From: an uncultured Alphaproteobacteria bacterium
GTDB lineage: Bacteria > Pseudomonadota > Alphaproteobacteria > CAAHEQ01 > UBA3637
Direction: 5' to 3'
DNA: 64,000 bases
Assembly: GCA_944392785.1 (NCBI GenBank)
Contig: CALXXW010000013.1
Span: 62,001 to 126,000 of the forward strand
Shown: positions 1 to 64,000 of the stretch, in pieces
Layout of the letters: each line of letters begins with the position of its first letter
Position numbering within the stretch: position 1 is the first letter of the stretch
Notes under the pieces: model-generated
Database searches by the model: none
What the model was told of the DNA's origin: nothing
Seen by the model: the letters and a program-made list of their open reading frames with translations, nothing else
Made by a program: the position numbers and the translations under genes

Positions 1-623
1 AAATACCCACGCCGAGTCAGTTCATTTTCCAAATGAGTGAATAGAGCCGCCAACTCAGCTTTTGTTGCCGGCTGAGCTTGTGCTGCATCTGTATGTTTCA
101 TATCACCTTTCTGAGTCGCATGAAACCAAATATATCCTACCAAAAGGACAGCTTGTGATAAATTCAGGGATGAGTGCTGGGGATTTAAGGGAATTTCAAT
201 AATGCCATCCGCAAAGATGACTTCATCATTTTCTAACCCCGTTCGTTCAGCTCCGAATAAGATAGCCGTTTTTTGATGATGATTCAGATGATTATTCAAA
301 AGGGGAACCGCTTCTTCAGGAGAAAAGACAGGTTTTATCATTTCCCGATGACGAGCCGTTGTTGCCAAGACATACTGTATATCTGCCAGGGCACCTTCTA
401 ATGTTTCAAAAACAGTGGCTGTTTCTAAAATACTCTGAGCTCCCGAAGCGGCGGACAAGGCCTTATCAGATAGATGTGACTCTCGCGGCTGAACCAGACG
501 AAGTTCGGTTAACGTACAATTCATCATCGCTCGAGCGACCATGCCTATATTTTCCGCTAACTGTGGTCGAACCAGAATAACGACAGGCGCTTTTTCATTC
601 GGAGTATTTTCTATTTTTTTCAT
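1..623 (-). CDS. trmJ: tRNA (cytidine/uridine-2'-O-)-methyltransferase TrmJ, 3' end outside the window
   Basis: I read this frame directly from the minus strand; it begins with ATG at 623 and stays open to the window edge (about 207 residues). It shows the three knotted SPOUT/SpoU motifs: NIGMVARAM near residue 25, FGAERTGLEN near 123 and PLNPQHSSLNLSQAV near 145. The lack of an N-terminal extension and the SSLNL motif fit TrmJ, which 2'-O-methylates nucleotide 32 of tRNA using SAM. The start codon directly abuts the stop of the upstream exported protein (TAAATG), so it is translationally coupled at the end of the psd-pssA operon. Another SpoU methylase is possible but less likely. Confidence 0.85.
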   Translation of the reverse strand, partial: MKKIENTPNEKAPVVILVRPQLAENIGMVARAMMNCTLTELRLVQPRESHLSDKALSAASGAQSILETATVFETLEGALADIQYVLATTARHREMIKPVFSPEEAVPLLNNHLNHHQKTAILFGAERTGLENDEVIFADGIIEIPLNPQHSSLNLSQAVLLVGYIWFHATQKGDMKHTDAAQAQPATKAELAALFTHLENELTRRGY

Positions 624-1187
624 TTAGAAGGCGTTCAGATTGATATCTAAGTTTTGAGCGCCCAACGTTCCACCAGGGAGATTGTTTACTCTTTTTTCCT
701 CTGCCTGCCATGCACGACGCAATTCGACGGCTCCTCCCGGAGAAACGGGTAAAGCATCGATAGCCGCAAGAGCTTCCGAAGATATATGAGCGTCCGTTAT
801 CACTTCAATAAGGGTATTTAACGGGTCGGTTATTATTTGCTCATTAACTTGATCTAAGTTGGCCCCTTTTGTTCCAAAGGTGAGACTCTGTTCGTAAAAA
901 TCTGATAAAGTAGCCGATCTTTTTTCTGCCTCGGTCGGCTGGGGATTGGTTGCCGCCAGGCGACTTTGATACGCCGGGTTATCCCTGTTATCACGGTCCC
1001 AAAGCTGTTGATAGATAATTCGAGCATAGTAGGGGGATTTCAAGTACTCTATATCTAAAATTTCATGTAAGCGAGCTTGGTAAGCTTCTGATGTTAACGG
1101 ATTGGTATCCTCCTTTGTTTCCATGGCAGCTGCTCCCGTTGTCCATAAGAGAGCTAACGATAAAATGGTTAAAAATTTTGTGGGCAT
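624..1187 (-). CDS. Exported protein of unknown function (187 aa)
   Basis: The product is not recognised. It begins with a clear Sec-type signal peptide (positive N-terminus, hydrophobic residues about 5-16, small residues GAAA before the likely cleavage near residue 21), so it should act in the periplasm or outside. The mature part is mostly helical in character and acidic, with no cysteines and no catalytic motif I can name. A strong ribosome site (CGGAGGT) precedes the ATG. It lies 2 nt after a second exported protein and directly before trmJ. The position behind pssA hints at an envelope role, but that is inference. Confidence 0.75.
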   Translation of the reverse strand: MPTKFLTILSLALLWTTGAAAMETKEDTNPLTSEAYQARLHEILDIEYLKSPYYARIIYQQLWDRDNRDNPAYQSRLAATNPQPTEAEKRSATLSDFYEQSLTFGTKGANLDQVNEQIITDPLNTLIEVITDAHISSEALAAIDALPVSPGGAVELRRAWQAEEKRVNNLPGGTLGAQNLDINLNAF

Positions 1188-1189
1188 AT

Positions 1190-1672
1190 TTACCTCCGTG
1201 CATCAATAATGTTGAGTGAATTTTCAATGAGATTTTGAATGGACAGACCTGTCCTGCTTTCAAAAATCCGCACATATGCATTGGCTCCGACAGCAACGGG
1301 ATTTCCTGATCTTTTCAACATTTGAAGAGCCCCCATAATTTCTCGCCGAAGCTTTTCCGGAGCCGTGTTGATCAGTGTATCAAGACCGTCCGGGATTTGA
1401 TAACCAAGATTTCTTAGGTGTTGAGTCATCAATAAGATATTGGTGATATTAACGTCCGGTGCAATTTCTTCTTGGCCCATGGCCGTATTCCAAGTTGTAT
1501 TACTTCCGACCCAGTCGGGGGTTTTAATCTCTAACGTATTCGGAGCCTTGGACGACGTTGTTGCATGTGCTTTTGTTGGTAGTTTCCCGGCCCAAGGATT
1601 GGCGGGCAAGAACTCTGCCGCCCATACGGCATTGACGCTCAGACATAAAAGCAACAGACAGATATATCTCAT
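1190..1672 (-). CDS. Exported protein of unknown function (160 aa)
   Basis: Not recognised. Residues 1-18 form a signal peptide ending in a VWAA-type cleavage site, followed by an NPWAGK segment seen close to the mature N-terminus. The second half (about residues 75-160) is rich in Leu/Ile/Asn and looks helical. The start ATG overlaps the pssA stop (ATGA) and has a GGGAGGAAC ribosome site, so the gene is coupled to phosphatidylserine synthase. With the next gene it forms a pair of exported proteins inside a phospholipid operon. No catalytic residues or lipobox cysteine are visible. Confidence 0.75.
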   Translation of the reverse strand: MRYICLLLLCLSVNAVWAAEFLPANPWAGKLPTKAHATTSSKAPNTLEIKTPDWVGSNTTWNTAMGQEEIAPDVNITNILLMTQHLRNLGYQIPDGLDTLINTAPEKLRREIMGALQMLKRSGNPVAVGANAYVRIFESRTGLSIQNLIENSLNIIDARR

Positions 1673-2475
1673 TTTGTTCCTCCCTGATGTTGTCGATATT
1701 TAAGGCGCTCTCGAGCAAAGTAAACTACGCCTATCGGAAGTATAATCAAGTAAAGAGCTCCCAGAGTGCTCAGCATCGACCACGGCTTGACAAAGAAGAC
1801 GGCCATGACAATAAATAATAAAATTAACACGGCGGATCTCCAACGAGCCGGAATATGCAGATGCTTCATACCCGGGGTCGGGATGCGACTAGCCATCATA
1901 GCTCCGCTAAAAATCAAGAAACAGCTGACAAACCAAGGAGAACGCAAAAAATCAATAGATTTTCCCGTCGCAATCCAAAGAATGAGAGGAAACAACGCCA
2001 GTCCACCACCGGCCGGTGCCGGAACACCCATAAAAAAATGTGTCCAATAAGGGGGTTGCTTTGTCTCCAACATAGTATTGAAACGAGCCAAGCGAGTAGC
2101 ACAACACATGGCTAAAAATAAAACAACAGCCCAATGCACACCTATTGCTTCAGCTTTTTCGGCGGCATTGGTCAATACGCTGATTCGAGCGGTTTCATTC
2201 ATGGTCCATTGATACATAATAACAGCCGGTGCGACGCCAAAGCTGACAAAATCTGATAAAGAATCTAATTCTGCTCCGAATTTTGAAGAAACACCAAGCA
2301 TCCTTGCGACTTTCCCATCAAAAAAATCCAGCAGAGCCGACAAAACAATGAAAATGATAGCTGTTTCCCATTGTCCCCAAAAAGCCATATTCATGGATGA
2401 CACCCCAAAACACAGGGCGGCCATAGTCACAGCGTTTGGAAAAATGGGTTTAATGTTGATTTCTTTATCTGTCAT
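1669..2475 (-). CDS. pssA: CDP-diacylglycerol--serine O-phosphatidyltransferase
   Basis: This integral membrane enzyme makes phosphatidylserine from CDP-diacylglycerol and serine, the first committed step to phosphatidylethanolamine. The CDP-alcohol phosphatidyltransferase signature is intact: D53-G54, A57-R58, G67, D71 and D75 with the exact spacing DGx2ARx8Gx3Dx3D. The rest is a series of hydrophobic membrane helices, and 268 residues is normal for this type of PssA. It follows psd by 3 nt, so both steps of phosphatidylethanolamine synthesis are co-transcribed. Confidence 0.93.
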   Translation of the reverse strand: MTDKEINIKPIFPNAVTMAALCFGVSSMNMAFWGQWETAIIFIVLSALLDFFDGKVARMLGVSSKFGAELDSLSDFVSFGVAPAVIMYQWTMNETARISVLTNAAEKAEAIGVHWAVVLFLAMCCATRLARFNTMLETKQPPYWTHFFMGVPAPAGGGLALFPLILWIATGKSIDFLRSPWFVSCFLIFSGAMMASRIPTPGMKHLHIPARWRSAVLILLFIVMAVFFVKPWSMLSTLGALYLIILPIGVVYFARERLKYRQHQGGTK

Positions 2476-2478
2476 TGA

Positions 2479-3243
2479 TTAGATTCCCTTCTTTTGATCA
2501 GCCTCAGGCATTTCCGCTAAAACCGTTTCACCGGCGACAGCCACCTGACCGAGCAGAACCTTGGGGTACACTCCTTTGGGTAAGTAAACATCCAGACGGC
2601 TGCCGAAACGGATCATTCCGAAGACGTGTCCGGCCTTCAGCTTTTCACCTACGGTTAAGGGACAGAAAATTCGGCGTGCAATCAACCCGGCAATCTGAAT
2701 AACGCCGATTCTTTGGCCGTTTGTGGCATCAATAGAAATCAGCTGACGTTCATTATCCTCGCTGTCTTTATCTGCCACACTGACAAATTTTCCCGGACAG
2801 TATTTTAAGGCATGAACTGTTCCCGAAACGGGAGATCGATTTACATGAACGCTAAAAACACTCATAAAAATGCTGATGCGAATAAGTGGCATATTGCCCA
2901 AATCTAATTCTTTTGGCGGTACCATCTCTTTGATATTACTAACGATACCGTCAGCCGGTGCAATAATCAAGTGATTGCCTTTGGGGGTGACGCGTGGCGG
3001 ATTGCGAAAAAAGTAAAAAGAAAATATGAAAAACGGCAACCCAATCCACCAAGCAGAAGGCATATAAATATCAAACAAAAGGCCTATAATTTTTAAGACA
3101 AAATCTAATGCCAAAAAGATACCAAATATGGCTGCTAAGATTTTGACACCCTCTGGGTGAATAGCCGGCAATAGGTAGCGTTTCCAAGATAGATCAACGG
3201 CATCTAAATCTGCTTGTGTTGGAAAATGATATTCTTTTTTCAT
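2479..3243 (-). CDS. psd: Phosphatidylserine decarboxylase proenzyme
   Basis: Psd converts phosphatidylserine to phosphatidylethanolamine and matures by self-cleavage at an internal serine that becomes a pyruvoyl group. The cleavage site is visible as F213-G214-S215-R, and the partner acidic and histidine motifs as PADG near residue 97 and VHVNRSP near 132. Two hydrophobic segments (about 35-57 and 62-78) would hold it in the inner membrane. A GGAGAC ribosome site precedes the ATG at 3243. It heads the psd-pssA operon. Confidence 0.93.
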   Translation of the reverse strand: MKKEYHFPTQADLDAVDLSWKRYLLPAIHPEGVKILAAIFGIFLALDFVLKIIGLLFDIYMPSAWWIGLPFFIFSFYFFRNPPRVTPKGNHLIIAPADGIVSNIKEMVPPKELDLGNMPLIRISIFMSVFSVHVNRSPVSGTVHALKYCPGKFVSVADKDSEDNERQLISIDATNGQRIGVIQIAGLIARRIFCPLTVGEKLKAGHVFGMIRFGSRLDVYLPKGVYPKVLLGQVAVAGETVLAEMPEADQKKGI

Positions 3244-3461
3244 AAAGTCTCCTTACTAAAATATGAATCTTTTTTCAGTCTAGTCCATTTTTATTTAAAT
3301 GGGAAGTCTTTTTTTTATTTTAAGTGCTTTTTTTTAATTGACATCATGAATTTTGGTCTGGCTAAAAAGAGTTGAGGTCAGGCATAAAGCGGCTCTATCT
3401 GAGAGGTATTTTTTAAAAAAATAAGATTGAGAGGAGATGAAGAGAGTCGGTTTCTCTTTAT

Positions 3462-3493
3462 AAAAAGACGCCTCGTTTTTTGAGCGAAGCGTC
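3462..3493 (-). terminator. Rho-independent terminator after tRNA-Asn
   Basis: On the minus strand GACGC and GCGTC arms (with inner CTC/GAG pairing) are followed by TTTTTATA. It lies 5 nt downstream of the tRNA 3' end, as expected for a tRNA terminator. Confidence 0.6.
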
Positions 3494-3498
3494 CTTGT

Positions 3499-3573
3499 TG
3501 GCTCCAGCGGTAGGGCTCGAACCTACGACCAATCGGTTAACAGCCGATTGCTCTACCACTGAGCTACGCTGGA
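3499..3573 (-). tRNA. tRNA-Asn (anticodon GTT)
   Basis: The minus strand folds into a complete cloverleaf. The acceptor stem TCCAGCG pairs perfectly with CGCTGGA, the D arm is TAGCTCAGTGGTAGAGC, the anticodon stem ATCGG/CCGAT encloses CTGTTAA, and the T arm contains GGTTCGAGCCC. The 3' CCA is encoded in the DNA. Confidence 0.96.
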
Positions 3574-3635
3574 ACAGTGTACCTTTACACTTACAACAAA
3601 AAAAAGTAAAAAGCAAGTGTTTTTTTTAAATAATC

Positions 3636-3663
3636 TTGAAAATTTTTGAATTGGTGCTATACT
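3636..3663 (+). promoter_or_regulatory. Sigma70-type promoter of the ankyrin gene
   Basis: TTGAAA (3636-3641) and TATACT (3658-3663) are separated by 16 bp and sit about 45 nt before the ATG at 3709. A GAAAGGA ribosome site follows. Confidence 0.6.
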
Positions 3664-3708
3664 GTAAAAATTCACCATAAAAAAACAAACAGAAAGAAAG
3701 GATAGAAA

Positions 3709-4185
3709 ATGAATATTGCTTACGAAATTCACACAAGAGAACGTCTTGAAAAATTAGCTGAAATTGAAAAATTTCTACAAAATCCGACGCCGGAGGAAGT
3801 CAATAAAACAGATGATCGAGGCAGAACACGGTTAATGTGGGCGGCTTTTTACGGGCGTGCAGATCTGTGCAAACGATTGGTCATGGCCGGAGCCGATATG
3901 GATATTCAAAGTGCTCCCAGTGATCATCGTCTCAGTGCACTGATGTTGACGGTTCGTTTTGGCAATATTGAGACGCTTAATTTTTTCTTGTATAACGGTG
4001 CTGATTATAGTTTGCGGGATACAGAAGGAAAGAATATCTATGACTACTTACAGGTTCATGAGGAAAAGCTGTCCGGTATGAAAAAGGCTTTTGAGCACTT
4101 TCTGACAGGAGCTCCTTCTCCTGAAAGAGTGACGGCTCATACCTATCTGCGTTCTCGGTCAGAGAATCAAAACGAACGGAACTAA
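3709..4185 (+). CDS. Small ankyrin-repeat protein
   Basis: The 158-residue protein has no signal peptide, so it should be cytoplasmic unless secreted by another route. Ankyrin repeats are clear: a DDRGRTRLMWAAFYGRADLCKRL-type unit near residues 37-60, a second unit (SALMLTVRFGNIETLNFFLYNGAD) near 85-110 and a partial third (DTEGKNIYDYL) near 112-125. Such repeats bind proteins; there is no enzyme domain. It is monocistronic, with its own promoter and terminator, between tRNA-Asn and convergent pyk. Ankyrin proteins are common in host-associated alphaproteobacteria, but an effector role cannot be inferred from this alone. Confidence 0.85.
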   Translation: MNIAYEIHTRERLEKLAEIEKFLQNPTPEEVNKTDDRGRTRLMWAAFYGRADLCKRLVMAGADMDIQSAPSDHRLSALMLTVRFGNIETLNFFLYNGADYSLRDTEGKNIYDYLQVHEEKLSGMKKAFEHFLTGAPSPERVTAHTYLRSRSENQNERN

Positions 4186-4192
4186 AAAAAGA

Positions 4193-4222
4193 AACTTCTG
4201 ACTCTATCAGAAGTTTTCTTCT
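4193..4222 (+). terminator. Rho-independent terminator of the ankyrin gene
   Basis: AACTTCTGA and TCAGAAGTT form a perfect 9-bp stem with a 5-nt loop, followed by TTCTTCTC. Confidence 0.8.
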
Positions 4223-4223
4223 C

Positions 4224-4253
4224 ATAAAAATCCCCTCTTTGGATGAGGGGATT
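4224..4253 (-). terminator. Rho-independent terminator of pyk
   Basis: On the minus strand AATCCCCTC and GAGGGGATT form a perfect 9-bp stem followed by TTTTA, just after the pyk stop codon. Confidence 0.85.
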
Positions 4254-4258
4254 ATTTG

Positions 4259-5674
4259 TTATTTAACGGTTGTGATGTGCAATACGTTTGTATTTCCTTT
4301 TTGGGCGAAAGGAATGCCGGCCGTAATGATAATCTCATCATCGATTTTAGCTAATTTAGCTTCCTTTGCCAGTTTGACAGCTATAGGAGCAACTTCGGTC
4401 AAGTTGTCCAGCTCTTTTGTCACAACAGAATGTACGCCCCATACCAAGGCTAAACGATTAGCAATTTTATCACTGACTGTCATTCCTAAAATGGGAATAG
4501 GGGCTCGTTCATGAGAGGCTCGCAACGTCGTTTTTCCGGAAACGGAATAGGTCGCTATACACCCGGGATGAGGTAAAACTGTCACCAGCTGACGCATAGC
4601 CGATGTAATAGCAGTTGCAATGTTTTTTTCCTGAGGCAAGGAGGGGATATCCATCGCACGTTCATAGTAAATATCTTCCTGAATTTTACTGATAATCCGT
4701 TTCATCATGCTGACAGCTTGAATGGGATAACTGCCCATCGCTGTTTCAGCGGATAACATGACGGCATCGGCTCCTTCATAAACGGCTGTAGCGACATCAG
4801 AGACCTCTGCACGCGTCGGCACCGGAGCGTTAATCATACTTTCCAGCATTTGTGTTGCCACAATAACCGGTCGATTGGCTACGCGGCATTTTTCAATAAT
4901 GCGTCGTTGCAAAAAGGGAACAGATTCAATGGGGCATTCCACACCCAAATCACCACGAGCAACCATGACGGCATCCGCCAGTTCAATAATCTCATCCAGA
5001 TATTTTAGTGCGGATGGTTTTTCAATTTTACAGATAATGCCGGCACGGTCACCTATCAGCTGACGGGCCATCCGAACATCATCCGGTGTCTGAACAAAGG
5101 AAAGGCAAATCCAGTCAACTCCAAGATCCAAAGCAAAAGCTAAATCTTCTTTGTCTTTTTTTGTCAAAGCCTCAATGGGCAAAACAACATCCGGGACATT
5201 AACGCCCTTATGATTAGACAAGATACCTCCGACGACGACTTTTGTATTCATGAAATCTTTTCCAAAGTCTTGAACTTCTAACTGTATTTGTCCATCATTT
5301 AACAGCAGGAGCATCCCTGGTTTGACAACGGCATAAATCTCTGGGTGCAACAAAGATACACGTGTTTCGTCTCCTGGCTTTTTATCCATATCCAAGCGAA
5401 AGGTTTGGCCGACTTTTAGCAAAACTTTATCATTTTCAAAATTACCGACACGTAGCTTGGGCCCTTGTAAATCTGCCAATACGCTATAGTGTTGGCCATT
5501 ATCTTTAGCTAAAGAACGGATAGCATTATAGTTCTGTTGATGAACTTGATAATCTCCATGACTGAAGTTCATGCGAAAGACATTAACACCCGCCCGCATC
5601 AATGATTTAATTTTTTCTGGCCCAGAGGTTGCCGGCCCAAGGGTTGCCACAATTTTTGTAAGATTATATTTCAT
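4259..5674 (-). CDS. pyk: Pyruvate kinase
   Basis: Pyruvate kinase makes ATP and pyruvate from phosphoenolpyruvate and ADP at the end of glycolysis. The barrel begins with TKIVATLGPAT and FRMNFSHG; the active-site lysine region CKIEKPSAL and the metal/phosphate motif MVARGDLGVE are present, as is the ATQMLESM signature. The length of 471 residues includes the B domain and the C-terminal regulatory domain. It is followed by its own terminator, and the next gene upstream is an aldose epimerase 4 nt away, so the two are probably co-transcribed for sugar catabolism. Confidence 0.96.
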   Translation of the reverse strand: MKYNLTKIVATLGPATSGPEKIKSLMRAGVNVFRMNFSHGDYQVHQQNYNAIRSLAKDNGQHYSVLADLQGPKLRVGNFENDKVLLKVGQTFRLDMDKKPGDETRVSLLHPEIYAVVKPGMLLLLNDGQIQLEVQDFGKDFMNTKVVVGGILSNHKGVNVPDVVLPIEALTKKDKEDLAFALDLGVDWICLSFVQTPDDVRMARQLIGDRAGIICKIEKPSALKYLDEIIELADAVMVARGDLGVECPIESVPFLQRRIIEKCRVANRPVIVATQMLESMINAPVPTRAEVSDVATAVYEGADAVMLSAETAMGSYPIQAVSMMKRIISKIQEDIYYERAMDIPSLPQEKNIATAITSAMRQLVTVLPHPGCIATYSVSGKTTLRASHERAPIPILGMTVSDKIANRLALVWGVHSVVTKELDNLTEVAPIAVKLAKEAKLAKIDDEIIITAGIPFAQKGNTNVLHITTVK

Positions 5675-5678
5675 TTTT

Positions 5679-6578
5679 TTATCCTTGTATTTCTAACATA
5701 ATACGTCCCGTTAAATTTTGTTTGGGACCTATACTTTTTATACCGGTACCAATAACACCGTTTGAAGCTAAGTTAAAGGCATTACTGGCCATGGTTGTTG
5801 GCTCTAAACAAAAGAAATCCTTTCCCCTGGGGGCATACAATACCACATGATGAAATAAATCGTCTGTCGTCATGCGGACAGTGATGCCGTCCGAAGGATA
5901 TGTCAGGGTTGCTTTCTCTTTAAAGCCTCCGAAACATGTGTCAAAGACCATATGGTTAAGCGCTTTTCCCGAAGAGAAATCCCAATCTTGAGGACAGGGA
6001 TATGGTCTGTCAAAAATGGGGTCATTTTCATTGCTCCAAACATGGCGTGTTTCAAACTCTAAGATGACGTCTTTCGTCTTCGTAAAAAAGGGATGGATAC
6101 CCATACCACAGGGCATCGGTAGAACCGTCGGATTTGTCAGAGTTATTTGGATAGCCAGTTGTCTGTCTTGCAATGTATACGCAATCTGAGCTTCATAGGA
6201 AAAAGGATAGCCGCCATCTTCCTTTTTATGCTGCATTTGAAGGGTTAAGCTGTTGGTTGTCTGCTGTATAATATGCCACTTTGTCTTCCATCCGTCTCCA
6301 TGGATAGGATCAGAGATACCCATCTGATTTTTAGGCACTTTACGCACAATCCCCCAATAAGGAAAGCAGCCTCCACGGATACGCCCGCAATAGGGAAGCA
6401 TCAAAAACATAGCCGCATCATTCACATCATATGTATGATCACTTTTTTTGAGGAGGGGACGCAAAATCTCTTTGTCCGATCCTTGAGCCGTCTTATAAGT
6501 AAGATGTGAAAGAGAAGCTCCCAATTCCGGCATGACTCCCAAGTGAATGTACTGATTAGATAGTATAACTTCAGGCAT
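5679..6578 (-). CDS. Aldose 1-epimerase family protein
   Basis: The 299-residue protein has the galactose-mutarotase-like beta-sandwich pattern: an N-terminal GASLSHLTYK strand, an LPYCGRIRGG motif, a GIHPFF motif holding the catalytic-base histidine, and FFCLEPTTM near residue 260 with the likely catalytic glutamate. Members interconvert the alpha and beta anomers of hexoses or their phosphates. The exact sugar cannot be told from sequence. It overlaps the upstream PAS-GGDEF gene by 8 bp and sits 4 nt before pyk, which supports a link to carbohydrate breakdown. Confidence 0.8.
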   Translation of the reverse strand: MPEVILSNQYIHLGVMPELGASLSHLTYKTAQGSDKEILRPLLKKSDHTYDVNDAAMFLMLPYCGRIRGGCFPYWGIVRKVPKNQMGISDPIHGDGWKTKWHIIQQTTNSLTLQMQHKKEDGGYPFSYEAQIAYTLQDRQLAIQITLTNPTVLPMPCGMGIHPFFTKTKDVILEFETRHVWSNENDPIFDRPYPCPQDWDFSSGKALNHMVFDTCFGGFKEKATLTYPSDGITVRMTTDDLFHHVVLYAPRGKDFFCLEPTTMASNAFNLASNGVIGTGIKSIGPKQNLTGRIMLEIQG

Positions 6579-7659
6579 TTGGTGTGTCCTCTTTTTTCTG
6601 TTTTTTTGTCAGTTTCTTACGGGTGTTTTTATCGGCTTCTTGTAAAGCTTGAAATGCTCTGAGTAATAAACTGTCGATGGTGTCGTCCTTACTTATCCGA
6701 CCGCTAACGCCAAAAGTGGCGGTAATAAAGGAGCCGGAACTGCTTTTTAAATTACACTCTTGAATTTTTGCCTTCAAACGTTCTGCCAGGAATACAGCAT
6801 TTTCTGCGGGCGTTTCTGTTAAAATCAGGGCGAATTCCACGTCTCCGACACGACCGATATAGTCCGAATCTCGCATAGAGTTTCGACAAATAGCAATCGT
6901 TTTTTGCAAAACCTCATCGCTAAAGGAAGTATCTGTCTCCTCTAACAGTGAGTGGAAATAGTTAAGTTTCATAATAACAACGGCCAGTTGACGGTCATAA
7001 CGATTGGCTCGTTTGATTTCACGTGCCCCTACCTCTAAAAGTGTTTGACGATTTAGGGCGCCGGTTAACGGATCTGTCGAAGCTAAAAATTTCAACTCAT
7101 CCTCTAAACGCTTTCGTTTTGTGATGTCAAATCCGACAGAGCGGATTTCCAAAGGTGTCCCGTCATTGTTATAGATGACGCGATTCGTCCAGGAAATCCA
7201 AAAATGTTCCCCTGATTTTTTTATGTTTTCTGTTTCATGTTCGATATATAATTTGGGATTTGCAAAAATGCGGGATACAATAGTTGCCTGAAGCGAGTCT
7301 TTTTTTATTGGTGTGGGATAGATGGTGCCATATACATTTTGACCGACCATTTCATCCCGAGTATATCCGAAAACCTCCAGAGCGTAGTCATTAACATCTG
7401 TGATTTTACCGGCTAAGTCAATTGACACAATGATGCTTTTCGTTGTTCCCGGTTTAAGGGGGGCTAACAGACTGGTTTGTGATGAACGCATTTCATCCAG
7501 CTCTTTGTTTTTAGCGTTTAAGGCCTCAATCATGCGAGAGACCTTTTTCCGCAAATGGCGTGAACGATTCATGAAAATAAAAGTTGTGAGTAAAAACAAC
7601 ACGCTTGTCATGGCAAAAAAAGCCTGAGTAATAGCGAAACAGTCCACAGAGTTCAGCAT
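6571..7659 (-). CDS. Membrane-anchored PAS protein with degenerate GGDEF domain
   Basis: One transmembrane helix (about residues 9-30) is followed by a short coiled segment, a PAS domain with PAC tail (about 70-185, ending EIRSVGFDITKRKRLED) and a GGDEF-fold domain (about 190-355). The GGDEF domain has lost catalytic features: the first metal site, usually DxD-F, reads KLNYF near residue 231, and the signature reads GDVEF (272-276) where the third position is Val. It therefore probably cannot make cyclic di-GMP and may act as a sensor or binding partner. It overlaps the aldose epimerase gene by 8 bp. A GGAGAAG ribosome site precedes the ATG. Confidence 0.85.
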   Translation of the reverse strand: MLNSVDCFAITQAFFAMTSVLFLLTTFIFMNRSRHLRKKVSRMIEALNAKNKELDEMRSSQTSLLAPLKPGTTKSIIVSIDLAGKITDVNDYALEVFGYTRDEMVGQNVYGTIYPTPIKKDSLQATIVSRIFANPKLYIEHETENIKKSGEHFWISWTNRVIYNNDGTPLEIRSVGFDITKRKRLEDELKFLASTDPLTGALNRQTLLEVGAREIKRANRYDRQLAVVIMKLNYFHSLLEETDTSFSDEVLQKTIAICRNSMRDSDYIGRVGDVEFALILTETPAENAVFLAERLKAKIQECNLKSSSGSFITATFGVSGRISKDDTIDSLLLRAFQALQEADKNTRKKLTKKQKKEDTPNA

Positions 7660-7692
7660 GATTTTTTCTTCTCCATTCTCGAAATTGACTAT

Positions 7693-7721
7693 ATTTTAAC
7701 GACTTTCAACAGATAACTCAA
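7693..7721 (-). promoter_or_regulatory. Promoter of the PAS-GGDEF/epimerase/pyk unit
   Basis: Minus strand TTGAGT (7716-7721) and TAAAAT (7693-7698) are separated by 17 bp, about 35 nt before the start codon. Confidence 0.6.
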
Positions 7722-7796
7722 GAAAAAAATGCTTTTTCTTGACTTTTTTTCAAAATTAGGTCATCTTATAAAAAAAGATTGTAAAGGATGTTGAAA

Positions 7797-9233
7797 GTGT
7801 CGCAGAACGAGCAAATAGAAAAAATAATTTCAGGAGCGTATCAATACGGTTTTGAAACCGATGTGGCGGCTGATGTTATGTCAAAAGGCCTTTCGGAGGA
7901 TATCATTCGTCAAATTTCCGCTAAAAAGAATGAACCGGATTGGCTTTTATCCTTCCGTTTAAAAGCTTATCGACATTGGCAAACCATGACAGAACCGCAT
8001 TGGGGAAAGTTGACCTATCCTTCTATTGATTATCAAGCTTTGTCTTACTATGCCGCACCACAAAAAAAAGCTTTAAAATCACTGGAGGAGGTCGATCCAG
8101 CCATTTTAAAAACATATGAAAAGCTGGGGATTCCTTTGCAAGAACAAAAGATGCTGGCTGGTGTGGCTGTTGATGCGATTTTCGATAGTGTTTCGGTTGC
8201 CACAACCTATAAACAGAGGCTGAAAGAGCAGGGGATTTTATTTTGTTCCTTATCTGAAGCTGTGCAGGAGTATCCGGATCTTATACGCAAGTATTTGGGA
8301 ACGGTTGTTCCTTATACGGACAATTTTTTTGCCGCTTTAAATAGTGCCGTTTTTTCGGATGGTTCTTTTGTGTATATTCCTAAAGGGGTTCGTTGTCCGA
8401 TGGAGCTGTCCAGCTATTTTCGCATCAATGCGCGTCATGCGGGGCAATTTGAGCGCACTTTAATTATAGCCGAAGAAGGCTCGTTTGTCAGTTATTTGGA
8501 AGGGTGTACCGCGCCTCAACGAGATGAAAATCAGCTTCATGCCGCAGTCGTTGAAATTATTGTTTTGGATGATGCCGAGGTCAAATACTCAACCGTTCAA
8601 AATTGGTATCCCGGTGATGAAAAAGGGCAAGGTGGTATTTATAATTTCGTCACAAAACGCGGAGTTTGTCATCATCGAGCGAAATTATCTTGGACTCAGG
8701 TTGAAACAGGCTCGGCCATTACATGGAAATATCCCAGTTGTATTCTAAAGGGAGATGAGGCGGTCGGTGAGTTTTATTCGGTGGCTTTAACAAATCATTA
8801 TCAACAAGCCGATACGGGAACAAAAATGATTCATTTAGGAAGGAATACCTCATCCACGATTATTTCAAAGGGAATTTCGGCCGGGCATTCTAATAATACA
8901 TATCGCGGACTTGTTAAAATGGGACGACAAGCGATATGTGCACGGAATATCTCTCGGTGTGACAGTTTGCTGATAGGTGATTTATGCGGGGCCCATACTA
9001 TTCCCGTCATGGAGTCTCAACATACGACAGCCATTATTGAACACGAGGCAACAACCTCTAAAATATCAGCCGAGCAATTATTTTATGCCGAAAGTCGAGG
9101 CTTGTCGGCAGAGCAGGCTGTCGGGTTGATTGTTAACGGTTTCTGCCGGGAGGTTATGCAGCGCTTGCCGATGGAGTTTGCTATAGAGGCGCAGCGTCTG
9201 ATCGGCATTCAATTAGAAGGGAGTGTTGGATGA
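7797..9233 (+). CDS. sufB: Fe-S cluster assembly scaffold SufB
   Basis: SufB is the scaffold of the SufBC2D complex on which Fe-S clusters form. The conserved C-terminal core is intact, including the [16 protein letters not shown] segment and the terminal [22 protein letters not shown]. The first ATG of the frame (7788) overlaps the likely ribosome site; AAAGGATG lies 9 nt before GTG at 7797, so I prefer this GTG start (478 aa). It leads a plus-strand sufBCDS-T operon with no IscR or SufR regulator next to it. Confidence 0.95.
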
Positions 9234-9311
9234 CACCAAGCACGCTTTGATAAAATGTATCTCAACCCAAAAAGAGGGAATATGTGGCGCTTTAATAACG
9301 AGGAAAATAAA

Positions 9312-10073
9312 ATGACTGAAAATAACGAAAAGGCTTGGCTGGAGATTAGAAATCTATCGGCTCGGGTGGATGGAAAAGAGATTTTAAAAGATTTTTCTTT
9401 AACCGTTAATGCGGGGGAAATTCATGTGATTATGGGACCTAATGGCTCGGGGAAATCGACTCTTTCAAACGTGATTGCAGGAAACCCCTTGTATGAGATA
9501 ACCCAAGGCTCAATCTATTTTAAAGGGCAAGATGTTTTAAAGATGACGCCGGATGCTCGAGCTAATTTGGGTATCTTTTTGGCTTTTCAATATCCCGTTG
9601 AGTTGCCGGGAGTCAGCACGGCTCTTTTCTTAAAAACAGCCCTTAATAGTAAGCGTGCTTTTTTAGGTGAACCCGAATTAGATGCCGTGCAATTTATGAA
9701 ACGCTTAAAAACCAGAGCAAAAGCTCTTGATATTTCAGATGATATGCTCAAACGCCCCGTCAACGTCGGTTTTTCCGGAGGAGAAAAAAAGAAAATGGAA
9801 ACTTTCCAAATGGCTTTTCTGGAACCGGATTTTTGTATTTTAGATGAGATGGACTCCGGACTGGACATAGATGCTTTACGAACGGTCTCTTCCGCCGTCA
9901 ATGTCATGCGAGAGCCTCATCGATCCTTTTTATTGATTACGCACCATCAAAAATTATTAGATTATATTACCCCTGATTATGTCCATGTGATGGTCAAGGG
10001 GCAGATTGTCAAATCCGGGGATAAATCTTTGGCACTTGAATTGGAAAAAACAGGTTATGATCTTTATAAATAA
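9312..10073 (+). CDS. sufC: Fe-S cluster assembly ATPase SufC
   Basis: SufC is the ABC-type ATPase that drives the SufBC2D scaffold. Walker A (GPNGSGKST), the ABC signature (FSGGEKKKME) and Walker B (CILDEMDSGLD) are present, followed by a switch histidine in LLITHHQK. An in-frame ATG exists at 9255, but AGGA lies 8 nt before the ATG at 9312, and this start gives the usual 253 residues. It begins 78 nt after sufB and overlaps sufD by 17 bp. Confidence 0.95.
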   Translation: MTENNEKAWLEIRNLSARVDGKEILKDFSLTVNAGEIHVIMGPNGSGKSTLSNVIAGNPLYEITQGSIYFKGQDVLKMTPDARANLGIFLAFQYPVELPGVSTALFLKTALNSKRAFLGEPELDAVQFMKRLKTRAKALDISDDMLKRPVNVGFSGGEKKKMETFQMAFLEPDFCILDEMDSGLDIDALRTVSSAVNVMREPHRSFLLITHHQKLLDYITPDYVHVMVKGQIVKSGDKSLALELEKTGYDLYK

Positions 10074-10665
10074 CATTTGTTTAATTGATAATCAGGAACC
10101 TGTCGAGCTGACGACTCCTCGAACGTTTGAGGTGGGAAAAGATGGGTGTTTAAGTATAACTCTCTTGCATTTTCAGGGAGAAAGTAAGCTTCGTATCATC
10201 TTGGCTGGGGATAATGCCAGATGCACAATAAAATGTGTATATTTATCTAATAAAAACAATCAGAATAACATAGAAATTGAAGTAATACATAAACATGAAA
10301 ATACCTATTCGAATCAAGTGATAAAAGGTGTTGCAACCGATTCATCGCGTGTTTCCTTTAAGGGGATGATTCGTATTCCACCAAAGGCTCAACACTGTGA
10401 AGGCACTCAAAATCATCGCGGCATTTTGTTAAGTGATACAGCAACAATCACAGCTGTGCCGGAGTTAGAAATTTATGCGGATGATGTCAAGTGCACGCAC
10501 GGATCGGCTATTGGGTCCCTGGAAACATCGGCTTTATTTTATCTAATGTCGCGGGGGATTGAAAGAAAGACGGCTCGCCGATTATTGTTAACGGCGTTTT
10601 TATCGGATATACTTCCGGATAGATATCAAGTGATTATAGAAGATTGGGTCAGTAAAAATGTATAA
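10057..10665 (+). CDS. sufD: SufD-like scaffold protein, C-terminal core only
   Basis: The C-terminal half carries the SufD/SufB family signature: EGTQNHRGILLSDTAT, then PELEIYADDVKCTHGSAIG and a helical tail RGIERKTARRLLLTAFLSDILP. With the ATG at 10057 the protein is only 202 residues, roughly half of typical SufD, and lacks the N-terminal helical region and much of the beta-helix. The reading frame is undamaged and overlaps both neighbours (sufC by 17 bp, sufS by 8 bp), so it looks like a functional mini-SufD and not a decaying gene. It would pair with SufB and bind SufC. Confidence 0.88.
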   Translation: MIFINNICLIDNQEPVELTTPRTFEVGKDGCLSITLLHFQGESKLRIILAGDNARCTIKCVYLSNKNNQNNIEIEVIHKHENTYSNQVIKGVATDSSRVSFKGMIRIPPKAQHCEGTQNHRGILLSDTATITAVPELEIYADDVKCTHGSAIGSLETSALFYLMSRGIERKTARRLLLTAFLSDILPDRYQVIIEDWVSKNV

Positions 10666-11875
10666 AGATGATTTTCCCTTGTTGAAAAATAATCCGTTGA
10701 TTTATTTGGATACGGCGGCTTCAGCACAAAAGCCGGTTTGTGTACTTCAGACAATGGATAACTTTTATCGGAACTTTTATGCGAATGTTCATCGAGGACA
10801 GTGTGATATTGCGGTTCAAGCAACTGAGGCTTATGAAACGGCTCGACAAACGGTGGCTCAGTTTATCGGCGCGACACCTTCCGATATTGTTTTTACAAAA
10901 AGCGCCACAGAAGCTATCAATTTGGTTGCCAATAGTTATGCTTGGACATTGAAGGCGGGAGATGAGGTTCTTATTTCCATTGCTGAGCATCATGCCAATT
11001 TTGTTCCCTGGCAACAGGCTTGCCTGAAAAGTGGGGCGACATTAAAAATAGCTGGTATTTTACCTGATGGAACGCTGGATATGACGGATTTTAATATGAA
11101 ATTAAGTCCTCGAACAAAAGTTGTGGCTTTAACGCATATTTCCAATGTATTAGGGACGATCAATCCGATTGAACAGGCTATACAGGCAGCCCATCGTGTT
11201 GGCGCACGTATCTTGATTGATGCTTCACAGAGTGTTGCTCATCTTCCGATAGATGTCTCTGTCTTGAAATGTGATTTTTTAGCTTTTTCAGGGCACAAAA
11301 TCTATGGACCGACAGGAATTGGTGTTCTTTACGGACAGGCTGATGCCCTCAAAGAATTACAACCCTATCAATATGGAGGGGATATGATTAAAGAGGTCTT
11401 TGTGGACAAGACAACGTTTGCGGAACCGCCCGCCTGTTTTGAAGCCGGAACGCCTCCGATTGCAGAGGCTTTAGGATTAGCGGCAGCTCTGGAATATATT
11501 CATCATATTGGCTTTAAAAAAATACAAGAGCACGATCAAGTTTTATCTTCCTGTGCCCTTTCGGGACTTGAGAATTTTCCCAACGGGGATATTTTAGGAA
11601 AAAGTCATTCAAAAACAGGGTTGGTTTCCTTTAATATCAAAGGCATACATCCATCTGATCTTGCTTTTATATTGGCCAAAGAGAATATTTGTGTGCGAGT
11701 AGGGCACCATTGTGCCATGCCTTTGCATCAAGCTTTGGGACACCCTCTGTCTTTACGTATTTCTTTTGGCATTTATAATACACAAACGGATGTGCAGGTG
11801 TTTTTAGAAGCGCTTCAAAAAGCCGTATCTTTTTTTAAAAAGGACATGTTATGGACATCGAACATTATGAGATAG
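10658..11875 (+). CDS. sufS: Cysteine desulfurase SufS
   Basis: SufS is a PLP enzyme that frees sulfur from cysteine for SufB. The PLP lysine lies in FSGHKIYGPTG, the NVLGTINPI and TKSATEAINLVA-type (here FTKSATEAINLVA) motifs are present, and the catalytic cysteine lies in RVGHHCAMPLH, typical of group II desulfurases. Its length (405 aa) is normal. It overlaps sufD by 8 bp and sufT by 25 bp. No sufE or sufU gene, the usual sulfur acceptor, is beside it. Confidence 0.95.
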   Translation: MYKDDFPLLKNNPLIYLDTAASAQKPVCVLQTMDNFYRNFYANVHRGQCDIAVQATEAYETARQTVAQFIGATPSDIVFTKSATEAINLVANSYAWTLKAGDEVLISIAEHHANFVPWQQACLKSGATLKIAGILPDGTLDMTDFNMKLSPRTKVVALTHISNVLGTINPIEQAIQAAHRVGARILIDASQSVAHLPIDVSVLKCDFLAFSGHKIYGPTGIGVLYGQADALKELQPYQYGGDMIKEVFVDKTTFAEPPACFEAGTPPIAEALGLAAALEYIHHIGFKKIQEHDQVLSSCALSGLENFPNGDILGKSHSKTGLVSFNIKGIHPSDLAFILAKENICVRVGHHCAMPLHQALGHPLSLRISFGIYNTQTDVQVFLEALQKAVSFFKKDMLWTSNIMR

Positions 11876-12249
11876 AAGTTCCTTTAAATCCCTTAGAAAC
11901 ACAGGATTATAAAGCGACCGCCGGTCAACCGCTGGAATCAGAGACTCCTCACGCAACTCAAGAGGATATTATTTCGGCCTTAAAATCTGTTCAAGATCCT
12001 GAATTGATGCTTAATGTATATGAGTTGGGGTTAATTTATGATATGCGACAAGAGGCGAATGGAGATGTATTCATCTTGATGACTCTTACCTCTCCCACAT
12101 GCCCTATGGCAGGAGAGATGCCGCATATGGTCGCACTTGCCGTTGCCTCTGTTCCGGGAGTGGGACGAGTGACAGTTGAGCTGACTTTTGACCCCCCGTG
12201 GACAATAGATCGATTATCCGAGGAAATCCGACTCTTGATGGGGATCTAA
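11851..12249 (+). CDS. sufT: SufT-like Fe-S maturation protein (DUF59/MIP18 family)
   Basis: The 132-residue protein has a disordered N-terminus (about 40 residues) and then a MIP18 domain with VQDPELMLNVYELGLIYD and TLTSPTCPMAGEMP, whose cysteine is the conserved one of the family. SufT proteins help mature Fe-S proteins under high demand. It overlaps sufS by 25 bp and is the last gene of the operon. Its 3' end overlaps the convergent XRE gene by 36 bp. Confidence 0.88.
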   Translation: MDIEHYEIEVPLNPLETQDYKATAGQPLESETPHATQEDIISALKSVQDPELMLNVYELGLIYDMRQEANGDVFILMTLTSPTCPMAGEMPHMVALAVASVPGVGRVTVELTFDPPWTIDRLSEEIRLLMGI

Positions 12250-12774
12250 ATAGACGGTTCGAGGCTCTGACGATGTTGAAGTGCCTGGCTTGTCAGAAGT
12301 GGTTGAATCCTTTTCTTCCTGAGCAATCAATGTTTTTAAAAGATTTAAAATCGTTTTAGCCATACCGGCATTTTTTATCTTTTGGTATAAACGAGCAACT
12401 TCAAAAGCATCTGCCGTCAGCCCCATAAATGTCATATGCAGGGATGAATCGAAAAATCTTTTGCCCGTGATATGCATGGGGCTTTGGGCTTCAGTTTCCT
12501 TAGCCATCCCATCATAGAAAAAGTCAATAGGGACGTTCAGAACTTGCGATAAATCCCAAAGACGGCTGGCTCCGATACGATTAAGCCCTTTTTCATACTT
12601 TTGAACCTGTTGAAATGTCAAGCCTAATTTTTTAGCCAATTCTTCTTGGCTCATTTTATTGATTTGTCGACCAAAACGAACACGTGATCCCACATAGGCA
12701 TCTACCGGATTAGGAGTGCCGTCAGACAAACGACCACGAACGGTTCCCATTTTCTTTTCTGCTTTTTCTTTCAT
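12214..12774 (-). CDS. XRE-family helix-turn-helix regulator
   Basis: An N-terminal Cro/CI-type DNA-binding domain covers about residues 20-80 (VGSRVRFGRQ...MSQEELAKKLGLTFQQVQKYEKG...). It is followed by a helical C-terminal part of the kind found in many alphaproteobacterial regulators, then a Ser/Thr-rich tail. The longer frame starts at 12861, but it would begin upstream of the promoter; GGAGGGAGAA lies right before the ATG at 12774, giving 186 residues. It has its own promoter with an ACATAT/ATATGT palindrome in the spacer, suggesting autoregulation. It is convergent with the suf operon. Targets are unknown. Confidence 0.88.
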   Translation of the reverse strand: MKEKAEKKMGTVRGRLSDGTPNPVDAYVGSRVRFGRQINKMSQEELAKKLGLTFQQVQKYEKGLNRIGASRLWDLSQVLNVPIDFFYDGMAKETEAQSPMHITGKRFFDSSLHMTFMGLTADAFEVARLYQKIKNAGMAKTILNLLKTLIAQEEKDSTTSDKPGTSTSSEPRTVYLDPHQESDFLG

Positions 12775-12819
12775 TTCTCCCTCCTGCAAAATACAACTAT
12801 TAGTTTTGTTTATGAGGAC

Positions 12820-12848
12820 ATGATACATATAACCATATGTTTTGTCAA
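12820..12848 (-). promoter_or_regulatory. Promoter and probable operator of the XRE gene
   Basis: Minus strand TTGACA (12843-12848) and TATCAT (12820-12825) have 17-bp spacing. The spacer contains ACATAT-GGTT-ATATGT, a two-fold symmetric site well placed for repressor binding. Confidence 0.7.
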
Positions 12849-12866
12849 ATGAAATTATCACTTTTG

Positions 12867-12898
12867 GGAATATTCTTTCGAATACAAGAATATATTCC
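12867..12898. repeat. AT-rich inverted repeat upstream of the XRE promoter
   Basis: The left arm GGAATATTCTT (12867-12877) and right arm AAGAATATATTCC (12886-12898) are nearly complementary, with an extra AT in the right arm. No T-run follows on either strand, so an operator is more likely than a terminator. It lies 18 bp upstream of the -35 box. Confidence 0.5.
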
Positions 12899-12934
12899 TA
12901 TAAAATCAATGCGATGAGAACAGCGGAATCCTGA

Positions 12935-13951
12935 TTAGACAATCACATTTTGAGGCTTTTTTTCCAAAAACAACCGTATATTTTCAAGTGTTGTAGCGTT
13001 AATGCGTGAAATAGCATCTATGGAATTAAAGGCAATATGAGGTGTTGCGATAACATTACGAAACTGCAATAGTTTAAGATTCATCGCTGAGTCTAATAAA
13101 AAGGCGCTATCTTTCATATGCGGAGCCGTTGCGACTTCATCATGAAGCAAAAAATCTTCATTTTCCAAAACATCCAGGCCTGCCGCACCGACTTTACCGC
13201 TTTTTAAGGCCTGATAAAGTGCTTGGGTATCAATTAAATCTCCGCGAGCGGTGTTAATAATAATGACTCCTTTTTTCATCAAGCGAAAAGCTTCTTCATC
13301 TAGCAAGTGAAAATTCTCCGGCGTTGAGGGGATATGAAGAGAGATAATATCGGCTCTTTTAAAGATGCTTTTTAAATCTCTTGCATAGAACTTTTTTAAA
13401 TCTGCGGCCGGGTATTTGTCAAAAGCCAAAACTTTCATGTTAAATCCTTGCGCCAACTGTATCATATGCCGCCCAATAGAGCCTGTTCCAATGATACCAA
13501 TGGTCTTTCCCTGTAAATCGTAGCCCATATAATTGGACATTTCAATGCGGTTATGGGCCATATCGTTTTTCGCACGAATAATTTGGCGAGCCAAAGCCAA
13601 TAAAAGGCCAAAAGCAAACTCAGCCACTGTGGCTTCTCCATATTTGGGAACGTTGACAACCGTAATGCCGCGTCGTTTACAATACTCTAAATCGATATGA
13701 TTGACCCCGGTGGAGCGTGTCGCAATCAACTTGAGAGAGGGAAATAGATCTAAACGTTCATTTAATACGACTTCAGAATGCGTAAATAATGAAATGATCT
13801 CTACATCTCGATAGGGCTCCACTTTATTCAAAGGGGCCGTGTTTAAACTCTCTCTAAAGAAAACAGGGGTCACTTCAGATACGGGGTGCTTCCGAATAAA
13901 GTGGGTCAGTAAAGAATCTGAATCAAAAAATAAAATTTGCTGTGTCATCAT
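12935..13951 (-). CDS. D-2-hydroxyacid dehydrogenase, probably D-lactate dehydrogenase
   Basis: The 338-residue protein has the two-domain fold of NAD-dependent D-hydroxyacid dehydrogenases. The dinucleotide site is GKTIGIIGTGSIGRH; the catalytic Arg lies in NTARGDLID, the Glu in LDVLENED and the His in TPHIAFNS. The substrate-domain segment TRSTGVNHID and the late insertion before ATPHIAFNS resemble fermentative D-lactate dehydrogenases (LdhA type) more than phosphoglycerate dehydrogenase, which would carry a C-terminal ACT domain. It would reduce pyruvate and regenerate NAD. It is a single gene with GGAGAG before the ATG. Another 2-oxoacid substrate cannot be excluded. Confidence 0.82.
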   Translation of the reverse strand: MMTQQILFFDSDSLLTHFIRKHPVSEVTPVFFRESLNTAPLNKVEPYRDVEIISLFTHSEVVLNERLDLFPSLKLIATRSTGVNHIDLEYCKRRGITVVNVPKYGEATVAEFAFGLLLALARQIIRAKNDMAHNRIEMSNYMGYDLQGKTIGIIGTGSIGRHMIQLAQGFNMKVLAFDKYPAADLKKFYARDLKSIFKRADIISLHIPSTPENFHLLDEEAFRLMKKGVIIINTARGDLIDTQALYQALKSGKVGAAGLDVLENEDFLLHDEVATAPHMKDSAFLLDSAMNLKLLQFRNVIATPHIAFNSIDAISRINATTLENIRLFLEKKPQNVIV

Positions 13952-14007
13952 AACTCTCCTTTAATGATATTGTAATACAGATAGAGAGAATCTATCAAAA
14001 ATGCAAG

Positions 14008-14036
14008 TAAAAAAGGCTTATTTCATCAATAAGCCT
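14008..14036 (-). terminator. Rho-independent terminator overlapping the accD stop
   Basis: On the minus strand AGGCTTATT and AATAAGCCT form a perfect 9-bp stem with a 5-nt loop, followed by TTTTTTAC. The stem includes the last codons and the TAA stop of accD. Confidence 0.85.
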
Positions 14037-14863
14037 AAGATTTTTATAAGTTCAGACCGTAATTTCTTTCGATGAACGACCTGATCCAACATACCATGCT
14101 CTAACAGATAGCTTGCTTTTTGGAAGTTGGGTGGTAATTTTTCACGAATGGTTTGCTCAATAACGCGTGCTCCGGCAAAGCCGATAACAGAACCAGGTTC
14201 TGCCAAGGTAATATCACCCAACATAGCAAAGGAAGCCGTCACACCTCCTGTTGTCGGATCCGTCAAAACCGTAATGTATGGGAGTTTTTTCTTCTTCAGT
14301 TTTTTGACAGCCACGGTGGTGCGCGCCATCTGCATCAAGGATAAGATTCCCTCTTGCATACGAGCTCCTCCCGATGCGGGGATTAAGATGAGAGCTGCCT
14401 CCTGTAAATCCGCTAGATGGGCTGCCATCACAATCGCTTCCCCCACATACGTTCCCATAGAGCCTCCCATAAAACTAAAATCAAACACACCGATAACGGC
14501 ATTTTTTCCACCGATTTTCCCGTGTGCTACGATAATAGCATCGTCATTTTTAGTCTTTTTACGCGCCTCTTTCAAACGATCGGTATACTTTTTAAGATCA
14601 GCAAATTTTAACGGATCCTCTTTAACTTTTGGCAGTTGGATCAGCGTATACTCATGGTTATCAAACAGCATATCCAGACGCTTGAGAGAGGGAAGACGAA
14701 AGTGATGGTCACATCGTGGACAAACGAAATCTGATTTCGTAATCTCCGAATGAAAAAGCATCGCTCCGCAATCGGGGCATCTGTCCCAAAAATTATCGGG
14801 AATATCCTTGTGAATATTAACCTTTTTAACGGTTGGGCGTGTTAAGTTGGTAATCCAGTTCAT
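14018..14863 (-). CDS. accD: Acetyl-CoA carboxylase carboxyltransferase subunit beta
   Basis: AccD with AccA transfers the carboxyl group from biotin to acetyl-CoA to start fatty acid synthesis. The N-terminal zinc ribbon has C29, C32, C48 and C51. The crotonase-like domain follows, with FSFMGGSMGTYVGE and IPASGGARMQEG oxyanion-hole motifs and DPTTGGVTASFA. At 281 residues it is full length. It is 6 nt downstream of ihfB and ends in a terminator. Confidence 0.95.
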   Translation of the reverse strand: MNWITNLTRPTVKKVNIHKDIPDNFWDRCPDCGAMLFHSEITKSDFVCPRCDHHFRLPSLKRLDMLFDNHEYTLIQLPKVKEDPLKFADLKKYTDRLKEARKKTKNDDAIIVAHGKIGGKNAVIGVFDFSFMGGSMGTYVGEAIVMAAHLADLQEAALILIPASGGARMQEGILSLMQMARTTVAVKKLKKKKLPYITVLTDPTTGGVTASFAMLGDITLAEPGSVIGFAGARVIEQTIREKLPPNFQKASYLLEHGMLDQVVHRKKLRSELIKILGLLMK

Positions 14864-14869
14864 GGTTTT

Positions 14870-15157
14870 CTAAGCGCTTTTTCTACCGTTTAAGGCATCA
14901 TTAACATTTTTGCCTGCTTTAAAGAAAGGAATCTTTTTGGCGGCGACCTGAACATGGGCTCCCGTTTTGGGGTTTCTTCCCATGCGTGCGTGACGTTCAC
15001 GAACGGACAAAACACCAAAGCCACGCAACTCGACACGATTGCCCTTGACTAAAGCTTTGGTAATTTCATCAAAGACGGTTGTCACCAAACGATCTGCATC
15101 AGCTCGAGTCAGTTTTGTTTGTTTCGCGATTTTAGAGATTAATTCTGATTTAATCAT
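14870..15157 (-). CDS. ihfB: Integration host factor subunit beta (HU/IHF family)
   Basis: This 95-residue DNA-bending protein has the HU/IHF fold, with the N-terminal MIKSELI, the core VELRGFGVLSV and the DNA-intercalating arm GRNPKTG. The MxKSELI start and arm sequence favour IHF beta over HU. It is transcribed from its own promoter within the intergenic space after atpG and leads into accD. Confidence 0.85.
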   Translation of the reverse strand: MIKSELISKIAKQTKLTRADADRLVTTVFDEITKALVKGNRVELRGFGVLSVRERHARMGRNPKTGAHVQVAAKKIPFFKAGKNVNDALNGRKSA

Positions 15158-15193
15158 ATTTTTTCCTTTCTTTTATGTTGGTCTGATAAGGTT

Positions 15194-15222
15194 GTTTTAC
15201 TCGTTTTTTTGATAATTGTCAA
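15194..15222 (-). promoter_or_regulatory. Promoter of ihfB-accD
   Basis: Minus strand TTGACA (15217-15222) and TAAAAC (15194-15199) have 17-bp spacing, located between atpG and ihfB. Confidence 0.7.
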
Positions 15223-15239
15223 GCAGTGTCATCAAATCT

Positions 15240-16130
15240 TCATTTTTTATCTTTCTTTTTCATGCTTTCAGCTCCGGAGACAATATCAATCAATTCATCC
15301 GTAATTGACGTCTGACGTAATTGCTGATAAGTTAGGTTCATTTCCTCCAAAGAAGCATCTATATTCTGTTCCGCTTGTTGCATATTTACCATGCGTGTAT
15401 AGTGTTCCGAGGCTAAAGAGGCCGTTAATCCTTGAGCTAAAATAACGGTTAAATACTCATTAATTAAGGCACTAAACAGTTTTTCTCTTTCGGCCGTAAT
15501 CAACGGCAAACTTTTTCCTTCCCATTTATGGTGCTTGAGCTCTTGCAGATCCGTATAGGGTAGGGGCATCAGTTGTCGCATCTCGACATGCTGAACCATT
15601 CCGCTTTGACGATATGTATAAAAAACAAACACTTGTTCAATTTGCTGTTTAGCAATAATATCGTTTAATTTCATCAAAACCATGGCAGCGACTGTGGCAA
15701 TTTCCTTTAAAGAATTTGAAATGGCATATGTTGCCGCAATAGGTAATTTTTGAGTTTCTGCCATAAGCCCCATGCGCTTCCCAACGCATAAAAAACAAGC
15801 ATCGGATAACAGATTCCGTTCTGCCAGAGTATTCTTAGCCGTAGTCATCACATCTCTGTTAAAACGTCCCACCAACCCATTATCCGAACCAATCACGATA
15901 GCCACTGTCTTTGGGTGAGGGGTCTTTATCGGTTGAGGCGTATAGAAAAAAGCATCGTTTTGTAATAATCCCTGAAACCCCTCACGAATGGTTTGTGCGT
16001 ATGCATTTAAAGAGACCAAAGCCCGTTCATATTGCCCGACACTGACCGAAGAAAGCATTTTCATCGTGCTGACAATATCGCGTAAATCGGTTGTTGTTTT
16101 AATACGTTTGTTTAAGGCTTCTAGACTCAT
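15240..16130 (-). CDS. atpG: N-ATPase F1 subunit gamma
   Basis: Gamma is the central shaft that couples catalysis to ring rotation. The N-terminal helix (SLEALNKRIKTTTDLRDIVSTMKMLSS) and the C-terminal helix (EEMNLTYQQLRQTSITDELIDIVSGAESM) are typical, with a Rossmann-like middle domain. It is the last gene of the nine-gene operon and overlaps atpA by 4 bp. The final position after atpA matches the N-ATPase order, in which gamma follows alpha and no separate delta gene exists. Confidence 0.92.
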   Translation of the reverse strand: MSLEALNKRIKTTTDLRDIVSTMKMLSSVSVGQYERALVSLNAYAQTIREGFQGLLQNDAFFYTPQPIKTPHPKTVAIVIGSDNGLVGRFNRDVMTTAKNTLAERNLLSDACFLCVGKRMGLMAETQKLPIAATYAISNSLKEIATVAAMVLMKLNDIIAKQQIEQVFVFYTYRQSGMVQHVEMRQLMPLPYTDLQELKHHKWEGKSLPLITAEREKLFSALINEYLTVILAQGLTASLASEHYTRMVNMQQAEQNIDASLEEMNLTYQQLRQTSITDELIDIVSGAESMKKKDKK

Positions 16131-17653
16131 TCTATTTTAAACACCTTTCCTTTTTCCAAAGCCTTTTTGAAAGCGTTAATCAGGCGTTGTTGCTCTTCAG
16201 GGGTTAATTTTTTACGTTCCTCTTCAACGGCTTTCACAAGTTGGGGGAATTGCTGAGCCAAGGTTTTTGCAATAATCTCTTGAGCCAGGGTAAATTTATC
16301 TTCAGCGACACCATCCAATAGCCCGCTGTTTGTTGCCAGGAAAATAGCAACCTGTTGTGCTGCCGGCATCGGATGATACTGAACCTGTTCCATCACGGCG
16401 CGAATAGCACGCCCGCGATTGAGACGTTGAACGGTTTCCGTATCTAATTGTGTACCGAATTTTGCAAATGACTCTAATTCTTCAAACTGTGAAAAGAAGA
16501 GCTTTAACGGGCCAACAAGGCTTCGGTAGGCCGGCAGCTGGGCATCTCCACCGACACGAGAAACAGAGCGGCCTGTATCAATCGCCGGCAAAATCCCCTT
16601 CTGAAAAAGAGAGGTAGATAAATAAATTTGTCCATCCGTAATCGATATGATGTTGGTTGGAATATAAGCCGATATATTTCCAGCTTCGGTCGACACAATC
16701 GGTAAAGCCGTCAATGATCCACCGCCAAATTCTGGTCGCAAATGTGTCGAGCGCTCCAGCAAACGTGAGTGAATGTAGAAAATATCTCCCGGAAAAGCTT
16801 CTCGTCCCGGTGGTGTCCGGAGTAATAGGGACATTTGACGATAAGCTCGTGCATGTGCCGTCAAATCGTCATAAACAATCAGAACGTCTTTTCCTCTGGC
16901 CATGAACCACTCTCCGATTGACGTTGCCGCATAAGGAGCAATATACTGCATACCGGCTTCATCATCGCCCGAGGCAACAACCACAATGGTATTGTTCATA
17001 ACGCCATATTTTTCCAGATCGGCGATAACCCGTGCCGTATTTGATGCCCGCTGTCCTATTGAACAATAAATGGATATGACACCTGTGTCTTTCTGATTAA
17101 TCATCGTATCCAAAGCAATCGCTGTTTTCCCTGTTTGGCGGTCACCCAGAATTAATTCACGCTGTCCTCGGCCGATGGGGGTGAAAGAATCGATTGCTTT
17201 TAATCCTGTTTGCAAGGGGGTATCAACGGGGGCTCGATGCATGATAGGGGCGGCTTCTCGTTCAACCGGCAAAGTTTCTGTGGTTGCCAAAGGTCCTTTG
17301 TTATCCAGCGGTTGACCCAAAGGGTTAATAACACGTCCCAACAGCGCCTCTCCGACAGGTACATCCAAGACGCGATGCGTGCGTTTGGCTTGATCGCCGG
17401 CCTTGAGTGTATCGGCATTCGTTAAAAAAACGATACCGACTTTATCAGCCGACAAAGTCTGAACCATACCGATGACATTATTTTTAAACGTTAACAGTTC
17501 ATTCATTTTAACTTTTGACAGACCTGATACTTCGGCTGTTCCTGAAGAAATAGAAATAATCGTACTTGTTTCAGAAACATTCAAGTCCATTTTCGTTTTT
17601 TTCAATGCCTCTGTAATGACTTTATCTGCTTCTTTTGATGCTTTTTTTAACAT
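16127..17653 (-). CDS. atpA: N-ATPase F1 subunit alpha
   Basis: The non-catalytic nucleotide-binding subunit of 508 residues. It has the beta-barrel N-terminus, GDRQTGKT (170-177) as Walker A, and SRVGGDAQ with the arginine that reaches into the catalytic site. The segment MNELLTF..NVIGMV and the VLDVPVGEALLGRV motif match the alternate F-type/N-ATPase alpha. It lies between atpF and atpG, without an intervening atpH. Confidence 0.95.
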   Translation of the reverse strand: MLKKASKEADKVITEALKKTKMDLNVSETSTIISISSGTAEVSGLSKVKMNELLTFKNNVIGMVQTLSADKVGIVFLTNADTLKAGDQAKRTHRVLDVPVGEALLGRVINPLGQPLDNKGPLATTETLPVEREAAPIMHRAPVDTPLQTGLKAIDSFTPIGRGQRELILGDRQTGKTAIALDTMINQKDTGVISIYCSIGQRASNTARVIADLEKYGVMNNTIVVVASGDDEAGMQYIAPYAATSIGEWFMARGKDVLIVYDDLTAHARAYRQMSLLLRTPPGREAFPGDIFYIHSRLLERSTHLRPEFGGGSLTALPIVSTEAGNISAYIPTNIISITDGQIYLSTSLFQKGILPAIDTGRSVSRVGGDAQLPAYRSLVGPLKLFFSQFEELESFAKFGTQLDTETVQRLNRGRAIRAVMEQVQYHPMPAAQQVAIFLATNSGLLDGVAEDKFTLAQEIIAKTLAQQFPQLVKAVEEERKKLTPEEQQRLINAFKKALEKGKVFKIE

Positions 17654-17657
17654 CCTT

Positions 17658-18428
17658 TTACTCCTTTACAATCAATCCGGCCAAAGAATTGTTTAAATTT
17701 GTTTCCAACTCGGTCAAATAAGATTTTAAATGCCATTCTAAATTCGTTTCTCCCATTCGAACCTCCAGCCCTAAGATGAGCTCTTTATCAACAGAAAAAC
17801 GAACAATAGCCGTTTCCGTTTTAAACATCGACGACAAGAACTTTTTCAGTGCTGCTTGTTCTTTAGGTGCCAAAGTATCCGAAGAGATGACCTCAATCAA
17901 TTTTGTTTTTTTGAGAGTTGCATTCATATCCGCAATATCCTTTTTGGGCAGAGCAGATACTTTTTTTTGGAAAAGCAACAGAGCTTGAGCCAATGGCGCT
18001 AATCCTGACAATTCCGAAATAACCGTATTTGTTAAACGCAGAAAATGATCCGCCATCAAATTACGGATTTCCAGCTGAGCCGATTGTACCTCACGGTTAA
18101 GATCGCTTTGTGTTTTGGCGCGCAAAGTGGCGATAGCTGCCATAACATCGGCTGTTTGCTGTTGCTTTAGATGTTCTACTTCCTTTTCAATGTCGGCCAG
18201 ACGAGTCGCTCGTGTTTCTTCAAAAATTTCGGCCTCACGAGATAATTCCTCGCGTTGTTTCTGAGCTGCTTCATACTCAGCCGCGGCTTTTTTGACCTTT
18301 CCCTCGATATAGGCTTGGCGTTTCGTAATAGCGTTAATAATGGGATGGTATAAGAAACGCTTTAACAGCCAAACCAACACGAATAGGTTAAGAATTTGGG
18401 CGATAAATGTGACCCAACTGAATCCCAT
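17658..18428 (-). CDS. atpF: N-ATPase stator subunit b fused to a delta-like C-terminal domain
   Basis: At 256 residues this is about 90 longer than standard b subunits. An N-terminal membrane helix (about 5-25) is followed by a long charged coiled coil (about 35-150). Residues about 165-245 resemble the C-terminal domain of F1 delta: EVISSDTLAPKEQAALKKF, then SVDKELILGLEVRMGET and a terminal helix. The operon has no atpH, so this fused domain would connect the stalk to F1. It lies between atpE (18 nt) and atpA (4 nt). Confidence 0.9.
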   Translation of the reverse strand: MGFSWVTFIAQILNLFVLVWLLKRFLYHPIINAITKRQAYIEGKVKKAAAEYEAAQKQREELSREAEIFEETRATRLADIEKEVEHLKQQQTADVMAAIATLRAKTQSDLNREVQSAQLEIRNLMADHFLRLTNTVISELSGLAPLAQALLLFQKKVSALPKKDIADMNATLKKTKLIEVISSDTLAPKEQAALKKFLSSMFKTETAIVRFSVDKELILGLEVRMGETNLEWHLKSYLTELETNLNNSLAGLIVKE

Positions 18429-18446
18429 GATTCACTCCTTTAACAA

Positions 18447-18725
18447 TCACTGAGCCGCCATTTCAACAGCATAATTCCAAAACGGATTAAAATATAAAAT
18501 CAAAACAGTCACCACAAAAGCGTAAATAGCTGTTGATTCAACCATAGCCATTGAAACGAAAAGAGTTCGCGTAATGGTGTTGGCTTCGTCAGGTTGTTGT
18601 GCGATGGCACGCAAAGCGCTGGCAGCCGCTTGTCCTTCCCCCAAACCGGGGCCAATACCGCCGATTGAAATACAAAGGCCTGCTGATAAAACTGACATTG
18701 CGCCGATAAGTGTAATTGGATCCAT
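18447..18725 (-). CDS. atpE: N-ATPase ring subunit c with sodium-type ion site
   Basis: The 92-residue hairpin of two membrane helices forms the rotor ring. Helix 1 has GGIGPGLGEGQAA with E30 and Q32; helix 2 has MVESTAIY with the essential E63 followed by S64, T65 and Y68. The EST..Y pattern is the sodium ligand set known from Na+-translocating F-ATPases, and an acidic residue at the helix-1 Gln position is typical of N-ATPases. The loop RAIAQQPDEA contacts F1. A strong GGAGG ribosome site fits the high copy number needed. Confidence 0.95.
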   Translation of the reverse strand: MDPITLIGAMSVLSAGLCISIGGIGPGLGEGQAAASALRAIAQQPDEANTITRTLFVSMAMVESTAIYAFVVTVLILYFNPFWNYAVEMAAQ

Positions 18726-18737
18726 TTTTTCCTCCTT

Positions 18738-19622
18738 TTAATAAGTTATTGTATCTATAAACGGTTTTTGCGGCGCAACTGCGGATACATACACAATTGC
18801 GAGCAAGGCGAAGATATATGCTTGAATCGTTCCGGTAATCAGACTTAAAATCTGCAAAGGCAAAGGAATCAAGAAAGGTGCTAACATCATTAAGATAGAT
18901 GCTATAATCGCACCGCTCAGCATATTTCCATACAAACGAAATGCCAATGAAAAAGTTGATGAAAAATCGCTTAGAACATTTAAAGGCAACATAATGGGGG
19001 TCGGATCAATATATTTTTTTAAATACCCGAGTAAACCTGCGTTCTTGATACCATAAATCGGCATAGCCAAGAAAACACAAAACGCAAAAGCAGCCGTGGT
19101 AGATAAAGAGGCTGTCGGTGCCTGAAAAGAGGGAATAATAGTCAGTAAATTACTGAGCGCAATAAATAAAAAGAATGTTCCCATCATCGGTAGATAACGA
19201 GCCGGATCATCCCCACTGACATCCTTAATCTGTGATCGAATAGTCATCACAATCATTTCTAAAGCCGTTTGAAGCGGAGAAACCCGTAAGGTTGACCTCA
19301 AGCCTCGCGTCATTAACCACGAAACAAATACTAAAACACCCATCACTAACCAGGAATAAAAAACCGTCGCCCCTATCGGAATTGAAAAAAGCGTCAAGAC
19401 AATATCATTGTCTATATTACCCAGCGATAGTCCGCTTGGCTTTTCCCCTATATAAAAAGCGCTCCACCAGGCCGATATAACCAGGACACCTATGAATAGC
19501 CGCCCCAGACGACTTCGCAGCCAACAACATCCCAGCACGATAAAGATCAAGGCAGCAACCAAGGATAACACAATCTCTCCCGAGACGGAATAAGAGCCCA
19601 GATGTATTTCTGCATTAAACAC
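18738..19622 (-). CDS. atpB: N-ATPase subunit a with N-terminal membrane extension
   Basis: Subunit a forms the ion half-channels beside the c ring; the essential arginine is R229 in SLAFRLYGNMLSG. The core (from about residue 72, NDIVLTLFSIPIGATVF) has the usual helices. Ahead of it are about 65 extra residues with two further hydrophobic segments (about 15-35 and 42-58). The start is GTG at 19622 with AAGGG upstream, overlapping atpR by 8 bp; no later ATG would keep the first core helix. The extension is therefore probably translated. Its role is unknown. Confidence 0.9.
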   Translation of the reverse strand: MFNAEIHLGSYSVSGEIVLSLVAALIFIVLGCCWLRSRLGRLFIGVLVISAWWSAFYIGEKPSGLSLGNIDNDIVLTLFSIPIGATVFYSWLVMGVLVFVSWLMTRGLRSTLRVSPLQTALEMIVMTIRSQIKDVSGDDPARYLPMMGTFFLFIALSNLLTIIPSFQAPTASLSTTAAFAFCVFLAMPIYGIKNAGLLGYLKKYIDPTPIMLPLNVLSDFSSTFSLAFRLYGNMLSGAIIASILMMLAPFLIPLPLQILSLITGTIQAYIFALLAIVYVSAVAPQKPFIDTITY

Positions 19623-20004
19623 TATTTTTCCCTTTTTTATTAGAAGATAATTTTTTGTTTTTCATCTTTTTGTTTAACTTATTTTTAGTGCTTTTTTGAG
19701 CAAACTCTGCTTGATTGACAGTATCTTTTTTGACAAAGCTGAGAACAATGCGGCGCATAACCAAGGCCGCTAAGATCGTTAGCAAGAATTTACCGGCGTG
19801 GTCACCCGCAACCAATAGAGCCGCAAAAATCAATAAGAATAACCGTAAGACGGCTGAAGCAAACAAGAAAGCCCCCCTATGTTTAACACGGGGTAAAATT
19901 TGGATTGTTTGCCAAAGTAAATAGAGGTAAATGAGTCCCAATACGGCTCCGGCCAAGACCGGCCCCCACATCTCTGACACTGGAATATATAAAAGATGAT
20001 TCAT
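19615..20004 (-). CDS. atpR: N-ATPase membrane subunit AtpR
   Basis: AtpR is a small membrane protein unique to N-ATPase operons. Three hydrophobic segments (about 12-32, 42-64 and 66-86) are visible, with an arginine inside the second (VLRLFLL), a feature thought to face ring carboxylates during assembly. From residue about 95 to 129 the tail is strikingly lysine-rich and would be cytoplasmic. It overlaps atpQ by 4 bp and atpB by 8 bp. Confidence 0.88.
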   Translation of the reverse strand: MNHLLYIPVSEMWGPVLAGAVLGLIYLYLLWQTIQILPRVKHRGAFLFASAVLRLFLLIFAALLVAGDHAGKFLLTILAALVMRRIVLSFVKKDTVNQAEFAQKSTKNKLNKKMKNKKLSSNKKGKNSV

Positions 20005-20321
20005 TTTTTTATACCTTTTTCCTTTTTCTTTTTAACAATAATCCCTTCTTTTGTCAGCCATCGATTGGCGTTTAAAATACCGATGATGAAACCTATCAGA
20101 ATAAAATTTAAGGTCCAAGAAACAGACTCTATCGGGACTTCTTTATCCAAAAATAACCCCAACATAACGCCTAAAAGAACAGGGACAGCCATCTGCCAAC
20201 CATAAACACCCAATTGAGCCGCATTCAGAGTCAAATGACGATATTGACGATTATTTAAGGCCTTAGCTTTCTGTATCAAGACTCTGGCCGTTTTCCGATT
20301 TTCCTGATCAAATTCCGACAT
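20001..20321 (-). CDS. atpQ: N-ATPase membrane subunit AtpQ (AtpI-like)
   Basis: The 106-residue protein has two transmembrane helices (about 44-58 and 66-86) with the GWQMAVPVLLGVMLGLFLD motif of the AtpI/AtpQ family, involved in assembly of the c ring. Both termini are charged and would be cytoplasmic. A GGAGGAGATC ribosome site precedes the ATG. It overlaps atpC by 14 bp. Its place between atpC and atpR is diagnostic of the N-ATPase order. Confidence 0.88.
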   Translation of the reverse strand: MSEFDQENRKTARVLIQKAKALNNRQYRHLTLNAAQLGVYGWQMAVPVLLGVMLGLFLDKEVPIESVSWTLNFILIGFIIGILNANRWLTKEGIIVKKKKEKGIKK

Positions 20322-20720
20322 GATCTCCTCCTTGTTTCAAGGTGTTAAGCCCCTTGGCCAGTCCTACTTCCAGTCGCGCCATGGTCAAATTAATTTCTTT
20401 GCGCTGCTGTTCCATTTCTTTAAAATCGGTATCAATAACATGCTCTAAATGTGACAAATTGTCATCCAGAATAGCCAGCTTGGTTGATAGTCTCACCTCG
20501 GCTCCCTTTTTAACCAACACACCTCTGTCACAGGCAATATACGAAACGTCACCCGTTGGTTTCGTGTAGCTTAATATACTTTGTCTTAAGGCCGTGATAA
20601 AGTCTGTGTGACGAGGTAATAGCGTAAAGAAGCCATCGATTCCTTCGGCCTCCACCTTGGAAATCTCTACATCCAAGACAACCTCTATTGGGGAAAAAAC
20701 CTTAAAACGCATAGACGTCA

Positions 20721-20721
<1 letters not shown>
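20308..20721 (-). CDS. atpC: N-ATPase F1 subunit epsilon
   Basis: Epsilon joins gamma to the c ring and can regulate hydrolysis. The beta-sandwich domain (MRFKVFSPIEVVLDVEISKVEAEG..., LLPRHTDFITAL) is followed by a two-helix C-terminus. The frame could begin with GTG at 20724, but ATG at 20721 forms a TGATG coupling with the atpD stop and is preferred (137 aa). It is the second gene, as in N-ATPases, and unlike standard operons, where it is last. Confidence 0.9.
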
Positions 20722-22139
<1,418 letters not shown>

Positions 22140-22155
22140 TCAATCTGCTTCTTTC

Positions 22156-22183
22156 TTTATAGAAGCTCTTTTTTTTAGGTCAA
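22156..22183 (-). promoter_or_regulatory. Promoter of the N-ATPase operon
   Basis: Minus strand TTGACC (22178-22183) and TATAAA (22156-22161) are 16 bp apart and about 35 nt upstream of the atpD start. The -35 box abuts the T-run of the tyrS terminator. Confidence 0.75.
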
Positions 22184-22223
22184 GAAAAAAAACAAAAAGG
22201 CGCCCAATTTTCACATGGGCGTC
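22180..22223 (-). terminator. Rho-independent terminator of tyrS
   Basis: On the minus strand GACGCCCA and TGGGCGCC pair (one mismatch) around a 9-nt loop and are followed by TTTTTGTTTTTTTT. Confidence 0.85.
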
Positions 22224-22243
22224 TTTAAAAAGAAGTGGATACA

Positions 22244-23485
22244 CTACTTCAACACGACTTTTAAAAAGTTCTTTTTACCTTTTTGTAGTAAAAACTCGGT
22301 TTTACCACTTGGTAAAAGAGCGTCTATTGTGGCTACTTTTTCTCCGTCCAGAGAAAGGCCGTTTTGCTGGATTAAGCGACGAGCCTCGCCTTTACTGGGT
22401 AAAAAACCAACGGCCACAACGGCATCTACAACCGTCATATGTTGAGCCTGTGCAACATCCAACTGAGCTGTCGGAACATCGGCAGAGGGACCGGCACCGC
22501 CGAATAGGCTGGCGGATGCGGCAACGGCTTTATCTGCCTCTTCGGTGCCATGAACCAACTTTGTCACCTCATACGCCATACGCTTTTTAGCCGCGATAAT
22601 ATCCGAGCGGCACATAGCCTCAATGTCGGCTGTCGGAATATCCGTAAATAATTTCAATAGTTTTTCGGTATCCGCATCATCTGTGTTATAAAAATACTGA
22701 TAGAAAGCATAAGAGGTTGTTCGATCACGTGCTACCCACAGTGTTCCGTTTTCGGTCTTACCCATTTTTTTGCCTTCTTTGGTCATTAAGAGCGGGCAGG
22801 TTAACCCCAAAGTTTCACCACAGTCTGTTTGTGAATCACCGTTAGTATGGAAATTCATTTTCCGACTCAATTCCGTGCCGGCAACGATATTTCCCCACTG
22901 ATCAGAACCACCAATTTGCAAAGTACACCCATAGGTACGATTCAGATACACAAAATCATATGCCTGCATTAACATATAACCCATTTCTAAAAACGTCAAT
23001 CCGCCGTTTTCCAATCGTTTAGCATATGCCTCTGAAGCTAACATTTTATTGACATTAAAGTGAATGCCGACCTGACGCATAAAATCAATATAATTAAAGC
23101 GGTTAATCCAATTTGAATTATCCAAAATAATAGCCGGATTTTCACCGTCCACACGGATAAATTGAGCCGCAAGACGTTTGACCTCTTCGACATTATGAGC
23201 AACCATCTCCGGCGTCATCATTTTACGCATATCAGACTTTCCCGTCGGATCACCGACCAAAGCGGTAGCGCCGCCGATAACTAAGATTCCGCGATGTCCT
23301 TGACGCTGCAAATGCCGAAACATCATCAAAGACACAAAATGTCCGATATGCAGACTATCGGCCGTTGGATCAATTCCAAGATAAAATGTTATGGGCTTTC
23401 CATTGATTGCCGCGCGCGTTTCCGTTTCATGCGTTGTTTGATAGACATAGCCACGTTCTTTCAGATAATCAAAAAAATCTGTCAT
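22244..23485 (-). CDS. tyrS: Tyrosine--tRNA ligase
   Basis: TyrRS charges tRNA-Tyr. The class I signature HIGH lies in SLHIGHF near residue 46, the second signature reads KKMGKTENG, and LQIGGSDQWGNI is the tyrosine-pocket region. The C-terminal S4 RNA-binding domain (about 345-410, KGEARRLIQQNGLSLDG) is present. Length (413) is typical. It is transcribed alone and ends in a strong terminator. Confidence 0.96.
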   Translation of the reverse strand: MTDFFDYLKERGYVYQTTHETETRAAINGKPITFYLGIDPTADSLHIGHFVSLMMFRHLQRQGHRGILVIGGATALVGDPTGKSDMRKMMTPEMVAHNVEEVKRLAAQFIRVDGENPAIILDNSNWINRFNYIDFMRQVGIHFNVNKMLASEAYAKRLENGGLTFLEMGYMLMQAYDFVYLNRTYGCTLQIGGSDQWGNIVAGTELSRKMNFHTNGDSQTDCGETLGLTCPLLMTKEGKKMGKTENGTLWVARDRTTSYAFYQYFYNTDDADTEKLLKLFTDIPTADIEAMCRSDIIAAKKRMAYEVTKLVHGTEEADKAVAASASLFGGAGPSADVPTAQLDVAQAQHMTVVDAVVAVGFLPSKGEARRLIQQNGLSLDGEKVATIDALLPSGKTEFLLQKGKKNFLKVVLK

Positions 23486-23535
23486 TTTATCTCTCCACCA
23501 TTTAAATTAAAATTGCACGACGTATTTTATCTTAT

Positions 23536-25716
23536 TCAAGAGGGCTTTTCAAGCACTTTTTGCACTTTTTCCAACAGCTCAGACAACTCGAACGGCTTTG
23601 CTAAAAAGGTGAAAGCCTTATTTTCTTCAGATCCGTGACGCCTAAATTCTTCCGAGTAGCCTGAAATCAAAATACTTTTTAAATGTGGTCGTAGTTTTAA
23701 GGCCTCTTCAATAAGTGTTTCACCATCCATCCCCGGCATCATCATATCTGTCAACAGTAAATCTATTTCTTGCTTTTTTTGAAGTTCCAGCAGAGCGCTC
23801 TGAGCCGAATCGCATTCGATAATATGATACCCCTGGCTTTGCAAGGCGCGGGCAGAAACCAGACGAACACTTCGTTCATCATCAACCAGTAAAATGATCT
23901 GATGCTCTGTATTCGGTATGTCATTTTCTACAACCTTTTCAACATGAAGCGGAGCCGCATCCGGCTCAAAACGCGGCAAATAAATTGAGAAAGTTGTCCC
24001 AACACCTTTTTCACTGTCCACGGCAATATAGCCGTCGGCACCGCGTACAACGCCATATACCGTTGACAGGCCCAAACCCGTTCCCGAAGCTGTTGAGCTT
24101 TCTTTTGTCGTAAAAAAAGGTTCAAAAATATGTGGTAAATCTTTACTGTCAATTCCGACTCCTGTATCCGATGCCGTTATTTTGATATAGTCCCCCGGAG
24201 TCATTTTATCTATACCGCACGGTCTTGACTTTTTAATTCGCTCACGCACGGCAGACAGACGAAATATCCCGCCATTAGGCATAGCATCCTTGGCATTCAC
24301 TGCCAGGTTCAAAAAAATTTGTGTGAGTTGGTTTGGATCCAGCTTCACACATCCTAAATGGCGTTTAAATTCAAGTTTTAAGGTATTAAACGGAACCAAC
24401 AAACTCCGTTGTAATAAGGCTTCTAAATCAATAAAAGCATCATGTATAGAAATCAATTTCGGCCTGACGGGTTGTTTGCGAGAAAATGTCAATAATTGTC
24501 CCACCAGACCAGCGGCTTTATTGGCATTTCCCTTAATTTGCATTAAATCTAAAAAGCTGGGATCATCCGCCGTCTTATTTTGCAACAATAAATCCGTAAA
24601 TCCGATAATAGCCGTCAATAAATTATTAAAGTCATGCGCAATACCACCAGCCAATTGACCGATGGCCTGCATTTTTTGAGAGTGTGCGACTTGTGCTTCC
24701 AAGTTTTTACGTGCCGACACATCAACAATATAAAACAAAAGAGTATCTTTTTTATCTGTGGCAAACCCCATAAAAATGTTAAGTGTCCGTGTATCTAGCA
24801 TGGGTAGAGTAATCAGCTCAACCATTTCGCTTTCACTCTGTCCCTGGACCATTTTATCCAGCTTACGAAGCAGAATTTGCTGCATATTCTCGGGGAAGAA
24901 AGAGAGGATATTTTTACCTTCAATTTCTTCTTTAACTTGTTTAAATAATATACAGAAAACATTATTAACTTTTAAAACTGTTTTATCTAATAAGTCGACA
25001 ATCAAGCACGGTAGAGGCGCTTGCTCGAATAAAGAAAAATGGGCGGCCTCAACTTGGGGAGAGTAGGGACGAATAATCCCGCAAAATAAAGGATCTAAGT
25101 CCGTATCTAAGGGCTGTTGCCTTACGGTAAAAGTTGTCAATTTATCCGTTGTTTTAATGAGGCAGAGGCCCTCAAAAAAACCTCCTATATCCGGTTGATT
25201 TTCAACAATAAATTTATTTAAAGACTGACCTAAAATTTGTTTAAAAGAAGCTCCAACCAGTTGACAAAACGCCATGTTAACATATATCAATGTTCCCTTA
25301 GCATCAATCAAATAAAGAGGGTCTGATAATGTGCTCAAAATACCGGAAAGCAGCGCTAACTGATGAGACAAGCTGGTATGAACAGCAACAAAAGAAGTAA
25401 TATCTTTTGCCACCAGCAACATGCCGTCTGAGAGTTTTTTTAACTGAATCTGATAGACGCTTTTTCCAACGCGTATCTGAGCCTCCCAGGCCTGTTGGTG
25501 ACAATAGGCATCCACCAAACGTTGAATCTGGACGGACTCTAAACTATCTCTTAAAAAGAAAAAGGGATTTTCTTGCAGCCCGAAAAGACGCGCTCCAGCC
25601 TGATTTGTTGCAAGCACCACATTTTGCAAAGAACGAATCTGTCGCGCGTCATCTTCCACATTTAACAAGGAGGCATATATTTTTTCTTTTTTTCGTCTGA
25701 ACATGTCCGCTATCAT
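23536..25716 (-). CDS. cckA: CckA-like hybrid sensor histidine kinase, no membrane segment
   Basis: Order of domains: PAS-like (about 25-110), PAS (about 118-215), PAS (about 225-335), HisKA with H361 in GGIAHDFNNLLTAIIGF, HATPase (NLAVNAKDAMPNGG, GTGLGLSTVYGVV) and a receiver domain with D657 in LLTDMMMPGMDGE. The H-box and GLSTVYG sequences are close to CckA, the phosphorelay hub controlling CtrA in alphaproteobacteria. Typical CckA has two N-terminal membrane helices; here the protein begins MIADMFRRKKEK and has none. An unrelated hybrid kinase of the same class is possible. Confidence 0.8.
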   Translation of the reverse strand: MIADMFRRKKEKIYASLLNVEDDARQIRSLQNVVLATNQAGARLFGLQENPFFFLRDSLESVQIQRLVDAYCHQQAWEAQIRVGKSVYQIQLKKLSDGMLLVAKDITSFVAVHTSLSHQLALLSGILSTLSDPLYLIDAKGTLIYVNMAFCQLVGASFKQILGQSLNKFIVENQPDIGGFFEGLCLIKTTDKLTTFTVRQQPLDTDLDPLFCGIIRPYSPQVEAAHFSLFEQAPLPCLIVDLLDKTVLKVNNVFCILFKQVKEEIEGKNILSFFPENMQQILLRKLDKMVQGQSESEMVELITLPMLDTRTLNIFMGFATDKKDTLLFYIVDVSARKNLEAQVAHSQKMQAIGQLAGGIAHDFNNLLTAIIGFTDLLLQNKTADDPSFLDLMQIKGNANKAAGLVGQLLTFSRKQPVRPKLISIHDAFIDLEALLQRSLLVPFNTLKLEFKRHLGCVKLDPNQLTQIFLNLAVNAKDAMPNGGIFRLSAVRERIKKSRPCGIDKMTPGDYIKITASDTGVGIDSKDLPHIFEPFFTTKESSTASGTGLGLSTVYGVVRGADGYIAVDSEKGVGTTFSIYLPRFEPDAAPLHVEKVVENDIPNTEHQIILLVDDERSVRLVSARALQSQGYHIIECDSAQSALLELQKKQEIDLLLTDMMMPGMDGETLIEEALKLRPHLKSILISGYSEEFRRHGSEENKAFTFLAKPFELSELLEKVQKVLEKPS

Positions 25717-25768
25717 AGCAAGACTTCTGTTAAAAATCCAGTAAAATATGCAACCTATTTAAAATATC

Positions 25769-26365
25769 TTAGCTAAATACTTTAATGCGATCTTGGATGG
25801 GTAGAAACGCCTTTTCTCCTGGTTCTGTCACTGGTTTCCCAAACGGCATTTGGGCAATCAGTTTCCAATTTTTAGGCACGCCCCAATTTTGATATACCAT
25901 ATCATCAACCAGGGGGTTATAGTGCTGCAAAGAGGCGCCGAAACCGGCATCTTCTAATAACATCCAAAGGTTAGATTGCAGCATACCATTTGCTTGAGCG
26001 GCCCACACGGGAAAATTTTCTTTATAGAGTGAAAATTGAGCTGCATATTTTTCGACTGTTGATGTATCGTCAAAGTACAAAATCGTTCCGTAAGCTTTTG
26101 AAAAAGCACTTATTTTATCTTGGGTTGATTGAAACTTCTCCTCAGGTGTCACTTGACGCAAAATTTCCGTCAATTCCCTCCAAAATTTTAAATGCTGTTG
26201 ATGCAGCAAGACAAGAAGCCGAGCACTTTGCATGTTAAATGCTGAGGGCGTATGTTTTAAAGCCGTTTCCGCTAATGTAATGATTTCAGCATCTGAAATA
26301 GGAGCCTCTGCCGATAACGTGTAATATGTTCGACGTTGTTGAATAGCATTGATTAAAGATGTCAT
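25769..26365 (-). CDS. Nitroreductase-family oxidoreductase
   Basis: The protein resembles the Frm2/Hbn1-like branch of FMN nitroreductases: RRTYYTLSAEAPISD near the N-terminus (FMN phosphate site), SAFNMQSARLLVL and the late GFGASLQHYNPLVDD segment. It would reduce nitro compounds or quinones with NAD(P)H; its substrate is unknown. The open frame extends to 26395, but GGAGGATATAC precedes the ATG at 26365, giving 198 residues. It appears monocistronic. Confidence 0.85.
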   Translation of the reverse strand: MTSLINAIQQRRTYYTLSAEAPISDAEIITLAETALKHTPSAFNMQSARLLVLLHQQHLKFWRELTEILRQVTPEEKFQSTQDKISAFSKAYGTILYFDDTSTVEKYAAQFSLYKENFPVWAAQANGMLQSNLWMLLEDAGFGASLQHYNPLVDDMVYQNWGVPKNWKLIAQMPFGKPVTEPGEKAFLPIQDRIKVFS

Positions 26366-26553
26366 GTATATCCTCCTTTTTTTGTTGTCCTGCATGAAAA
26401 GATACGGTTATTTGAATCAAAAATCAATCATCCTGTATCAAAAAGTCCTTTATCCATTTAAAAAGAGATTTAAAATAAGGGAAACAAACAGAGAACGACA
26501 TACTCCTTGTCGCAAATAGAGTTAGGACAAGCACTCATCCACCAGGTATAATG

Positions 26554-27399
26554 TTAATTTCTGCCATTTCTGAGAGGTGAGGGCATATACACTTCTCCTT
26601 TTGTTCTCTGAGTAATAAAAGCTTCAAATACCTCATGAGCCCGCACCATATTCGTCGCCAAAAGAGGGAGCATTGCCTGGGGTAGAGGACATGGGCAATT
26701 CTCTTTTTTCAAATAATCTTGGGTTATATCCCATCGCCACGGTAAAATCCGTTGTGTCGTCAAATTAACAACCTGCTCAAATGTCTTTCCTTGAATATCG
26801 TCATACTCGGGAAGAACACCAGGCAACATCGGTAGCTCCTTTTTCAACTGAGTATATTCCTTTAGGGTTCCTCCACACGCCATGAAAGCGCCCAAACCAG
26901 CAGCTATAGCATCAGTTTCAATGACACAGTCACGTACCAAATCGGTGCTTTTTTGTGCATCTGAAGTATAGCTTTTTTCTTCGGGCTTACTCTTATCGTC
27001 AAGAGTAGCAATCGGATTTTTTTGATATTGACAAACATGTTCCAATTCATGTGCCATCAAATACAGAAGAGAGGAAGGAGAATACTGAGAAATTTTATCG
27101 GGATCTAAAAAAATGCTCAGATTTTGAGAGTATTTATCCTTAAAACATTGAGCGATACGTTGACGATTATCCGATCGATTATCCTTACCCAAGTATATTC
27201 GCTCTAGAATACCACTGGCACCTTCTAAGGCTTTCTTGAATAAATCGGTATGAACATCTATGTTTTTTAGAGCATTTTGAGTCTTTTTCAACGTTTGAAT
27301 ATAAGGGCTTAAAGAAAACAATTTTGATCTCAATCCCGCACCGATTGAATTATTAGATCTAAATCCCGTGTCATAATTCCAGATTTCAATAAAAAACAT
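26554..27399 (-). CDS. Putative HExxH zinc metallopeptidase
   Basis: I do not recognise the family with confidence. The zinc motif is H117-E-L-E-H121 in LYLMAHELEHVCQ, and E161 in CVIETDAIAAG is placed to be a third ligand, as in gluzincin-like peptidases. There is no signal peptide or membrane segment, so a cytoplasmic role, or export by another system, is possible. The frame opens further upstream, but a promoter occupies that stretch and GGAGG lies just before the ATG at 27399, giving 281 residues. It is isolated, with AT-rich flanks on both sides. Confidence 0.78.
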   Translation of the reverse strand: MFFIEIWNYDTGFRSNNSIGAGLRSKLFSLSPYIQTLKKTQNALKNIDVHTDLFKKALEGASGILERIYLGKDNRSDNRQRIAQCFKDKYSQNLSIFLDPDKISQYSPSSLLYLMAHELEHVCQYQKNPIATLDDKSKPEEKSYTSDAQKSTDLVRDCVIETDAIAAGLGAFMACGGTLKEYTQLKKELPMLPGVLPEYDDIQGKTFEQVVNLTTQRILPWRWDITQDYLKKENCPCPLPQAMLPLLATNMVRAHEVFEAFITQRTKGEVYMPSPLRNGRN

Positions 27400-27430
27400 C
27401 AAAAGCCTCCTAGTTGCCTTTTTAAATGAA

Positions 27431-27459
27431 TTTATAAGCCATATACGCATATATGTCAA
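27431..27459 (-). promoter_or_regulatory. Promoter and probable operator of the metallopeptidase gene
   Basis: Minus strand TTGACA (27454-27459) and TATAAA (27431-27436) have 17-bp spacing. The spacer holds CATATATGCGTATATG, an almost symmetric site that could bind a dimeric regulator. Confidence 0.72.
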
Positions 27460-28350
27460 GAACGAGGAAGCCTTTAATCAAATAACAATTCTAGAGGTAT
27501 TTTAAGACATTTTAAGCGTCTTATTATTCACTTTTAACCGTCAGCTCGCTGAAAATCGATGTAATCCAAGGATGGAATAGGGTATCTTAGGCTTTAGAAG
27601 CATTTGATTTCTTGGCGAGATATCAAAAAGCAGAGTCCAGGAGAAGTCTTGTCTCTTAACATCGGTATATCCTGCAAGAATAATAAATGACCGTGAGCGA
27701 CGACAAGAGCATGAGAAAATTTTATTCACAAATTTATCCACATATTTGTTTTTGTCATTATTAACACATTGTTTTATATTCATTTTATTTGTGTTTTTCT
27801 TTTATCATGTTTGTCGCATAATTTATATTATGTATAGAAAGAAGAAAAAGTATAAGTATATAATAAATACAATCAGTTATATGAAATTATCCCCAAAATA
27901 GCCAAAGCTATCGAATGAAATATCTAAATCCTTTTGTAAGAACTTTTTTGCACAAGCTGGTGTATCAGTTTTAACTCTGTCAGAGCCAAATTATTTGAAA
28001 CACTCGGGGGCGTTTATCATGAGCACCTTTAAAAAGGCTTTCTTTATATAGCATTTTTACCGACTATCCCATATAAAACCAAGACTAAAGCGACATCATG
28101 ACGAAATTTTGAATGTTGAAATAAATCGGCTCTCCCGTTCCATTGATATCTTTTAACGGCATTTTTATCAAAAATTTCACCCGATTGATAACTTGTTTGA
28201 ACCTTCCCTCCGGCCTAAGCAAACAAAAAATTTCAGACAACTTATTAAAATTCTGGAAAAGTATATCATTCTCGGATCTTTTGCCAAGACCGTTCTCTCA
28301 GGCATACACCTTAAAATGAAATCACTGGCTGATTTAAGGAAACGAAACTT
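27460..28350. other. AT-rich intergenic stretch, probably with a decayed gene
   Basis: About 890 bp without a convincing gene. A hairpin-forming repeat TAAGAC/GTCTTA lies at 27503-27523. The 80-codon minus frame at 27541-27783 has no ribosome site and odd composition. From about 28040 to 28354 the plus strand reads as protein-like text broken by stops (for example DEILNVEINRLSRSIDIF, stop, then about 63 open codons ending at 28354). The minus strand over 28050-28170 is also open. This looks like an eroded gene or insertion-element remnant, but I cannot name it. Confidence 0.45.
27722..27742 (+). other. Pair of DnaA-box matches
   Basis: TTATTCACA (27722-27730) and TTATCCACA (27734-27742) both match TTATNCACA exactly, 3 nt apart on the same strand. 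A one-mismatch copy, TTATCCCCA, lies at 27887-27895, and the surrounding 180 bp are very AT-rich. The context (no dnaA, dnaN, hemE or parAB) does not establish an origin. Confidence 0.4.
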
Positions 28351-29160
28351 TTAACCTTTATATTGAAAAACTAAAACACGGACAATATGTCCCATATCTC
28401 GGTATGAGGTTATGAAATCCCATCCGGCGGATTTCATCATCTCTATTACTTCGGTTTCCTGATCCTTTCCGATTTCAAGATAAATGCGACTGTTTCTGTG
28501 AGTATTACATGATAGTTGATGAGCCAAAATGCGATAGAATAAAAGACCATCCTGCCCCCCATCCAGAGCCATCATCGGTTCATATTCTCGCACCTCTTTT
28601 GAAAGTGTGTCAATATCGGCCGTTGGAATATAAGGTGGATTTGAAACAATAATATCAAATCTACCCATATCCCCATACCAATCCGGTTTTTGCATATCTT
28701 GACAAGTGAAAGACGCTCGTTCGGATAGGCCTAATAATTGTGTGTTTTTAATGGCAATATCAATAGCTTTCTGGGATTTATCAACCCCTATTCCAATCGC
28801 TGATGGATACTCGGATAATAAAGCTAACAAAAGACACCCGCTCCCTGTCCCTATATCTAAAATCCGTAAGGGCGCTGTCTTGTCTTTCCATTCGGATAAA
28901 ACGGCTTCAACAAGCGTTTCAGAATCTGGACGCGGATCTAATACATCCTGAGATACCAATAATTCCAGTGTCCAAAATCCCTTTCGCCCCAAAATTTTAG
29001 AAACAGGCTCATGGGCATTGCGTCTGATGATAAAAGCCTCTTCTTGATACTCATCAGCATTGGGACAGGCCTTATAAAAATAGTAGGCATCTAAGATGGG
29101 TGTCTCCGAATATATTAATTTTTGCGCCAAAAAGCGCACTTTATCCTGTATATCGTTCAT
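28351..29160 (-). CDS. prmC: Release factor glutamine methyltransferase PrmC
   Basis: PrmC methylates the glutamine of the GGQ motif in release factors. The SAM site is LDIGTGSGCLLLALL and the catalytic motif is SNPPYIP. The N-terminal helical domain is present. The frame opens earlier (29202), but the ATG at 29160 is one base after the prfA TGA (TGAAATG), giving 269 residues. Coupling with its substrate gene prfA is the usual arrangement. Confidence 0.94.
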   Translation of the reverse strand: MNDIQDKVRFLAQKLIYSETPILDAYYFYKACPNADEYQEEAFIIRRNAHEPVSKILGRKGFWTLELLVSQDVLDPRPDSETLVEAVLSEWKDKTAPLRILDIGTGSGCLLLALLSEYPSAIGIGVDKSQKAIDIAIKNTQLLGLSERASFTCQDMQKPDWYGDMGRFDIIVSNPPYIPTADIDTLSKEVREYEPMMALDGGQDGLLFYRILAHQLSCNTHRNSRIYLEIGKDQETEVIEMMKSAGWDFITSYRDMGHIVRVLVFQYKG

Positions 29161-29161
29161 T

Positions 29162-30229
29162 TCAAGAAACTTCAGCCAAACGAGCCATTTGATCCTCAGC
29201 AATCAAAGCCTCTATAAAATCATCCAAGTTCCCTTCCATAAATTCACCCAATTGATAACTTGTCTTATTGATACGATGATCTGTGACACGCCCTTGCGGA
29301 AAATTATAAGTACGGATCCGCTCGGAGCGATCTCCGGAACCGACCTGACTTTTTCTGTCGGCAGAGCGCTCCTTATCCAAAGCCTGGCGTTGCATATCAT
29401 ATAAAGCTGTTCGCAAGCGCATAAGAGCCTTTTCCTTATTTTTAAACTGAGAGCGCTCTTCTTGACATTCAACAGCTATTCCCGTCGGTTTATGCACAAT
29501 CCGAATGGCAGAGTCAGTCTTATTAACATGTTGGCCACCTGCTCCGGAAGCACGACATGTCGTAATTTCCAAATCTGCCTCATTTAATTTAACATCAACC
29601 TCTTGGGCCTCCGGCAAAACAGCAACGGTTGCCGCAGAGGTATGTACACGTCCTCCGGATTCTGTTTCCGGCACACGCTGTACACGATGAACCCCGGATT
29701 CAAATTTGAGCCGTGCGAATACAGCATTGCCCGAAATTTGCGCAACAGCCTCCTTATAGCCACCCAAGCCCGTATCATTCAATGAAAGCACTTCGAATTT
29801 CCAGTGATGCAAAGCAGCGTAACGTTCATACATCCGAAATAGCTCTGCTGCGAACAAAGCAGCCTCTTCACCACCCGTTCCGGCTCTAATTTCCAGAATA
29901 ACGTTGCGATCATCCGCTTCGTCCTTTGGAAGCAATAAAATTTGTATTTGATGCTCCAATTGCGGCAAGCGTTCTTTAAGTTGGTAGAATTCTTCTTCGG
30001 CCATCGCCCTCATTTCACTGTCCAAGCCGGTATCAGCAAGCATTGTTTCCATTTCAGAAAGCTCTGAGCGCGATTTAATATATTCTTTTCCTACTTTAAC
30101 AATTTCATCTAATCCATTTAATTCCTTGGATAATTTCACAAATTCCTCTCCGGAAATTCCCTCAGACAACAAAGCTGTCAATTCTTCATGTCGAGCCATC
30201 AATGGAAGTAATTTTTGTTCAAAATTCAT
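29162..30229 (-). CDS. prfA: Peptide chain release factor 1
   Basis: RF1 ends translation at UAA and UAG. The GGQ motif is in [15 protein letters not shown], and the stop-recognition tripeptide lies in [13 protein letters not shown] (PxT type, hence RF1 and not RF2). It is full length at 355 residues with an AAGGAAG ribosome site. Gene order is rodZ-prfA-prmC with gaps of 9 and 1 nt. Confidence 0.96.
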
Positions 30230-30238
30230 ATATCTTCC

Positions 30239-31174
30239 TTATTTTTCAGCCGAATTTAACAACTCATTGACATCTAATGATACATGGGATTTAACCTCTC
30301 CTCGAGCCCCCATAGAGCGGATTTCAGCCCCATCAATATAAAGGGTGAGAGCTCCCGCATTAGCCATCCGCAACCGCAAAGCAGAGGATTCTGCCGGGGG
30401 ATTATAGATGTCTCCTTTTCTCAATATCTTATTGAAGACAACTTTTTCCTGTTTATCTGTCACCTCAATCCAAACATCCGCCGTTGCCAGAAATGACAAA
30501 CGTGCGGGTGTTTTCAGTCCATAAACCTCTCCTGACGGTTGTTCCACGACAGTTGTCGACTCTGCTTGAAGCAGAGCCTGTTCTTGAAGCGTTGGTAATT
30601 CTTCCGAAGGTTGAGCATCCGAAATCGGTTCAGTCGCAACCGGTTCTTCAAGTACCTCAACCTGACTCTCCGGATCAGTCATGATAAAGGGAGAGTCAAA
30701 TTCGGATCCGATATTACCGGCGACATACCAACCGCCGGCTACAATAATAAACAGAACCGTCATTTTAAGAGCTGTTTTCCAAGAAGGCATCATTTTTTTA
30801 TGTTCAACAACCGGCATTTCCAAAGGTTCTGATTTGATATATGCGCTTTCCTTGTGGAACATCTCAATCATCTCAGAGGGGTTTAAGCCCAAAAAGGTAG
30901 CATAAGTCCTTAGGAACCCAAGACCATAGGCCAATGCCGGAAAGGCATAATAATGTCCCTTTTCCAAGGCATTCAAGTAAACGGCCTTAATACAGAGCTT
31001 TTTAGAAACCGATTCCAAAGTCATTTTTTTACGTTCACGAGCCTGCGACAATATCTCCCCTAATGTTTTGGGCTCAGACTTGTCATCTGTTTTATTTTTT
31101 TGTATCTCGCGTTGAGACAATGTTTCTAAATCTAAATGAACTAACGTTTCTTCTTTTTGTTTTCTTCTTGGCAT
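30239..31174 (-). CDS. rodZ: RodZ-like cytoskeletal protein with helix-turn-helix
   Basis: RodZ links MreB to the elongation machinery. An N-terminal HTH domain (LGEILSQARERKKMTLESVSKKL...), one membrane helix (TVLFIIVAGGWYVAG), a Pro/Glu-rich linker and a C-terminal periplasmic domain (LSFLATADVWIEVTDKQ..., typical DUF4115) are all visible. The frame opens at 31213, but AAAGG lies 7 nt before the ATG at 31174 (311 aa). It is upstream of prfA, away from the mre operon at 54-57 kb. Confidence 0.88.
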   Translation of the reverse strand: MPRRKQKEETLVHLDLETLSQREIQKNKTDDKSEPKTLGEILSQARERKKMTLESVSKKLCIKAVYLNALEKGHYYAFPALAYGLGFLRTYATFLGLNPSEMIEMFHKESAYIKSEPLEMPVVEHKKMMPSWKTALKMTVLFIIVAGGWYVAGNIGSEFDSPFIMTDPESQVEVLEEPVATEPISDAQPSEELPTLQEQALLQAESTTVVEQPSGEVYGLKTPARLSFLATADVWIEVTDKQEKVVFNKILRKGDIYNPPAESSALRLRMANAGALTLYIDGAEIRSMGARGEVKSHVSLDVNELLNSAEK

Positions 31175-31237
31175 TCTTTTACCTTTCACTTTTTCATTTT
31201 GCATATCATACAACTTCTTTTTTTAAAAGTCCAGTCT

Positions 31238-31924
31238 CTATTTTGCATACATAGCAAATAAAACATAAATAGCCGACATCCCCAAAGCGGGTCCAAAAGC
31301 GCCGTGTTTTTTCTGTCGGATAACGGCGCTTAACGCAAACAGCATGAACGAAAATACTAGGACGAAATTAAGGCCGGGAGCACCCAACCACGCTCCCAGT
31401 GCCACGACCATTTTAACGTCACCGGCACCAAATTCAACACGGCAAAACAGACCCATTAGAAAAACGGAAAGCACCGTCACGGTATACCCAAAAATCACTC
31501 CGAATAAGGCATAATCGATGGGTAAAAGATTACCAAAAACAGCCGCTGATACACCTATCATAAATAAAGGTATTGTGAAAAAATCAGGCAACAAGTAGTA
31601 TTGATAGTCCACCACAATACACATTAAAATGATATAAATGAATGCATCACACCACCAGCTGGCCGTTCCACCAATGTAGATAGAGGAGAGCATAAACAGA
31701 ATGGAAGTTCCTCCTCCCCAGGCCAGAGAATAAAGCAATAATTTCAACCAACGACGTCGCAACAAACGGGTGCGCGCGACATCTTCAACGTTTGGGAAGT
31801 GAGGATAATGCCATAATCGCACCAAGACCATTCCGGGATCTGCCGGCAAAACCTTACCAAAGCGGCTGGCAATCGCAGGAATAAAAAGCCCTAAAAAAAA
31901 GCCGAATAGTGCTATAAAAATCAT
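31238..31924 (-). CDS. Prepilin peptidase (A24 family), short form
   Basis: A polytopic membrane aspartyl protease that would cleave prepilin leaders. The two catalytic aspartates are in VDYQYYLLPD and in the GxGD motif EFGAGDVKM. The N-terminal cytoplasmic region lacks the cysteine-bearing methyltransferase domain of full PilD enzymes, so it may only cleave and not methylate. About seven hydrophobic segments fit 228 residues. No pilus genes are in the window. Confidence 0.85.
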   Translation of the reverse strand: MIFIALFGFFLGLFIPAIASRFGKVLPADPGMVLVRLWHYPHFPNVEDVARTRLLRRRWLKLLLYSLAWGGGTSILFMLSSIYIGGTASWWCDAFIYIILMCIVVDYQYYLLPDFFTIPLFMIGVSAAVFGNLLPIDYALFGVIFGYTVTVLSVFLMGLFCRVEFGAGDVKMVVALGAWLGAPGLNFVLVFSFMLFALSAVIRQKKHGAFGPALGMSAIYVLFAMYAK

Positions 31925-32048
31925 CTGTCAACACCCTATCAAAAACTACTTATAAATAAAAAACACATAATAAGCAAGATTTTTCTTTTATTTTTTACAG
32001 GAAAACGCTATACTACGGCTGTTCAATTTTATTGTTAAGGAGTTTTTA

Positions 32049-32507
32049 ATGATTCGTGAATCTATCAAAACAGCACTGGTCAGTGCCATGAAAGCTAAGG
32101 AAGAAAAAACAGTTGCGACGTTGCGCTTAATCAATGCTGCCATTAAGGATAAAGATATCGAAGCACGGTCAAAGGGCATCATGGACGGCATTGATGACGG
32201 CGCGGTCATGAGTCTTTTACAAACCATGATTAAACAACGTCGTGAAAGTATAGAGATGTATACAAAAGGCGGTCGTCTTGATTTAGCCGATGCCGAACAA
32301 AATGAAATCAACATTATCCAGTCATTTTTACCGCAACAAATGTCTGAGGCAGAGGTATTAGAGGCTATTCGCTCACTTGTAGCCGAGACCGGAGCTTCTT
32401 CCATAAAAGATATGGGGAAATTGATGGGTCTGGTCAAAAGCAAATACGCCGGACGCATGGATATGGGAAAGGCTTCAGGAGTCATCAAGCCGGTTTTAGG
32501 GGCCTAA
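32049..32507 (+). CDS. GatB/YqeY domain protein
   Basis: The 152-residue helical protein matches the YqeY family (IKTALVSAMKAKEEKTVATLRLINAAIKD; FLPQQMSEAEVLEAI; MGKLMGLVKSKYAGRMDMG), related to the tRNA-binding tail of GatB. Function is uncertain. AAGGAG lies before the ATG. It stands directly before dnaG and rpoD, the place rpsU or yqeY occupies in many macromolecular-synthesis operons. Confidence 0.9.
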   Translation: MIRESIKTALVSAMKAKEEKTVATLRLINAAIKDKDIEARSKGIMDGIDDGAVMSLLQTMIKQRRESIEMYTKGGRLDLADAEQNEINIIQSFLPQQMSEAEVLEAIRSLVAETGASSIKDMGKLMGLVKSKYAGRMDMGKASGVIKPVLGA

Positions 32508-32518
32508 AAAACGCTATC

Positions 32519-34264
32519 ATGCCTTTCATTACACCATCTTTTTTAGACCTTCTGCGGGATAAAATCGCTGTGTCCGATATTGTCGGGCGCCGGGTGCGTT
32601 TGATAAAAAAAGGTGATGAATTTTTAGGGTTATGTCCTTTTCATCATGAAAAAACCCCCTCTTTTACCATCAATGATAGCAAGGGATTTTATCATTGCTT
32701 TGGTTGTGGAGCCCATGGGGATATTGTCCGCTATTTGATGGAGGCCGAAAAAATGCCTTTTAGGGAGGCGGTTGAGTATTTAGCTCATAGGGCGGGCATC
32801 CCCATGCCCAAATCTTCGGCCGAAGAAGTTCACTTACAAGAAAGACGCAATAACCTAACGACCATTATGGAGGAAGCATGTCACTTTTTTCATATGAATC
32901 TTTTTGGGGATATCGGTGCCTCTGCCCGAGCTTATTTAATCAAACGCGGGATTACAAGCACGGTTGCCCGTCAATTTCGGTTGGGATATGCTCCGTCCGG
33001 TTCGGCACTGACGGCCCACTTGGAGGCTAAAGGCTTTAACTTGAAGCAGTGCCAAGCTTTAGGATTGATTGCTGAGGGTCGAGACGGTCGTGGTTTTCAT
33101 GATTATTTTTATGATCGTGTCATGTTTCCGATTTTGGATCGTCGAAAAAAGGTTATTGGTTTCGGCGGACGTATGATGGCAAAGGGTGAACCGAAATATC
33201 TGAACTCCCCCGAAACTGAGCTATTTCACAAAGGGGATACTCTTTATGCACTGCCACATGCTCTGGAAACGATGCGCAAGACAAATAATACCATTTTGGT
33301 CGAGGGCTATATGGATGTTATTGCCTTACATTCGGCCGGATTTACCAACGCCGTTGCTCCGCTTGGAACGGCTTTAACCGAAGCGCAAATCAAGATATTA
33401 TGGCAATCAACGGACGAACCGATTATTTGTTTTGACGGAGATGCTGCCGGACAAAAGGCCTCCTATCGCGCACTTCATCGCGCTTTACCACATTTAACAC
33501 CCGGAAAATCGCTGCGATTTGTCTTTTTACCCTCTCCTTTTGATCCGGACGATATGATTCGTAAAAAATCACCCGAGGCTTTTCGTCAAGCTTTGGCTGA
33601 GTCACAATCCTTCATAACGACTCTCTGGCAATACTTGCTCTCGGAGCATCAAATTGATACACCCGAGCGCTTGGCAAAATTGGAAGAGGATGCTCTTCAT
33701 CTTGTCAACAGCATTCAGAATACCATCACTCGTTCCTATTATACGAAAGAAATTAAGGATCGTTTGTGGCACCTGACGCATCAAGCTTCTAAACGCCGCA
33801 AGACAACGACCAAAGTATTACCGGTTCATTCTCCGACACCCGGACTTTTGGATGCGAAAACAATCCTTGCCTATTTTGTTTCATACCCGGAAGTCGCCTC
33901 CTCTTTTTTAGAAGATATTGACAAGATGTTTATCCCGGAAAGGGAGCTGGCTGATTTACGACAAAAGATATCTTCATTATTACTTAAAAAACCAGAAATA
34001 ACATCTTCAGAATTAAAAATTTTATTAGAAGATAAAGATATTTTACTTCTTAAAAATGAATTGGCTATACTCGAAAAATCTTCTCGGACATTAAGGGACG
34101 TGCAGCATGAGTTGGCAGAGTTGCTTGAAGCGACTCGTGTCCAAACAATTCAAGCAGAAATATCCTCTCTGACACAAGAATATCTGACAACGGGCAATTC
34201 GGAAATTTGGGAAAGAATTCTAACCCTCAAAAAAGAAATTGAAAAACGCTCGGAAAGTGAATAA
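32519..34264 (+). CDS. dnaG: DNA primase
   Basis: DnaG makes RNA primers for replication. The N-terminal zinc finger (CPFHHEKTPSF...HCFGCGAHGD), the TOPRIM core (LVEGYMDVIALHSAG, ICFDGDAAGQKA, PFDPDDMIR) and a C-terminal helicase-binding region are present. 581 residues is slightly short but complete. It starts 11 nt after yqeY. Confidence 0.96.
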   Translation: MPFITPSFLDLLRDKIAVSDIVGRRVRLIKKGDEFLGLCPFHHEKTPSFTINDSKGFYHCFGCGAHGDIVRYLMEAEKMPFREAVEYLAHRAGIPMPKSSAEEVHLQERRNNLTTIMEEACHFFHMNLFGDIGASARAYLIKRGITSTVARQFRLGYAPSGSALTAHLEAKGFNLKQCQALGLIAEGRDGRGFHDYFYDRVMFPILDRRKKVIGFGGRMMAKGEPKYLNSPETELFHKGDTLYALPHALETMRKTNNTILVEGYMDVIALHSAGFTNAVAPLGTALTEAQIKILWQSTDEPIICFDGDAAGQKASYRALHRALPHLTPGKSLRFVFLPSPFDPDDMIRKKSPEAFRQALAESQSFITTLWQYLLSEHQIDTPERLAKLEEDALHLVNSIQNTITRSYYTKEIKDRLWHLTHQASKRRKTTTKVLPVHSPTPGLLDAKTILAYFVSYPEVASSFLEDIDKMFIPERELADLRQKISSLLLKKPEITSSELKILLEDKDILLLKNELAILEKSSRTLRDVQHELAELLEATRVQTIQAEISSLTQEYLTTGNSEIWERILTLKKEIEKRSESE

Positions 34265-34269
34265 ATTCA

Positions 34270-34297
34270 TTGACATTCCTATAAAAATATATATAAT
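34270..34297 (+). promoter_or_regulatory. Consensus promoter of rpoD
   Basis: Perfect TTGACA (34270-34275) and perfect TATAAT (34292-34297) are 16 bp apart. It gives rpoD transcription independent of dnaG. Confidence 0.85.
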
Positions 34298-34341
34298 ACT
34301 GTCAGTTTCTTCTTTTGGAATCCACGAAAGCGAGCCGTAAT

Positions 34342-36372
34342 ATGAATGCAATGATATTAGATGATGAATCCTCTCTGCGCCCTTTTAATACAGAAACACC
34401 TGACACACGGGCGATGATGAAGGCTTTAATTGAAGAAGGCAAAGAACGCAGTTTTATCACTCTTGAAAAGCTCAAAAAATGCTTGCCCGCCGAATCTCGC
34501 AGCGAAGATGCTTTAGAGGCCATCATATCCTCTCTGGTTGACATGGGGATCAATGTTGTGGACAGTAATGAAGATATTACCGATTTGACAGAACCTCCAG
34601 CCTTGTCATCGGAACCAGAAACACCTGAGGTTGATACCGCCAGTCGCATTAATGATCCAGTTCGGTTATATTTGCGAGAAATGGGAGCGGTTGAACTGCT
34701 TTCTCGTGAGGGAGAAATCGCTATTGCCAAACGTATTACAGCCGGATTAGACGTGATGATGAGCGGTCTTTCAGAAAGTGCTTTAACAATGAAAGCTATC
34801 TCTGATTGGAATGAACAGCTGACAAACGGAACCATGCTGTTGCGTGATATCATTGATCTGGAAACAACGTTTGAGGCTACACCGAATAAAGATCAAATGG
34901 AAAAAGCCGAAAAAATCCGGAAAGAAGCGGATGCCGAGCTGACGAAATTGGAAAAACAAGAAGAACAAAAAACGGCGAAAGCGACCAAAGAAACCAAAAC
35001 AAACGATGATCATTCGGAAAAAGATGATCTCTTCTCTTTATTGGATGAAGATGAAGAAACACCCCCTGCTCCGGAAGAAGAGGAAGATGAGGATGATAAT
35101 GCTTTGTCCATTGGGCAAATGGAGGAAAATTTATTACCTCAAATCATTGATTCTTTTAACAAGATTGAAGAGGTTTATCAAAAATTCAAAAAAGTTCAAC
35201 AAGAGCGGATGGATAGCATTCTCAAAAATAAACCCGTGGCTCCTGCTGTCGAAAGAAAGTTTTTGCTTTTAAAGAATGATTTAACAAATCGCCTGAAAGA
35301 AATTCATCTTAATCCGTTGCGAATTGAACAACTGATTAATCAAATAAACGACGTTAATCAACGCTTGATGATGTTGGAGGGAAAACTTTTACGGTTGGCG
35401 ACATCATCTAAAATTGACCGCGAAGAGTTCTTGGCTTTTTACCAAAACAGTGAAATGGACACGAAATGGCTTGCCAAAGCTAAAAAACGTCCGGAAAAGG
35501 CCTGGAAGACTTTTGTTGAACGCTATGGACATGAAGTCCAGGATATACGGACGGCGATTATGGGCGTTGCCGAGGAAACAAAGATGCCTATTTCTGAGTA
35601 CAGAAAATTGGTATCGACCGTCAAAAAGGGGCGCCAAGAAACAAACAAAGCCAAGCAAGAAATGATAGAGGCCAATCTGCGTCTTGTGATTTCTATATCT
35701 AAAAAATATACGAATCGTGGTTTACAATTCCTTGACTTAATTCAAGAAGGAAATATCGGTTTGATGAAGGCAGTCGATAAATTCGAATACCAACGAGGAT
35801 ATAAGTTTTCAACATATGCTACGTGGTGGATTCGTCAATCTATTACACGTGCCATCGCAGATCAAGCCCGCACCATCCGTATTCCTGTTCATATGATTGA
35901 GACCATTAACAAAATGTTGCGCACCAGTCGACAAATGATGCTGGAAACGGGACACGAACCAACGCCGGAAGAATTGGCGCCCCGCATCAATATGTCGGTT
36001 GAGAAAATTAAAAAAGTTCTGAAAATTGCAAAAGAACCTATCTCCCTAGAGACCCCCGTCGGAGATGAAGAAGACAGTCATTTGGGTGATTTTATTGAGG
36101 ATAAAAATACTCTACAGCCTTTGGAAGCGGCCATTCAAACTAATTTACGCCAATCTTGTACGGCTGTTTTATCTACTCTTTCTCCACGAGAAGAACGTGT
36201 TCTTCGCATGCGTTTCGGTATCGGTATGAATACAGATCATACCCTGGAAGAGGTCGGTTTACAATTTGCCGTCACCCGTGAGCGCATTCGTCAAATTGAG
36301 GCAAAGGCTCTTCGAAAATTAAAGCATCCCAGTCGCTCTCGTAAGCTGCGGAGTTTCTTAGAAGAAAGCTAA
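34342..36372 (+). CDS. rpoD: RNA polymerase primary sigma factor RpoD
   Basis: Housekeeping sigma70. Region 1.1 (about 15-80), a long acidic and lysine-rich non-conserved insert with a run of Glu/Asp, region 2 ([36 protein letters not shown]), region 3 and region 4 with the [28 protein letters not shown] are all present. A TTG in frame at 34315 is less likely than the ATG at 34342 (676 aa). Confidence 0.96.
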
Positions 36373-36723
36373 CTTATCCTACTTAAGGAAAAAATGGTCA
36401 TATAATACCCCTACCCGTCTTTTTTGAAGGACAGTGTATTTATCCTGATATGGACTTCAATTTCATATTTCTGATATGAGGTTAATATGCGATAGATGAT
36501 ATATCATACTGGCAACGCTCTGCTGAATGCTTGCTCAACCAGTGATGACATATAAACAAAAACCTCTTGTTTACAATCCCAAAAACAATAATAAATGATC
36601 TCCCATAAAAAAAGGAGGAGAATATCATTAAAAAATCCCTTCCCGGGGGGAGGCCTCTCTCCAGATCCAAGATCAAAGCGCCTCCAAAAGAGGCGCTTTA
36701 ACAGTTTGTGCGACATGAAGTTT
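36373..36723. other. Intergenic stretch between rpoD and serS
   Basis: Apart from the 10-bp inverted repeat at its right end, I see no gene. A short direct repeat CTGATATG occurs twice near 36450-36480. The minus frames of 64 and 95 codons here have unlikely composition. Confidence 0.5.
36675..36699 (-). terminator. Stem-loop after serS, probable terminator
   Basis: AAAGCGCCTC and GAGGCGCTTT form a perfect 10-bp stem with a 5-nt loop. It lies 25 nt after the serS stop; the T-run (TTTGAT on the minus strand) is weak. It may also stop transcription from rpoD. Confidence 0.65.
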
Positions 36724-38013
36724 CTATTTTTTAGGCACCAAAAAATCCTGTCCGCCCATATATGGTCGTAAGACTTCCGGTATACGGACATGCCCGTCCG
36801 CCTGTAGATTATTTTCTAAAAAGGCAATCAACATACGCGGTGTCGCTAAAACGGTGTTGTTCAAGGTGTGAGCAAAGTATTTTTTGCCATCTTTTTGAGC
36901 CACCCGAATTTTTAACCGACGAGCTTGTGCATCTCCTAATGTGGAGCAAGATCCTACCTCAAAATACTTTTTCTGACGCGGAGACCAAGCTTCTACGTCT
37001 ACCGATTTCACCTTTAAATCCGCCAAGTCACCGGAACAGCATTCCAAAGTGCGCACGGGTATATCCAAACTACGGAACAAATCAACCGTATTTTGCCATA
37101 ATTTCTCATACCACTGCATACTTTCCTCGGGCTTACAAATCACTATCATTTCTTGTTTTTCAAACTGATGGATTCGATAGACCCCCCGCTCTTCCAGTCC
37201 ATGAGCCCCTTTTTCTTTTCTAAAACAAGGGGAATAGCTTGTTAATGTATACGGTAAATTTTCTTCAGGGATAATCTGATCAATAAATTTACCAATCATA
37301 GAATGCTCACTGGTGCCAATTAAATAGAGGTCCTCATCTTCAATTTTATACATCATGGCATCTCGCTCGGCAAAGCTCATAACCCCTTCCACGACCTGAG
37401 AGCGAATCATAAACGGAGGAATGTAATAAATAAATCCGCGGTCAATCATAAAATCGCGTGCATAGCTCAAAACAGCTGAGTGTAGACGGGCAATATCTCC
37501 CATCAAATAGTAGAAACCATTACCGGCTACTCGACGTGCACTATCTAAATCGATACCATTAAAAGATTCCATAATATCGGTATGATAAGGAATCTCAAAG
37601 TCCGGAACAATAGGTTCTCCAAAACGTTCGCACTCAACGTTTTCCGAATCATCTCGACCTACGGGGACAGAAGCATCAATCATGTTGGGGATAACAAGCA
37701 TACGTTGACGGATTTCTGCCTGATAAGCCTCTTGTTCCTGTTCTAAAGCTGTAATTTGATTACCGATTGTGACACTTTCCGAACGAAGGGCCTCACCCTC
37801 TTCCTTCTTTCCCTGAGCCATCAAAGCACCGATTTTTTTTGAAATTTGTGTTCGCTGTGCACGCAAAGCCTCAACTTTCGTAATAGCTGCCCGGTTTTTT
37901 TTATCAAGTTCAATAACCTCATCCACCAAGGGAAGTTTTTCCTCTTGAAATTTTTTGCGAATATTTTCCTTAACAAGCTCGGGATTTTCCCTGACGAATT
38001 TAATATCTAGCAT
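36724..38013 (-). CDS. serS: Serine--tRNA ligase
   Basis: Class II synthetase of 429 residues. The N-terminal antiparallel coiled coil that grips tRNA-Ser covers about residues 25-105. Motif 2 is SYSPCFRKEKGAHGLEERGVYRIHQFEK and motif 3 includes NTVLATPRMLIAFLEN. It is 9 nt downstream of an M50 protease gene and ends at a stem-loop. Confidence 0.96.
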   Translation of the reverse strand: MLDIKFVRENPELVKENIRKKFQEEKLPLVDEVIELDKKNRAAITKVEALRAQRTQISKKIGALMAQGKKEEGEALRSESVTIGNQITALEQEQEAYQAEIRQRMLVIPNMIDASVPVGRDDSENVECERFGEPIVPDFEIPYHTDIMESFNGIDLDSARRVAGNGFYYLMGDIARLHSAVLSYARDFMIDRGFIYYIPPFMIRSQVVEGVMSFAERDAMMYKIEDEDLYLIGTSEHSMIGKFIDQIIPEENLPYTLTSYSPCFRKEKGAHGLEERGVYRIHQFEKQEMIVICKPEESMQWYEKLWQNTVDLFRSLDIPVRTLECCSGDLADLKVKSVDVEAWSPRQKKYFEVGSCSTLGDAQARRLKIRVAQKDGKKYFAHTLNNTVLATPRMLIAFLENNLQADGHVRIPEVLRPYMGGQDFLVPKK

Positions 38014-38022
38014 TTTTTCTCC

Positions 38023-38688
38023 TTACATAAACAGATAAACAAGCCTTAAAAAGAGCGGATAAAGCGTTCCAATAAACCAACGCACGATATCTATCCCAAA
38101 TAACGGTAAAACAAACAATAAACCCAACAGAATGAGAAAACCATATTTTTCTGTCTGTTGATATAACACACTATATTTAACCGGCAATAAAGAACAGACT
38201 ATTCGACCACCATCCAAAGGTAAAATCGGCAATAAATTAAAAATCCCCAAAGCAAGAGATAATCCTATTCCGTTCCTGATATTTTCAATCATCCAATGGG
38301 TAAAATGCCCTCCCAAAGGTAAACCCCATAATAACAAACGCCCCACCAGAGCAAATGCTATCGCTAGAAGCAGGTTAGAAATAGGCCCTGCGGCGGCAAC
38401 CAATCCCATATCTCGTTTAGGATGATTGAGATTCCTGAAATCGACGGGAACAGGTTTAGCCCAACCAAATAAAATCGGTGATCGAAGCAATAATAAAAGC
38501 CCCGGCAATAAAAGGCTACCTATCGGATCAAGATGATTCAAGGGGTTAAAATTTAAGCGACCGGCATAATAGGCTGTTTTATCTCCCAATTTATAAGCAA
38601 CCAAACCATGAGCAACTTCATGCACCATCATGCATAATAACAAGGGCACAACCCAAGTCGTTAGGGTATAAATAAGTGTTGTTATCAT
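38023..38688 (-). CDS. Site-2 protease family (M50) membrane metalloprotease
   Basis: An intramembrane zinc protease of the short YwhC-like type, without a PDZ domain. The zinc motif is HEVAH in MMVHEVAHGLVAYKLGD and the third ligand is the aspartate in NLLPILPLDGGRIV. Four to six hydrophobic segments fit 221 residues. The frame opens at 38703, but ATG at 38688 overlaps the upstream stop as ATGA. Substrate unknown; proximity to the SPOR gene suggests an envelope role. Confidence 0.88.
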   Translation of the reverse strand: MITTLIYTLTTWVVPLLLCMMVHEVAHGLVAYKLGDKTAYYAGRLNFNPLNHLDPIGSLLLPGLLLLLRSPILFGWAKPVPVDFRNLNHPKRDMGLVAAAGPISNLLLAIAFALVGRLLLWGLPLGGHFTHWMIENIRNGIGLSLALGIFNLLPILPLDGGRIVCSLLPVKYSVLYQQTEKYGFLILLGLLFVLPLFGIDIVRWFIGTLYPLFLRLVYLFM

Positions 38689-39683
38689 TTGGCCGTCACA
38701 CAATCCTGTTTATTTGCTTTTAGTTTTTTACAAAAGGCAGCCGCCTGGTCTTTTGTTTTAAACTTACCGACATGTAAGCGATAGAACGTTCCCTTTCCGG
38801 CGATTTGAGCCTCTGTTATCACATATGGCATATCTGATAACAGCGCCTTATTTTTAGCCAGAATACGCGGCCAAGCTTTTTCAACCGAGGCTTTTTTAGA
38901 GGATGAGAAAAGCTGCACCTTCCACTCTCCCATATCCGATGAAGCCTTCTTAATCGGCTCCTTTATCGGGTTTTTCACCTGAGGGGCCGGATTTTCCTCG
39001 ACTTTAATCTGGATAATCTCTTTTTTAGGTGCTGCGGCATCTGCCGAATCAACCGGTCGCACTTCGGGAGGAACCGGAATAACTTCCGGTGGCGTGACAT
39101 CCACAACTTCAGGAGTAACAGGAGGCATTTCATCAAGTGGATTCACACCATCGGCTGCATCAGCCGAGACAAAAGTTTCAGGAGGTGTATTTTTTTCAAT
39201 TTCTACCAAGCGAGGCAACACCGGTTTTTCCGGCTCCGGAAAGAGTTTTTCAACCTTTGTCGGGAGGGCATCCGTACGAATACGATTATAGACCAATTTG
39301 TCCTGATCCGGAATGACCATACCCCCCGGCTGTTCCGGTTTTACTTTAACCGGTGTCGCTGTTGCTGTAATTGTCATAATTTTTTCCTCGTCTTGCGCAT
39401 CCGTCCCAAACAACAAAACGCCGGTAATAACGGCAGCCAAAACACCTATAAAAATGCCGCCGACTAAAAAATGCAGTTTCAACCCGCCGGAGGACAATTT
39501 ATCTTCAAGGTCATCAAATCGAAGAGAAGTGGCCGAAAAAGAGGCAAAAATTTCATCAGGCGTCTCAGACGAGCCCTCGCCTTTCTCTGGTTTTTGTGAA
39601 ACGGAGGGATCAATTTTTTCCTGAGATATTTCAGACTGAGCCAAGCCTTCTGACAACTCTCTTATTTTTTCGAACTCATCCAT
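38685..39683 (-). CDS. SPOR-domain membrane protein
   Basis: A cytoplasmic N-terminus of about 65 residues is followed by one membrane helix (about 70-92), a long Pro/Glu/Val-rich periplasmic linker, and a C-terminal SPOR domain (about 255-332, starting GEWKVQLFSSS). SPOR domains bind denuded peptidoglycan at the division site, so a division role like DedD or FtsN is likely. FtsN identity is not proven. Confidence 0.85.
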   Translation of the reverse strand: MDEFEKIRELSEGLAQSEISQEKIDPSVSQKPEKGEGSSETPDEIFASFSATSLRFDDLEDKLSSGGLKLHFLVGGIFIGVLAAVITGVLLFGTDAQDEEKIMTITATATPVKVKPEQPGGMVIPDQDKLVYNRIRTDALPTKVEKLFPEPEKPVLPRLVEIEKNTPPETFVSADAADGVNPLDEMPPVTPEVVDVTPPEVIPVPPEVRPVDSADAAAPKKEIIQIKVEENPAPQVKNPIKEPIKKASSDMGEWKVQLFSSSKKASVEKAWPRILAKNKALLSDMPYVITEAQIAGKGTFYRLHVGKFKTKDQAAAFCKKLKANKQDCVTAK

Positions 39684-39792
39684 GATTTTTCTCCTTACTT
39701 ACCAATGATGTTCAGCCTAGCATATTTTGCAGTCTTTTGACAAGCATTATTTTAAAAATAATCGAAAAATGACAAAAAAACAAAAAAAATAC

Positions 39793-39821
39793 TTGACGTG
39801 AGATTTATTTTAGAGTATCTT
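39793..39821 (+). promoter_or_regulatory. Promoter of tRNA-Leu
   Basis: TTGACG (39793-39798) and TATCTT (39816-39821), 17 bp apart, lie 25 bp before the tRNA. Confidence 0.65.
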
Positions 39822-39846
39822 CGGACTCAAGCGCTTGCCTTTAGAT

Positions 39847-39934
39847 GCGGATATGGCGGAATTGGTAGACGCAACAGACTTAAAATCTGTCGGAGATTTT
39901 CTCCGTGCCGGTTCGATTCCGGCTTTCCGCACCA
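39847..39934 (+). tRNA. tRNA-Leu (anticodon TAA)
   Basis: A class II tRNA of 88 nt including encoded CCA. The anticodon arm CAGA-CTTAAAA-TCTG gives TAA, the variable arm is long (CGGAGATTTTCTCCG) and the T arm has GGTTCGATTCC. The acceptor stem pairs except for one T-T mismatch at position 6. Confidence 0.95.
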
Positions 39935-39943
39935 TATGTATTT

Positions 39944-39988
39944 CTCTCCTTTATTGTTTTGACAGAAACAAGAAAGGAGAGTTTTTTT
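39944..39988 (+). terminator. Terminator of tRNA-Leu
   Basis: CTCTCCTTT (39944-39952) and AAAGGAGAG (39973-39981) pair perfectly with a 20-nt loop, followed by seven T. Confidence 0.8.
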
Positions 39989-40098
39989 GCTATTTGCTGC
40001 TCTTTTTTCCCATACTGGGTTGGTTATTTTTAAGACTATTATCTTTAGATTGGCACACCTTCAACACAAACAAAACACTTAGCCGTAAAAGAAGGAGT

Positions 40099-42423
40099 TC
40101 AAAAAGAGCAATGATGCTTTGCAGCCAAATGATTGATTCCCTCTTCGGTCAATGCCGGAAGAGCACCAATATGGGATTTCATTTCCTTTAAAATATAGCA
40201 AATCTCATCATGTAAAACCCACCCATGAAAGCTGTTTTGCGGAACAATACCAGCCAAACTTTCATTCAGAAACCGATGAAAAGAGTTAAGTTGTTCAGTG
40301 GTATATCCTGCTTTTTTCTGACTTGACCCCCTTAACAGGAAAGATGTCGGAAATACGGCTATTTGTCCGCCTTTTAAAATAATTTCATGCCAAAAAGGTG
40401 TATCTTCAGCACTTGGAAAATGATCAGAATAGCGAATATTATTTTTTTCTAAAAAATCTCTTCGTATCATTGCAGAGGGGTGAAATATGGGTACATTAAA
40501 ATAAGTGGTAATCGCGGCATCTGACAGATCTTGGCTTGTTGGCTCATATCCTTCCAAGGCCTTGAGACTTAAAGCGTTCAACTTGTCCTTATCCATAACA
40601 TCAGTATATGGAGGAACCGCAGAACCGACAACGGTAATATCCGGGTGCTGTTCCAAAAAATCGACCTGAACCTGCAATCGAACGGGTATAGAAACATCAT
40701 CATCATCCATTCTAGCAATATATTTACCTCGAGCTGTTTCTATTCCTCTGTTTAGGCTATAGACCAATCCTCTATTTGTCTCATTAGTTAAGACAATGAC
40801 CCGTTCATCCCGTTGGGCATAACCTTTTAAAATCTTTGCCGTATTATCTGTTGAACCGTCGTTAATAACTATCAACTCAAAATTTTTATATGTTTGCGTC
40901 AGCATTGATTCCATCGCTTGAGATAATAATTTCTCACGATTATATGTAGATAATATTATAGAAACCTTCGGCTTTTTTACCTTGATACGATCTTTTTCAT
41001 CCGTATATTTGTAGGCTCGATATGTATAAAAGGGAGCATGCAGTTTTAACAACCATAACACATTACCTTTGTCATCTAACTCTGCCGCCGAAGCCTTTTT
41101 GCTTGAACCATAGGAGACAAAAAATGTACCGTTATCTGTCAGACTGACACCTCCCATTGTATCTGCAGCATAGGGTGTATTTTGTATGTTAACTTTTGCT
41201 ATTTTGTTTTTTTCATCCAGCTTAATTCGCATAATACGGGAGGTTGTCTGCCGGGGATAAAAATTTTTATTTTCAGAAGAAGAAAAACCTTTTGATTGAT
41301 TGTCAAACAGTAAAAGTTCATCCTGGCTCACAAATACAGGCATATGCTGACCGATAAAATACTCTGAAGATTCCAATCCAAAATCATCATGAAGGCCTCC
41401 CAGTGTCCATAAAATTTCACCCGTTTGACGGTCAATTTTAATCAATGACGATTGTGCAGCCAGAGACACAATCAAATTATTATCCTTTGGATCAATCAGT
41501 AGTGTATTATAGTGCAGATAATCTGAAAATTCTTTATTGCTAAAATGACAACGCTCTTGGGTCAAGCATGTATCGAATAGCTGAGGATGATCAGAGCTTC
41601 TCCAAAAAAAGATAACCTGACCATCTTTAATTTCTTCAATCACTAATTCAACTATTCTAATAGGCTCCCCTGTTTTAGGATGATAGACCTCTGTCCTGTT
41701 GTAGGTCGATAAAATATAATGATTCTTTCCAATTATCAAAGATTCGTGATTATCCACATAAGGTGATTTAAAATCTTTATATGACAACATATTTAACCGC
41801 TTCGTTTCACGGAACCTTTCATCCATAACGATAATACTTCCCCAGAGATAGTTCATGGGAGGAATGGGTTCTTCCTGCTGCATAAAGGTATTGACAACAC
41901 CACCGTCTTTTAATGCTGTTTGTTTAAAATCCGAAACACAGCCCCCTTCAGAATCATTGGTACGATAATATAGTAGTTTTCCTGATATATCAATAATATA
42001 AGCATATCCTTTATAGCGACAAGAAGCCTCAAACGGAGAAATATAAATTAACCCATTGGCAACTGGTTTAAATGCTGTCACCGTATAATCCGGCATCGAA
42101 TCCGGACGCAGAGAAATTGTATATTCTTTTTCCCCAATTTTAATGTTTAATACCTCACCCTTTTTTATGGCATCCAATGAAAAAAATTGCACTTGCTTTC
42201 CATATGTAATGACATTTGTCGTTAACGCCGAAACACTTTGGGGCGCATATTCATAAACATCCGATTCAAAGGGCGGCATTAAATCCATCTCATTTATTTT
42301 TAACACCGCCCCAGCTTCCTCCGTGAAAAAAATAAAATTACTTTCCGATTGAAGAAGTATTCCTCCTATAGTACCAAGAAAAGCAACTATAAAAACGGAT
42401 ATAAAATAGACAAAATACTTCAT
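40099..42423 (-). CDS. Arylsulfotransferase-like propeller fused to a family 2 glycosyltransferase
   Basis: Residues 1-24 form a signal anchor. Residues about 60-475 resemble the ASST family: a DNHESLI motif (H226), LHYNTLLIDP (H304), KIDRQTGEILWTLGG, IGQHMPVF (H360), LLLFDNQS, TSRIMRIKLD (R396) and a closing TYRAYKY. From 485 a GT2 domain begins (KVSIILSTYNREKLLSQAM, VINDGSTDNT, RMDDDD at 572-576). The first part would move sulfate between phenolic compounds in the periplasm, the second would use cytoplasmic sugar nucleotides, so the fusion poses a topology problem. It stands alone behind its own promoter. Confidence 0.82.
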   Translation of the reverse strand: MKYFVYFISVFIVAFLGTIGGILLQSESNFIFFTEEAGAVLKINEMDLMPPFESDVYEYAPQSVSALTTNVITYGKQVQFFSLDAIKKGEVLNIKIGEKEYTISLRPDSMPDYTVTAFKPVANGLIYISPFEASCRYKGYAYIIDISGKLLYYRTNDSEGGCVSDFKQTALKDGGVVNTFMQQEEPIPPMNYLWGSIIVMDERFRETKRLNMLSYKDFKSPYVDNHESLIIGKNHYILSTYNRTEVYHPKTGEPIRIVELVIEEIKDGQVIFFWRSSDHPQLFDTCLTQERCHFSNKEFSDYLHYNTLLIDPKDNNLIVSLAAQSSLIKIDRQTGEILWTLGGLHDDFGLESSEYFIGQHMPVFVSQDELLLFDNQSKGFSSSENKNFYPRQTTSRIMRIKLDEKNKIAKVNIQNTPYAADTMGGVSLTDNGTFFVSYGSSKKASAAELDDKGNVLWLLKLHAPFYTYRAYKYTDEKDRIKVKKPKVSIILSTYNREKLLSQAMESMLTQTYKNFELIVINDGSTDNTAKILKGYAQRDERVIVLTNETNRGLVYSLNRGIETARGKYIARMDDDDVSIPVRLQVQVDFLEQHPDITVVGSAVPPYTDVMDKDKLNALSLKALEGYEPTSQDLSDAAITTYFNVPIFHPSAMIRRDFLEKNNIRYSDHFPSAEDTPFWHEIILKGGQIAVFPTSFLLRGSSQKKAGYTTEQLNSFHRFLNESLAGIVPQNSFHGWVLHDEICYILKEMKSHIGALPALTEEGINHLAAKHHCSF

Positions 42424-42477
42424 TTGAGTATAACATCCTTTATTAAAAAAGAACAGTGGTACAAATATTCGTATTTA

Positions 42478-42506
42478 GATAAAACATAAAAGAAATAGTA
42501 AGTCAA
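42478..42506 (-). promoter_or_regulatory. Possible promoter of the ASST-GT2 gene
   Basis: Minus strand TTGACT (42501-42506) and TTTATC (42478-42483), 17 bp apart. The -10 box is weak. Confidence 0.4.
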
Positions 42507-42596
42507 GTTTTTTATCACATGATATTCCTCAACTTCCAAGGAGTGACAGAAAATTAACTCTTATTTTTCAGAAAAATCTACCACATATGAATCAAT

Positions 42597-45500
42597 TTAC
42601 TCAGCAGCAATTTCTGCTAACTTTTTCATGATTTTCTCAATACCTTGCAACCGATCCTCTACTTTACCCCAGGGGCGTATAATCAACAATTTTTGATCCG
42701 GACGTATCCGAATACTTCCCATTTGTGATGAAATATAGCTGATTAAACCGGCCGGATTCGGAAATGTGTTGTTATGAAAACTGATACTGGCACCTTTTGT
42801 TCCGGCATCTAACTTTTCAATATTCACCTGTTTGGCCAATAGTTTCAAATGAATCGTAATCAAAAGATTATCCACCTCTTTGGGATACGGTCCAAAACGA
42901 TCAACCAACTCAGCTCGCAAAGAATCTATCTCCTCAGTGTTTTTAATATCACTAATTCGATGATAGAGAGCCATTCTAATATCTAAATCTTTAATGTAAG
43001 TATCTGGAATAAGAACCTGTAATCCTATAGAAATTTGTGGAGAGTAATCTTCGTCTTTTACGGATTTCTCTCTTTGTCCGATCGTTTCTGAACGACGAGC
43101 AAAAATCGCCTCCGATAGCATCTTTTGATACAAAGCAACACCGACCTCTTTAATATGACCGGACTGATCATCTCCCAGTAAATTACCAGCACCACGAATA
43201 TCTAAATCATGACTTGCCAATAAAAAGCCGGCACCAAGACTATCCAAGCTTTGCATAACATTGAGCCTTTTTTGAGCTCCCTCACCCAAACGTTGACAAG
43301 GAGGTGTGGTTAAATACGCATAAGCTCTTAATTTACCGCGCCCCACGCGACCACGTAATTGATACAATGCGGCTAAACCGAACATATCTGCTCGATAAAC
43401 GATCATTGTATTAACAGCCGGCATATCCAATCCGGATTCAATAATGCTGGTTGCAACCAAAACATCATATTTTCGATCGGCAAAAGCTGTCATGATTTGC
43501 TCCAATTTTGCCGGAGACATTTGTCCGTGCGCCTCGACCACCCGAGCATCCGGAACAATTTCCTTCAATATATCAACAACTTCAGACATATCCGAAATGC
43601 GCGGACAAACGAAAAAAACTTGTCCCCCGCGAAACTGCTCTCGTAAAATGGCCTCTTTGACAATAACGGCATCAAATGGCATAACGAATGTCTTAACGGC
43701 CAGACGATCTATCGGCGGTGTAGCGATGATTGACAACTCACGCACTCCGGATAAAGATAACTGAAGAGTTCGTGGGATAGGGGTTGCACTCAACGTTAAT
43801 ACGTGAACACCGGCTTTCAGCTCTTTTAACCGCTCTTTATGAGCCACACCAAAATGTTGTTCCTCATCAATAATGACAAGACCCAAATTGTTAAATTGAA
43901 TACCCTTGGATAATAAGGCATGTGTTCCAATCACAATATCCAGCGTGCCCTTTTGCAACTCTTGCCGCACCAACCCTGCCTCTTGTACTGAGACAAGACG
44001 AGATAAACTTCCAATACGGATAGGGAATCCTTGAAAACGTTCGCGAAAATTCTGCGTATGTTGTCGTGCCAATAATGTTGTCGGAACAACGACAGAAACC
44101 TGATACCCCGACATAACGGCCAAAAAAGCGGCTCGCATAGCTATTTCTGTCTTACCAAAACCAACATCTCCGCAAACCAATCGATCCATGGGACGGCCGG
44201 AAGCAAAATCAGTTTCTATTTCTTGAATGGTCCTTAATTGATCTTCTGTTTCAGCATAAGGAAATCTGGCACAAAATTCTTGATATAAACCGTGAGGTGC
44301 TAAAATTTTATCCATATGATTCACAGCGCGCGCAGAAGCAATTTCAATTAATTTCCCTGCCATTTCGAATAAATCCTTTTTAACGCGCTCTTTTCTGTTC
44401 TTGAACTGTGATGAGCCCAAACGATCCAGAGTTGCACCTTCGGCGCTTCCATAGCGAGATAAAATATCGGCATTCTCAACCGGTACGAACAAGCGATCTT
44501 CACCTTCATAAACAAGGCATAAGCAATCATGTGCAGCGCCTCCGATTTGCAGAGTTCTCAATCCTTCGAAACGCCCTATCCCATGTGTTTGATGCACAAC
44601 CAAATCCCCGACATTCAACGTTGAAAGATCTTCAATAAAGCGGTCTTTTTTACGTTTTTTGGGTGTCCGCAAAATACGTTCTCCGAACAAATCTGTTTCG
44701 GTAATGATAATAAAATCCTTGCCCGAAAAGCCTTTCTCAAACGGAGCAATCAATAAACTGGGAGCTTTTTTTAAAGCTTCTGTCCATGTCTCAGCATCAG
44801 ACAATAACGTTTGCTGTTCACGCAACAATCCCCTCAATCGTTCCACCGATCCTGCCGTTGCTGCTGTCACAATAACCCGACGTGTCTCCGTCCGTATAAA
44901 CCGAGATAACGCTGCCATTACATCTTGACGCTCCAGCAATCGCACATCAACAAAATCTTTTCCGGCGCGCCCTCCCATATCCGGTGTATTGGGCTCCAGA
45001 AAAGGTGATAACAAATATGTTTGACGGGGCGCCAGCTGTTCTTCTAGCTCTTTGGGCGACAGAAAGAATAACTCTGGCGGGATTGGATGATAAGGGGCAT
45101 TTGTTTGAAGGTTATTTAGCAAGGCCTGTTTGCGTGCATCATAATAATCCATAATTTGCTCAAAGCGAGAGGAAACGGCATCTGAGACCTTAAAATCCAA
45201 CGTCACCGCAACGTCAGGCGCATAGTCTAACAGAGTTGCCATCTTATCATAGAAGAGTGGTAAAAAGTGTTCAAGCCCCTGCACATAGCGCCCGGATGAC
45301 ACACTTTCGTAAAATATATCTTCCTGAGAACGATCAAACAGCGTTCGATAAGCCGTTCTAAAACGTGAAATACTGTCCGGGGTCAATGAAAATTCTGCCA
45401 TCGGCATTAGAAAAAGCCGCTCTAATCGACTTGTTGTGCGTTGCGTTAAGGCATCGAAAAAACGTAAAGAATCAATCTCATCTCCGAAAAAATCCAAGCG

Positions 45501-46019
45501 CACCGGATTGTCAAAACCGGCCGGAAATATATCTATGATACCACCGCGAATAGCATACTCACCATTTTCCAAAACCGTATCTGTCTGATGATAACCATTG
45601 CTGATAAGAAAAGCTTTCAATGTATCAAAAGAAAGAGCCTCTCCTTCAGCTATCGAAAGCGAGCGATTTTTAAAAAACGCCATCGGAGGAATTCGCTGCA
45701 TCAAAGCGGGAATAGTGGCCAAAAGCAGAAACTCTTTCCCCTGCTCTTTCAACTGTAATAACCTCATCAGTGTTTCGATGCGCGTTCCAACGATATCTGA
45801 CTTCGGAGCAGAACGATCGTATGGAACGGTATCCCAAGCCGGAAAAATCAAAACAGTTGCATGAGGCGCGACAAGGCGCAACGCCTCTGCTAAAAAAGCC
45901 ATTTGAGTATCATCTGGGACCAGATGAATCAACTGTTTTTTTGTCTTTTGCATCTGTGCCAGCACAAAGGCATCATATCCCTGCACTACACCACTTAATC
46001 GTTTCGCCGATGCAAACAC
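42597..46019 (-). CDS. mfd: Transcription-repair coupling factor Mfd
   Basis: Mfd removes stalled RNA polymerase and recruits UvrA. The UvrB-like N-terminus (about 1-340), RNA-polymerase-interacting domain (near LNVGDLVVHQTHGIGRFEGL), translocase with GDVGFGKTE and IIDEEQHFG, and the C-terminal TRCF domain are complete in 1140 residues. The start is GTG at 46019 with AAGG upstream. It follows trkA by 12 nt in the dus-trkA-mfd unit. Confidence 0.96.
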   Translation of the reverse strand: MFASAKRLSGVVQGYDAFVLAQMQKTKKQLIHLVPDDTQMAFLAEALRLVAPHATVLIFPAWDTVPYDRSAPKSDIVGTRIETLMRLLQLKEQGKEFLLLATIPALMQRIPPMAFFKNRSLSIAEGEALSFDTLKAFLISNGYHQTDTVLENGEYAIRGGIIDIFPAGFDNPVRLDFFGDEIDSLRFFDALTQRTTSRLERLFLMPMAEFSLTPDSISRFRTAYRTLFDRSQEDIFYESVSSGRYVQGLEHFLPLFYDKMATLLDYAPDVAVTLDFKVSDAVSSRFEQIMDYYDARKQALLNNLQTNAPYHPIPPELFFLSPKELEEQLAPRQTYLLSPFLEPNTPDMGGRAGKDFVDVRLLERQDVMAALSRFIRTETRRVIVTAATAGSVERLRGLLREQQTLLSDAETWTEALKKAPSLLIAPFEKGFSGKDFIIITETDLFGERILRTPKKRKKDRFIEDLSTLNVGDLVVHQTHGIGRFEGLRTLQIGGAAHDCLCLVYEGEDRLFVPVENADILSRYGSAEGATLDRLGSSQFKNRKERVKKDLFEMAGKLIEIASARAVNHMDKILAPHGLYQEFCARFPYAETEDQLRTIQEIETDFASGRPMDRLVCGDVGFGKTEIAMRAAFLAVMSGYQVSVVVPTTLLARQHTQNFRERFQGFPIRIGSLSRLVSVQEAGLVRQELQKGTLDIVIGTHALLSKGIQFNNLGLVIIDEEQHFGVAHKERLKELKAGVHVLTLSATPIPRTLQLSLSGVRELSIIATPPIDRLAVKTFVMPFDAVIVKEAILREQFRGGQVFFVCPRISDMSEVVDILKEIVPDARVVEAHGQMSPAKLEQIMTAFADRKYDVLVATSIIESGLDMPAVNTMIVYRADMFGLAALYQLRGRVGRGKLRAYAYLTTPPCQRLGEGAQKRLNVMQSLDSLGAGFLLASHDLDIRGAGNLLGDDQSGHIKEVGVALYQKMLSEAIFARRSETIGQREKSVKDEDYSPQISIGLQVLIPDTYIKDLDIRMALYHRISDIKNTEEIDSLRAELVDRFGPYPKEVDNLLITIHLKLLAKQVNIEKLDAGTKGASISFHNNTFPNPAGLISYISSQMGSIRIRPDQKLLIIRPWGKVEDRLQGIEKIMKKLAEIAAE

Positions 46020-46031
46020 CTTGATACCTTT

Positions 46032-47399
46032 TTAAAAGAATGAAAACCCGACAGAGAACAGTCCCTCAACCTCTGAGGCATGTCCACGATCTGCAAAAAT
46101 GAAAACGATATCTTTTTCTTGCACAATTAGATCTTTATTAGGCAACATAAATAAATCACCCCGCAAAACACCGGCTATTAAAACGCCTTTCGGAACAGAA
46201 ATTTTACCCAAAGCCATCTTTGTAATTTTAGAAGTAGCCAATGCTTCCATCTCCAAAATCTCACCAATACCTGATTGAATAAAATAATCATTTTTAACAC
46301 GCCCTTTCCGCAAATACTGCAAAATAGAAGAGACAATAATAGCATTCGGGTTTACCGTTGCATCAATACCCAATCCCGACAATAAATTATCATATAGCGG
46401 ATTATGTAGCAAAGCACATGTACGTTCTATACCGCTTCGTTTAGACATTAAAGATAACAAGATATTGCTTTCATCTGTCTCTGTCATGGCGATACCCATT
46501 TGATAGTTTTTCAGGTTCAGCTCATCCACCAACGTGTCATCCAAAGCATCTCCGTTAATCACCAAGGCAGAGGAAAGTTTTTCCGCCAAAAAGCGGGCCC
46601 GTTCTTCATGACGCTCAATAACGGTTATATCATGAGAGGTTGAATCTTCTTCCAACAATTTAGCCAACTGAAAACCAATCCTGCCCCCTCCGTAAATAAC
46701 AATATATCTGGGAGAGGAAACCTGATATCCGAATATATCCAGCGCTTGTGTCAAATGCGCAGCATCAACGATAAAATATACCTCATCTCCCGATTTGATG
46801 GTGACCTCTGACAGAGGAATCGTTTGGAAGCGGCGCTTTACAGCGACAACCATCAAGGATAAATCAGCCGTCATGGATCGAATATCGGCGACTGTTTTTC
46901 CCGCTAAAGGGGACGTCTTTTTACATTTTAATCCGACAAAACGTACCAATCCGCCGCCCATACTGACGACATCCAAAGCTCCGGCTATGGGCAATCGTTC
47001 CACAATACGATTAGCTGTTTCTACTTCCGGAGACAGCACGCCGTCAATAGCTAATGACTGTAAAAAAGATTTATACTTTCCTGACATATACTCGGAGGAA
47101 GCAATACGTGCAATCCGTTGCGGGATATTAAAAATGGTTTTTGCCAACCCGCAAGAGACAATATTCGTTTCATCATTTCCTGTCACGGCTAAAAAAACAT
47201 CAGCGTGTTCTGCCCCGGCCCGCTCTAATGTCGAAGGCAAAGCCGATGACCCCTCAATCAGCTGGATATCCAATTGTTCTGCAACGGCCTTTAGTTTTTC
47301 TCCTTCGCGGTCAATCATGATAATTTCATTATTTTCAGCACGCAAATACCGCGCCAAAGAAATACCCACTTCACCACCGCCAGCAATAATAATTTTCAT
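46032..47399 (-). CDS. trkA: Trk potassium uptake regulator TrkA
   Basis: A cytoplasmic NAD-binding regulator of Trk potassium channels with two RCK-N/RCK-C halves. The Rossmann motifs are GGGEVGISLARYL at residue 7 and YGGGRIGFQLAKLL near 235. The length of 455 matches the double form. No trkH or trkG channel gene is nearby. It overlaps dus by 4 bp (ATGA). Confidence 0.94.
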   Translation of the reverse strand: MKIIIAGGGEVGISLARYLRAENNEIIMIDREGEKLKAVAEQLDIQLIEGSSALPSTLERAGAEHADVFLAVTGNDETNIVSCGLAKTIFNIPQRIARIASSEYMSGKYKSFLQSLAIDGVLSPEVETANRIVERLPIAGALDVVSMGGGLVRFVGLKCKKTSPLAGKTVADIRSMTADLSLMVVAVKRRFQTIPLSEVTIKSGDEVYFIVDAAHLTQALDIFGYQVSSPRYIVIYGGGRIGFQLAKLLEEDSTSHDITVIERHEERARFLAEKLSSALVINGDALDDTLVDELNLKNYQMGIAMTETDESNILLSLMSKRSGIERTCALLHNPLYDNLLSGLGIDATVNPNAIIVSSILQYLRKGRVKNDYFIQSGIGEILEMEALATSKITKMALGKISVPKGVLIAGVLRGDLFMLPNKDLIVQEKDIVFIFADRGHASEVEGLFSVGFSFF

Positions 47400-48319
47400 A
47401 TATTCTCCTTAAAAAACGACTTGATTTTTCTTTGAACGGATATCATTTCCGTATCAGCATACACGCTTTGACAAAATTCTGCAACTCCTTTTTGTCCGCG
47501 AGCATACCAAGCAATATGCTTCCGTGCAATAAATAATCCCTTTCTGCCGTAATAACTTAATAACAGATCTAAATGTTGCAACACCAAATCAACCTTAGAA
47601 AAAAGCGGGGTCGTCCCAGTTTCAATTTCCGTCAACATCCAAGGACGTCCCAAAGCGCCTCGCCCAACCATGACACCTTCGGCCTGTGACGAGGATAGAG
47701 CCTTCTTTGCCGAAAGATGATCGACAATATCTCCATTAACAATAACGGGTATAGAAACGGACTCTTTAACACGTTGCACAATCCCCCAATCTGCTTGACC
47801 GGCGTAGCCCTCTTCTTTCGTGCGGGCATGTATTTCCAAACGCGAGGCTCCGGCTGATTCCAGCGTTTTGGCAAAATCAACAATGGATATATGCTCATTA
47901 TCCCATCCCAGTCGCGTTTTGACAGACACCGGAACAGACACCCGAGAAGAAATCGCTTCTGTCAACTCCGCTGCCAAAAGCGGATTCCTCATCAAAGCGG
48001 CTCCGCTTCCGTTGGTAATCAATTTTTTCACGGGACAACCCATGTTGATATCCACACCTATCGCTCCGTTATCCACAGCAGCTTGAGCGGCTTCAATCAA
48101 AGCCTCCTTATTCACACCGACCAGTTGAACGACAATATTTTTTTCATCTTGAATAGACATCATTTTACGAGTTGTCGGATGATTTCGATGAAAACTTTCC
48201 ACACCCATCATTTCGGTAAAAAGCACTTGATTTCCAAATAACCGCACCATATGTCGAAACGGCTTATCCGTGACACCGGCCATCGGCGCTAATAAAACCG
48301 GCTTAGGAAGGTGTGGCAT
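47396..48319 (-). CDS. dusB: tRNA-dihydrouridine synthase (DusB-like)
   Basis: An FMN enzyme that reduces uridines in tRNA. The flavin-binding N-terminus LAPMAGVTDKPFRHM, the catalytic cysteine in NMGCPVKKLITNGSGAALM and the ARTKEEGYAG motif are typical. The 307-residue length and LLAPMAGVTD start favour DusB over DusA, but the subgroup is not certain. It overlaps the Sel1 gene by 17 bp. Confidence 0.85.
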   Translation of the reverse strand: MPHLPKPVLLAPMAGVTDKPFRHMVRLFGNQVLFTEMMGVESFHRNHPTTRKMMSIQDEKNIVVQLVGVNKEALIEAAQAAVDNGAIGVDINMGCPVKKLITNGSGAALMRNPLLAAELTEAISSRVSVPVSVKTRLGWDNEHISIVDFAKTLESAGASRLEIHARTKEEGYAGQADWGIVQRVKESVSIPVIVNGDIVDHLSAKKALSSSQAEGVMVGRGALGRPWMLTEIETGTTPLFSKVDLVLQHLDLLLSYYGRKGLFIARKHIAWYARGQKGVAEFCQSVYADTEMISVQRKIKSFFKENI

Positions 48320-48893
48320 CTGACCCCCCTTTTATTTTAGATTTCAGACGTACTAAATCTCCCGACACAGCCTCTAAATCCTTAGCCTTTGGGAACAGAA
48401 TGCGCATCGCACGAGCCATCCAATCATAACTTTTTTGATACTCTTGACGCGCCTCATATAGCGCAGAAACTTTCAATTGAGCCGGCACATAATTATTCTG
48501 AGCCGCATACTCATACCAAAACAAGGCTTGATCCGGATCTGCCTCTCCCCAAGCGCTGTCCTGAGCATAAATAGCTCCCAAGCGCATAGCTGCCTCATCA
48601 TGGTGATTTTGAGCCGCCAACTTATAGTAGCGCAGTGCTTGTTCCAAGTTCACGGCTATTCCTTGACCCTTTTCATAAGCCCGAGCGACAACGAACTGAC
48701 TTTTAGGATCCCCATATTCTGCCAACTTGAAATACCACATCATATTCCAGTATGCCGCATCTTCATCGGAACCCTTTTCTTCCAGGGGTAAATTCCGCAT
48801 AAACGGCATATCCGGTGTCGAAGAAATTTGAGCCCGCCCCTGAAACGCAAAAATAACACACAGGCTGATAAAAATAACTTTTTTTTTCAACAT
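48303..48893 (-). CDS. Exported Sel1-repeat protein
   Basis: A signal peptide (about 1-21, MLKKKVIFISLCVIFAFQ) is followed by Sel1/TPR-like repeats: SQFVVARAYEKGQGIAVNLEQALRYYKLAA near residue 62 and a second unit ending ALFWYEYAAQNN near 129. It would be a periplasmic protein-binding scaffold; partners are unknown. No ribosome site is visible, and a TATATC -10-like box lies only 6-8 nt before the ATG, so the mRNA may be leaderless. It is divergent from trmFO. Confidence 0.8.
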   Translation of the reverse strand: MLKKKVIFISLCVIFAFQGRAQISSTPDMPFMRNLPLEEKGSDEDAAYWNMMWYFKLAEYGDPKSQFVVARAYEKGQGIAVNLEQALRYYKLAAQNHHDEAAMRLGAIYAQDSAWGEADPDQALFWYEYAAQNNYVPAQLKVSALYEARQEYQKSYDWMARAMRILFPKAKDLEAVSGDLVRLKSKIKGGSDATPS

Positions 48894-48936
48894 AAATATG
48901 ATATAGCATGTTTCATAAAAAAAAGGAAGTGTAAAT

Positions 48937-50277
48937 ATGAAGAAAGTGACAATTATTGGGGCTGGATTGGCCGGAAGTGAAGCTGCTTATCAGCTTTTAA
49001 AACGCGGTTGGCATGTCCACTTAATCGAAATGCGTCCCATCAAATCAACACCGGCACATACAACGGACTTATTCGGCGAGCTGGTTTGTTCCAATTCGCT
49101 GCGTTCTGATGATGCCACAACAAACGCTGTCGGCTTAATGCATCAAGAAATGCGCGACTGTGATTCTTTAATTATGGCTTGTGCCGATGCAACATCCGTT
49201 CCTGCGGGAGGAGCTCTAGCCGTTAATCGACAAGATTTTTCGAAAATGATTACCTGCCGCCTTAAATCTTTTCCCAATCTTACCGTTGATATCAAGGAAA
49301 CGGATATACCGTTGGATACGACCGAACCTGTTATTGTGGCGAGCGGCCCTCTGTCCGCCGGTAAAATAGCCCAACAACTTCAAGATTTTTCCGGAACAGA
49401 AGCCCTTCATTTTTTCGATGCGATTGCCCCCATTGTTTACACAGACAGCGTGGATATGACGCAGGCTTGGTATCAGTCTCGTTATGATAAAGGGGATGGA
49501 ACCGATTATCTGAATTGTCCGCTATCAAAGGAAGAATACAACATATTTGTGGACGCTCTTTTATCGGGCGAAAAAGTTGCCTTTCACGACTGGGAAGAAA
49601 ATACACCTTACTTTGAAGGCTGCTTACCTGTTGAAGTGATGGCCGAACGAGGTCGTCAAACTCTCTTATTCGGTCCGATGAAACCGGTCGGGCTTTCAAA
49701 CCCACACGAGGAAGGGCGCCGTCCTTTTGCCGTTGTCCAACTCAGAAAAGAAAACAAAGCCGGAACATTGATGAATTTGGTTGGTTTTCAAACAAAATTG
49801 ACGTATCGTGCTCAAAAAGAAGTTTGGCGTCTTATTCCAGCCTTAAAATCAGCGGAATTTGCTCGTTTTGGTGGCATCCATCGCAATACCTTTGTTTGTG
49901 GTCCGAAAGTATTGGATAAGCGTCTCTCTTTAAAAGGGAAACCTCTTATTAAATTGGCGGGACAAATCACCGGCTGCGAAGGGTATATTGAAAGTGCTTC
50001 CATTGGACTTTTAGCTGGTCTTTTCACGGCATTGCCAAATTTGCCCCTGCCACCTCGAGAAACGGCTTTGGGCAGTATGCTGTCACATATTACGGAAGAA
50101 GCGAACGTGGATACCTTTCAACCCATGAATATCAACTTTGGTCTTTTCCCGGACATAAATAGCGTTGATGAACAAGGAAGAAAAATCAAGGGAGCAGATC
50201 GTAAGAAACGATATACGGAAAAAGCCCGAAAAGCCTTGGAAAGCTGGCTCCCGGCTATTTCCATGCCATCACTATAG
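48937..50277 (+). CDS. trmFO: Folate-dependent tRNA U54 methyltransferase TrmFO
   Basis: This FAD enzyme uses methylenetetrahydrofolate to make ribothymidine 54 in tRNA. The FAD site is IIGAGLAGSEAAYQL, followed by the family motif VHLIEMRPIKSTPAH and LVCSNSLRSDD. GCEGYIESASIGLLAG lies near the C-terminus. 446 residues is full length. GGAAG precedes the ATG. The 3' end overlaps the convergent TPR gene by 23 bp. Confidence 0.96.
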   Translation: MKKVTIIGAGLAGSEAAYQLLKRGWHVHLIEMRPIKSTPAHTTDLFGELVCSNSLRSDDATTNAVGLMHQEMRDCDSLIMACADATSVPAGGALAVNRQDFSKMITCRLKSFPNLTVDIKETDIPLDTTEPVIVASGPLSAGKIAQQLQDFSGTEALHFFDAIAPIVYTDSVDMTQAWYQSRYDKGDGTDYLNCPLSKEEYNIFVDALLSGEKVAFHDWEENTPYFEGCLPVEVMAERGRQTLLFGPMKPVGLSNPHEEGRRPFAVVQLRKENKAGTLMNLVGFQTKLTYRAQKEVWRLIPALKSAEFARFGGIHRNTFVCGPKVLDKRLSLKGKPLIKLAGQITGCEGYIESASIGLLAGLFTALPNLPLPPRETALGSMLSHITEEANVDTFQPMNINFGLFPDINSVDEQGRKIKGADRKKRYTEKARKALESWLPAISMPSL

Positions 50278-51412
50278 CCTTTGTTTTGGCTGCGATTTTA
50301 GATTGAGGAAAACTGGCAACCCATCCTTTGGCATAATTTTGCGCCAATTGACGTGTCTTCTTATCCTTTACGGCTTGTTTCAAGCACTTGGCGATACGGG
50401 CATCCATGCCTCTGATTTTACCGCCCAGGGACAAGATATTAAAATATATACCCAAAGCCTCTATAACTTCTCCAATCTGCTCTAAAATCAAGGCTAAATT
50501 ATACAGAACATCAACCTGATGCGGATACTTCATTAAAATAACGCGATAATGCTCCAGCGCTTCCGTTAAACGCCCCTGCTTCACCAATAAGGCGGCTAGA
50601 TTTTGATAGGCATCTAAAAGCGTATTGTCTTGCTGCAAAGCACGCTTATAATACTCCTCGGCCCAAGTGGTATGGCCTTGCTTGGCGTAGATATTAGCCT
50701 CATTCATCATTGCAACAGCATTATAGGGGTTCATCTCGCGTGCTTGTTGATAAGCCGCCAAGGCATCCTCTAAACGCCCCATTGATTCCAAAACAACACC
50801 TTTTTGAATCCAATAAATATCCAGATTATCCCGCTCCAAAGCCTGTGTAATTTCTGTCAGAGCCCGTTCATATTTTTTTTCGCTCGCATCAATAAGAGAC
50901 AACTGGTAAAATGTATTTCCCACAAGAGGAGCCTGTTCTAACAAGGCTTTTGCCTCTTTTAACTTGCCTTCCTGTCTGGCCAAAGTCGCCAAACCTAAAA
51001 CAGCCTCTGAAACACCGGCATTTTTTGCCTGTAAAAACAACTCTCTGGCTTTCTCCTTTTGTTCCATAGCCATGTAGATATAGGCGCTCTGCAACGTTGC
51101 TTCGGGAATGTTTGTGTGACGTTCATAAATGTCTAATGCCTCTTGATACCTTTGAGAAGTTGTCAACACACCTGCCAACGCCATGTGATATCTAAGAATA
51201 TCTGGATATAGCTTAACAGCCTGATAAAGCAGTTCTTCTGCGGGAGACAAGGCCCCTGCTCGATAAGCAATCAATCCCAACAAAAACAAAGCGTCTCCAT
51301 GTTGAGGCGAGAAGCTCAAGACATCTCGCGCCAATGTTTCCGCTGTATTCATATCGCCTTTATTATAAGCAGAAAAAGCCTGATCCAATAGCATATCCCT
51401 TTGATCATTCAT
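50255..51412 (-). CDS. TPR-repeat protein
   Basis: About nine tetratricopeptide repeats span the whole 385-residue protein (for example AFSAYNKGDMNTAETLARDVL, AYQNLAALLVKQGRLTEALEHY, ALILEQIGEVIEALGIY). There is no signal peptide or other domain. It overlaps rodA by 8 bp and so belongs to the cell-shape operon. It could be an adaptor for elongation proteins, which is inference. Confidence 0.85.
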   Translation of the reverse strand: MNDQRDMLLDQAFSAYNKGDMNTAETLARDVLSFSPQHGDALFLLGLIAYRAGALSPAEELLYQAVKLYPDILRYHMALAGVLTTSQRYQEALDIYERHTNIPEATLQSAYIYMAMEQKEKARELFLQAKNAGVSEAVLGLATLARQEGKLKEAKALLEQAPLVGNTFYQLSLIDASEKKYERALTEITQALERDNLDIYWIQKGVVLESMGRLEDALAAYQQAREMNPYNAVAMMNEANIYAKQGHTTWAEEYYKRALQQDNTLLDAYQNLAALLVKQGRLTEALEHYRVILMKYPHQVDVLYNLALILEQIGEVIEALGIYFNILSLGGKIRGMDARIAKCLKQAVKDKKTRQLAQNYAKGWVASFPQSKIAAKTKAIVMAWK

Positions 51413-52571
51413 CGTCTATAGACCCCCTCCGTCCAATGACCATTTCTTGATTGATATGCACACACTCTATCAGCCCAAAAGAAATGCACAATGTCATCAT
51501 GGCTGTCCCTCCATAAGACATGAGCGGTAAAGGTATACCGACAACCGGCATTAACCCCATAACCATTGACATGTTCATAAAAACATACAATGAAAAATTG
51601 ATGGTCAAGCCCATTGCTAATAATTTACCAAAAAAATTATTGCATTTCAGAGCAATCACAAACCCGTATGCAATAATAACAGCATACAAAAAGAATAAAG
51701 CAAAAGCTCCGAAAAGACCAAATTCTTCGGCTAAGACGGTAAAAATAAAATCCGTTTGTTTTTCGGGAATAAAATTCAACCGACTTTGCGTTCCCTGCAT
51801 GAATCCTTTACCCCATAAACCGCCCGATCCCAGGGTAATTTTAGATTGAGCAATGTGATAACCGGCACCCAAAGGATCACTTTCAGGATTTAAAAACGTT
51901 AACACGCGCCGCTGTTGATACGTATGCAAACAAGACCAAATAATAGGCAGTGAAATGAGCGTCAATATAAACGCAGTACAAAATTTCCAGATCTGAACAC
52001 CAACCAAAAAGAACAAGGCTCCTCCAGCAAACACAAGCATTAATGCCGTACCAAGATCCGGTTGTTCCAAGATAAAAGCCACGGGAATAATGATCATCAA
52101 AGCCGGCGGAATCATGAAACGCCACGATCGTATTTCCTCCAAACTGGCTCCGTGAAAATAACGCGCAAGCGCCAAAACCAGAGCTATTTTCATAATTTCA
52201 GAGGGTTGCAGATGAAAAAGACCTAAGTCCAACCAACGTTGGGCTCCCATGCCGACGTGTCCCACAATTGAGACCGCTATCAATAACAGCAAAGCAATAC
52301 CATAAACAACATAAGCATATTTCATCCATAACCGTAAATTGGTCAGAGCAATCAGATATAAAAAAATCAGGCTTACAAAAAAGCGCACCAACTGCTTACT
52401 GGCCCAGGGATCGAAATTACCCTGAGCAACCGAATACAAAATACCGATTCCCATAAACACAACCAATGTGATAAAGAAAAGATAACCATAATTAAAACGC
52501 TTTATTTTTTCCAAAAGCGGTAAATTGTAATCCCTTAAATAACAGTTGCGGTCTTTAAAAAAGCTCATCAT
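51405..52571 (-). CDS. rodA: Peptidoglycan glycosyltransferase RodA
   Basis: A SEDS-family polymerase with about ten membrane helices. Family motifs are WASKQLVRFFVS, GAQRWLDLGLFHLQPSE, DLGTALML, and IPEKQTDFIFTVLAEEFGLFG. PVVGIPLPLMSYGGTAMM near the C-terminus is the RodA/FtsW signature. Its partner PBP2 (mrdA) is directly upstream, sharing one base. Full length at 388 residues. Confidence 0.95.
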   Translation of the reverse strand: MMSFFKDRNCYLRDYNLPLLEKIKRFNYGYLFFITLVVFMGIGILYSVAQGNFDPWASKQLVRFFVSLIFLYLIALTNLRLWMKYAYVVYGIALLLLIAVSIVGHVGMGAQRWLDLGLFHLQPSEIMKIALVLALARYFHGASLEEIRSWRFMIPPALMIIIPVAFILEQPDLGTALMLVFAGGALFFLVGVQIWKFCTAFILTLISLPIIWSCLHTYQQRRVLTFLNPESDPLGAGYHIAQSKITLGSGGLWGKGFMQGTQSRLNFIPEKQTDFIFTVLAEEFGLFGAFALFFLYAVIIAYGFVIALKCNNFFGKLLAMGLTINFSLYVFMNMSMVMGLMPVVGIPLPLMSYGGTAMMTLCISFGLIECVHINQEMVIGRRGSIDDE

Positions 52572-54403
52572 TAACGTATCTCCCTTGGGTATAACTCCAA
52601 CGTTTTTTTCATGATTTTTGATGCCAGAGGAGCTGCCACCTGAGCACCGCCGCCACCATGCTCCACTAAAACGACGATTGCAAAACGCGGTTGATCAACG
52701 GGTGCATACGCAACAAATATAGCATGATCTCTGTATTCTTCGGGCAATTCATCTTGAGATTTAATGCCCTCTTGGCGCTCTTTTAACGAAATTCGCCGTA
52801 CCTGAGTTGTTGCCGTCTTTCCGGCCATTTTCTGACCATCCACATCAAACGCTGATGCATGGCCGGTACCTTGTTGTTTATTGACAACACGATTCATACC
52901 GGACTGGAGTATCCGAATATATTCTTCTTTAAAAAGACGTTCTTTGGGCTCCCGAGACTTTTCAGCGTCTGTTTCATAGATGAGAAAAGGACGTACTTGA
53001 TACCCTCCATTTGCGATTTCAGCCGTTGCTTTAACTAATTGCATCGGCGTTGCATTTAAAAAGCCCTGCCCGATACTCAGATTCAACGTATCTCCCATTC
53101 TCCAAGCATCGTTATAGCGCTCCTCTTTCCATGCTGGAGAAGGAACAAGTCCCGAACGTTCCCCCTTAATATCCTGTTGTGTCGGAGCTCCAAAGCCCAA
53201 TTTGCGAGCAGTAGCCAATATCTGCTGTGAACCTATTTTTTGAGACACCTCATAAAAATAGACGTCACACGAGTGCATTAAAGCATTCTCGAGTGTCTCT
53301 TCCCCATGTCCATTCCTTTTCCAACAGTGAAAAATTTGATTTCCCAACTTGGTTTTACCTTGACAATCAACGGTGGTATTTCGCTTAATATCTCCTTTCT
53401 CTAAGCCGGCCAAAGCCACTACCAATTTAAAGATGGAGCCCGGAGAATAACTGCCGGATAGCGCCTTATTCTGTAGCGGCAATCGTTTATTGGTTATCAG
53501 TTGACGCCACTCTTTAGCCGGTATCGGATATGCGAATAAATTCGGATCAAATGTCGGCGCCGAAACAAGGCCTAAAATTTCTCCTGTCTTAACATCCAAA
53601 ACAACACTGGAAGCAGCATATGCCCTCAATACTTCCGTCATATATTTTTGAAGCTCAACATCTATAGTTAAATAAATATCCTCTCCCGGAACCGCCGGTA
53701 TATCTTCTAGGATACGGACCGAGCGACCTTGAGCATTTATTTCCGTTTTCCGCGTACCGGGAATACCTCTTAAGCGTTCTTCTTGACTGCCCTCAATCCC
53801 GGTTCGTCCGATACGATACCCCGGCAAATCGATAAAGGGATTATTGGGATCTGAGCGAACATCGTTTTCATTCAGCAGAGAAACGTATCCCACCACATGT
53901 GCTGTGGCTTTACCTTCCGGATAAAAACGCACCATGCCTTCCTCGGTTTGGATACCGACAAGGTCCGGTGCGTTCAGCTGTAGACGAGCTATTTCTTCAT
54001 ACGATAAATTATCTTTTAAGCGAATAGGCATAAAAGCACGTTTCCACGAAATCTCTTTTTCAATCCGTTTTATTTCGTCTTCATCTAGCGGAATAAGCTT
54101 TAAAAAATTGGCCAGCGTTTGACGATAATCCGGAGCGTCCTCCTTAATCAAAACGGCCTGAAATGTTTTTTTATTAACCGCTAATTTAACACCATTTCTA
54201 TCATAAATGAAGCCTCTGCTCGGATGCGTTTGGCGCACGGAGATTCGATTTTTATCGGCCAAAAAACGATATTTTTCTCCTTCCAGAATCTGAAGATAGA
54301 AAATACGAGACAACAAAATCAGCCCCATCATAACAAAAATACCCGCCAACGCCCAAATGCGCACGGTCATGACTCGTCCTTTTTCATATCCCCACACACT
54401 CAT
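52571..54403 (-). CDS. mrdA: Penicillin-binding protein 2 with KTA in place of KTG
   Basis: The transpeptidase partner of RodA. One membrane helix (about 15-38), a pedestal domain and a transpeptidase domain are present. The catalytic serine is S323 (SIFK), the second motif is S378-C-D, and the third reads K529-T-A, where most PBPs have KTG or KSG. Length (610) is typical. It overlaps mreD by 4 bp. Confidence 0.95.
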   Translation of the reverse strand: MSVWGYEKGRVMTVRIWALAGIFVMMGLILLSRIFYLQILEGEKYRFLADKNRISVRQTHPSRGFIYDRNGVKLAVNKKTFQAVLIKEDAPDYRQTLANFLKLIPLDEDEIKRIEKEISWKRAFMPIRLKDNLSYEEIARLQLNAPDLVGIQTEEGMVRFYPEGKATAHVVGYVSLLNENDVRSDPNNPFIDLPGYRIGRTGIEGSQEERLRGIPGTRKTEINAQGRSVRILEDIPAVPGEDIYLTIDVELQKYMTEVLRAYAASSVVLDVKTGEILGLVSAPTFDPNLFAYPIPAKEWRQLITNKRLPLQNKALSGSYSPGSIFKLVVALAGLEKGDIKRNTTVDCQGKTKLGNQIFHCWKRNGHGEETLENALMHSCDVYFYEVSQKIGSQQILATARKLGFGAPTQQDIKGERSGLVPSPAWKEERYNDAWRMGDTLNLSIGQGFLNATPMQLVKATAEIANGGYQVRPFLIYETDAEKSREPKERLFKEEYIRILQSGMNRVVNKQQGTGHASAFDVDGQKMAGKTATTQVRRISLKERQEGIKSQDELPEEYRDHAIFVAYAPVDQPRFAIVVLVEHGGGGAQVAAPLASKIMKKTLELYPREIR

Positions 54404-54897
54404 CCCAAGCCAACACTTTCATCCAAGCGCGAAGCCATCTTCATCAAAAGTGGGTACGCCATCAAAACAAGCACATAACGCATGACAAAACCATCATATA
54501 AAAACGGCATTTGAGTTAATAAACTAAAAACAGCTGCGCTTATGACATCCAAAGCAAATGTGAGTCCCGCAAAAACCAACCAAAGTCGCTGATAACTAAA
54601 CGTCATTAACAAACGACTTTTCAGATTGGCTACAAAGAAAAAAAGAACGAGAAAAAATGAACAAAAGCCAAAAGGAGCTTGCGTTAACAAATCAGCATAA
54701 ATACCTAATAAAAACACACAAATAACATTTAAAAGCATCGGACGATAAACGGCATAAAAAAATATGACCGGCAAGACAAAAGGTATCGGGATTCTATCAT
54801 ATGCAATCCATGACACCGGAGCCGTCCCCAGCGTGATTAGAAGAGCCGCAAATAGGAAAGGACAACAAATAACGAACGAACGCCATGAAAAATTCAT
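54400..54897 (-). CDS. mreD: Rod shape-determining protein MreD
   Basis: A small protein with about five membrane helices (for example FLFAALLITLGTAP, IPFVLPVIFFYAVY, LLNVICVFLLGIYADLLTQAPFG). The frame opens at 54921, but ATG at 54897 overlaps the mreC stop as ATGA, giving 165 residues. Position between mreC and mrdA is standard. Confidence 0.88.
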   Translation of the reverse strand: MNFSWRSFVICCPFLFAALLITLGTAPVSWIAYDRIPIPFVLPVIFFYAVYRPMLLNVICVFLLGIYADLLTQAPFGFCSFFLVLFFFVANLKSRLLMTFSYQRLWLVFAGLTFALDVISAAVFSLLTQMPFLYDGFVMRYVLVLMAYPLLMKMASRLDESVGLG

Positions 54898-55763
54898 GAA
54901 GAAGACTCCGCACATACGCATGGCTGATCCTGAAGAAGCTCATCATCCAAACCGAAATCAACTAATCGGATAAATATAGGCCATAATTGTGTTTCGAACG
55001 GCTTAACAATAATGTCTCTTCCTTCCAAACGAGCCACTGTTCCCACCCCTATTCCCGCGGGGTAAACTCCGGCCGTTCCGGCTGTCATCACAACATCTCC
55101 GACTTGAATTTCGGCATTCTCCGGTAGCGCAATCAGCTTTAACTCCGGCGAATTATCGCCGGCCAAAATACATTTAAAGCCTTTGTTTCCAACAGACACA
55201 GGTAGACGCGATAAATAATCTGTTATCAGCATCACACGAGACGTATTCCGCCCCACCGCTACAACACGCCCCAAAATTCCACGATCTGTCATGGCAACAG
55301 CGCCCTTTCGAACACCTTGAGCCGCTCCGGCATTCAAGATTAATGATTGAGAGAACACACCCCCGTTATCAGCCAACACTCGAGCCATAACCATTTTCGC
55401 TTGCGATGGTGGCTGATAATTCAATAGACGGTACAATTCTTGTTGCTCTGTTTCTAACTGCAATGCTTTTGTTTTCCAGAAAATCAATAACTTATTTTCC
55501 TCCCGCAAACGTTCATTTTCGTGATAGGTAGAAATGAAGCGCTCGGCTGTCCCCAAAGCTTCCTGTATCCAACTCAGCGGCAACGATACAATCTGAGCTA
55601 CGGGTGCCACGGTCATTGATACCTTATCGCGAGCAATAACAACGAAAGGATTCTGAGAAATCCCTAAAAAAATCATACCCAAAGAAATAACCAAAAACAA
55701 AAGCGGTGAAAAACGCTTGATCTGGGCTTTGATACGCCGCAACCGAAACAACTTATTTTCCAT
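54894..55763 (-). CDS. mreC: Rod shape-determining protein MreC
   Basis: An N-terminal membrane helix (about 20-38), a coiled coil (about 75-115) and a beta-rich periplasmic domain (ARVLADNGGVFSQSLILNAGAAQGVRKG; DRGILGRVV) define MreC, the scaffold that joins MreB to PBP2. 289 residues is normal. It follows mreB by 33 nt. Confidence 0.93.
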   Translation of the reverse strand: MENKLFRLRRIKAQIKRFSPLLFLVISLGMIFLGISQNPFVVIARDKVSMTVAPVAQIVSLPLSWIQEALGTAERFISTYHENERLREENKLLIFWKTKALQLETEQQELYRLLNYQPPSQAKMVMARVLADNGGVFSQSLILNAGAAQGVRKGAVAMTDRGILGRVVAVGRNTSRVMLITDYLSRLPVSVGNKGFKCILAGDNSPELKLIALPENAEIQVGDVVMTAGTAGVYPAGIGVGTVARLEGRDIIVKPFETQLWPIFIRLVDFGLDDELLQDQPCVCAESSS

Positions 55764-55796
55764 ACCGCTTCCTTAATTAATTGAAGAGCAACAGTG

Positions 55797-56894
<1,098 letters not shown>

Positions 56895-57008
56895 TTATTA
56901 TTACACCAAGCAATATAAAAAAACAATCTTTTTTTATCAAAAAAACGAAAAAAATCCGAGCACACCGTCGCACCTAAAAAAGGCCGGTCCGATAGAGCTT
57001 AAGAAAGC

Positions 57009-57449
57009 TTACGAATAATTCATACGAGGCGGTAAATTTCTCAACCGGACCAAATAGGGTTTTAATAGTTTATCTCGACTAAGCACATGTCCCAAAAACC
57101 ATACACTTAAGAATGCCACCGTTTTTTCGGCTACTTCCTGTTTTTGGCGAGATGTTGGCGCAACTTCATACTGCTGACGAAACTCTGAGATATTTCGAAT
57201 AAAAATTTGATGCGCCTTCATATGGGCCTCAATATCCGGAAAGGAAATACGCTCCATAACGTCTTCTTCGTGCGAAAAGTGATCCCGTACGTAATCATAG
57301 CATTTTTCGAATACAACATCCATGGTTTTAAAGTCGGCTTGTTTAGAGGCAACCACAGCCTGATTGATCACCTCAAGAAAGTCTTTGTGCTCATCATCCA
57401 ATGGCGGATAATTGAGGCTCATTTGCTCTTTCCATGACACAATCGGCAT
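57009..57449 (-). CDS. Bacteriohemerythrin
   Basis: A di-iron oxygen-binding four-helix bundle. All seven iron ligands can be placed: H21, H57, E61, H76, H80, H121 and D126. The 146-residue protein has no extra domain and no signal peptide, so it is a free cytoplasmic oxygen binder for storage, scavenging or delivery. It stands 27 nt upstream of nothing on its strand except the mre operon, 150 bp away, and follows ychF by 27 nt, so co-transcription with ychF is possible. Confidence 0.92.
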   Translation of the reverse strand: MPIVSWKEQMSLNYPPLDDEHKDFLEVINQAVVASKQADFKTMDVVFEKCYDYVRDHFSHEEDVMERISFPDIEAHMKAHQIFIRNISEFRQQYEVAPTSRQKQEVAEKTVAFLSVWFLGHVLSRDKLLKPYLVRLRNLPPRMNYS

Positions 57450-57476
57450 CCTTTCCTCCTTTTATTTTTCTTTTAT

Positions 57477-58580
57477 TTAAACATTAAACAAGAAATGCGC
57501 AATATCTCCGTCACGCATAATATAAGCCTTTCCTTCCTGTCGCAATTTACCATTCTCACGCGCTCCGACTTCTCCATGAAAAGCAACATAATCATCGTAT
57601 GAAATAACCTCGGCCCGAATAAATCCCCTTTCGAAATCAGTATGGATAATCCCGGCAGCCTGAGGTGCCGTACAGCCTTTTTTCATCGTCCAAGCATGCG
57701 ACTCTTTGGGGCCGCTTGTGAAAAAGGTCTCTAAATCCAACAAAGCATAGCCCGCTTTAATAATACGATTCAAACCAGTTTCAGAAAGTCCCAATGCCTC
57801 AAGAAACTCTTTTTGTTCAGCCTCATCAGTCAACTGTGCCACTTCGGACTCTATATGAGCCGAGATGATAATGCTGGAATTACCCTGTTTGGCAGCCATT
57901 TGTGCAACAGCAGCAGAGTAATCGTTTCCGTTTGCGGCACTGGCTTCATCCACATTACAGACATACAATACCGGCTTGCCGGTCAAAAGATACATTTGAT
58001 CAAAAAGACGCTGAGCTTCTGCTTCCTGAGGACGAACCGTTCGGGCTGTTTTCCCCTCTCTCAACGCCGACAAAGCCGGCTCCATAACGGCCAACAAGGA
58101 TTTTGAAACCTTATCCCCTGCCTGTGCTTTTTTTTGAACACCGACAATTCGTTTTTCAAGACTTTCCAAATCAGCCAGCATAAGCTCTGTTTCCACAGTC
58201 ATGGCATCACGGATGGGATCTACCGAGCCCTCTACATGCACAACATCCGTGTCATCAAAGCAACGTAATACATGAATAATGGCGTCCACCTCACGGATAT
58301 TGGCCAAAAACTGATTGCCCAATCCCTCGCCTTTAGAGGCCCCTTTAACCAAACCGGCAATATCCACAAACTCTAACTGTGTCGGAACAATCTTTTCCGC
58401 TTTATCAATACGCTGCAATTCCAGCAACCGACGATCCGGCACGGCAACCCGTCCGATATTTGGTTCTATCGTACAAAACGGATAATTTGCCGCCTGCGCA
58501 TTAACCGTCGCCGTCAAGGCATTAAACAACGTTGATTTCCCGACATTCGGTAGACCAACAATTCCACAATTAAATCCCAT
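57477..58580 (-). CDS. ychF: Redox-regulated ATPase YchF (Obg family)
   Basis: A ribosome-binding P-loop ATPase. G1 is GLPNVGKST, a switch motif [30 protein letters not shown] follows, and the specificity motif is NVDE, which favours ATP over GTP. The coiled coil and C-terminal TGS domain ([21 protein letters not shown]...) complete 367 residues. Its promoter shares a 21-bp element with the FMN reductase promoter at 61.5 kb. Confidence 0.96.
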
Positions 58581-58612
58581 TTTTATTTCCTTAAAATTAA
58601 CTTTTCTCTTTC

Positions 58613-58642
58613 ATTTTAACAAAAAAAAACAAGGCCTGTCAA
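58613..58642 (-). promoter_or_regulatory. Promoter of ychF
   Basis: Minus strand TTGACA (58637-58642) and TAAAAT (58613-58618), 18 bp apart, 33 nt before the start codon. Confidence 0.65.
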
Positions 58643-58657
58643 CAGATTTTTAAGCCC
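58637..58657 (-). repeat. Shared promoter element, copy 1
   Basis: This 21-bp stretch, which includes and extends upstream of the ychF -35 box, differs by one base from 61473-61493. On the minus strand its core reads CTTAAAAATCTGTTGACA. Confidence 0.55.
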
Positions 58658-58716
58658 CCTTATTTTTTATTTTTATTTGTATAAATATCAATAAGATATA
58701 TATAGAAATTAAAGTC

Positions 58717-59277
58717 TTACTGACCAATCAAACGATTCATAAATGTTTGGTCTTGTCCCTGCAATAAAAGCGGTAAATACAACGCAACATTTTTTAATAC
58801 ATCAGTTATAACGTCACGGTCTGTCACAGAAAAACGAGACAAGACCCAATGAACAACAGCATCTCTATTTTCCGGATGATCAATACCCACCCGCACACGA
58901 ACATAATTTCTACCCAGGTGTCCATCCAGACTTTTCAGACCGTTGTGTCCGCCCGGTGATCCCCCCGTTTTTACCTTTACCTTGCCGATAGGTAAGTCCA
59001 TATCATCATGAAAAACAACAATATCTTCCGGCTTAATCTTATAAAAAGAGGCCACGGCAGCTACAGATTCTCCGGATAAATTCATGTATGTTTTCGGTTT
59101 TAAAGCCAATACGTCAACCCCCTCTATGGTCCCCACAGCCAGGCTTCCTTTAAATTTATCCCGAAAATCCGAAAAGGAATAGCGGTGAACAATCTCGTCC
59201 ACCGCCATAAAGCCCACATTATGGCGGGTGCCGGCATATTCCTCACCAGGATTTCCCAGTCCCACCAACAGTCGCAT
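58717..59277 (-). CDS. pth: Peptidyl-tRNA hydrolase
   Basis: Pth frees tRNA from dropped-off peptidyl-tRNA. The N-terminal LLVGLGNPGEEYAGTRHNVGF holds the catalytic His, and FHDDMDLPIGK and GGSPGGHNGLKSL are the other family motifs. The frame opens upstream inside rplY, but ATG at 59277 begins with the family sequence MRLLVGLGNPG (186 aa), one base after the rplY stop. Confidence 0.95.
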   Translation of the reverse strand: MRLLVGLGNPGEEYAGTRHNVGFMAVDEIVHRYSFSDFRDKFKGSLAVGTIEGVDVLALKPKTYMNLSGESVAAVASFYKIKPEDIVVFHDDMDLPIGKVKVKTGGSPGGHNGLKSLDGHLGRNYVRVRVGIDHPENRDAVVHWVLSRFSVTDRDVITDVLKNVALYLPLLLQGQDQTFMNRLIGQ

Positions 59278-59278
59278 A

Positions 59279-59911
59279 TTATTCCTTCTTTTCTGCCGCC
59301 GGCGCTTCGGTCGTTGCGGCGGGTGTTGCGACAGGCTCTTCGTCTGCCTGTTGAGAAGCCACCACAATGGTTGCAACCGTAAAATCTTCGGCAGCCGTTA
59401 AAGAAACACCCTTGGGCATTTTCAAAGCAAACGCCGTGAAAGAGTCTCCGATTTCGGCCGTCGCCAAATCGATAACAAAAGCCTCTGGAATGTTATCCGG
59501 AGTACACTTAACTTCTATCGTCCGTTGAACGACGTTCAACAAACCACCCTTCTTAATTCCCGGGGCCGTTTCTTCATTTTCGAACCGAACAGGAATATCC
59601 ATAGTCAGGTGTGAATTCTTGGAAATACGCAAGAAATCAACATGGACCGGACGACTGGACACAGGGTGTTTTTGAATATCTTGGCACAAAACATGGTAAG
59701 AGTCTCCATCTGCCAAAATTTCAAATTGACGAGTCCATAAACCTTTTTTCAACATTTCCGCAACAATGACTTTTTCTTCTAAAGCAATCATGACCGGTGG
59801 TTGTTTATCACCATAAATTACTGCGGGAATAGAACCTGTCCGACGAATTGCCCGAGAGGCCCCCTTACCAGCTTTCTCACGTTTTGTTGCGTTTAATTGA
59901 GTCGCTTTCAT
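59279..59911 (-). CDS. rplY: 50S ribosomal protein bL25, long (CTC) form
   Basis: The N-terminal 5S rRNA-binding domain (ATKREKAGKGASRAIRRTGSIPAVIYG) and the C-terminal beta-rich CTC domain are present, followed by an Ala/Glu-rich tail. The frame opens at 59932, but AAAGGA lies 7 nt before the ATG at 59911 (210 aa). rplY-pth is a common pair. Confidence 0.93.
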   Translation of the reverse strand: MKATQLNATKREKAGKGASRAIRRTGSIPAVIYGDKQPPVMIALEEKVIVAEMLKKGLWTRQFEILADGDSYHVLCQDIQKHPVSSRPVHVDFLRISKNSHLTMDIPVRFENEETAPGIKKGGLLNVVQRTIEVKCTPDNIPEAFVIDLATAEIGDSFTAFALKMPKGVSLTAAEDFTVATIVVASQQADEEPVATPAATTEAPAAEKKE

Positions 59912-59996
59912 TTTTAAATCCTTTATTTTCAATTAGTTATAATAAGGAAGCTCCTCCAGGGGTGAACGCTTCCCTATCGGCATCCCACTGACACCG
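59912..59996 (-). promoter_or_regulatory. Structured 5' leader of rplY, possible autoregulatory site
   Basis: The roughly 85-nt leader contains GGAAGC and GCTTCC arms (59947-59974 region) with partial inner pairing, and a GTGGGATGCCGATAGGG stretch. Ribosomal protein leaders often bind their own product. Resemblance to 5S rRNA is vague and no terminator is evident. Confidence 0.3.
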
Positions 59997-60002
59997 AGGG
60001 GG

Positions 60003-60031
60003 ATTATACAAAACTCTAAAGAAAAATGCAA
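60003..60031 (-). promoter_or_regulatory. Promoter of rplY-pth
   Basis: Minus strand TTGCAT (60026-60031) and perfect TATAAT (60003-60008), 17 bp apart. Confidence 0.75.
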
Positions 60032-60037
60032 GTGTTT

Positions 60038-60175
60038 TTACTCAAAATCTTGTTTATTTTTTACGAGCACTACCTTACCAACCTTCCCTCCTTTATGGAA
60101 ACGAGAATGGCCCACCTTCACAAAAAGCGTTATCGTCTGTGTTTTCTCGACAAGAGGCCATTCCTCTTTCAACAT
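60038..60175 (-). CDS. Possible small protein of 45 aa, in frame after the flavodoxin stop
   Basis: Too weak to be sure. A 45-codon frame from ATG at 60175 encodes a basic peptide (starting MLKEEWPLVEKTQTITLFV, later FHKGGKVGKVVLVKNKQ). It lies in the same frame as the flavodoxin, beyond its UAG stop; the frame stays open for 55 codons from that stop. An AAGAG at about 8 nt is the only ribosome site. Chance openness at this length is possible. Confidence 0.25.
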   Translation of the reverse strand: MLKEEWPLVEKTQTITLFVKVGHSRFHKGGKVGKVVLVKNKQDFE

Positions 60176-60208
60176 ACGTTCAACTCTTAAGAAAGCGAAA
60201 TGAAGGCT

Positions 60209-60832
60209 CTATTTTTTAATTTGATTCAACCAATGAATCACTTTGTTGCGGACGGCTGAATCATAGGCCGAACCCAAGTTATTAAAGGACTCCCCCGAGT
60301 GCACATGAGCATTCTGAGCCATATTATTAAAATCGTCAAAGAACGTGCCATAATTACTACCCTGAGTCGAAAAAGGAACAACTGAGCGCCCTTTAAAATC
60401 AACCTGCTTTAAAAAAGAACGTACGGGTGTTGAAATGGTATACCACCACACAGGTGAACCAACAAAAATCGTGTCATATTGTGATAAATCAGGGACATTT
60501 CCTTGTATTTCGGGATAGTCTTGCGTCAACAACTGTTTTTTCAAGGTCAAATAAAACCAGGGGAAGCGCCTGATAGGTTCTTGCGTTTCTATCCGAAACA
60601 AGTCTCCTTGGGTTTGTTGCGCAATTTCCTTGGCTATTTCTTCGGTATGTCCCGTCAAAGAATAATAGATAACCAATGTTCTGCCCAGTTGATTGTCATA
60701 AGTGATGGACAAATTTTTATAGGGAGCCATTTCCTTTTTATTCCGTTCAGAAACACGATAAAGATGAAGTCCCCCGACTCCGACACCCACCAACAGCGCA
60801 ATACATAATACAAACAAAATCATTTTGAACAT
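60209..60832 (-). CDS. Membrane-anchored flavodoxin-like protein
   Basis: A hydrophobic helix (about 4-25) followed by positive residues (RVSERNKK) anchors a flavodoxin domain. The FMN phosphate loop is YYSLTGHTEEIA near residue 56, and PVWWYTISTPVRSFL and STQGSNYG are the other flavin loops. Positive charges after the helix suggest the domain faces the cytoplasm. It would carry electrons at low potential. It follows the FMN reductase by 50 nt and has its own promoter. Confidence 0.85.
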   Translation of the reverse strand: MFKMILFVLCIALLVGVGVGGLHLYRVSERNKKEMAPYKNLSITYDNQLGRTLVIYYSLTGHTEEIAKEIAQQTQGDLFRIETQEPIRRFPWFYLTLKKQLLTQDYPEIQGNVPDLSQYDTIFVGSPVWWYTISTPVRSFLKQVDFKGRSVVPFSTQGSNYGTFFDDFNNMAQNAHVHSGESFNNLGSAYDSAVRNKVIHWLNQIKK

Positions 60833-60853
60833 ATTGATATCCTCCCTCGACTA

Positions 60854-60882
60854 AATATAGAGTTTATCCATGACATTATCAA
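60854..60882 (-). promoter_or_regulatory. Promoter of the flavodoxin gene
   Basis: Minus strand TTGATA (60877-60882) and TATATT (60854-60859), 17 bp apart, followed by a GGGAGGATATC ribosome site. Confidence 0.6.
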
Positions 60883-61419
60883 TTAAACTTTCTGCCCCAT
60901 GCGATAGGCCTCGACGAAAGCCTGAGTCTTTTGCACTTCTCCAACCTGCCACACGCCAAGTCCGTAAACGATCCCTTTTTCATGAGCCTCGTCAAGACAA
61001 TCTGCCGTAAAGCCTCGAAACCCTTCTATCACTTTATGCATCATATCTTGACGATCATCGGCCGCTGTCACAATAAAATAAAAATCCTTGTTTTTTATTT
61101 CCGTATAACGCGGCACACACCTATCAATAAACGTCTTCATCTGTCCGTTCATACCGTAAAAGTAGACGGGCGTTGCTAACACAATGACATCCGCCCAAAG
61201 CATTTTATCCAACAAAGTGACCATATCATCTTTTTGAACACAAGCATGCGTGTTATGACAAGCGCCACACCCCAAACAAAAATTGATTTTTCTTTCATGT
61301 AGACGAACCTTTTCGACCGCATGTCCAGCAGATTGGGCTCCGGCCATAAATTGATCACACAACGTATCCGAATTACCCCCTTTACGAGGACTGGCAGAAA
61401 TAATCAGCACCTTTTTCAT
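60883..61419 (-). CDS. NADPH-dependent FMN reductase family protein with cysteine cluster
   Basis: The N-terminal MKKVLIISASPRKGGNSDTL binds FMN. Cysteines C48, C51, C54 and C60 follow in NFCLGCGACHNTHAC with the Cx2Cx2Cx5C spacing of iron-sulfur flavoproteins, though many plain flavin reductases in this family share it. ATPVYFYGMNGQMKTFIDR is the flavin-contact segment. Length 178. It is divergent from the CoADR gene and upstream of flavodoxin, a likely redox partner. Confidence 0.85.
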   Translation of the reverse strand: MKKVLIISASPRKGGNSDTLCDQFMAGAQSAGHAVEKVRLHERKINFCLGCGACHNTHACVQKDDMVTLLDKMLWADVIVLATPVYFYGMNGQMKTFIDRCVPRYTEIKNKDFYFIVTAADDRQDMMHKVIEGFRGFTADCLDEAHEKGIVYGLGVWQVGEVQKTQAFVEAYRMGQKV

Positions 61420-61448
61420 TTATTCTCCTTTCATTGACAAGCCAAATG

Positions 61449-61478
61449 AGTATCGGACAGAATAAGGCTGGGTGTCAA
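61449..61478 (-). promoter_or_regulatory. Promoter of the FMN reductase gene
   Basis: Minus strand TTGACA (61473-61478) and GATACT (61449-61454), 18 bp apart. Confidence 0.65.
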
Positions 61479-61493
61479 GAGATTTTTAAGCCC
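61473..61493 (-). repeat. Shared promoter element, copy 2
   Basis: Differs by one base from 58637-58657. On the minus strand its core reads CTTAAAAATCTCTTGACA and ends in the -35 box. Confidence 0.55.
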
Positions 61494-61539
61494 TTTATTT
61501 TATCGGCCTCAACTTTTTGTCTTTTACCAAACATTCCTC

Positions 61540-61568
61540 TTGCCTTTTTCATAAAAATCGCATATTTT
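61540..61568 (+). promoter_or_regulatory. Promoter of the CoADR-rhodanese gene
   Basis: TTGCCT (61540-61545) and TATTTT (61563-61568), 17 bp apart, 34 nt before the ATG; AAAGGAG precedes the start. Confidence 0.6.
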
Positions 61569-61601
61569 GGAGAACAAGTATCGTGAAAGAAAGGAGCTAC
61601 C

Positions 61602-63200
61602 ATGAAAGTCATTATCATCGGCGGAGGTGCAACCGGAGCCAGCTGTGCCGCCAGACTCAGAAGATTGGATGAAAACGCCACCATTACTCTTTTAGAACAG
61701 ACTGATGAAATATCCATCGCTAATTGCGGATTACCATACTATGTTTCCGATATCATCCCTGACCGAGACAATATACAAGTCAGCAATGTTGATACTTTCA
61801 AACAATGGTTTAATATCGACGTTCGATTAAACACGCGGGTGATAGAAATTCGTCCCAAAACGCAAGAGGTCATAGCCGAAAATGGAACAATATACAGCTA
61901 TGATAAACTGGTGTTAGCTCTGGGGGCAGCTCCCTTTGTACCGGAAACTCAAGGAGTTGAACAGGATTTTGTATTCACGCTGAGGCATTTATCCGATGCG
62001 GATCAAATTAAATCATACATTCAATCCCATGCGGTTCAACAGGCAGTTGTTATCGGCGGAGGATTTATTGGGCTTGAAATGGCTGAAAATCTAAAGCATA
62101 TGAATCTATCTACGACTTTAGTTGAAGCAGGCCCACAAATTCTAAATCCTTTCGACACGGATATAGCGCAGGTTGCCTATCATCGTTTGCGGCAAAACGG
62201 TATTTCGGTTTATTTGAATACAACCGTGCAACAAATCAATAACAAGCAGGTCACCTTGTCCTCAGGAGAAACCATCCCGGCCGATATCGTGATTATGGCC
62301 ATAGGCGTTCGTCCGGAGACAAAAATCGCGGTTCAAGCCGGCCTCAAAACGGGGATACGAGATGCGATACAAGTCAATGAATTTATGCAAACATCTGACC
62401 CTAACATCTATGCCGGCGGAGATAGTGTCGAAGTTAAAAGTTTAATCGGTGACGATCCGACCTTAATTCCCCTTGCCGGTCCGGCTAACAGACAGGGGCG
62501 AATTATTGCTGATCATGTGGTCGGCTTGGCCTCCAGCTATCAATCTTCACAAGGAAGCGCCATTATCCAGCTGTTTGACACGGTTTTTGCCATGACGGGA
62601 GCAACCGAAAAAAGTTTACAGGCAAAGAGTGAACTCTATCATAAGATTCATGTTTGGGCTAACTCTCATGCCGGGTATTATCCGGGTGCCCATCCTATGC
62701 TGGTTAAACTTTTATTTAGCCACACCGGAAAAGTTTTGGGCGCTCAGGCTTATGGACATACGGGGGTTGATAAGGTCATCGATGTTCTGGCCGCCCTGAT
62801 TCGCCGGGAAGTAACCGTCAAAGACCTTATCGAGGCTGAATTATGCTATGCTCCCCCATTTAACTCGGCCAAAAGCCCTGTAAACATAGCGGGAATGGCT
62901 GCTGAAAATGTTTTAAATGGCCTGTTTAAGCCTTGCTTTGAAGTGGATGAAAAGGCTTTATTGATAGATGTCCGACCGGCAGCTATGTTTGCTCAAGGCT
63001 CTCTGCCTCGGGCGATTAACATACCGATAACCGAAATTCGAAATCATCTGAATGATATTCCCAAAGATAAAAAAGTGATTGTCTATTGCGCCAAAGGCTA
63101 TACGGGATATGTGGCCGCCAGTCTGCTGAGACAAAGAGGTTTTACCAATATCTTTAATTTGTCAGGTGGCTTGTTGTTTTTCAAAGATTTAAAAGGATGA
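61602..63200 (+). CDS. CoA-disulfide/persulfide reductase with rhodanese domain
   Basis: A flavin disulfide reductase of the single-cysteine type: FAD site VIIIGGGATGASCAARL, catalytic C42 in SIANCGLPYYVSD, NAD site VVIGGGFIGLEMAENL and a second FAD motif NIYAGGDSVE. A C-terminal rhodanese domain (about 455-532) carries C496 in VIVYCAKGYTGY. This architecture equals CoADR-RHD/Npsr enzymes, which reduce CoA disulfide, persulfides or polysulfide with NAD(P)H. It is divergent from the FMN reductase and flavodoxin genes. Confidence 0.9.
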   Translation: MKVIIIGGGATGASCAARLRRLDENATITLLEQTDEISIANCGLPYYVSDIIPDRDNIQVSNVDTFKQWFNIDVRLNTRVIEIRPKTQEVIAENGTIYSYDKLVLALGAAPFVPETQGVEQDFVFTLRHLSDADQIKSYIQSHAVQQAVVIGGGFIGLEMAENLKHMNLSTTLVEAGPQILNPFDTDIAQVAYHRLRQNGISVYLNTTVQQINNKQVTLSSGETIPADIVIMAIGVRPETKIAVQAGLKTGIRDAIQVNEFMQTSDPNIYAGGDSVEVKSLIGDDPTLIPLAGPANRQGRIIADHVVGLASSYQSSQGSAIIQLFDTVFAMTGATEKSLQAKSELYHKIHVWANSHAGYYPGAHPMLVKLLFSHTGKVLGAQAYGHTGVDKVIDVLAALIRREVTVKDLIEAELCYAPPFNSAKSPVNIAGMAAENVLNGLFKPCFEVDEKALLIDVRPAAMFAQGSLPRAINIPITEIRNHLNDIPKDKKVIVYCAKGYTGYVAASLLRQRGFTNIFNLSGGLLFFKDLKG

Positions 63201-63562
63201 AAATCTGTTGCCTCCTTGAAAATCATCAAAGCAGCATGTTGGCTCAAACTGTTTCCTCTGAGGTATCCTGTTGGTATCGGGTTATTAGTCCTTGACCAAA
63301 TAACCATCAGATGATGACGATATACCTCAAGCCATAAAAAAGAAGAAAGAATTGTTATGGTATCCGGGTTATTTCAAGTTAGATTTTAATGACGGGAGAT
63401 TTTATTTCGATAAAAACAGATACTATCATTCGGTTAGGCAACAGCATGATTATCGAGCGACTTGTTTTTTAAACCTTCATCATATCCTCATGGATTTATA
63501 TGATGCTCTGAGAAGCCGATACTATCAGAGAAGATGATGAGCCCTATTTTCAAGAGGATCTT
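63201..63562. other. Intergenic stretch without a clear gene
   Basis: A 61-codon plus frame at 63352-63537 starts with TTG, lacks a good ribosome site and is unusually rich in Tyr, His and Arg. I see no hairpin with a T-run. It may be a remnant or an unknown small gene. Confidence 0.35.
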
Positions 63563-64000
63563 TTAAAACAACAAATTAAGTCCCAAACGATAAGCTTTAT
63601 AATCATTTGAACCAAAAGCATAATTACCTACTAGAGCTATGCCGGAGAAAAAACTTCCCGGTTCAAATTTGCGAACAAGAGCAATACCTGTATCATGATA
63701 ATCATCAATAAACAGCTCTGAACCCGTATAAAATGTATAGGCATAAGAAGCGTTCAAAGCCCATTTATCCGTAAAATCCCAGCGTATGGAGACACCGTTT
63801 TTGAAAACACCATTTTGCAAATCATACTCAACTTCGTAATCATCAATTTTCAAAGAATAATCCCGGATGTATCCAGCCATGTTTGTCAGGCCGTAAGTAA
63901 ATGTCCCTACAGGTATCTGTAAATCACTGGTCAGCGTGCCGTTATATAGTATGCCGCCGGAAAGCATATCAGCCGAACCGATAGCTCCGATACGCCCGGC
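63563..64000 (-). CDS. Outer-membrane beta-barrel protein, C-terminal part only
   Basis: The frame is open to the window edge (146 residues seen), so the N-terminus is missing. Alternating hydrophobic strands rich in aromatics and glycine (KWALNASYAYTFYTGS; FFSGIALVGNYAFGSN) and a terminal phenylalanine (LGLNLLF) fit a Bam-assembled barrel. Family and function are unknown; an autotransporter barrel or a porin-like protein are both possible. Confidence 0.75.
   Translation of the reverse strand, partial: AGRIGAIGSADMLSGGILYNGTLTSDLQIPVGTFTYGLTNMAGYIRDYSLKIDDYEVEYDLQNGVFKNGVSIRWDFTDKWALNASYAYTFYTGSELFIDDYHDTGIALVRKFEPGSFFSGIALVGNYAFGSNDYKAYRLGLNLLF

Follow-up and report, generated by a model that had tools for sequence, protein, structure and literature searches.

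A single gene in the window (the whole stretch of 64,000 nucleotides analysed), which comes from a gut alphaproteobacterium, joins an ASST-like beta-propeller to a GT2 glycosyltransferase. The fusion is real and has an ordinary evolutionary explanation, the joining of two exported parts; the parts themselves are unusual. The GT2 half belongs to what is apparently an undescribed glycosyltransferase family, whose members are predicted to be tethered to the periplasmic face of the inner membrane. In the explanation we favour, with a probability of about 0.48, the product is an exported periplasmic protein of two parts that would act jointly on a glycan. The features are as follows.

40099..42423, minus strand: complete ORF of the fusion, 774 aa, from ATG to TGA
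42352..42423, minus strand: N-terminal signal anchor, residues 1–24 (MKYFVYFISVFIVAFLGTIGGILL); TM 5–23 by hydropathy, helix 2–24 in the AF2 model
42073..42336, minus strand: N-terminal beta-sandwich, residues about 30–117; seen from the strands in the model (pLDDT about 95)
41002..42063, minus strand: ASST-type beta-propeller, residues about 121–474; PF05935/PF14269, Foldseek to Cpz4
41512..41514, minus strand: His304, equivalent to AssT His356, kept (as is Asn306, equivalent to Asn358); alignments
41458..41460, minus strand: Ala322 codon, in the place of AssT Arg374; alignment to 3ELQ, 9KF4 and 85 sequences
41344..41346, minus strand: His360, equivalent to AssT His436 (the sulfated nucleophile), kept; alignments
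40972..41001, minus strand: short linker forming the fusion junction, residues 475–484; from the ends of stand-alone ASST-like proteins and the anchor/GT2 border of stand-alone GT2s
40264..40971, minus strand: GT2 (GT-A) domain, residues 485–720; PF00535, residue conservation, Foldseek
40108..40200, minus strand: C-terminal helical hairpin bracketed by C742 and C772; conservation in the anchored GT2 clade, helices in the model
39847..39934, plus strand: tRNA-Leu (UAA), convergent neighbour of the fusion gene; tRNA call

The gene is a single uninterrupted ORF of 774 codons on the minus strand (40099–42423), in an open frame of 791 codons with no internal stop. This agrees with a sequence-only reading made earlier, which had described one in-frame polypeptide behind a single signal anchor (there is one TM, residues 5–23, and no second) next to a tRNA. 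It had also called the gene more AT-rich than its neighbours, and the GC content is indeed 0.369, compared with 0.42–0.46 in mfd (the upstream neighbour, on the same strand), serS, the SPOR gene and the trkA-like gene. Its further hint of transfer has no support other than composition: GC3 is alike in the two halves (0.309 and 0.314, both below the neighbours), and the nearest relatives of both halves are in the same family. No att-site-like flanking repeat was found around the gene beside the tRNA-Leu, leaving integration at the tRNA unsupported, and viral contigs gave no match. The genes downstream of mfd vary between relatives, and the comparison shows no scar of an insertion and no locus that is conserved. 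One propeller relative is an exception to the same-family pattern: a gene 43% identical (L059:3937-5427) on a rumen MAG contig binned as Elusimicrobium, reflecting either transfer or mis-binning.

Pfam recognizes both halves. The propeller half matches PF05935 (residues 121–441, E-value 2.4e-22, 79.9 bits with a cut-off of 24.2) and PF14269 (residues 170–457, 1.2e-19, 71.3 bits, cut-off 27), and the GT2 half matches PF00535 (residues 488–656, 1.2e-36, 126.7 bits, cut-off 23.3). Arylsulfotran_N (PF17425) has no Pfam match on the N-terminal beta-sandwich. The sequence-only reading had proposed structure prediction of the two halves, and residues 1–479 and 480–774 were modelled separately with alignment-based AlphaFold (AF2). 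The first model (pLDDT 88) has an N-terminal helix, a beta-sandwich and a propeller, and its best Foldseek matches are 9kf6/9kf4, the Cpz4 sulfotransferase (E-value 1.6e-20, TM 0.64–0.67). The second (pLDDT 94) is a GT-A fold followed by helices and matches the glycosyltransferases TarP, SpsA, WrtF and K4CP. Pfam, AlphaFold and Foldseek thus confirm an ASST-type domain joined to a complete GT2.

The active site of AssT consists of His252, His356, Asn358, Arg374 and Thr501, with His436 as the sulfated nucleophile (PMC13426309). Residues were mapped by aligning a family profile to AssT (3ELQ) and Cpz4 (9KF4). The histidine motif reported by the earlier reading is present as His226, His304 and His360, together with Asn306; H226, the equivalent of AssT His252, is placed by the family alignment only. 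H226, H304, N306, H360 and R396 are invariant in a 12-member family alignment. The arginine motif it also reported was a mistake, as the position of AssT Arg374 is Ala322 (..VSLAAQSSLIKI..). Across 85 aligned ASST-type sequences this position is R in 62, G in 10 and A in 8; members of this bacterial order mostly carry Ala or Gly there, two of them retaining Arg. The same genome also encodes two canonical ASSTs, in which, judged by eye, Arg is retained in the motif (SGRH, TARF). Because of Ala322 we describe the propeller as ASST-like with an altered active site, not as a proven sulfotransferase; its capacity for the classical PAPS-independent transfer of sulfuryl groups may be compromised. The same genome has another Arg-less ASST-like gene, which a frameshift splits (L148:10090-11524, equivalent to G000:C13:142089-143523).

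Stand-alone ASST-like proteins are 470–495 aa long, most with their own N-terminal hydrophobic segment. ASST-like matches occur in 15 of 43 family genomes (about a third), although in some the match is a weak one to a canonical ASST; these 43 genomes served as the sample of both the family and the order. The propeller tree groups the order's sequences into a single set of 18 rows (support 98), which also takes in two Gastranaerophilales genes and the Elusimicrobium-binned contig. In at least four genomes of the order (L060, L064, L067, L069; the L064 copies of CysD/CysN look broken) Arg-less stand-alone propeller genes have CysD and CysN as neighbours, and in a fifth (L045) a CysN-like gene adjoins a propeller fragment. 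Gastranaerophilales L072 has a tandem pair of Arg-less ASST-like genes followed by CysD and CysN, and a TauE-type exporter gene is near propeller relatives in two cases. NCBIfam models recognize CysD clearly; the CysN proteins mostly score below cut-off. CysD/CysN were not found in the window or in the stretches of its own genome that were examined. The placement of the relatives beside CysD/CysN points to a role in sulfation. On the earlier suggestion that the propeller is not a sulfotransferase the evidence is divided: the missing Arg argues for altered chemistry or binding, whereas the kept histidines and the CysD/CysN neighbours of the relatives speak for sulfation.

The GT2 half has intact catalytic residues (D522, DxD at D573-D575/D576, and E673-D674). 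The proteins closest to it stand alone: after an opening of some 25–50 residues of the form MKK..-hydrophobic-..P they continue directly into the GT2. We collected about 50 such anchored homologues from the order's 43 genomes, 49 of which enter the counts below. The DxD and the ED aspartate are kept in 48–49 of the 49, and D522 too is conserved across the clade, so selection for sugar transfer is likely. On the GT2 tree the fusion falls inside a nine-row set whose members are all anchored (SH-aLRT 98), and being anchored or bare requires 3 changes over 69 rows versus 17 with shuffled labels. The genome carrying the fusion has six anchored GT2s scattered singly among housekeeping genes, and its ordinary GT2s (bare, or with C-terminal TMs) sit apart from them. 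A phylum-wide sample yielded no instance of the full anchored form; among those examined, the nearest GT2s from outside the order are bare. Term searches of open papers returned no description of a periplasmic GT2.

Four independent signs argue that the GT2 clade, and hence the fusion, lies outside the cytoplasm. One is the charge around the anchor, which averages +3.9 on the N side and +1.3 on the C side of the 49 homologues; the N side is the more positive in 46 and the reverse holds in 1. These values come from a simple script, not a trained topology predictor. In the fusion, K2 is on the N side and the 15 residues after the anchor carry acidic charges only, predicting an N-in/C-out orientation. 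Another is the conserved cysteine pair: Cys742 is kept in 48 of 49 anchored homologues versus 3 of 18 bare GT2s, and Cys772 in 46 of 49 versus none of 18. Overall Cys content fails to separate the two groups (1.0 versus 1.4 per 100 aa). The genome encodes a DsbA-like protein; DsbB was not found in it. The remaining signs are a lipobox (LSAC) in the N-terminal signal of one homologue (L164:531-1652, minus strand) and a module shared with exported proteins. Ordinary cytoplasmic GT2s of the same genomes lack the anchor, the charge bias, the Cys pair and the module.

This module, of about 60 aa (HxxWxD..C..C..IKWDxWGxExF), is common but not universal at the ends of anchored GT2s, and no Pfam family covers it. 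A profile built from GT2 sequences only, leaving out canonical ASSTs, matched the N terminus of a canonical ASST in the same genome (E-value 1.8e-19), whose signal peptide ends LMA-A. The same profile picked up an anchored protein of 108 aa and, at its C terminus, a polytopic DUF6311 protein. Relatives carry the module on further canonical ASSTs, on a GT6 glycosyltransferase and on a PM0188-type sialyltransferase. Among the matches listed, 17 of 17 module ORFs other than GT2s have a hydrophobic segment in the first 60 residues (a few are overlapping copies of one gene), and the signal peptides of the module-bearing canonical ASSTs look cleavable. The fusion has no such module and ends two residues after C772. 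Loci of the order with the module include L144:15298-17070, L143:14702-15028, L150:9891-11885, L290, L291, L293, L295 and L306.

The sequence-only reading held that one of the two domains must work in an unusual place. The GT2 does seem periplasmic, but so does its entire clade, and the conflict of compartments thereby seems to dissolve; with the clade already exported, the fusion would have displaced nothing. Many annotated homologues with a known cytoplasmic role, which that reading named as grounds for refutation, were not found. The GT2 nevertheless keeps a nucleotide-sugar signature. The periplasm is thought to lack nucleotide sugars, and bacteria are not known to have a supply of them there.

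The sequence shows an architecture of two joined families. The propeller half stops at the same point as stand-alone propellers (..YRAYKY); the P-x-V-S-I-I that opens the GT2 follows some ten residues on, directly behind the usual anchor site (junction peptide YRAYKYTDEKDRIKVKKPKVS). There is no in-frame start codon between residues 458 and 504, and the GT2 has no N-terminal anchor of its own, the anchored propeller (anchor residues 5–23) being in its place. The fusion would thus have arisen inside this bacterial order from two anchored proteins, an ASST-like propeller and a GT2, both from families already exported. The GT2 would have lost its start and anchor and now be tethered through the propeller, with everything staying periplasmic. 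At 41000-40990 (minus strand) the junction carries an out-of-frame ATGAAAAAGATC / ATGAAAAAGAT (MKKI..stop), which could be what is left of the start codon that the GT2 lost. It is only suggestive: such 9-mers occur about 0.2 times per kb and strand, and it was noticed after the fact.

The searches found the fusion in one genome only. No second ASST-GT2 fusion turned up among 80 loci drawn from 84,980 species genomes, from 385 genomes in the class and from 398 in the phylum, nor was a fused form found among the stand-alone propeller relatives in the 43 family genomes; term searches of open papers gave no description of one. The fusion is known from one 25-contig assembly without read support, which counts against the favoured explanation, as do the Ala at the Arg374 position, the negative results for DsbB and for CysD/CysN described above, and a nucleotide-sugar signature in a compartment believed to have no such sugars. 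An assembly error joining two genes, raised as a possible refutation, could draw on this draft state and the lack of a second genome with the fusion. We consider it highly improbable, as the gene is mid-contig, GC3 is equal on both sides, no long repeat lies at the junction, and the two parts meet in frame precisely at the border of each domain, leaving the GT2 without its start and anchor, which one base error cannot produce. A recent, decaying chimera, formed by a deletion that joined two exported genes and having no selected joint function, is improbable to a lesser degree. It would suit a fusion seen once, the frameshift in the other Arg-less propeller gene, the absence of the C-terminal module common in the GT2 clade, and the resemblance of the out-of-frame ATGAAAAAGATC to a remnant GT2 start. 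Against it stand 774 codons free of lesions, intact GT2 catalytic residues, Cys pair and propeller histidines, and equal GC3 in both halves.

Two other readings bear on how the protein works. The anchor could be N-out/C-in, with the GT2 in its usual cytoplasmic place and the propeller a cytoplasmic domain. The nucleotide-sugar signature would fit, and eukaryotic ALG5-type GT2s, in which a single N-terminal TM is compatible with a cytoplasmic GT2, offer a precedent. The orientation is very unlikely given the charge bias in 46 of 49 homologues, the acidic C flank of the fusion, a near-invariant Cys pair that bare GT2s do not feature, the lipobox in one homologue and the module in common with signal-peptide proteins. 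A more serious rival, still distinctly less than probable, keeps the periplasmic topology and makes the GT2 the sole enzyme, the propeller being a non-catalytic platform that binds or docks a sulfated or aromatic glycan group. The change of Arg to Ala in the fusion, and to Ala or Gly in most of the clade, fits a platform, as does the retention of Arg in the corresponding motif of the genome's two canonical ASSTs (by eye). The invariance of H226, H304, N306, H360 and R396 and the CysD/CysN genes adjoining propeller relatives argue for chemistry instead. Together with the kept GT2 catalytic residues, those neighbours lead us to prefer a shared role in making a glycan of the envelope that is both sulfated and glycosylated.

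In the favoured, joint-enzyme reading the product would be a single-pass inner-membrane protein with its N terminus inside and the remainder in the periplasm, a two-headed cell-envelope enzyme acting on one surface glycan. The GT2 domain would add a sugar; the propeller, with its His nucleophile and without the Arg that holds the sulfuryl group, would handle a sulfuryl group or a sulfated donor or acceptor. What the sequences show directly is the architecture, the kept and missing residues, the phylogeny and the gene neighbourhood of relatives; topology, sulfation and substrate are inferred from these, and the glycan may be sulfated or glycosylated. One possible periplasmic sugar donor is an undecaprenyl-phosphate sugar. 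The genome has genes resembling a GtrB/ArnC plus GT-C type pair, and a GT2 with two C-terminal TMs, of the type that produces polyprenyl-phosphate sugars, adjoins the DUF6311 protein; lipid-linked sugars may therefore be available in the periplasm. A broader proposal, tentative and with the odds against it, is that the order has a periplasmic, Golgi-like glycan workshop of anchored GT2, GT6 and PM0188-type sialyltransferase proteins and ASSTs sharing the module, using a donor new for periplasmic GT-A enzymes, with the fusion as a member bifunctional in sulfation and glycosylation.

Compared with AssT (E. coli CFT073, 3ELQ) and Cpz4 (caprazamycin biosynthesis, 9KF4/9KF6), the fusion is alike in propeller fold, export signal and the equivalents of His356, Asn358 and His436 (H304, N306, H360), with the further conserved His226. 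It differs in having Ala for Arg374, no PF17425 match on its sandwich, a C-terminal GT2 domain, and an anchor that looks uncleaved where theirs is a cleavable signal peptide. GT2s of the SpsA/TarP/EpsE/TuaG type, the best Foldseek and HMM matches, share the GT-A fold, D522, DxD and ED, but their known members act in the cytoplasm, whereas the fusion's clade is predicted to be anchored N-in/C-out and has a Cys-pair hairpin after the catalytic domain. Eukaryotic Golgi type II glycosyltransferases have the layout predicted here, with a short cytoplasmic tail, one TM, a far-side catalytic domain and a disulfide; this is an analogy only, and we claim no homology past the GT-A fold. K4CP (chondroitin polymerase), TarS and RmlT also combine a GT2 with a second domain, and none pairs it with an ASST propeller.

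If the topology is true, a whole GT2 clade with intact catalytic residues is on the periplasmic side, and the donor question is directly testable. It would suggest that uncultured gut bacteria have surface glycans to which sulfate and sugars are added beyond the cytoplasm, and would explain the odd fusion as a topology-preserving union of two exported parts. The exported-glycosyltransferase set is a more interesting lead than the fusion itself.

ASST-type and GT2 genes are also neighbours elsewhere. In Arthrobacter sp. UM1 (L118:4758-6834) 4 bases separate an ASST-type gene from the GT2 gene that follows it on the same strand, and three relatives belonging to one genus have an ASST-like gene and a bare GT2 gene arranged tail to tail (L042, L049, L050, L063).
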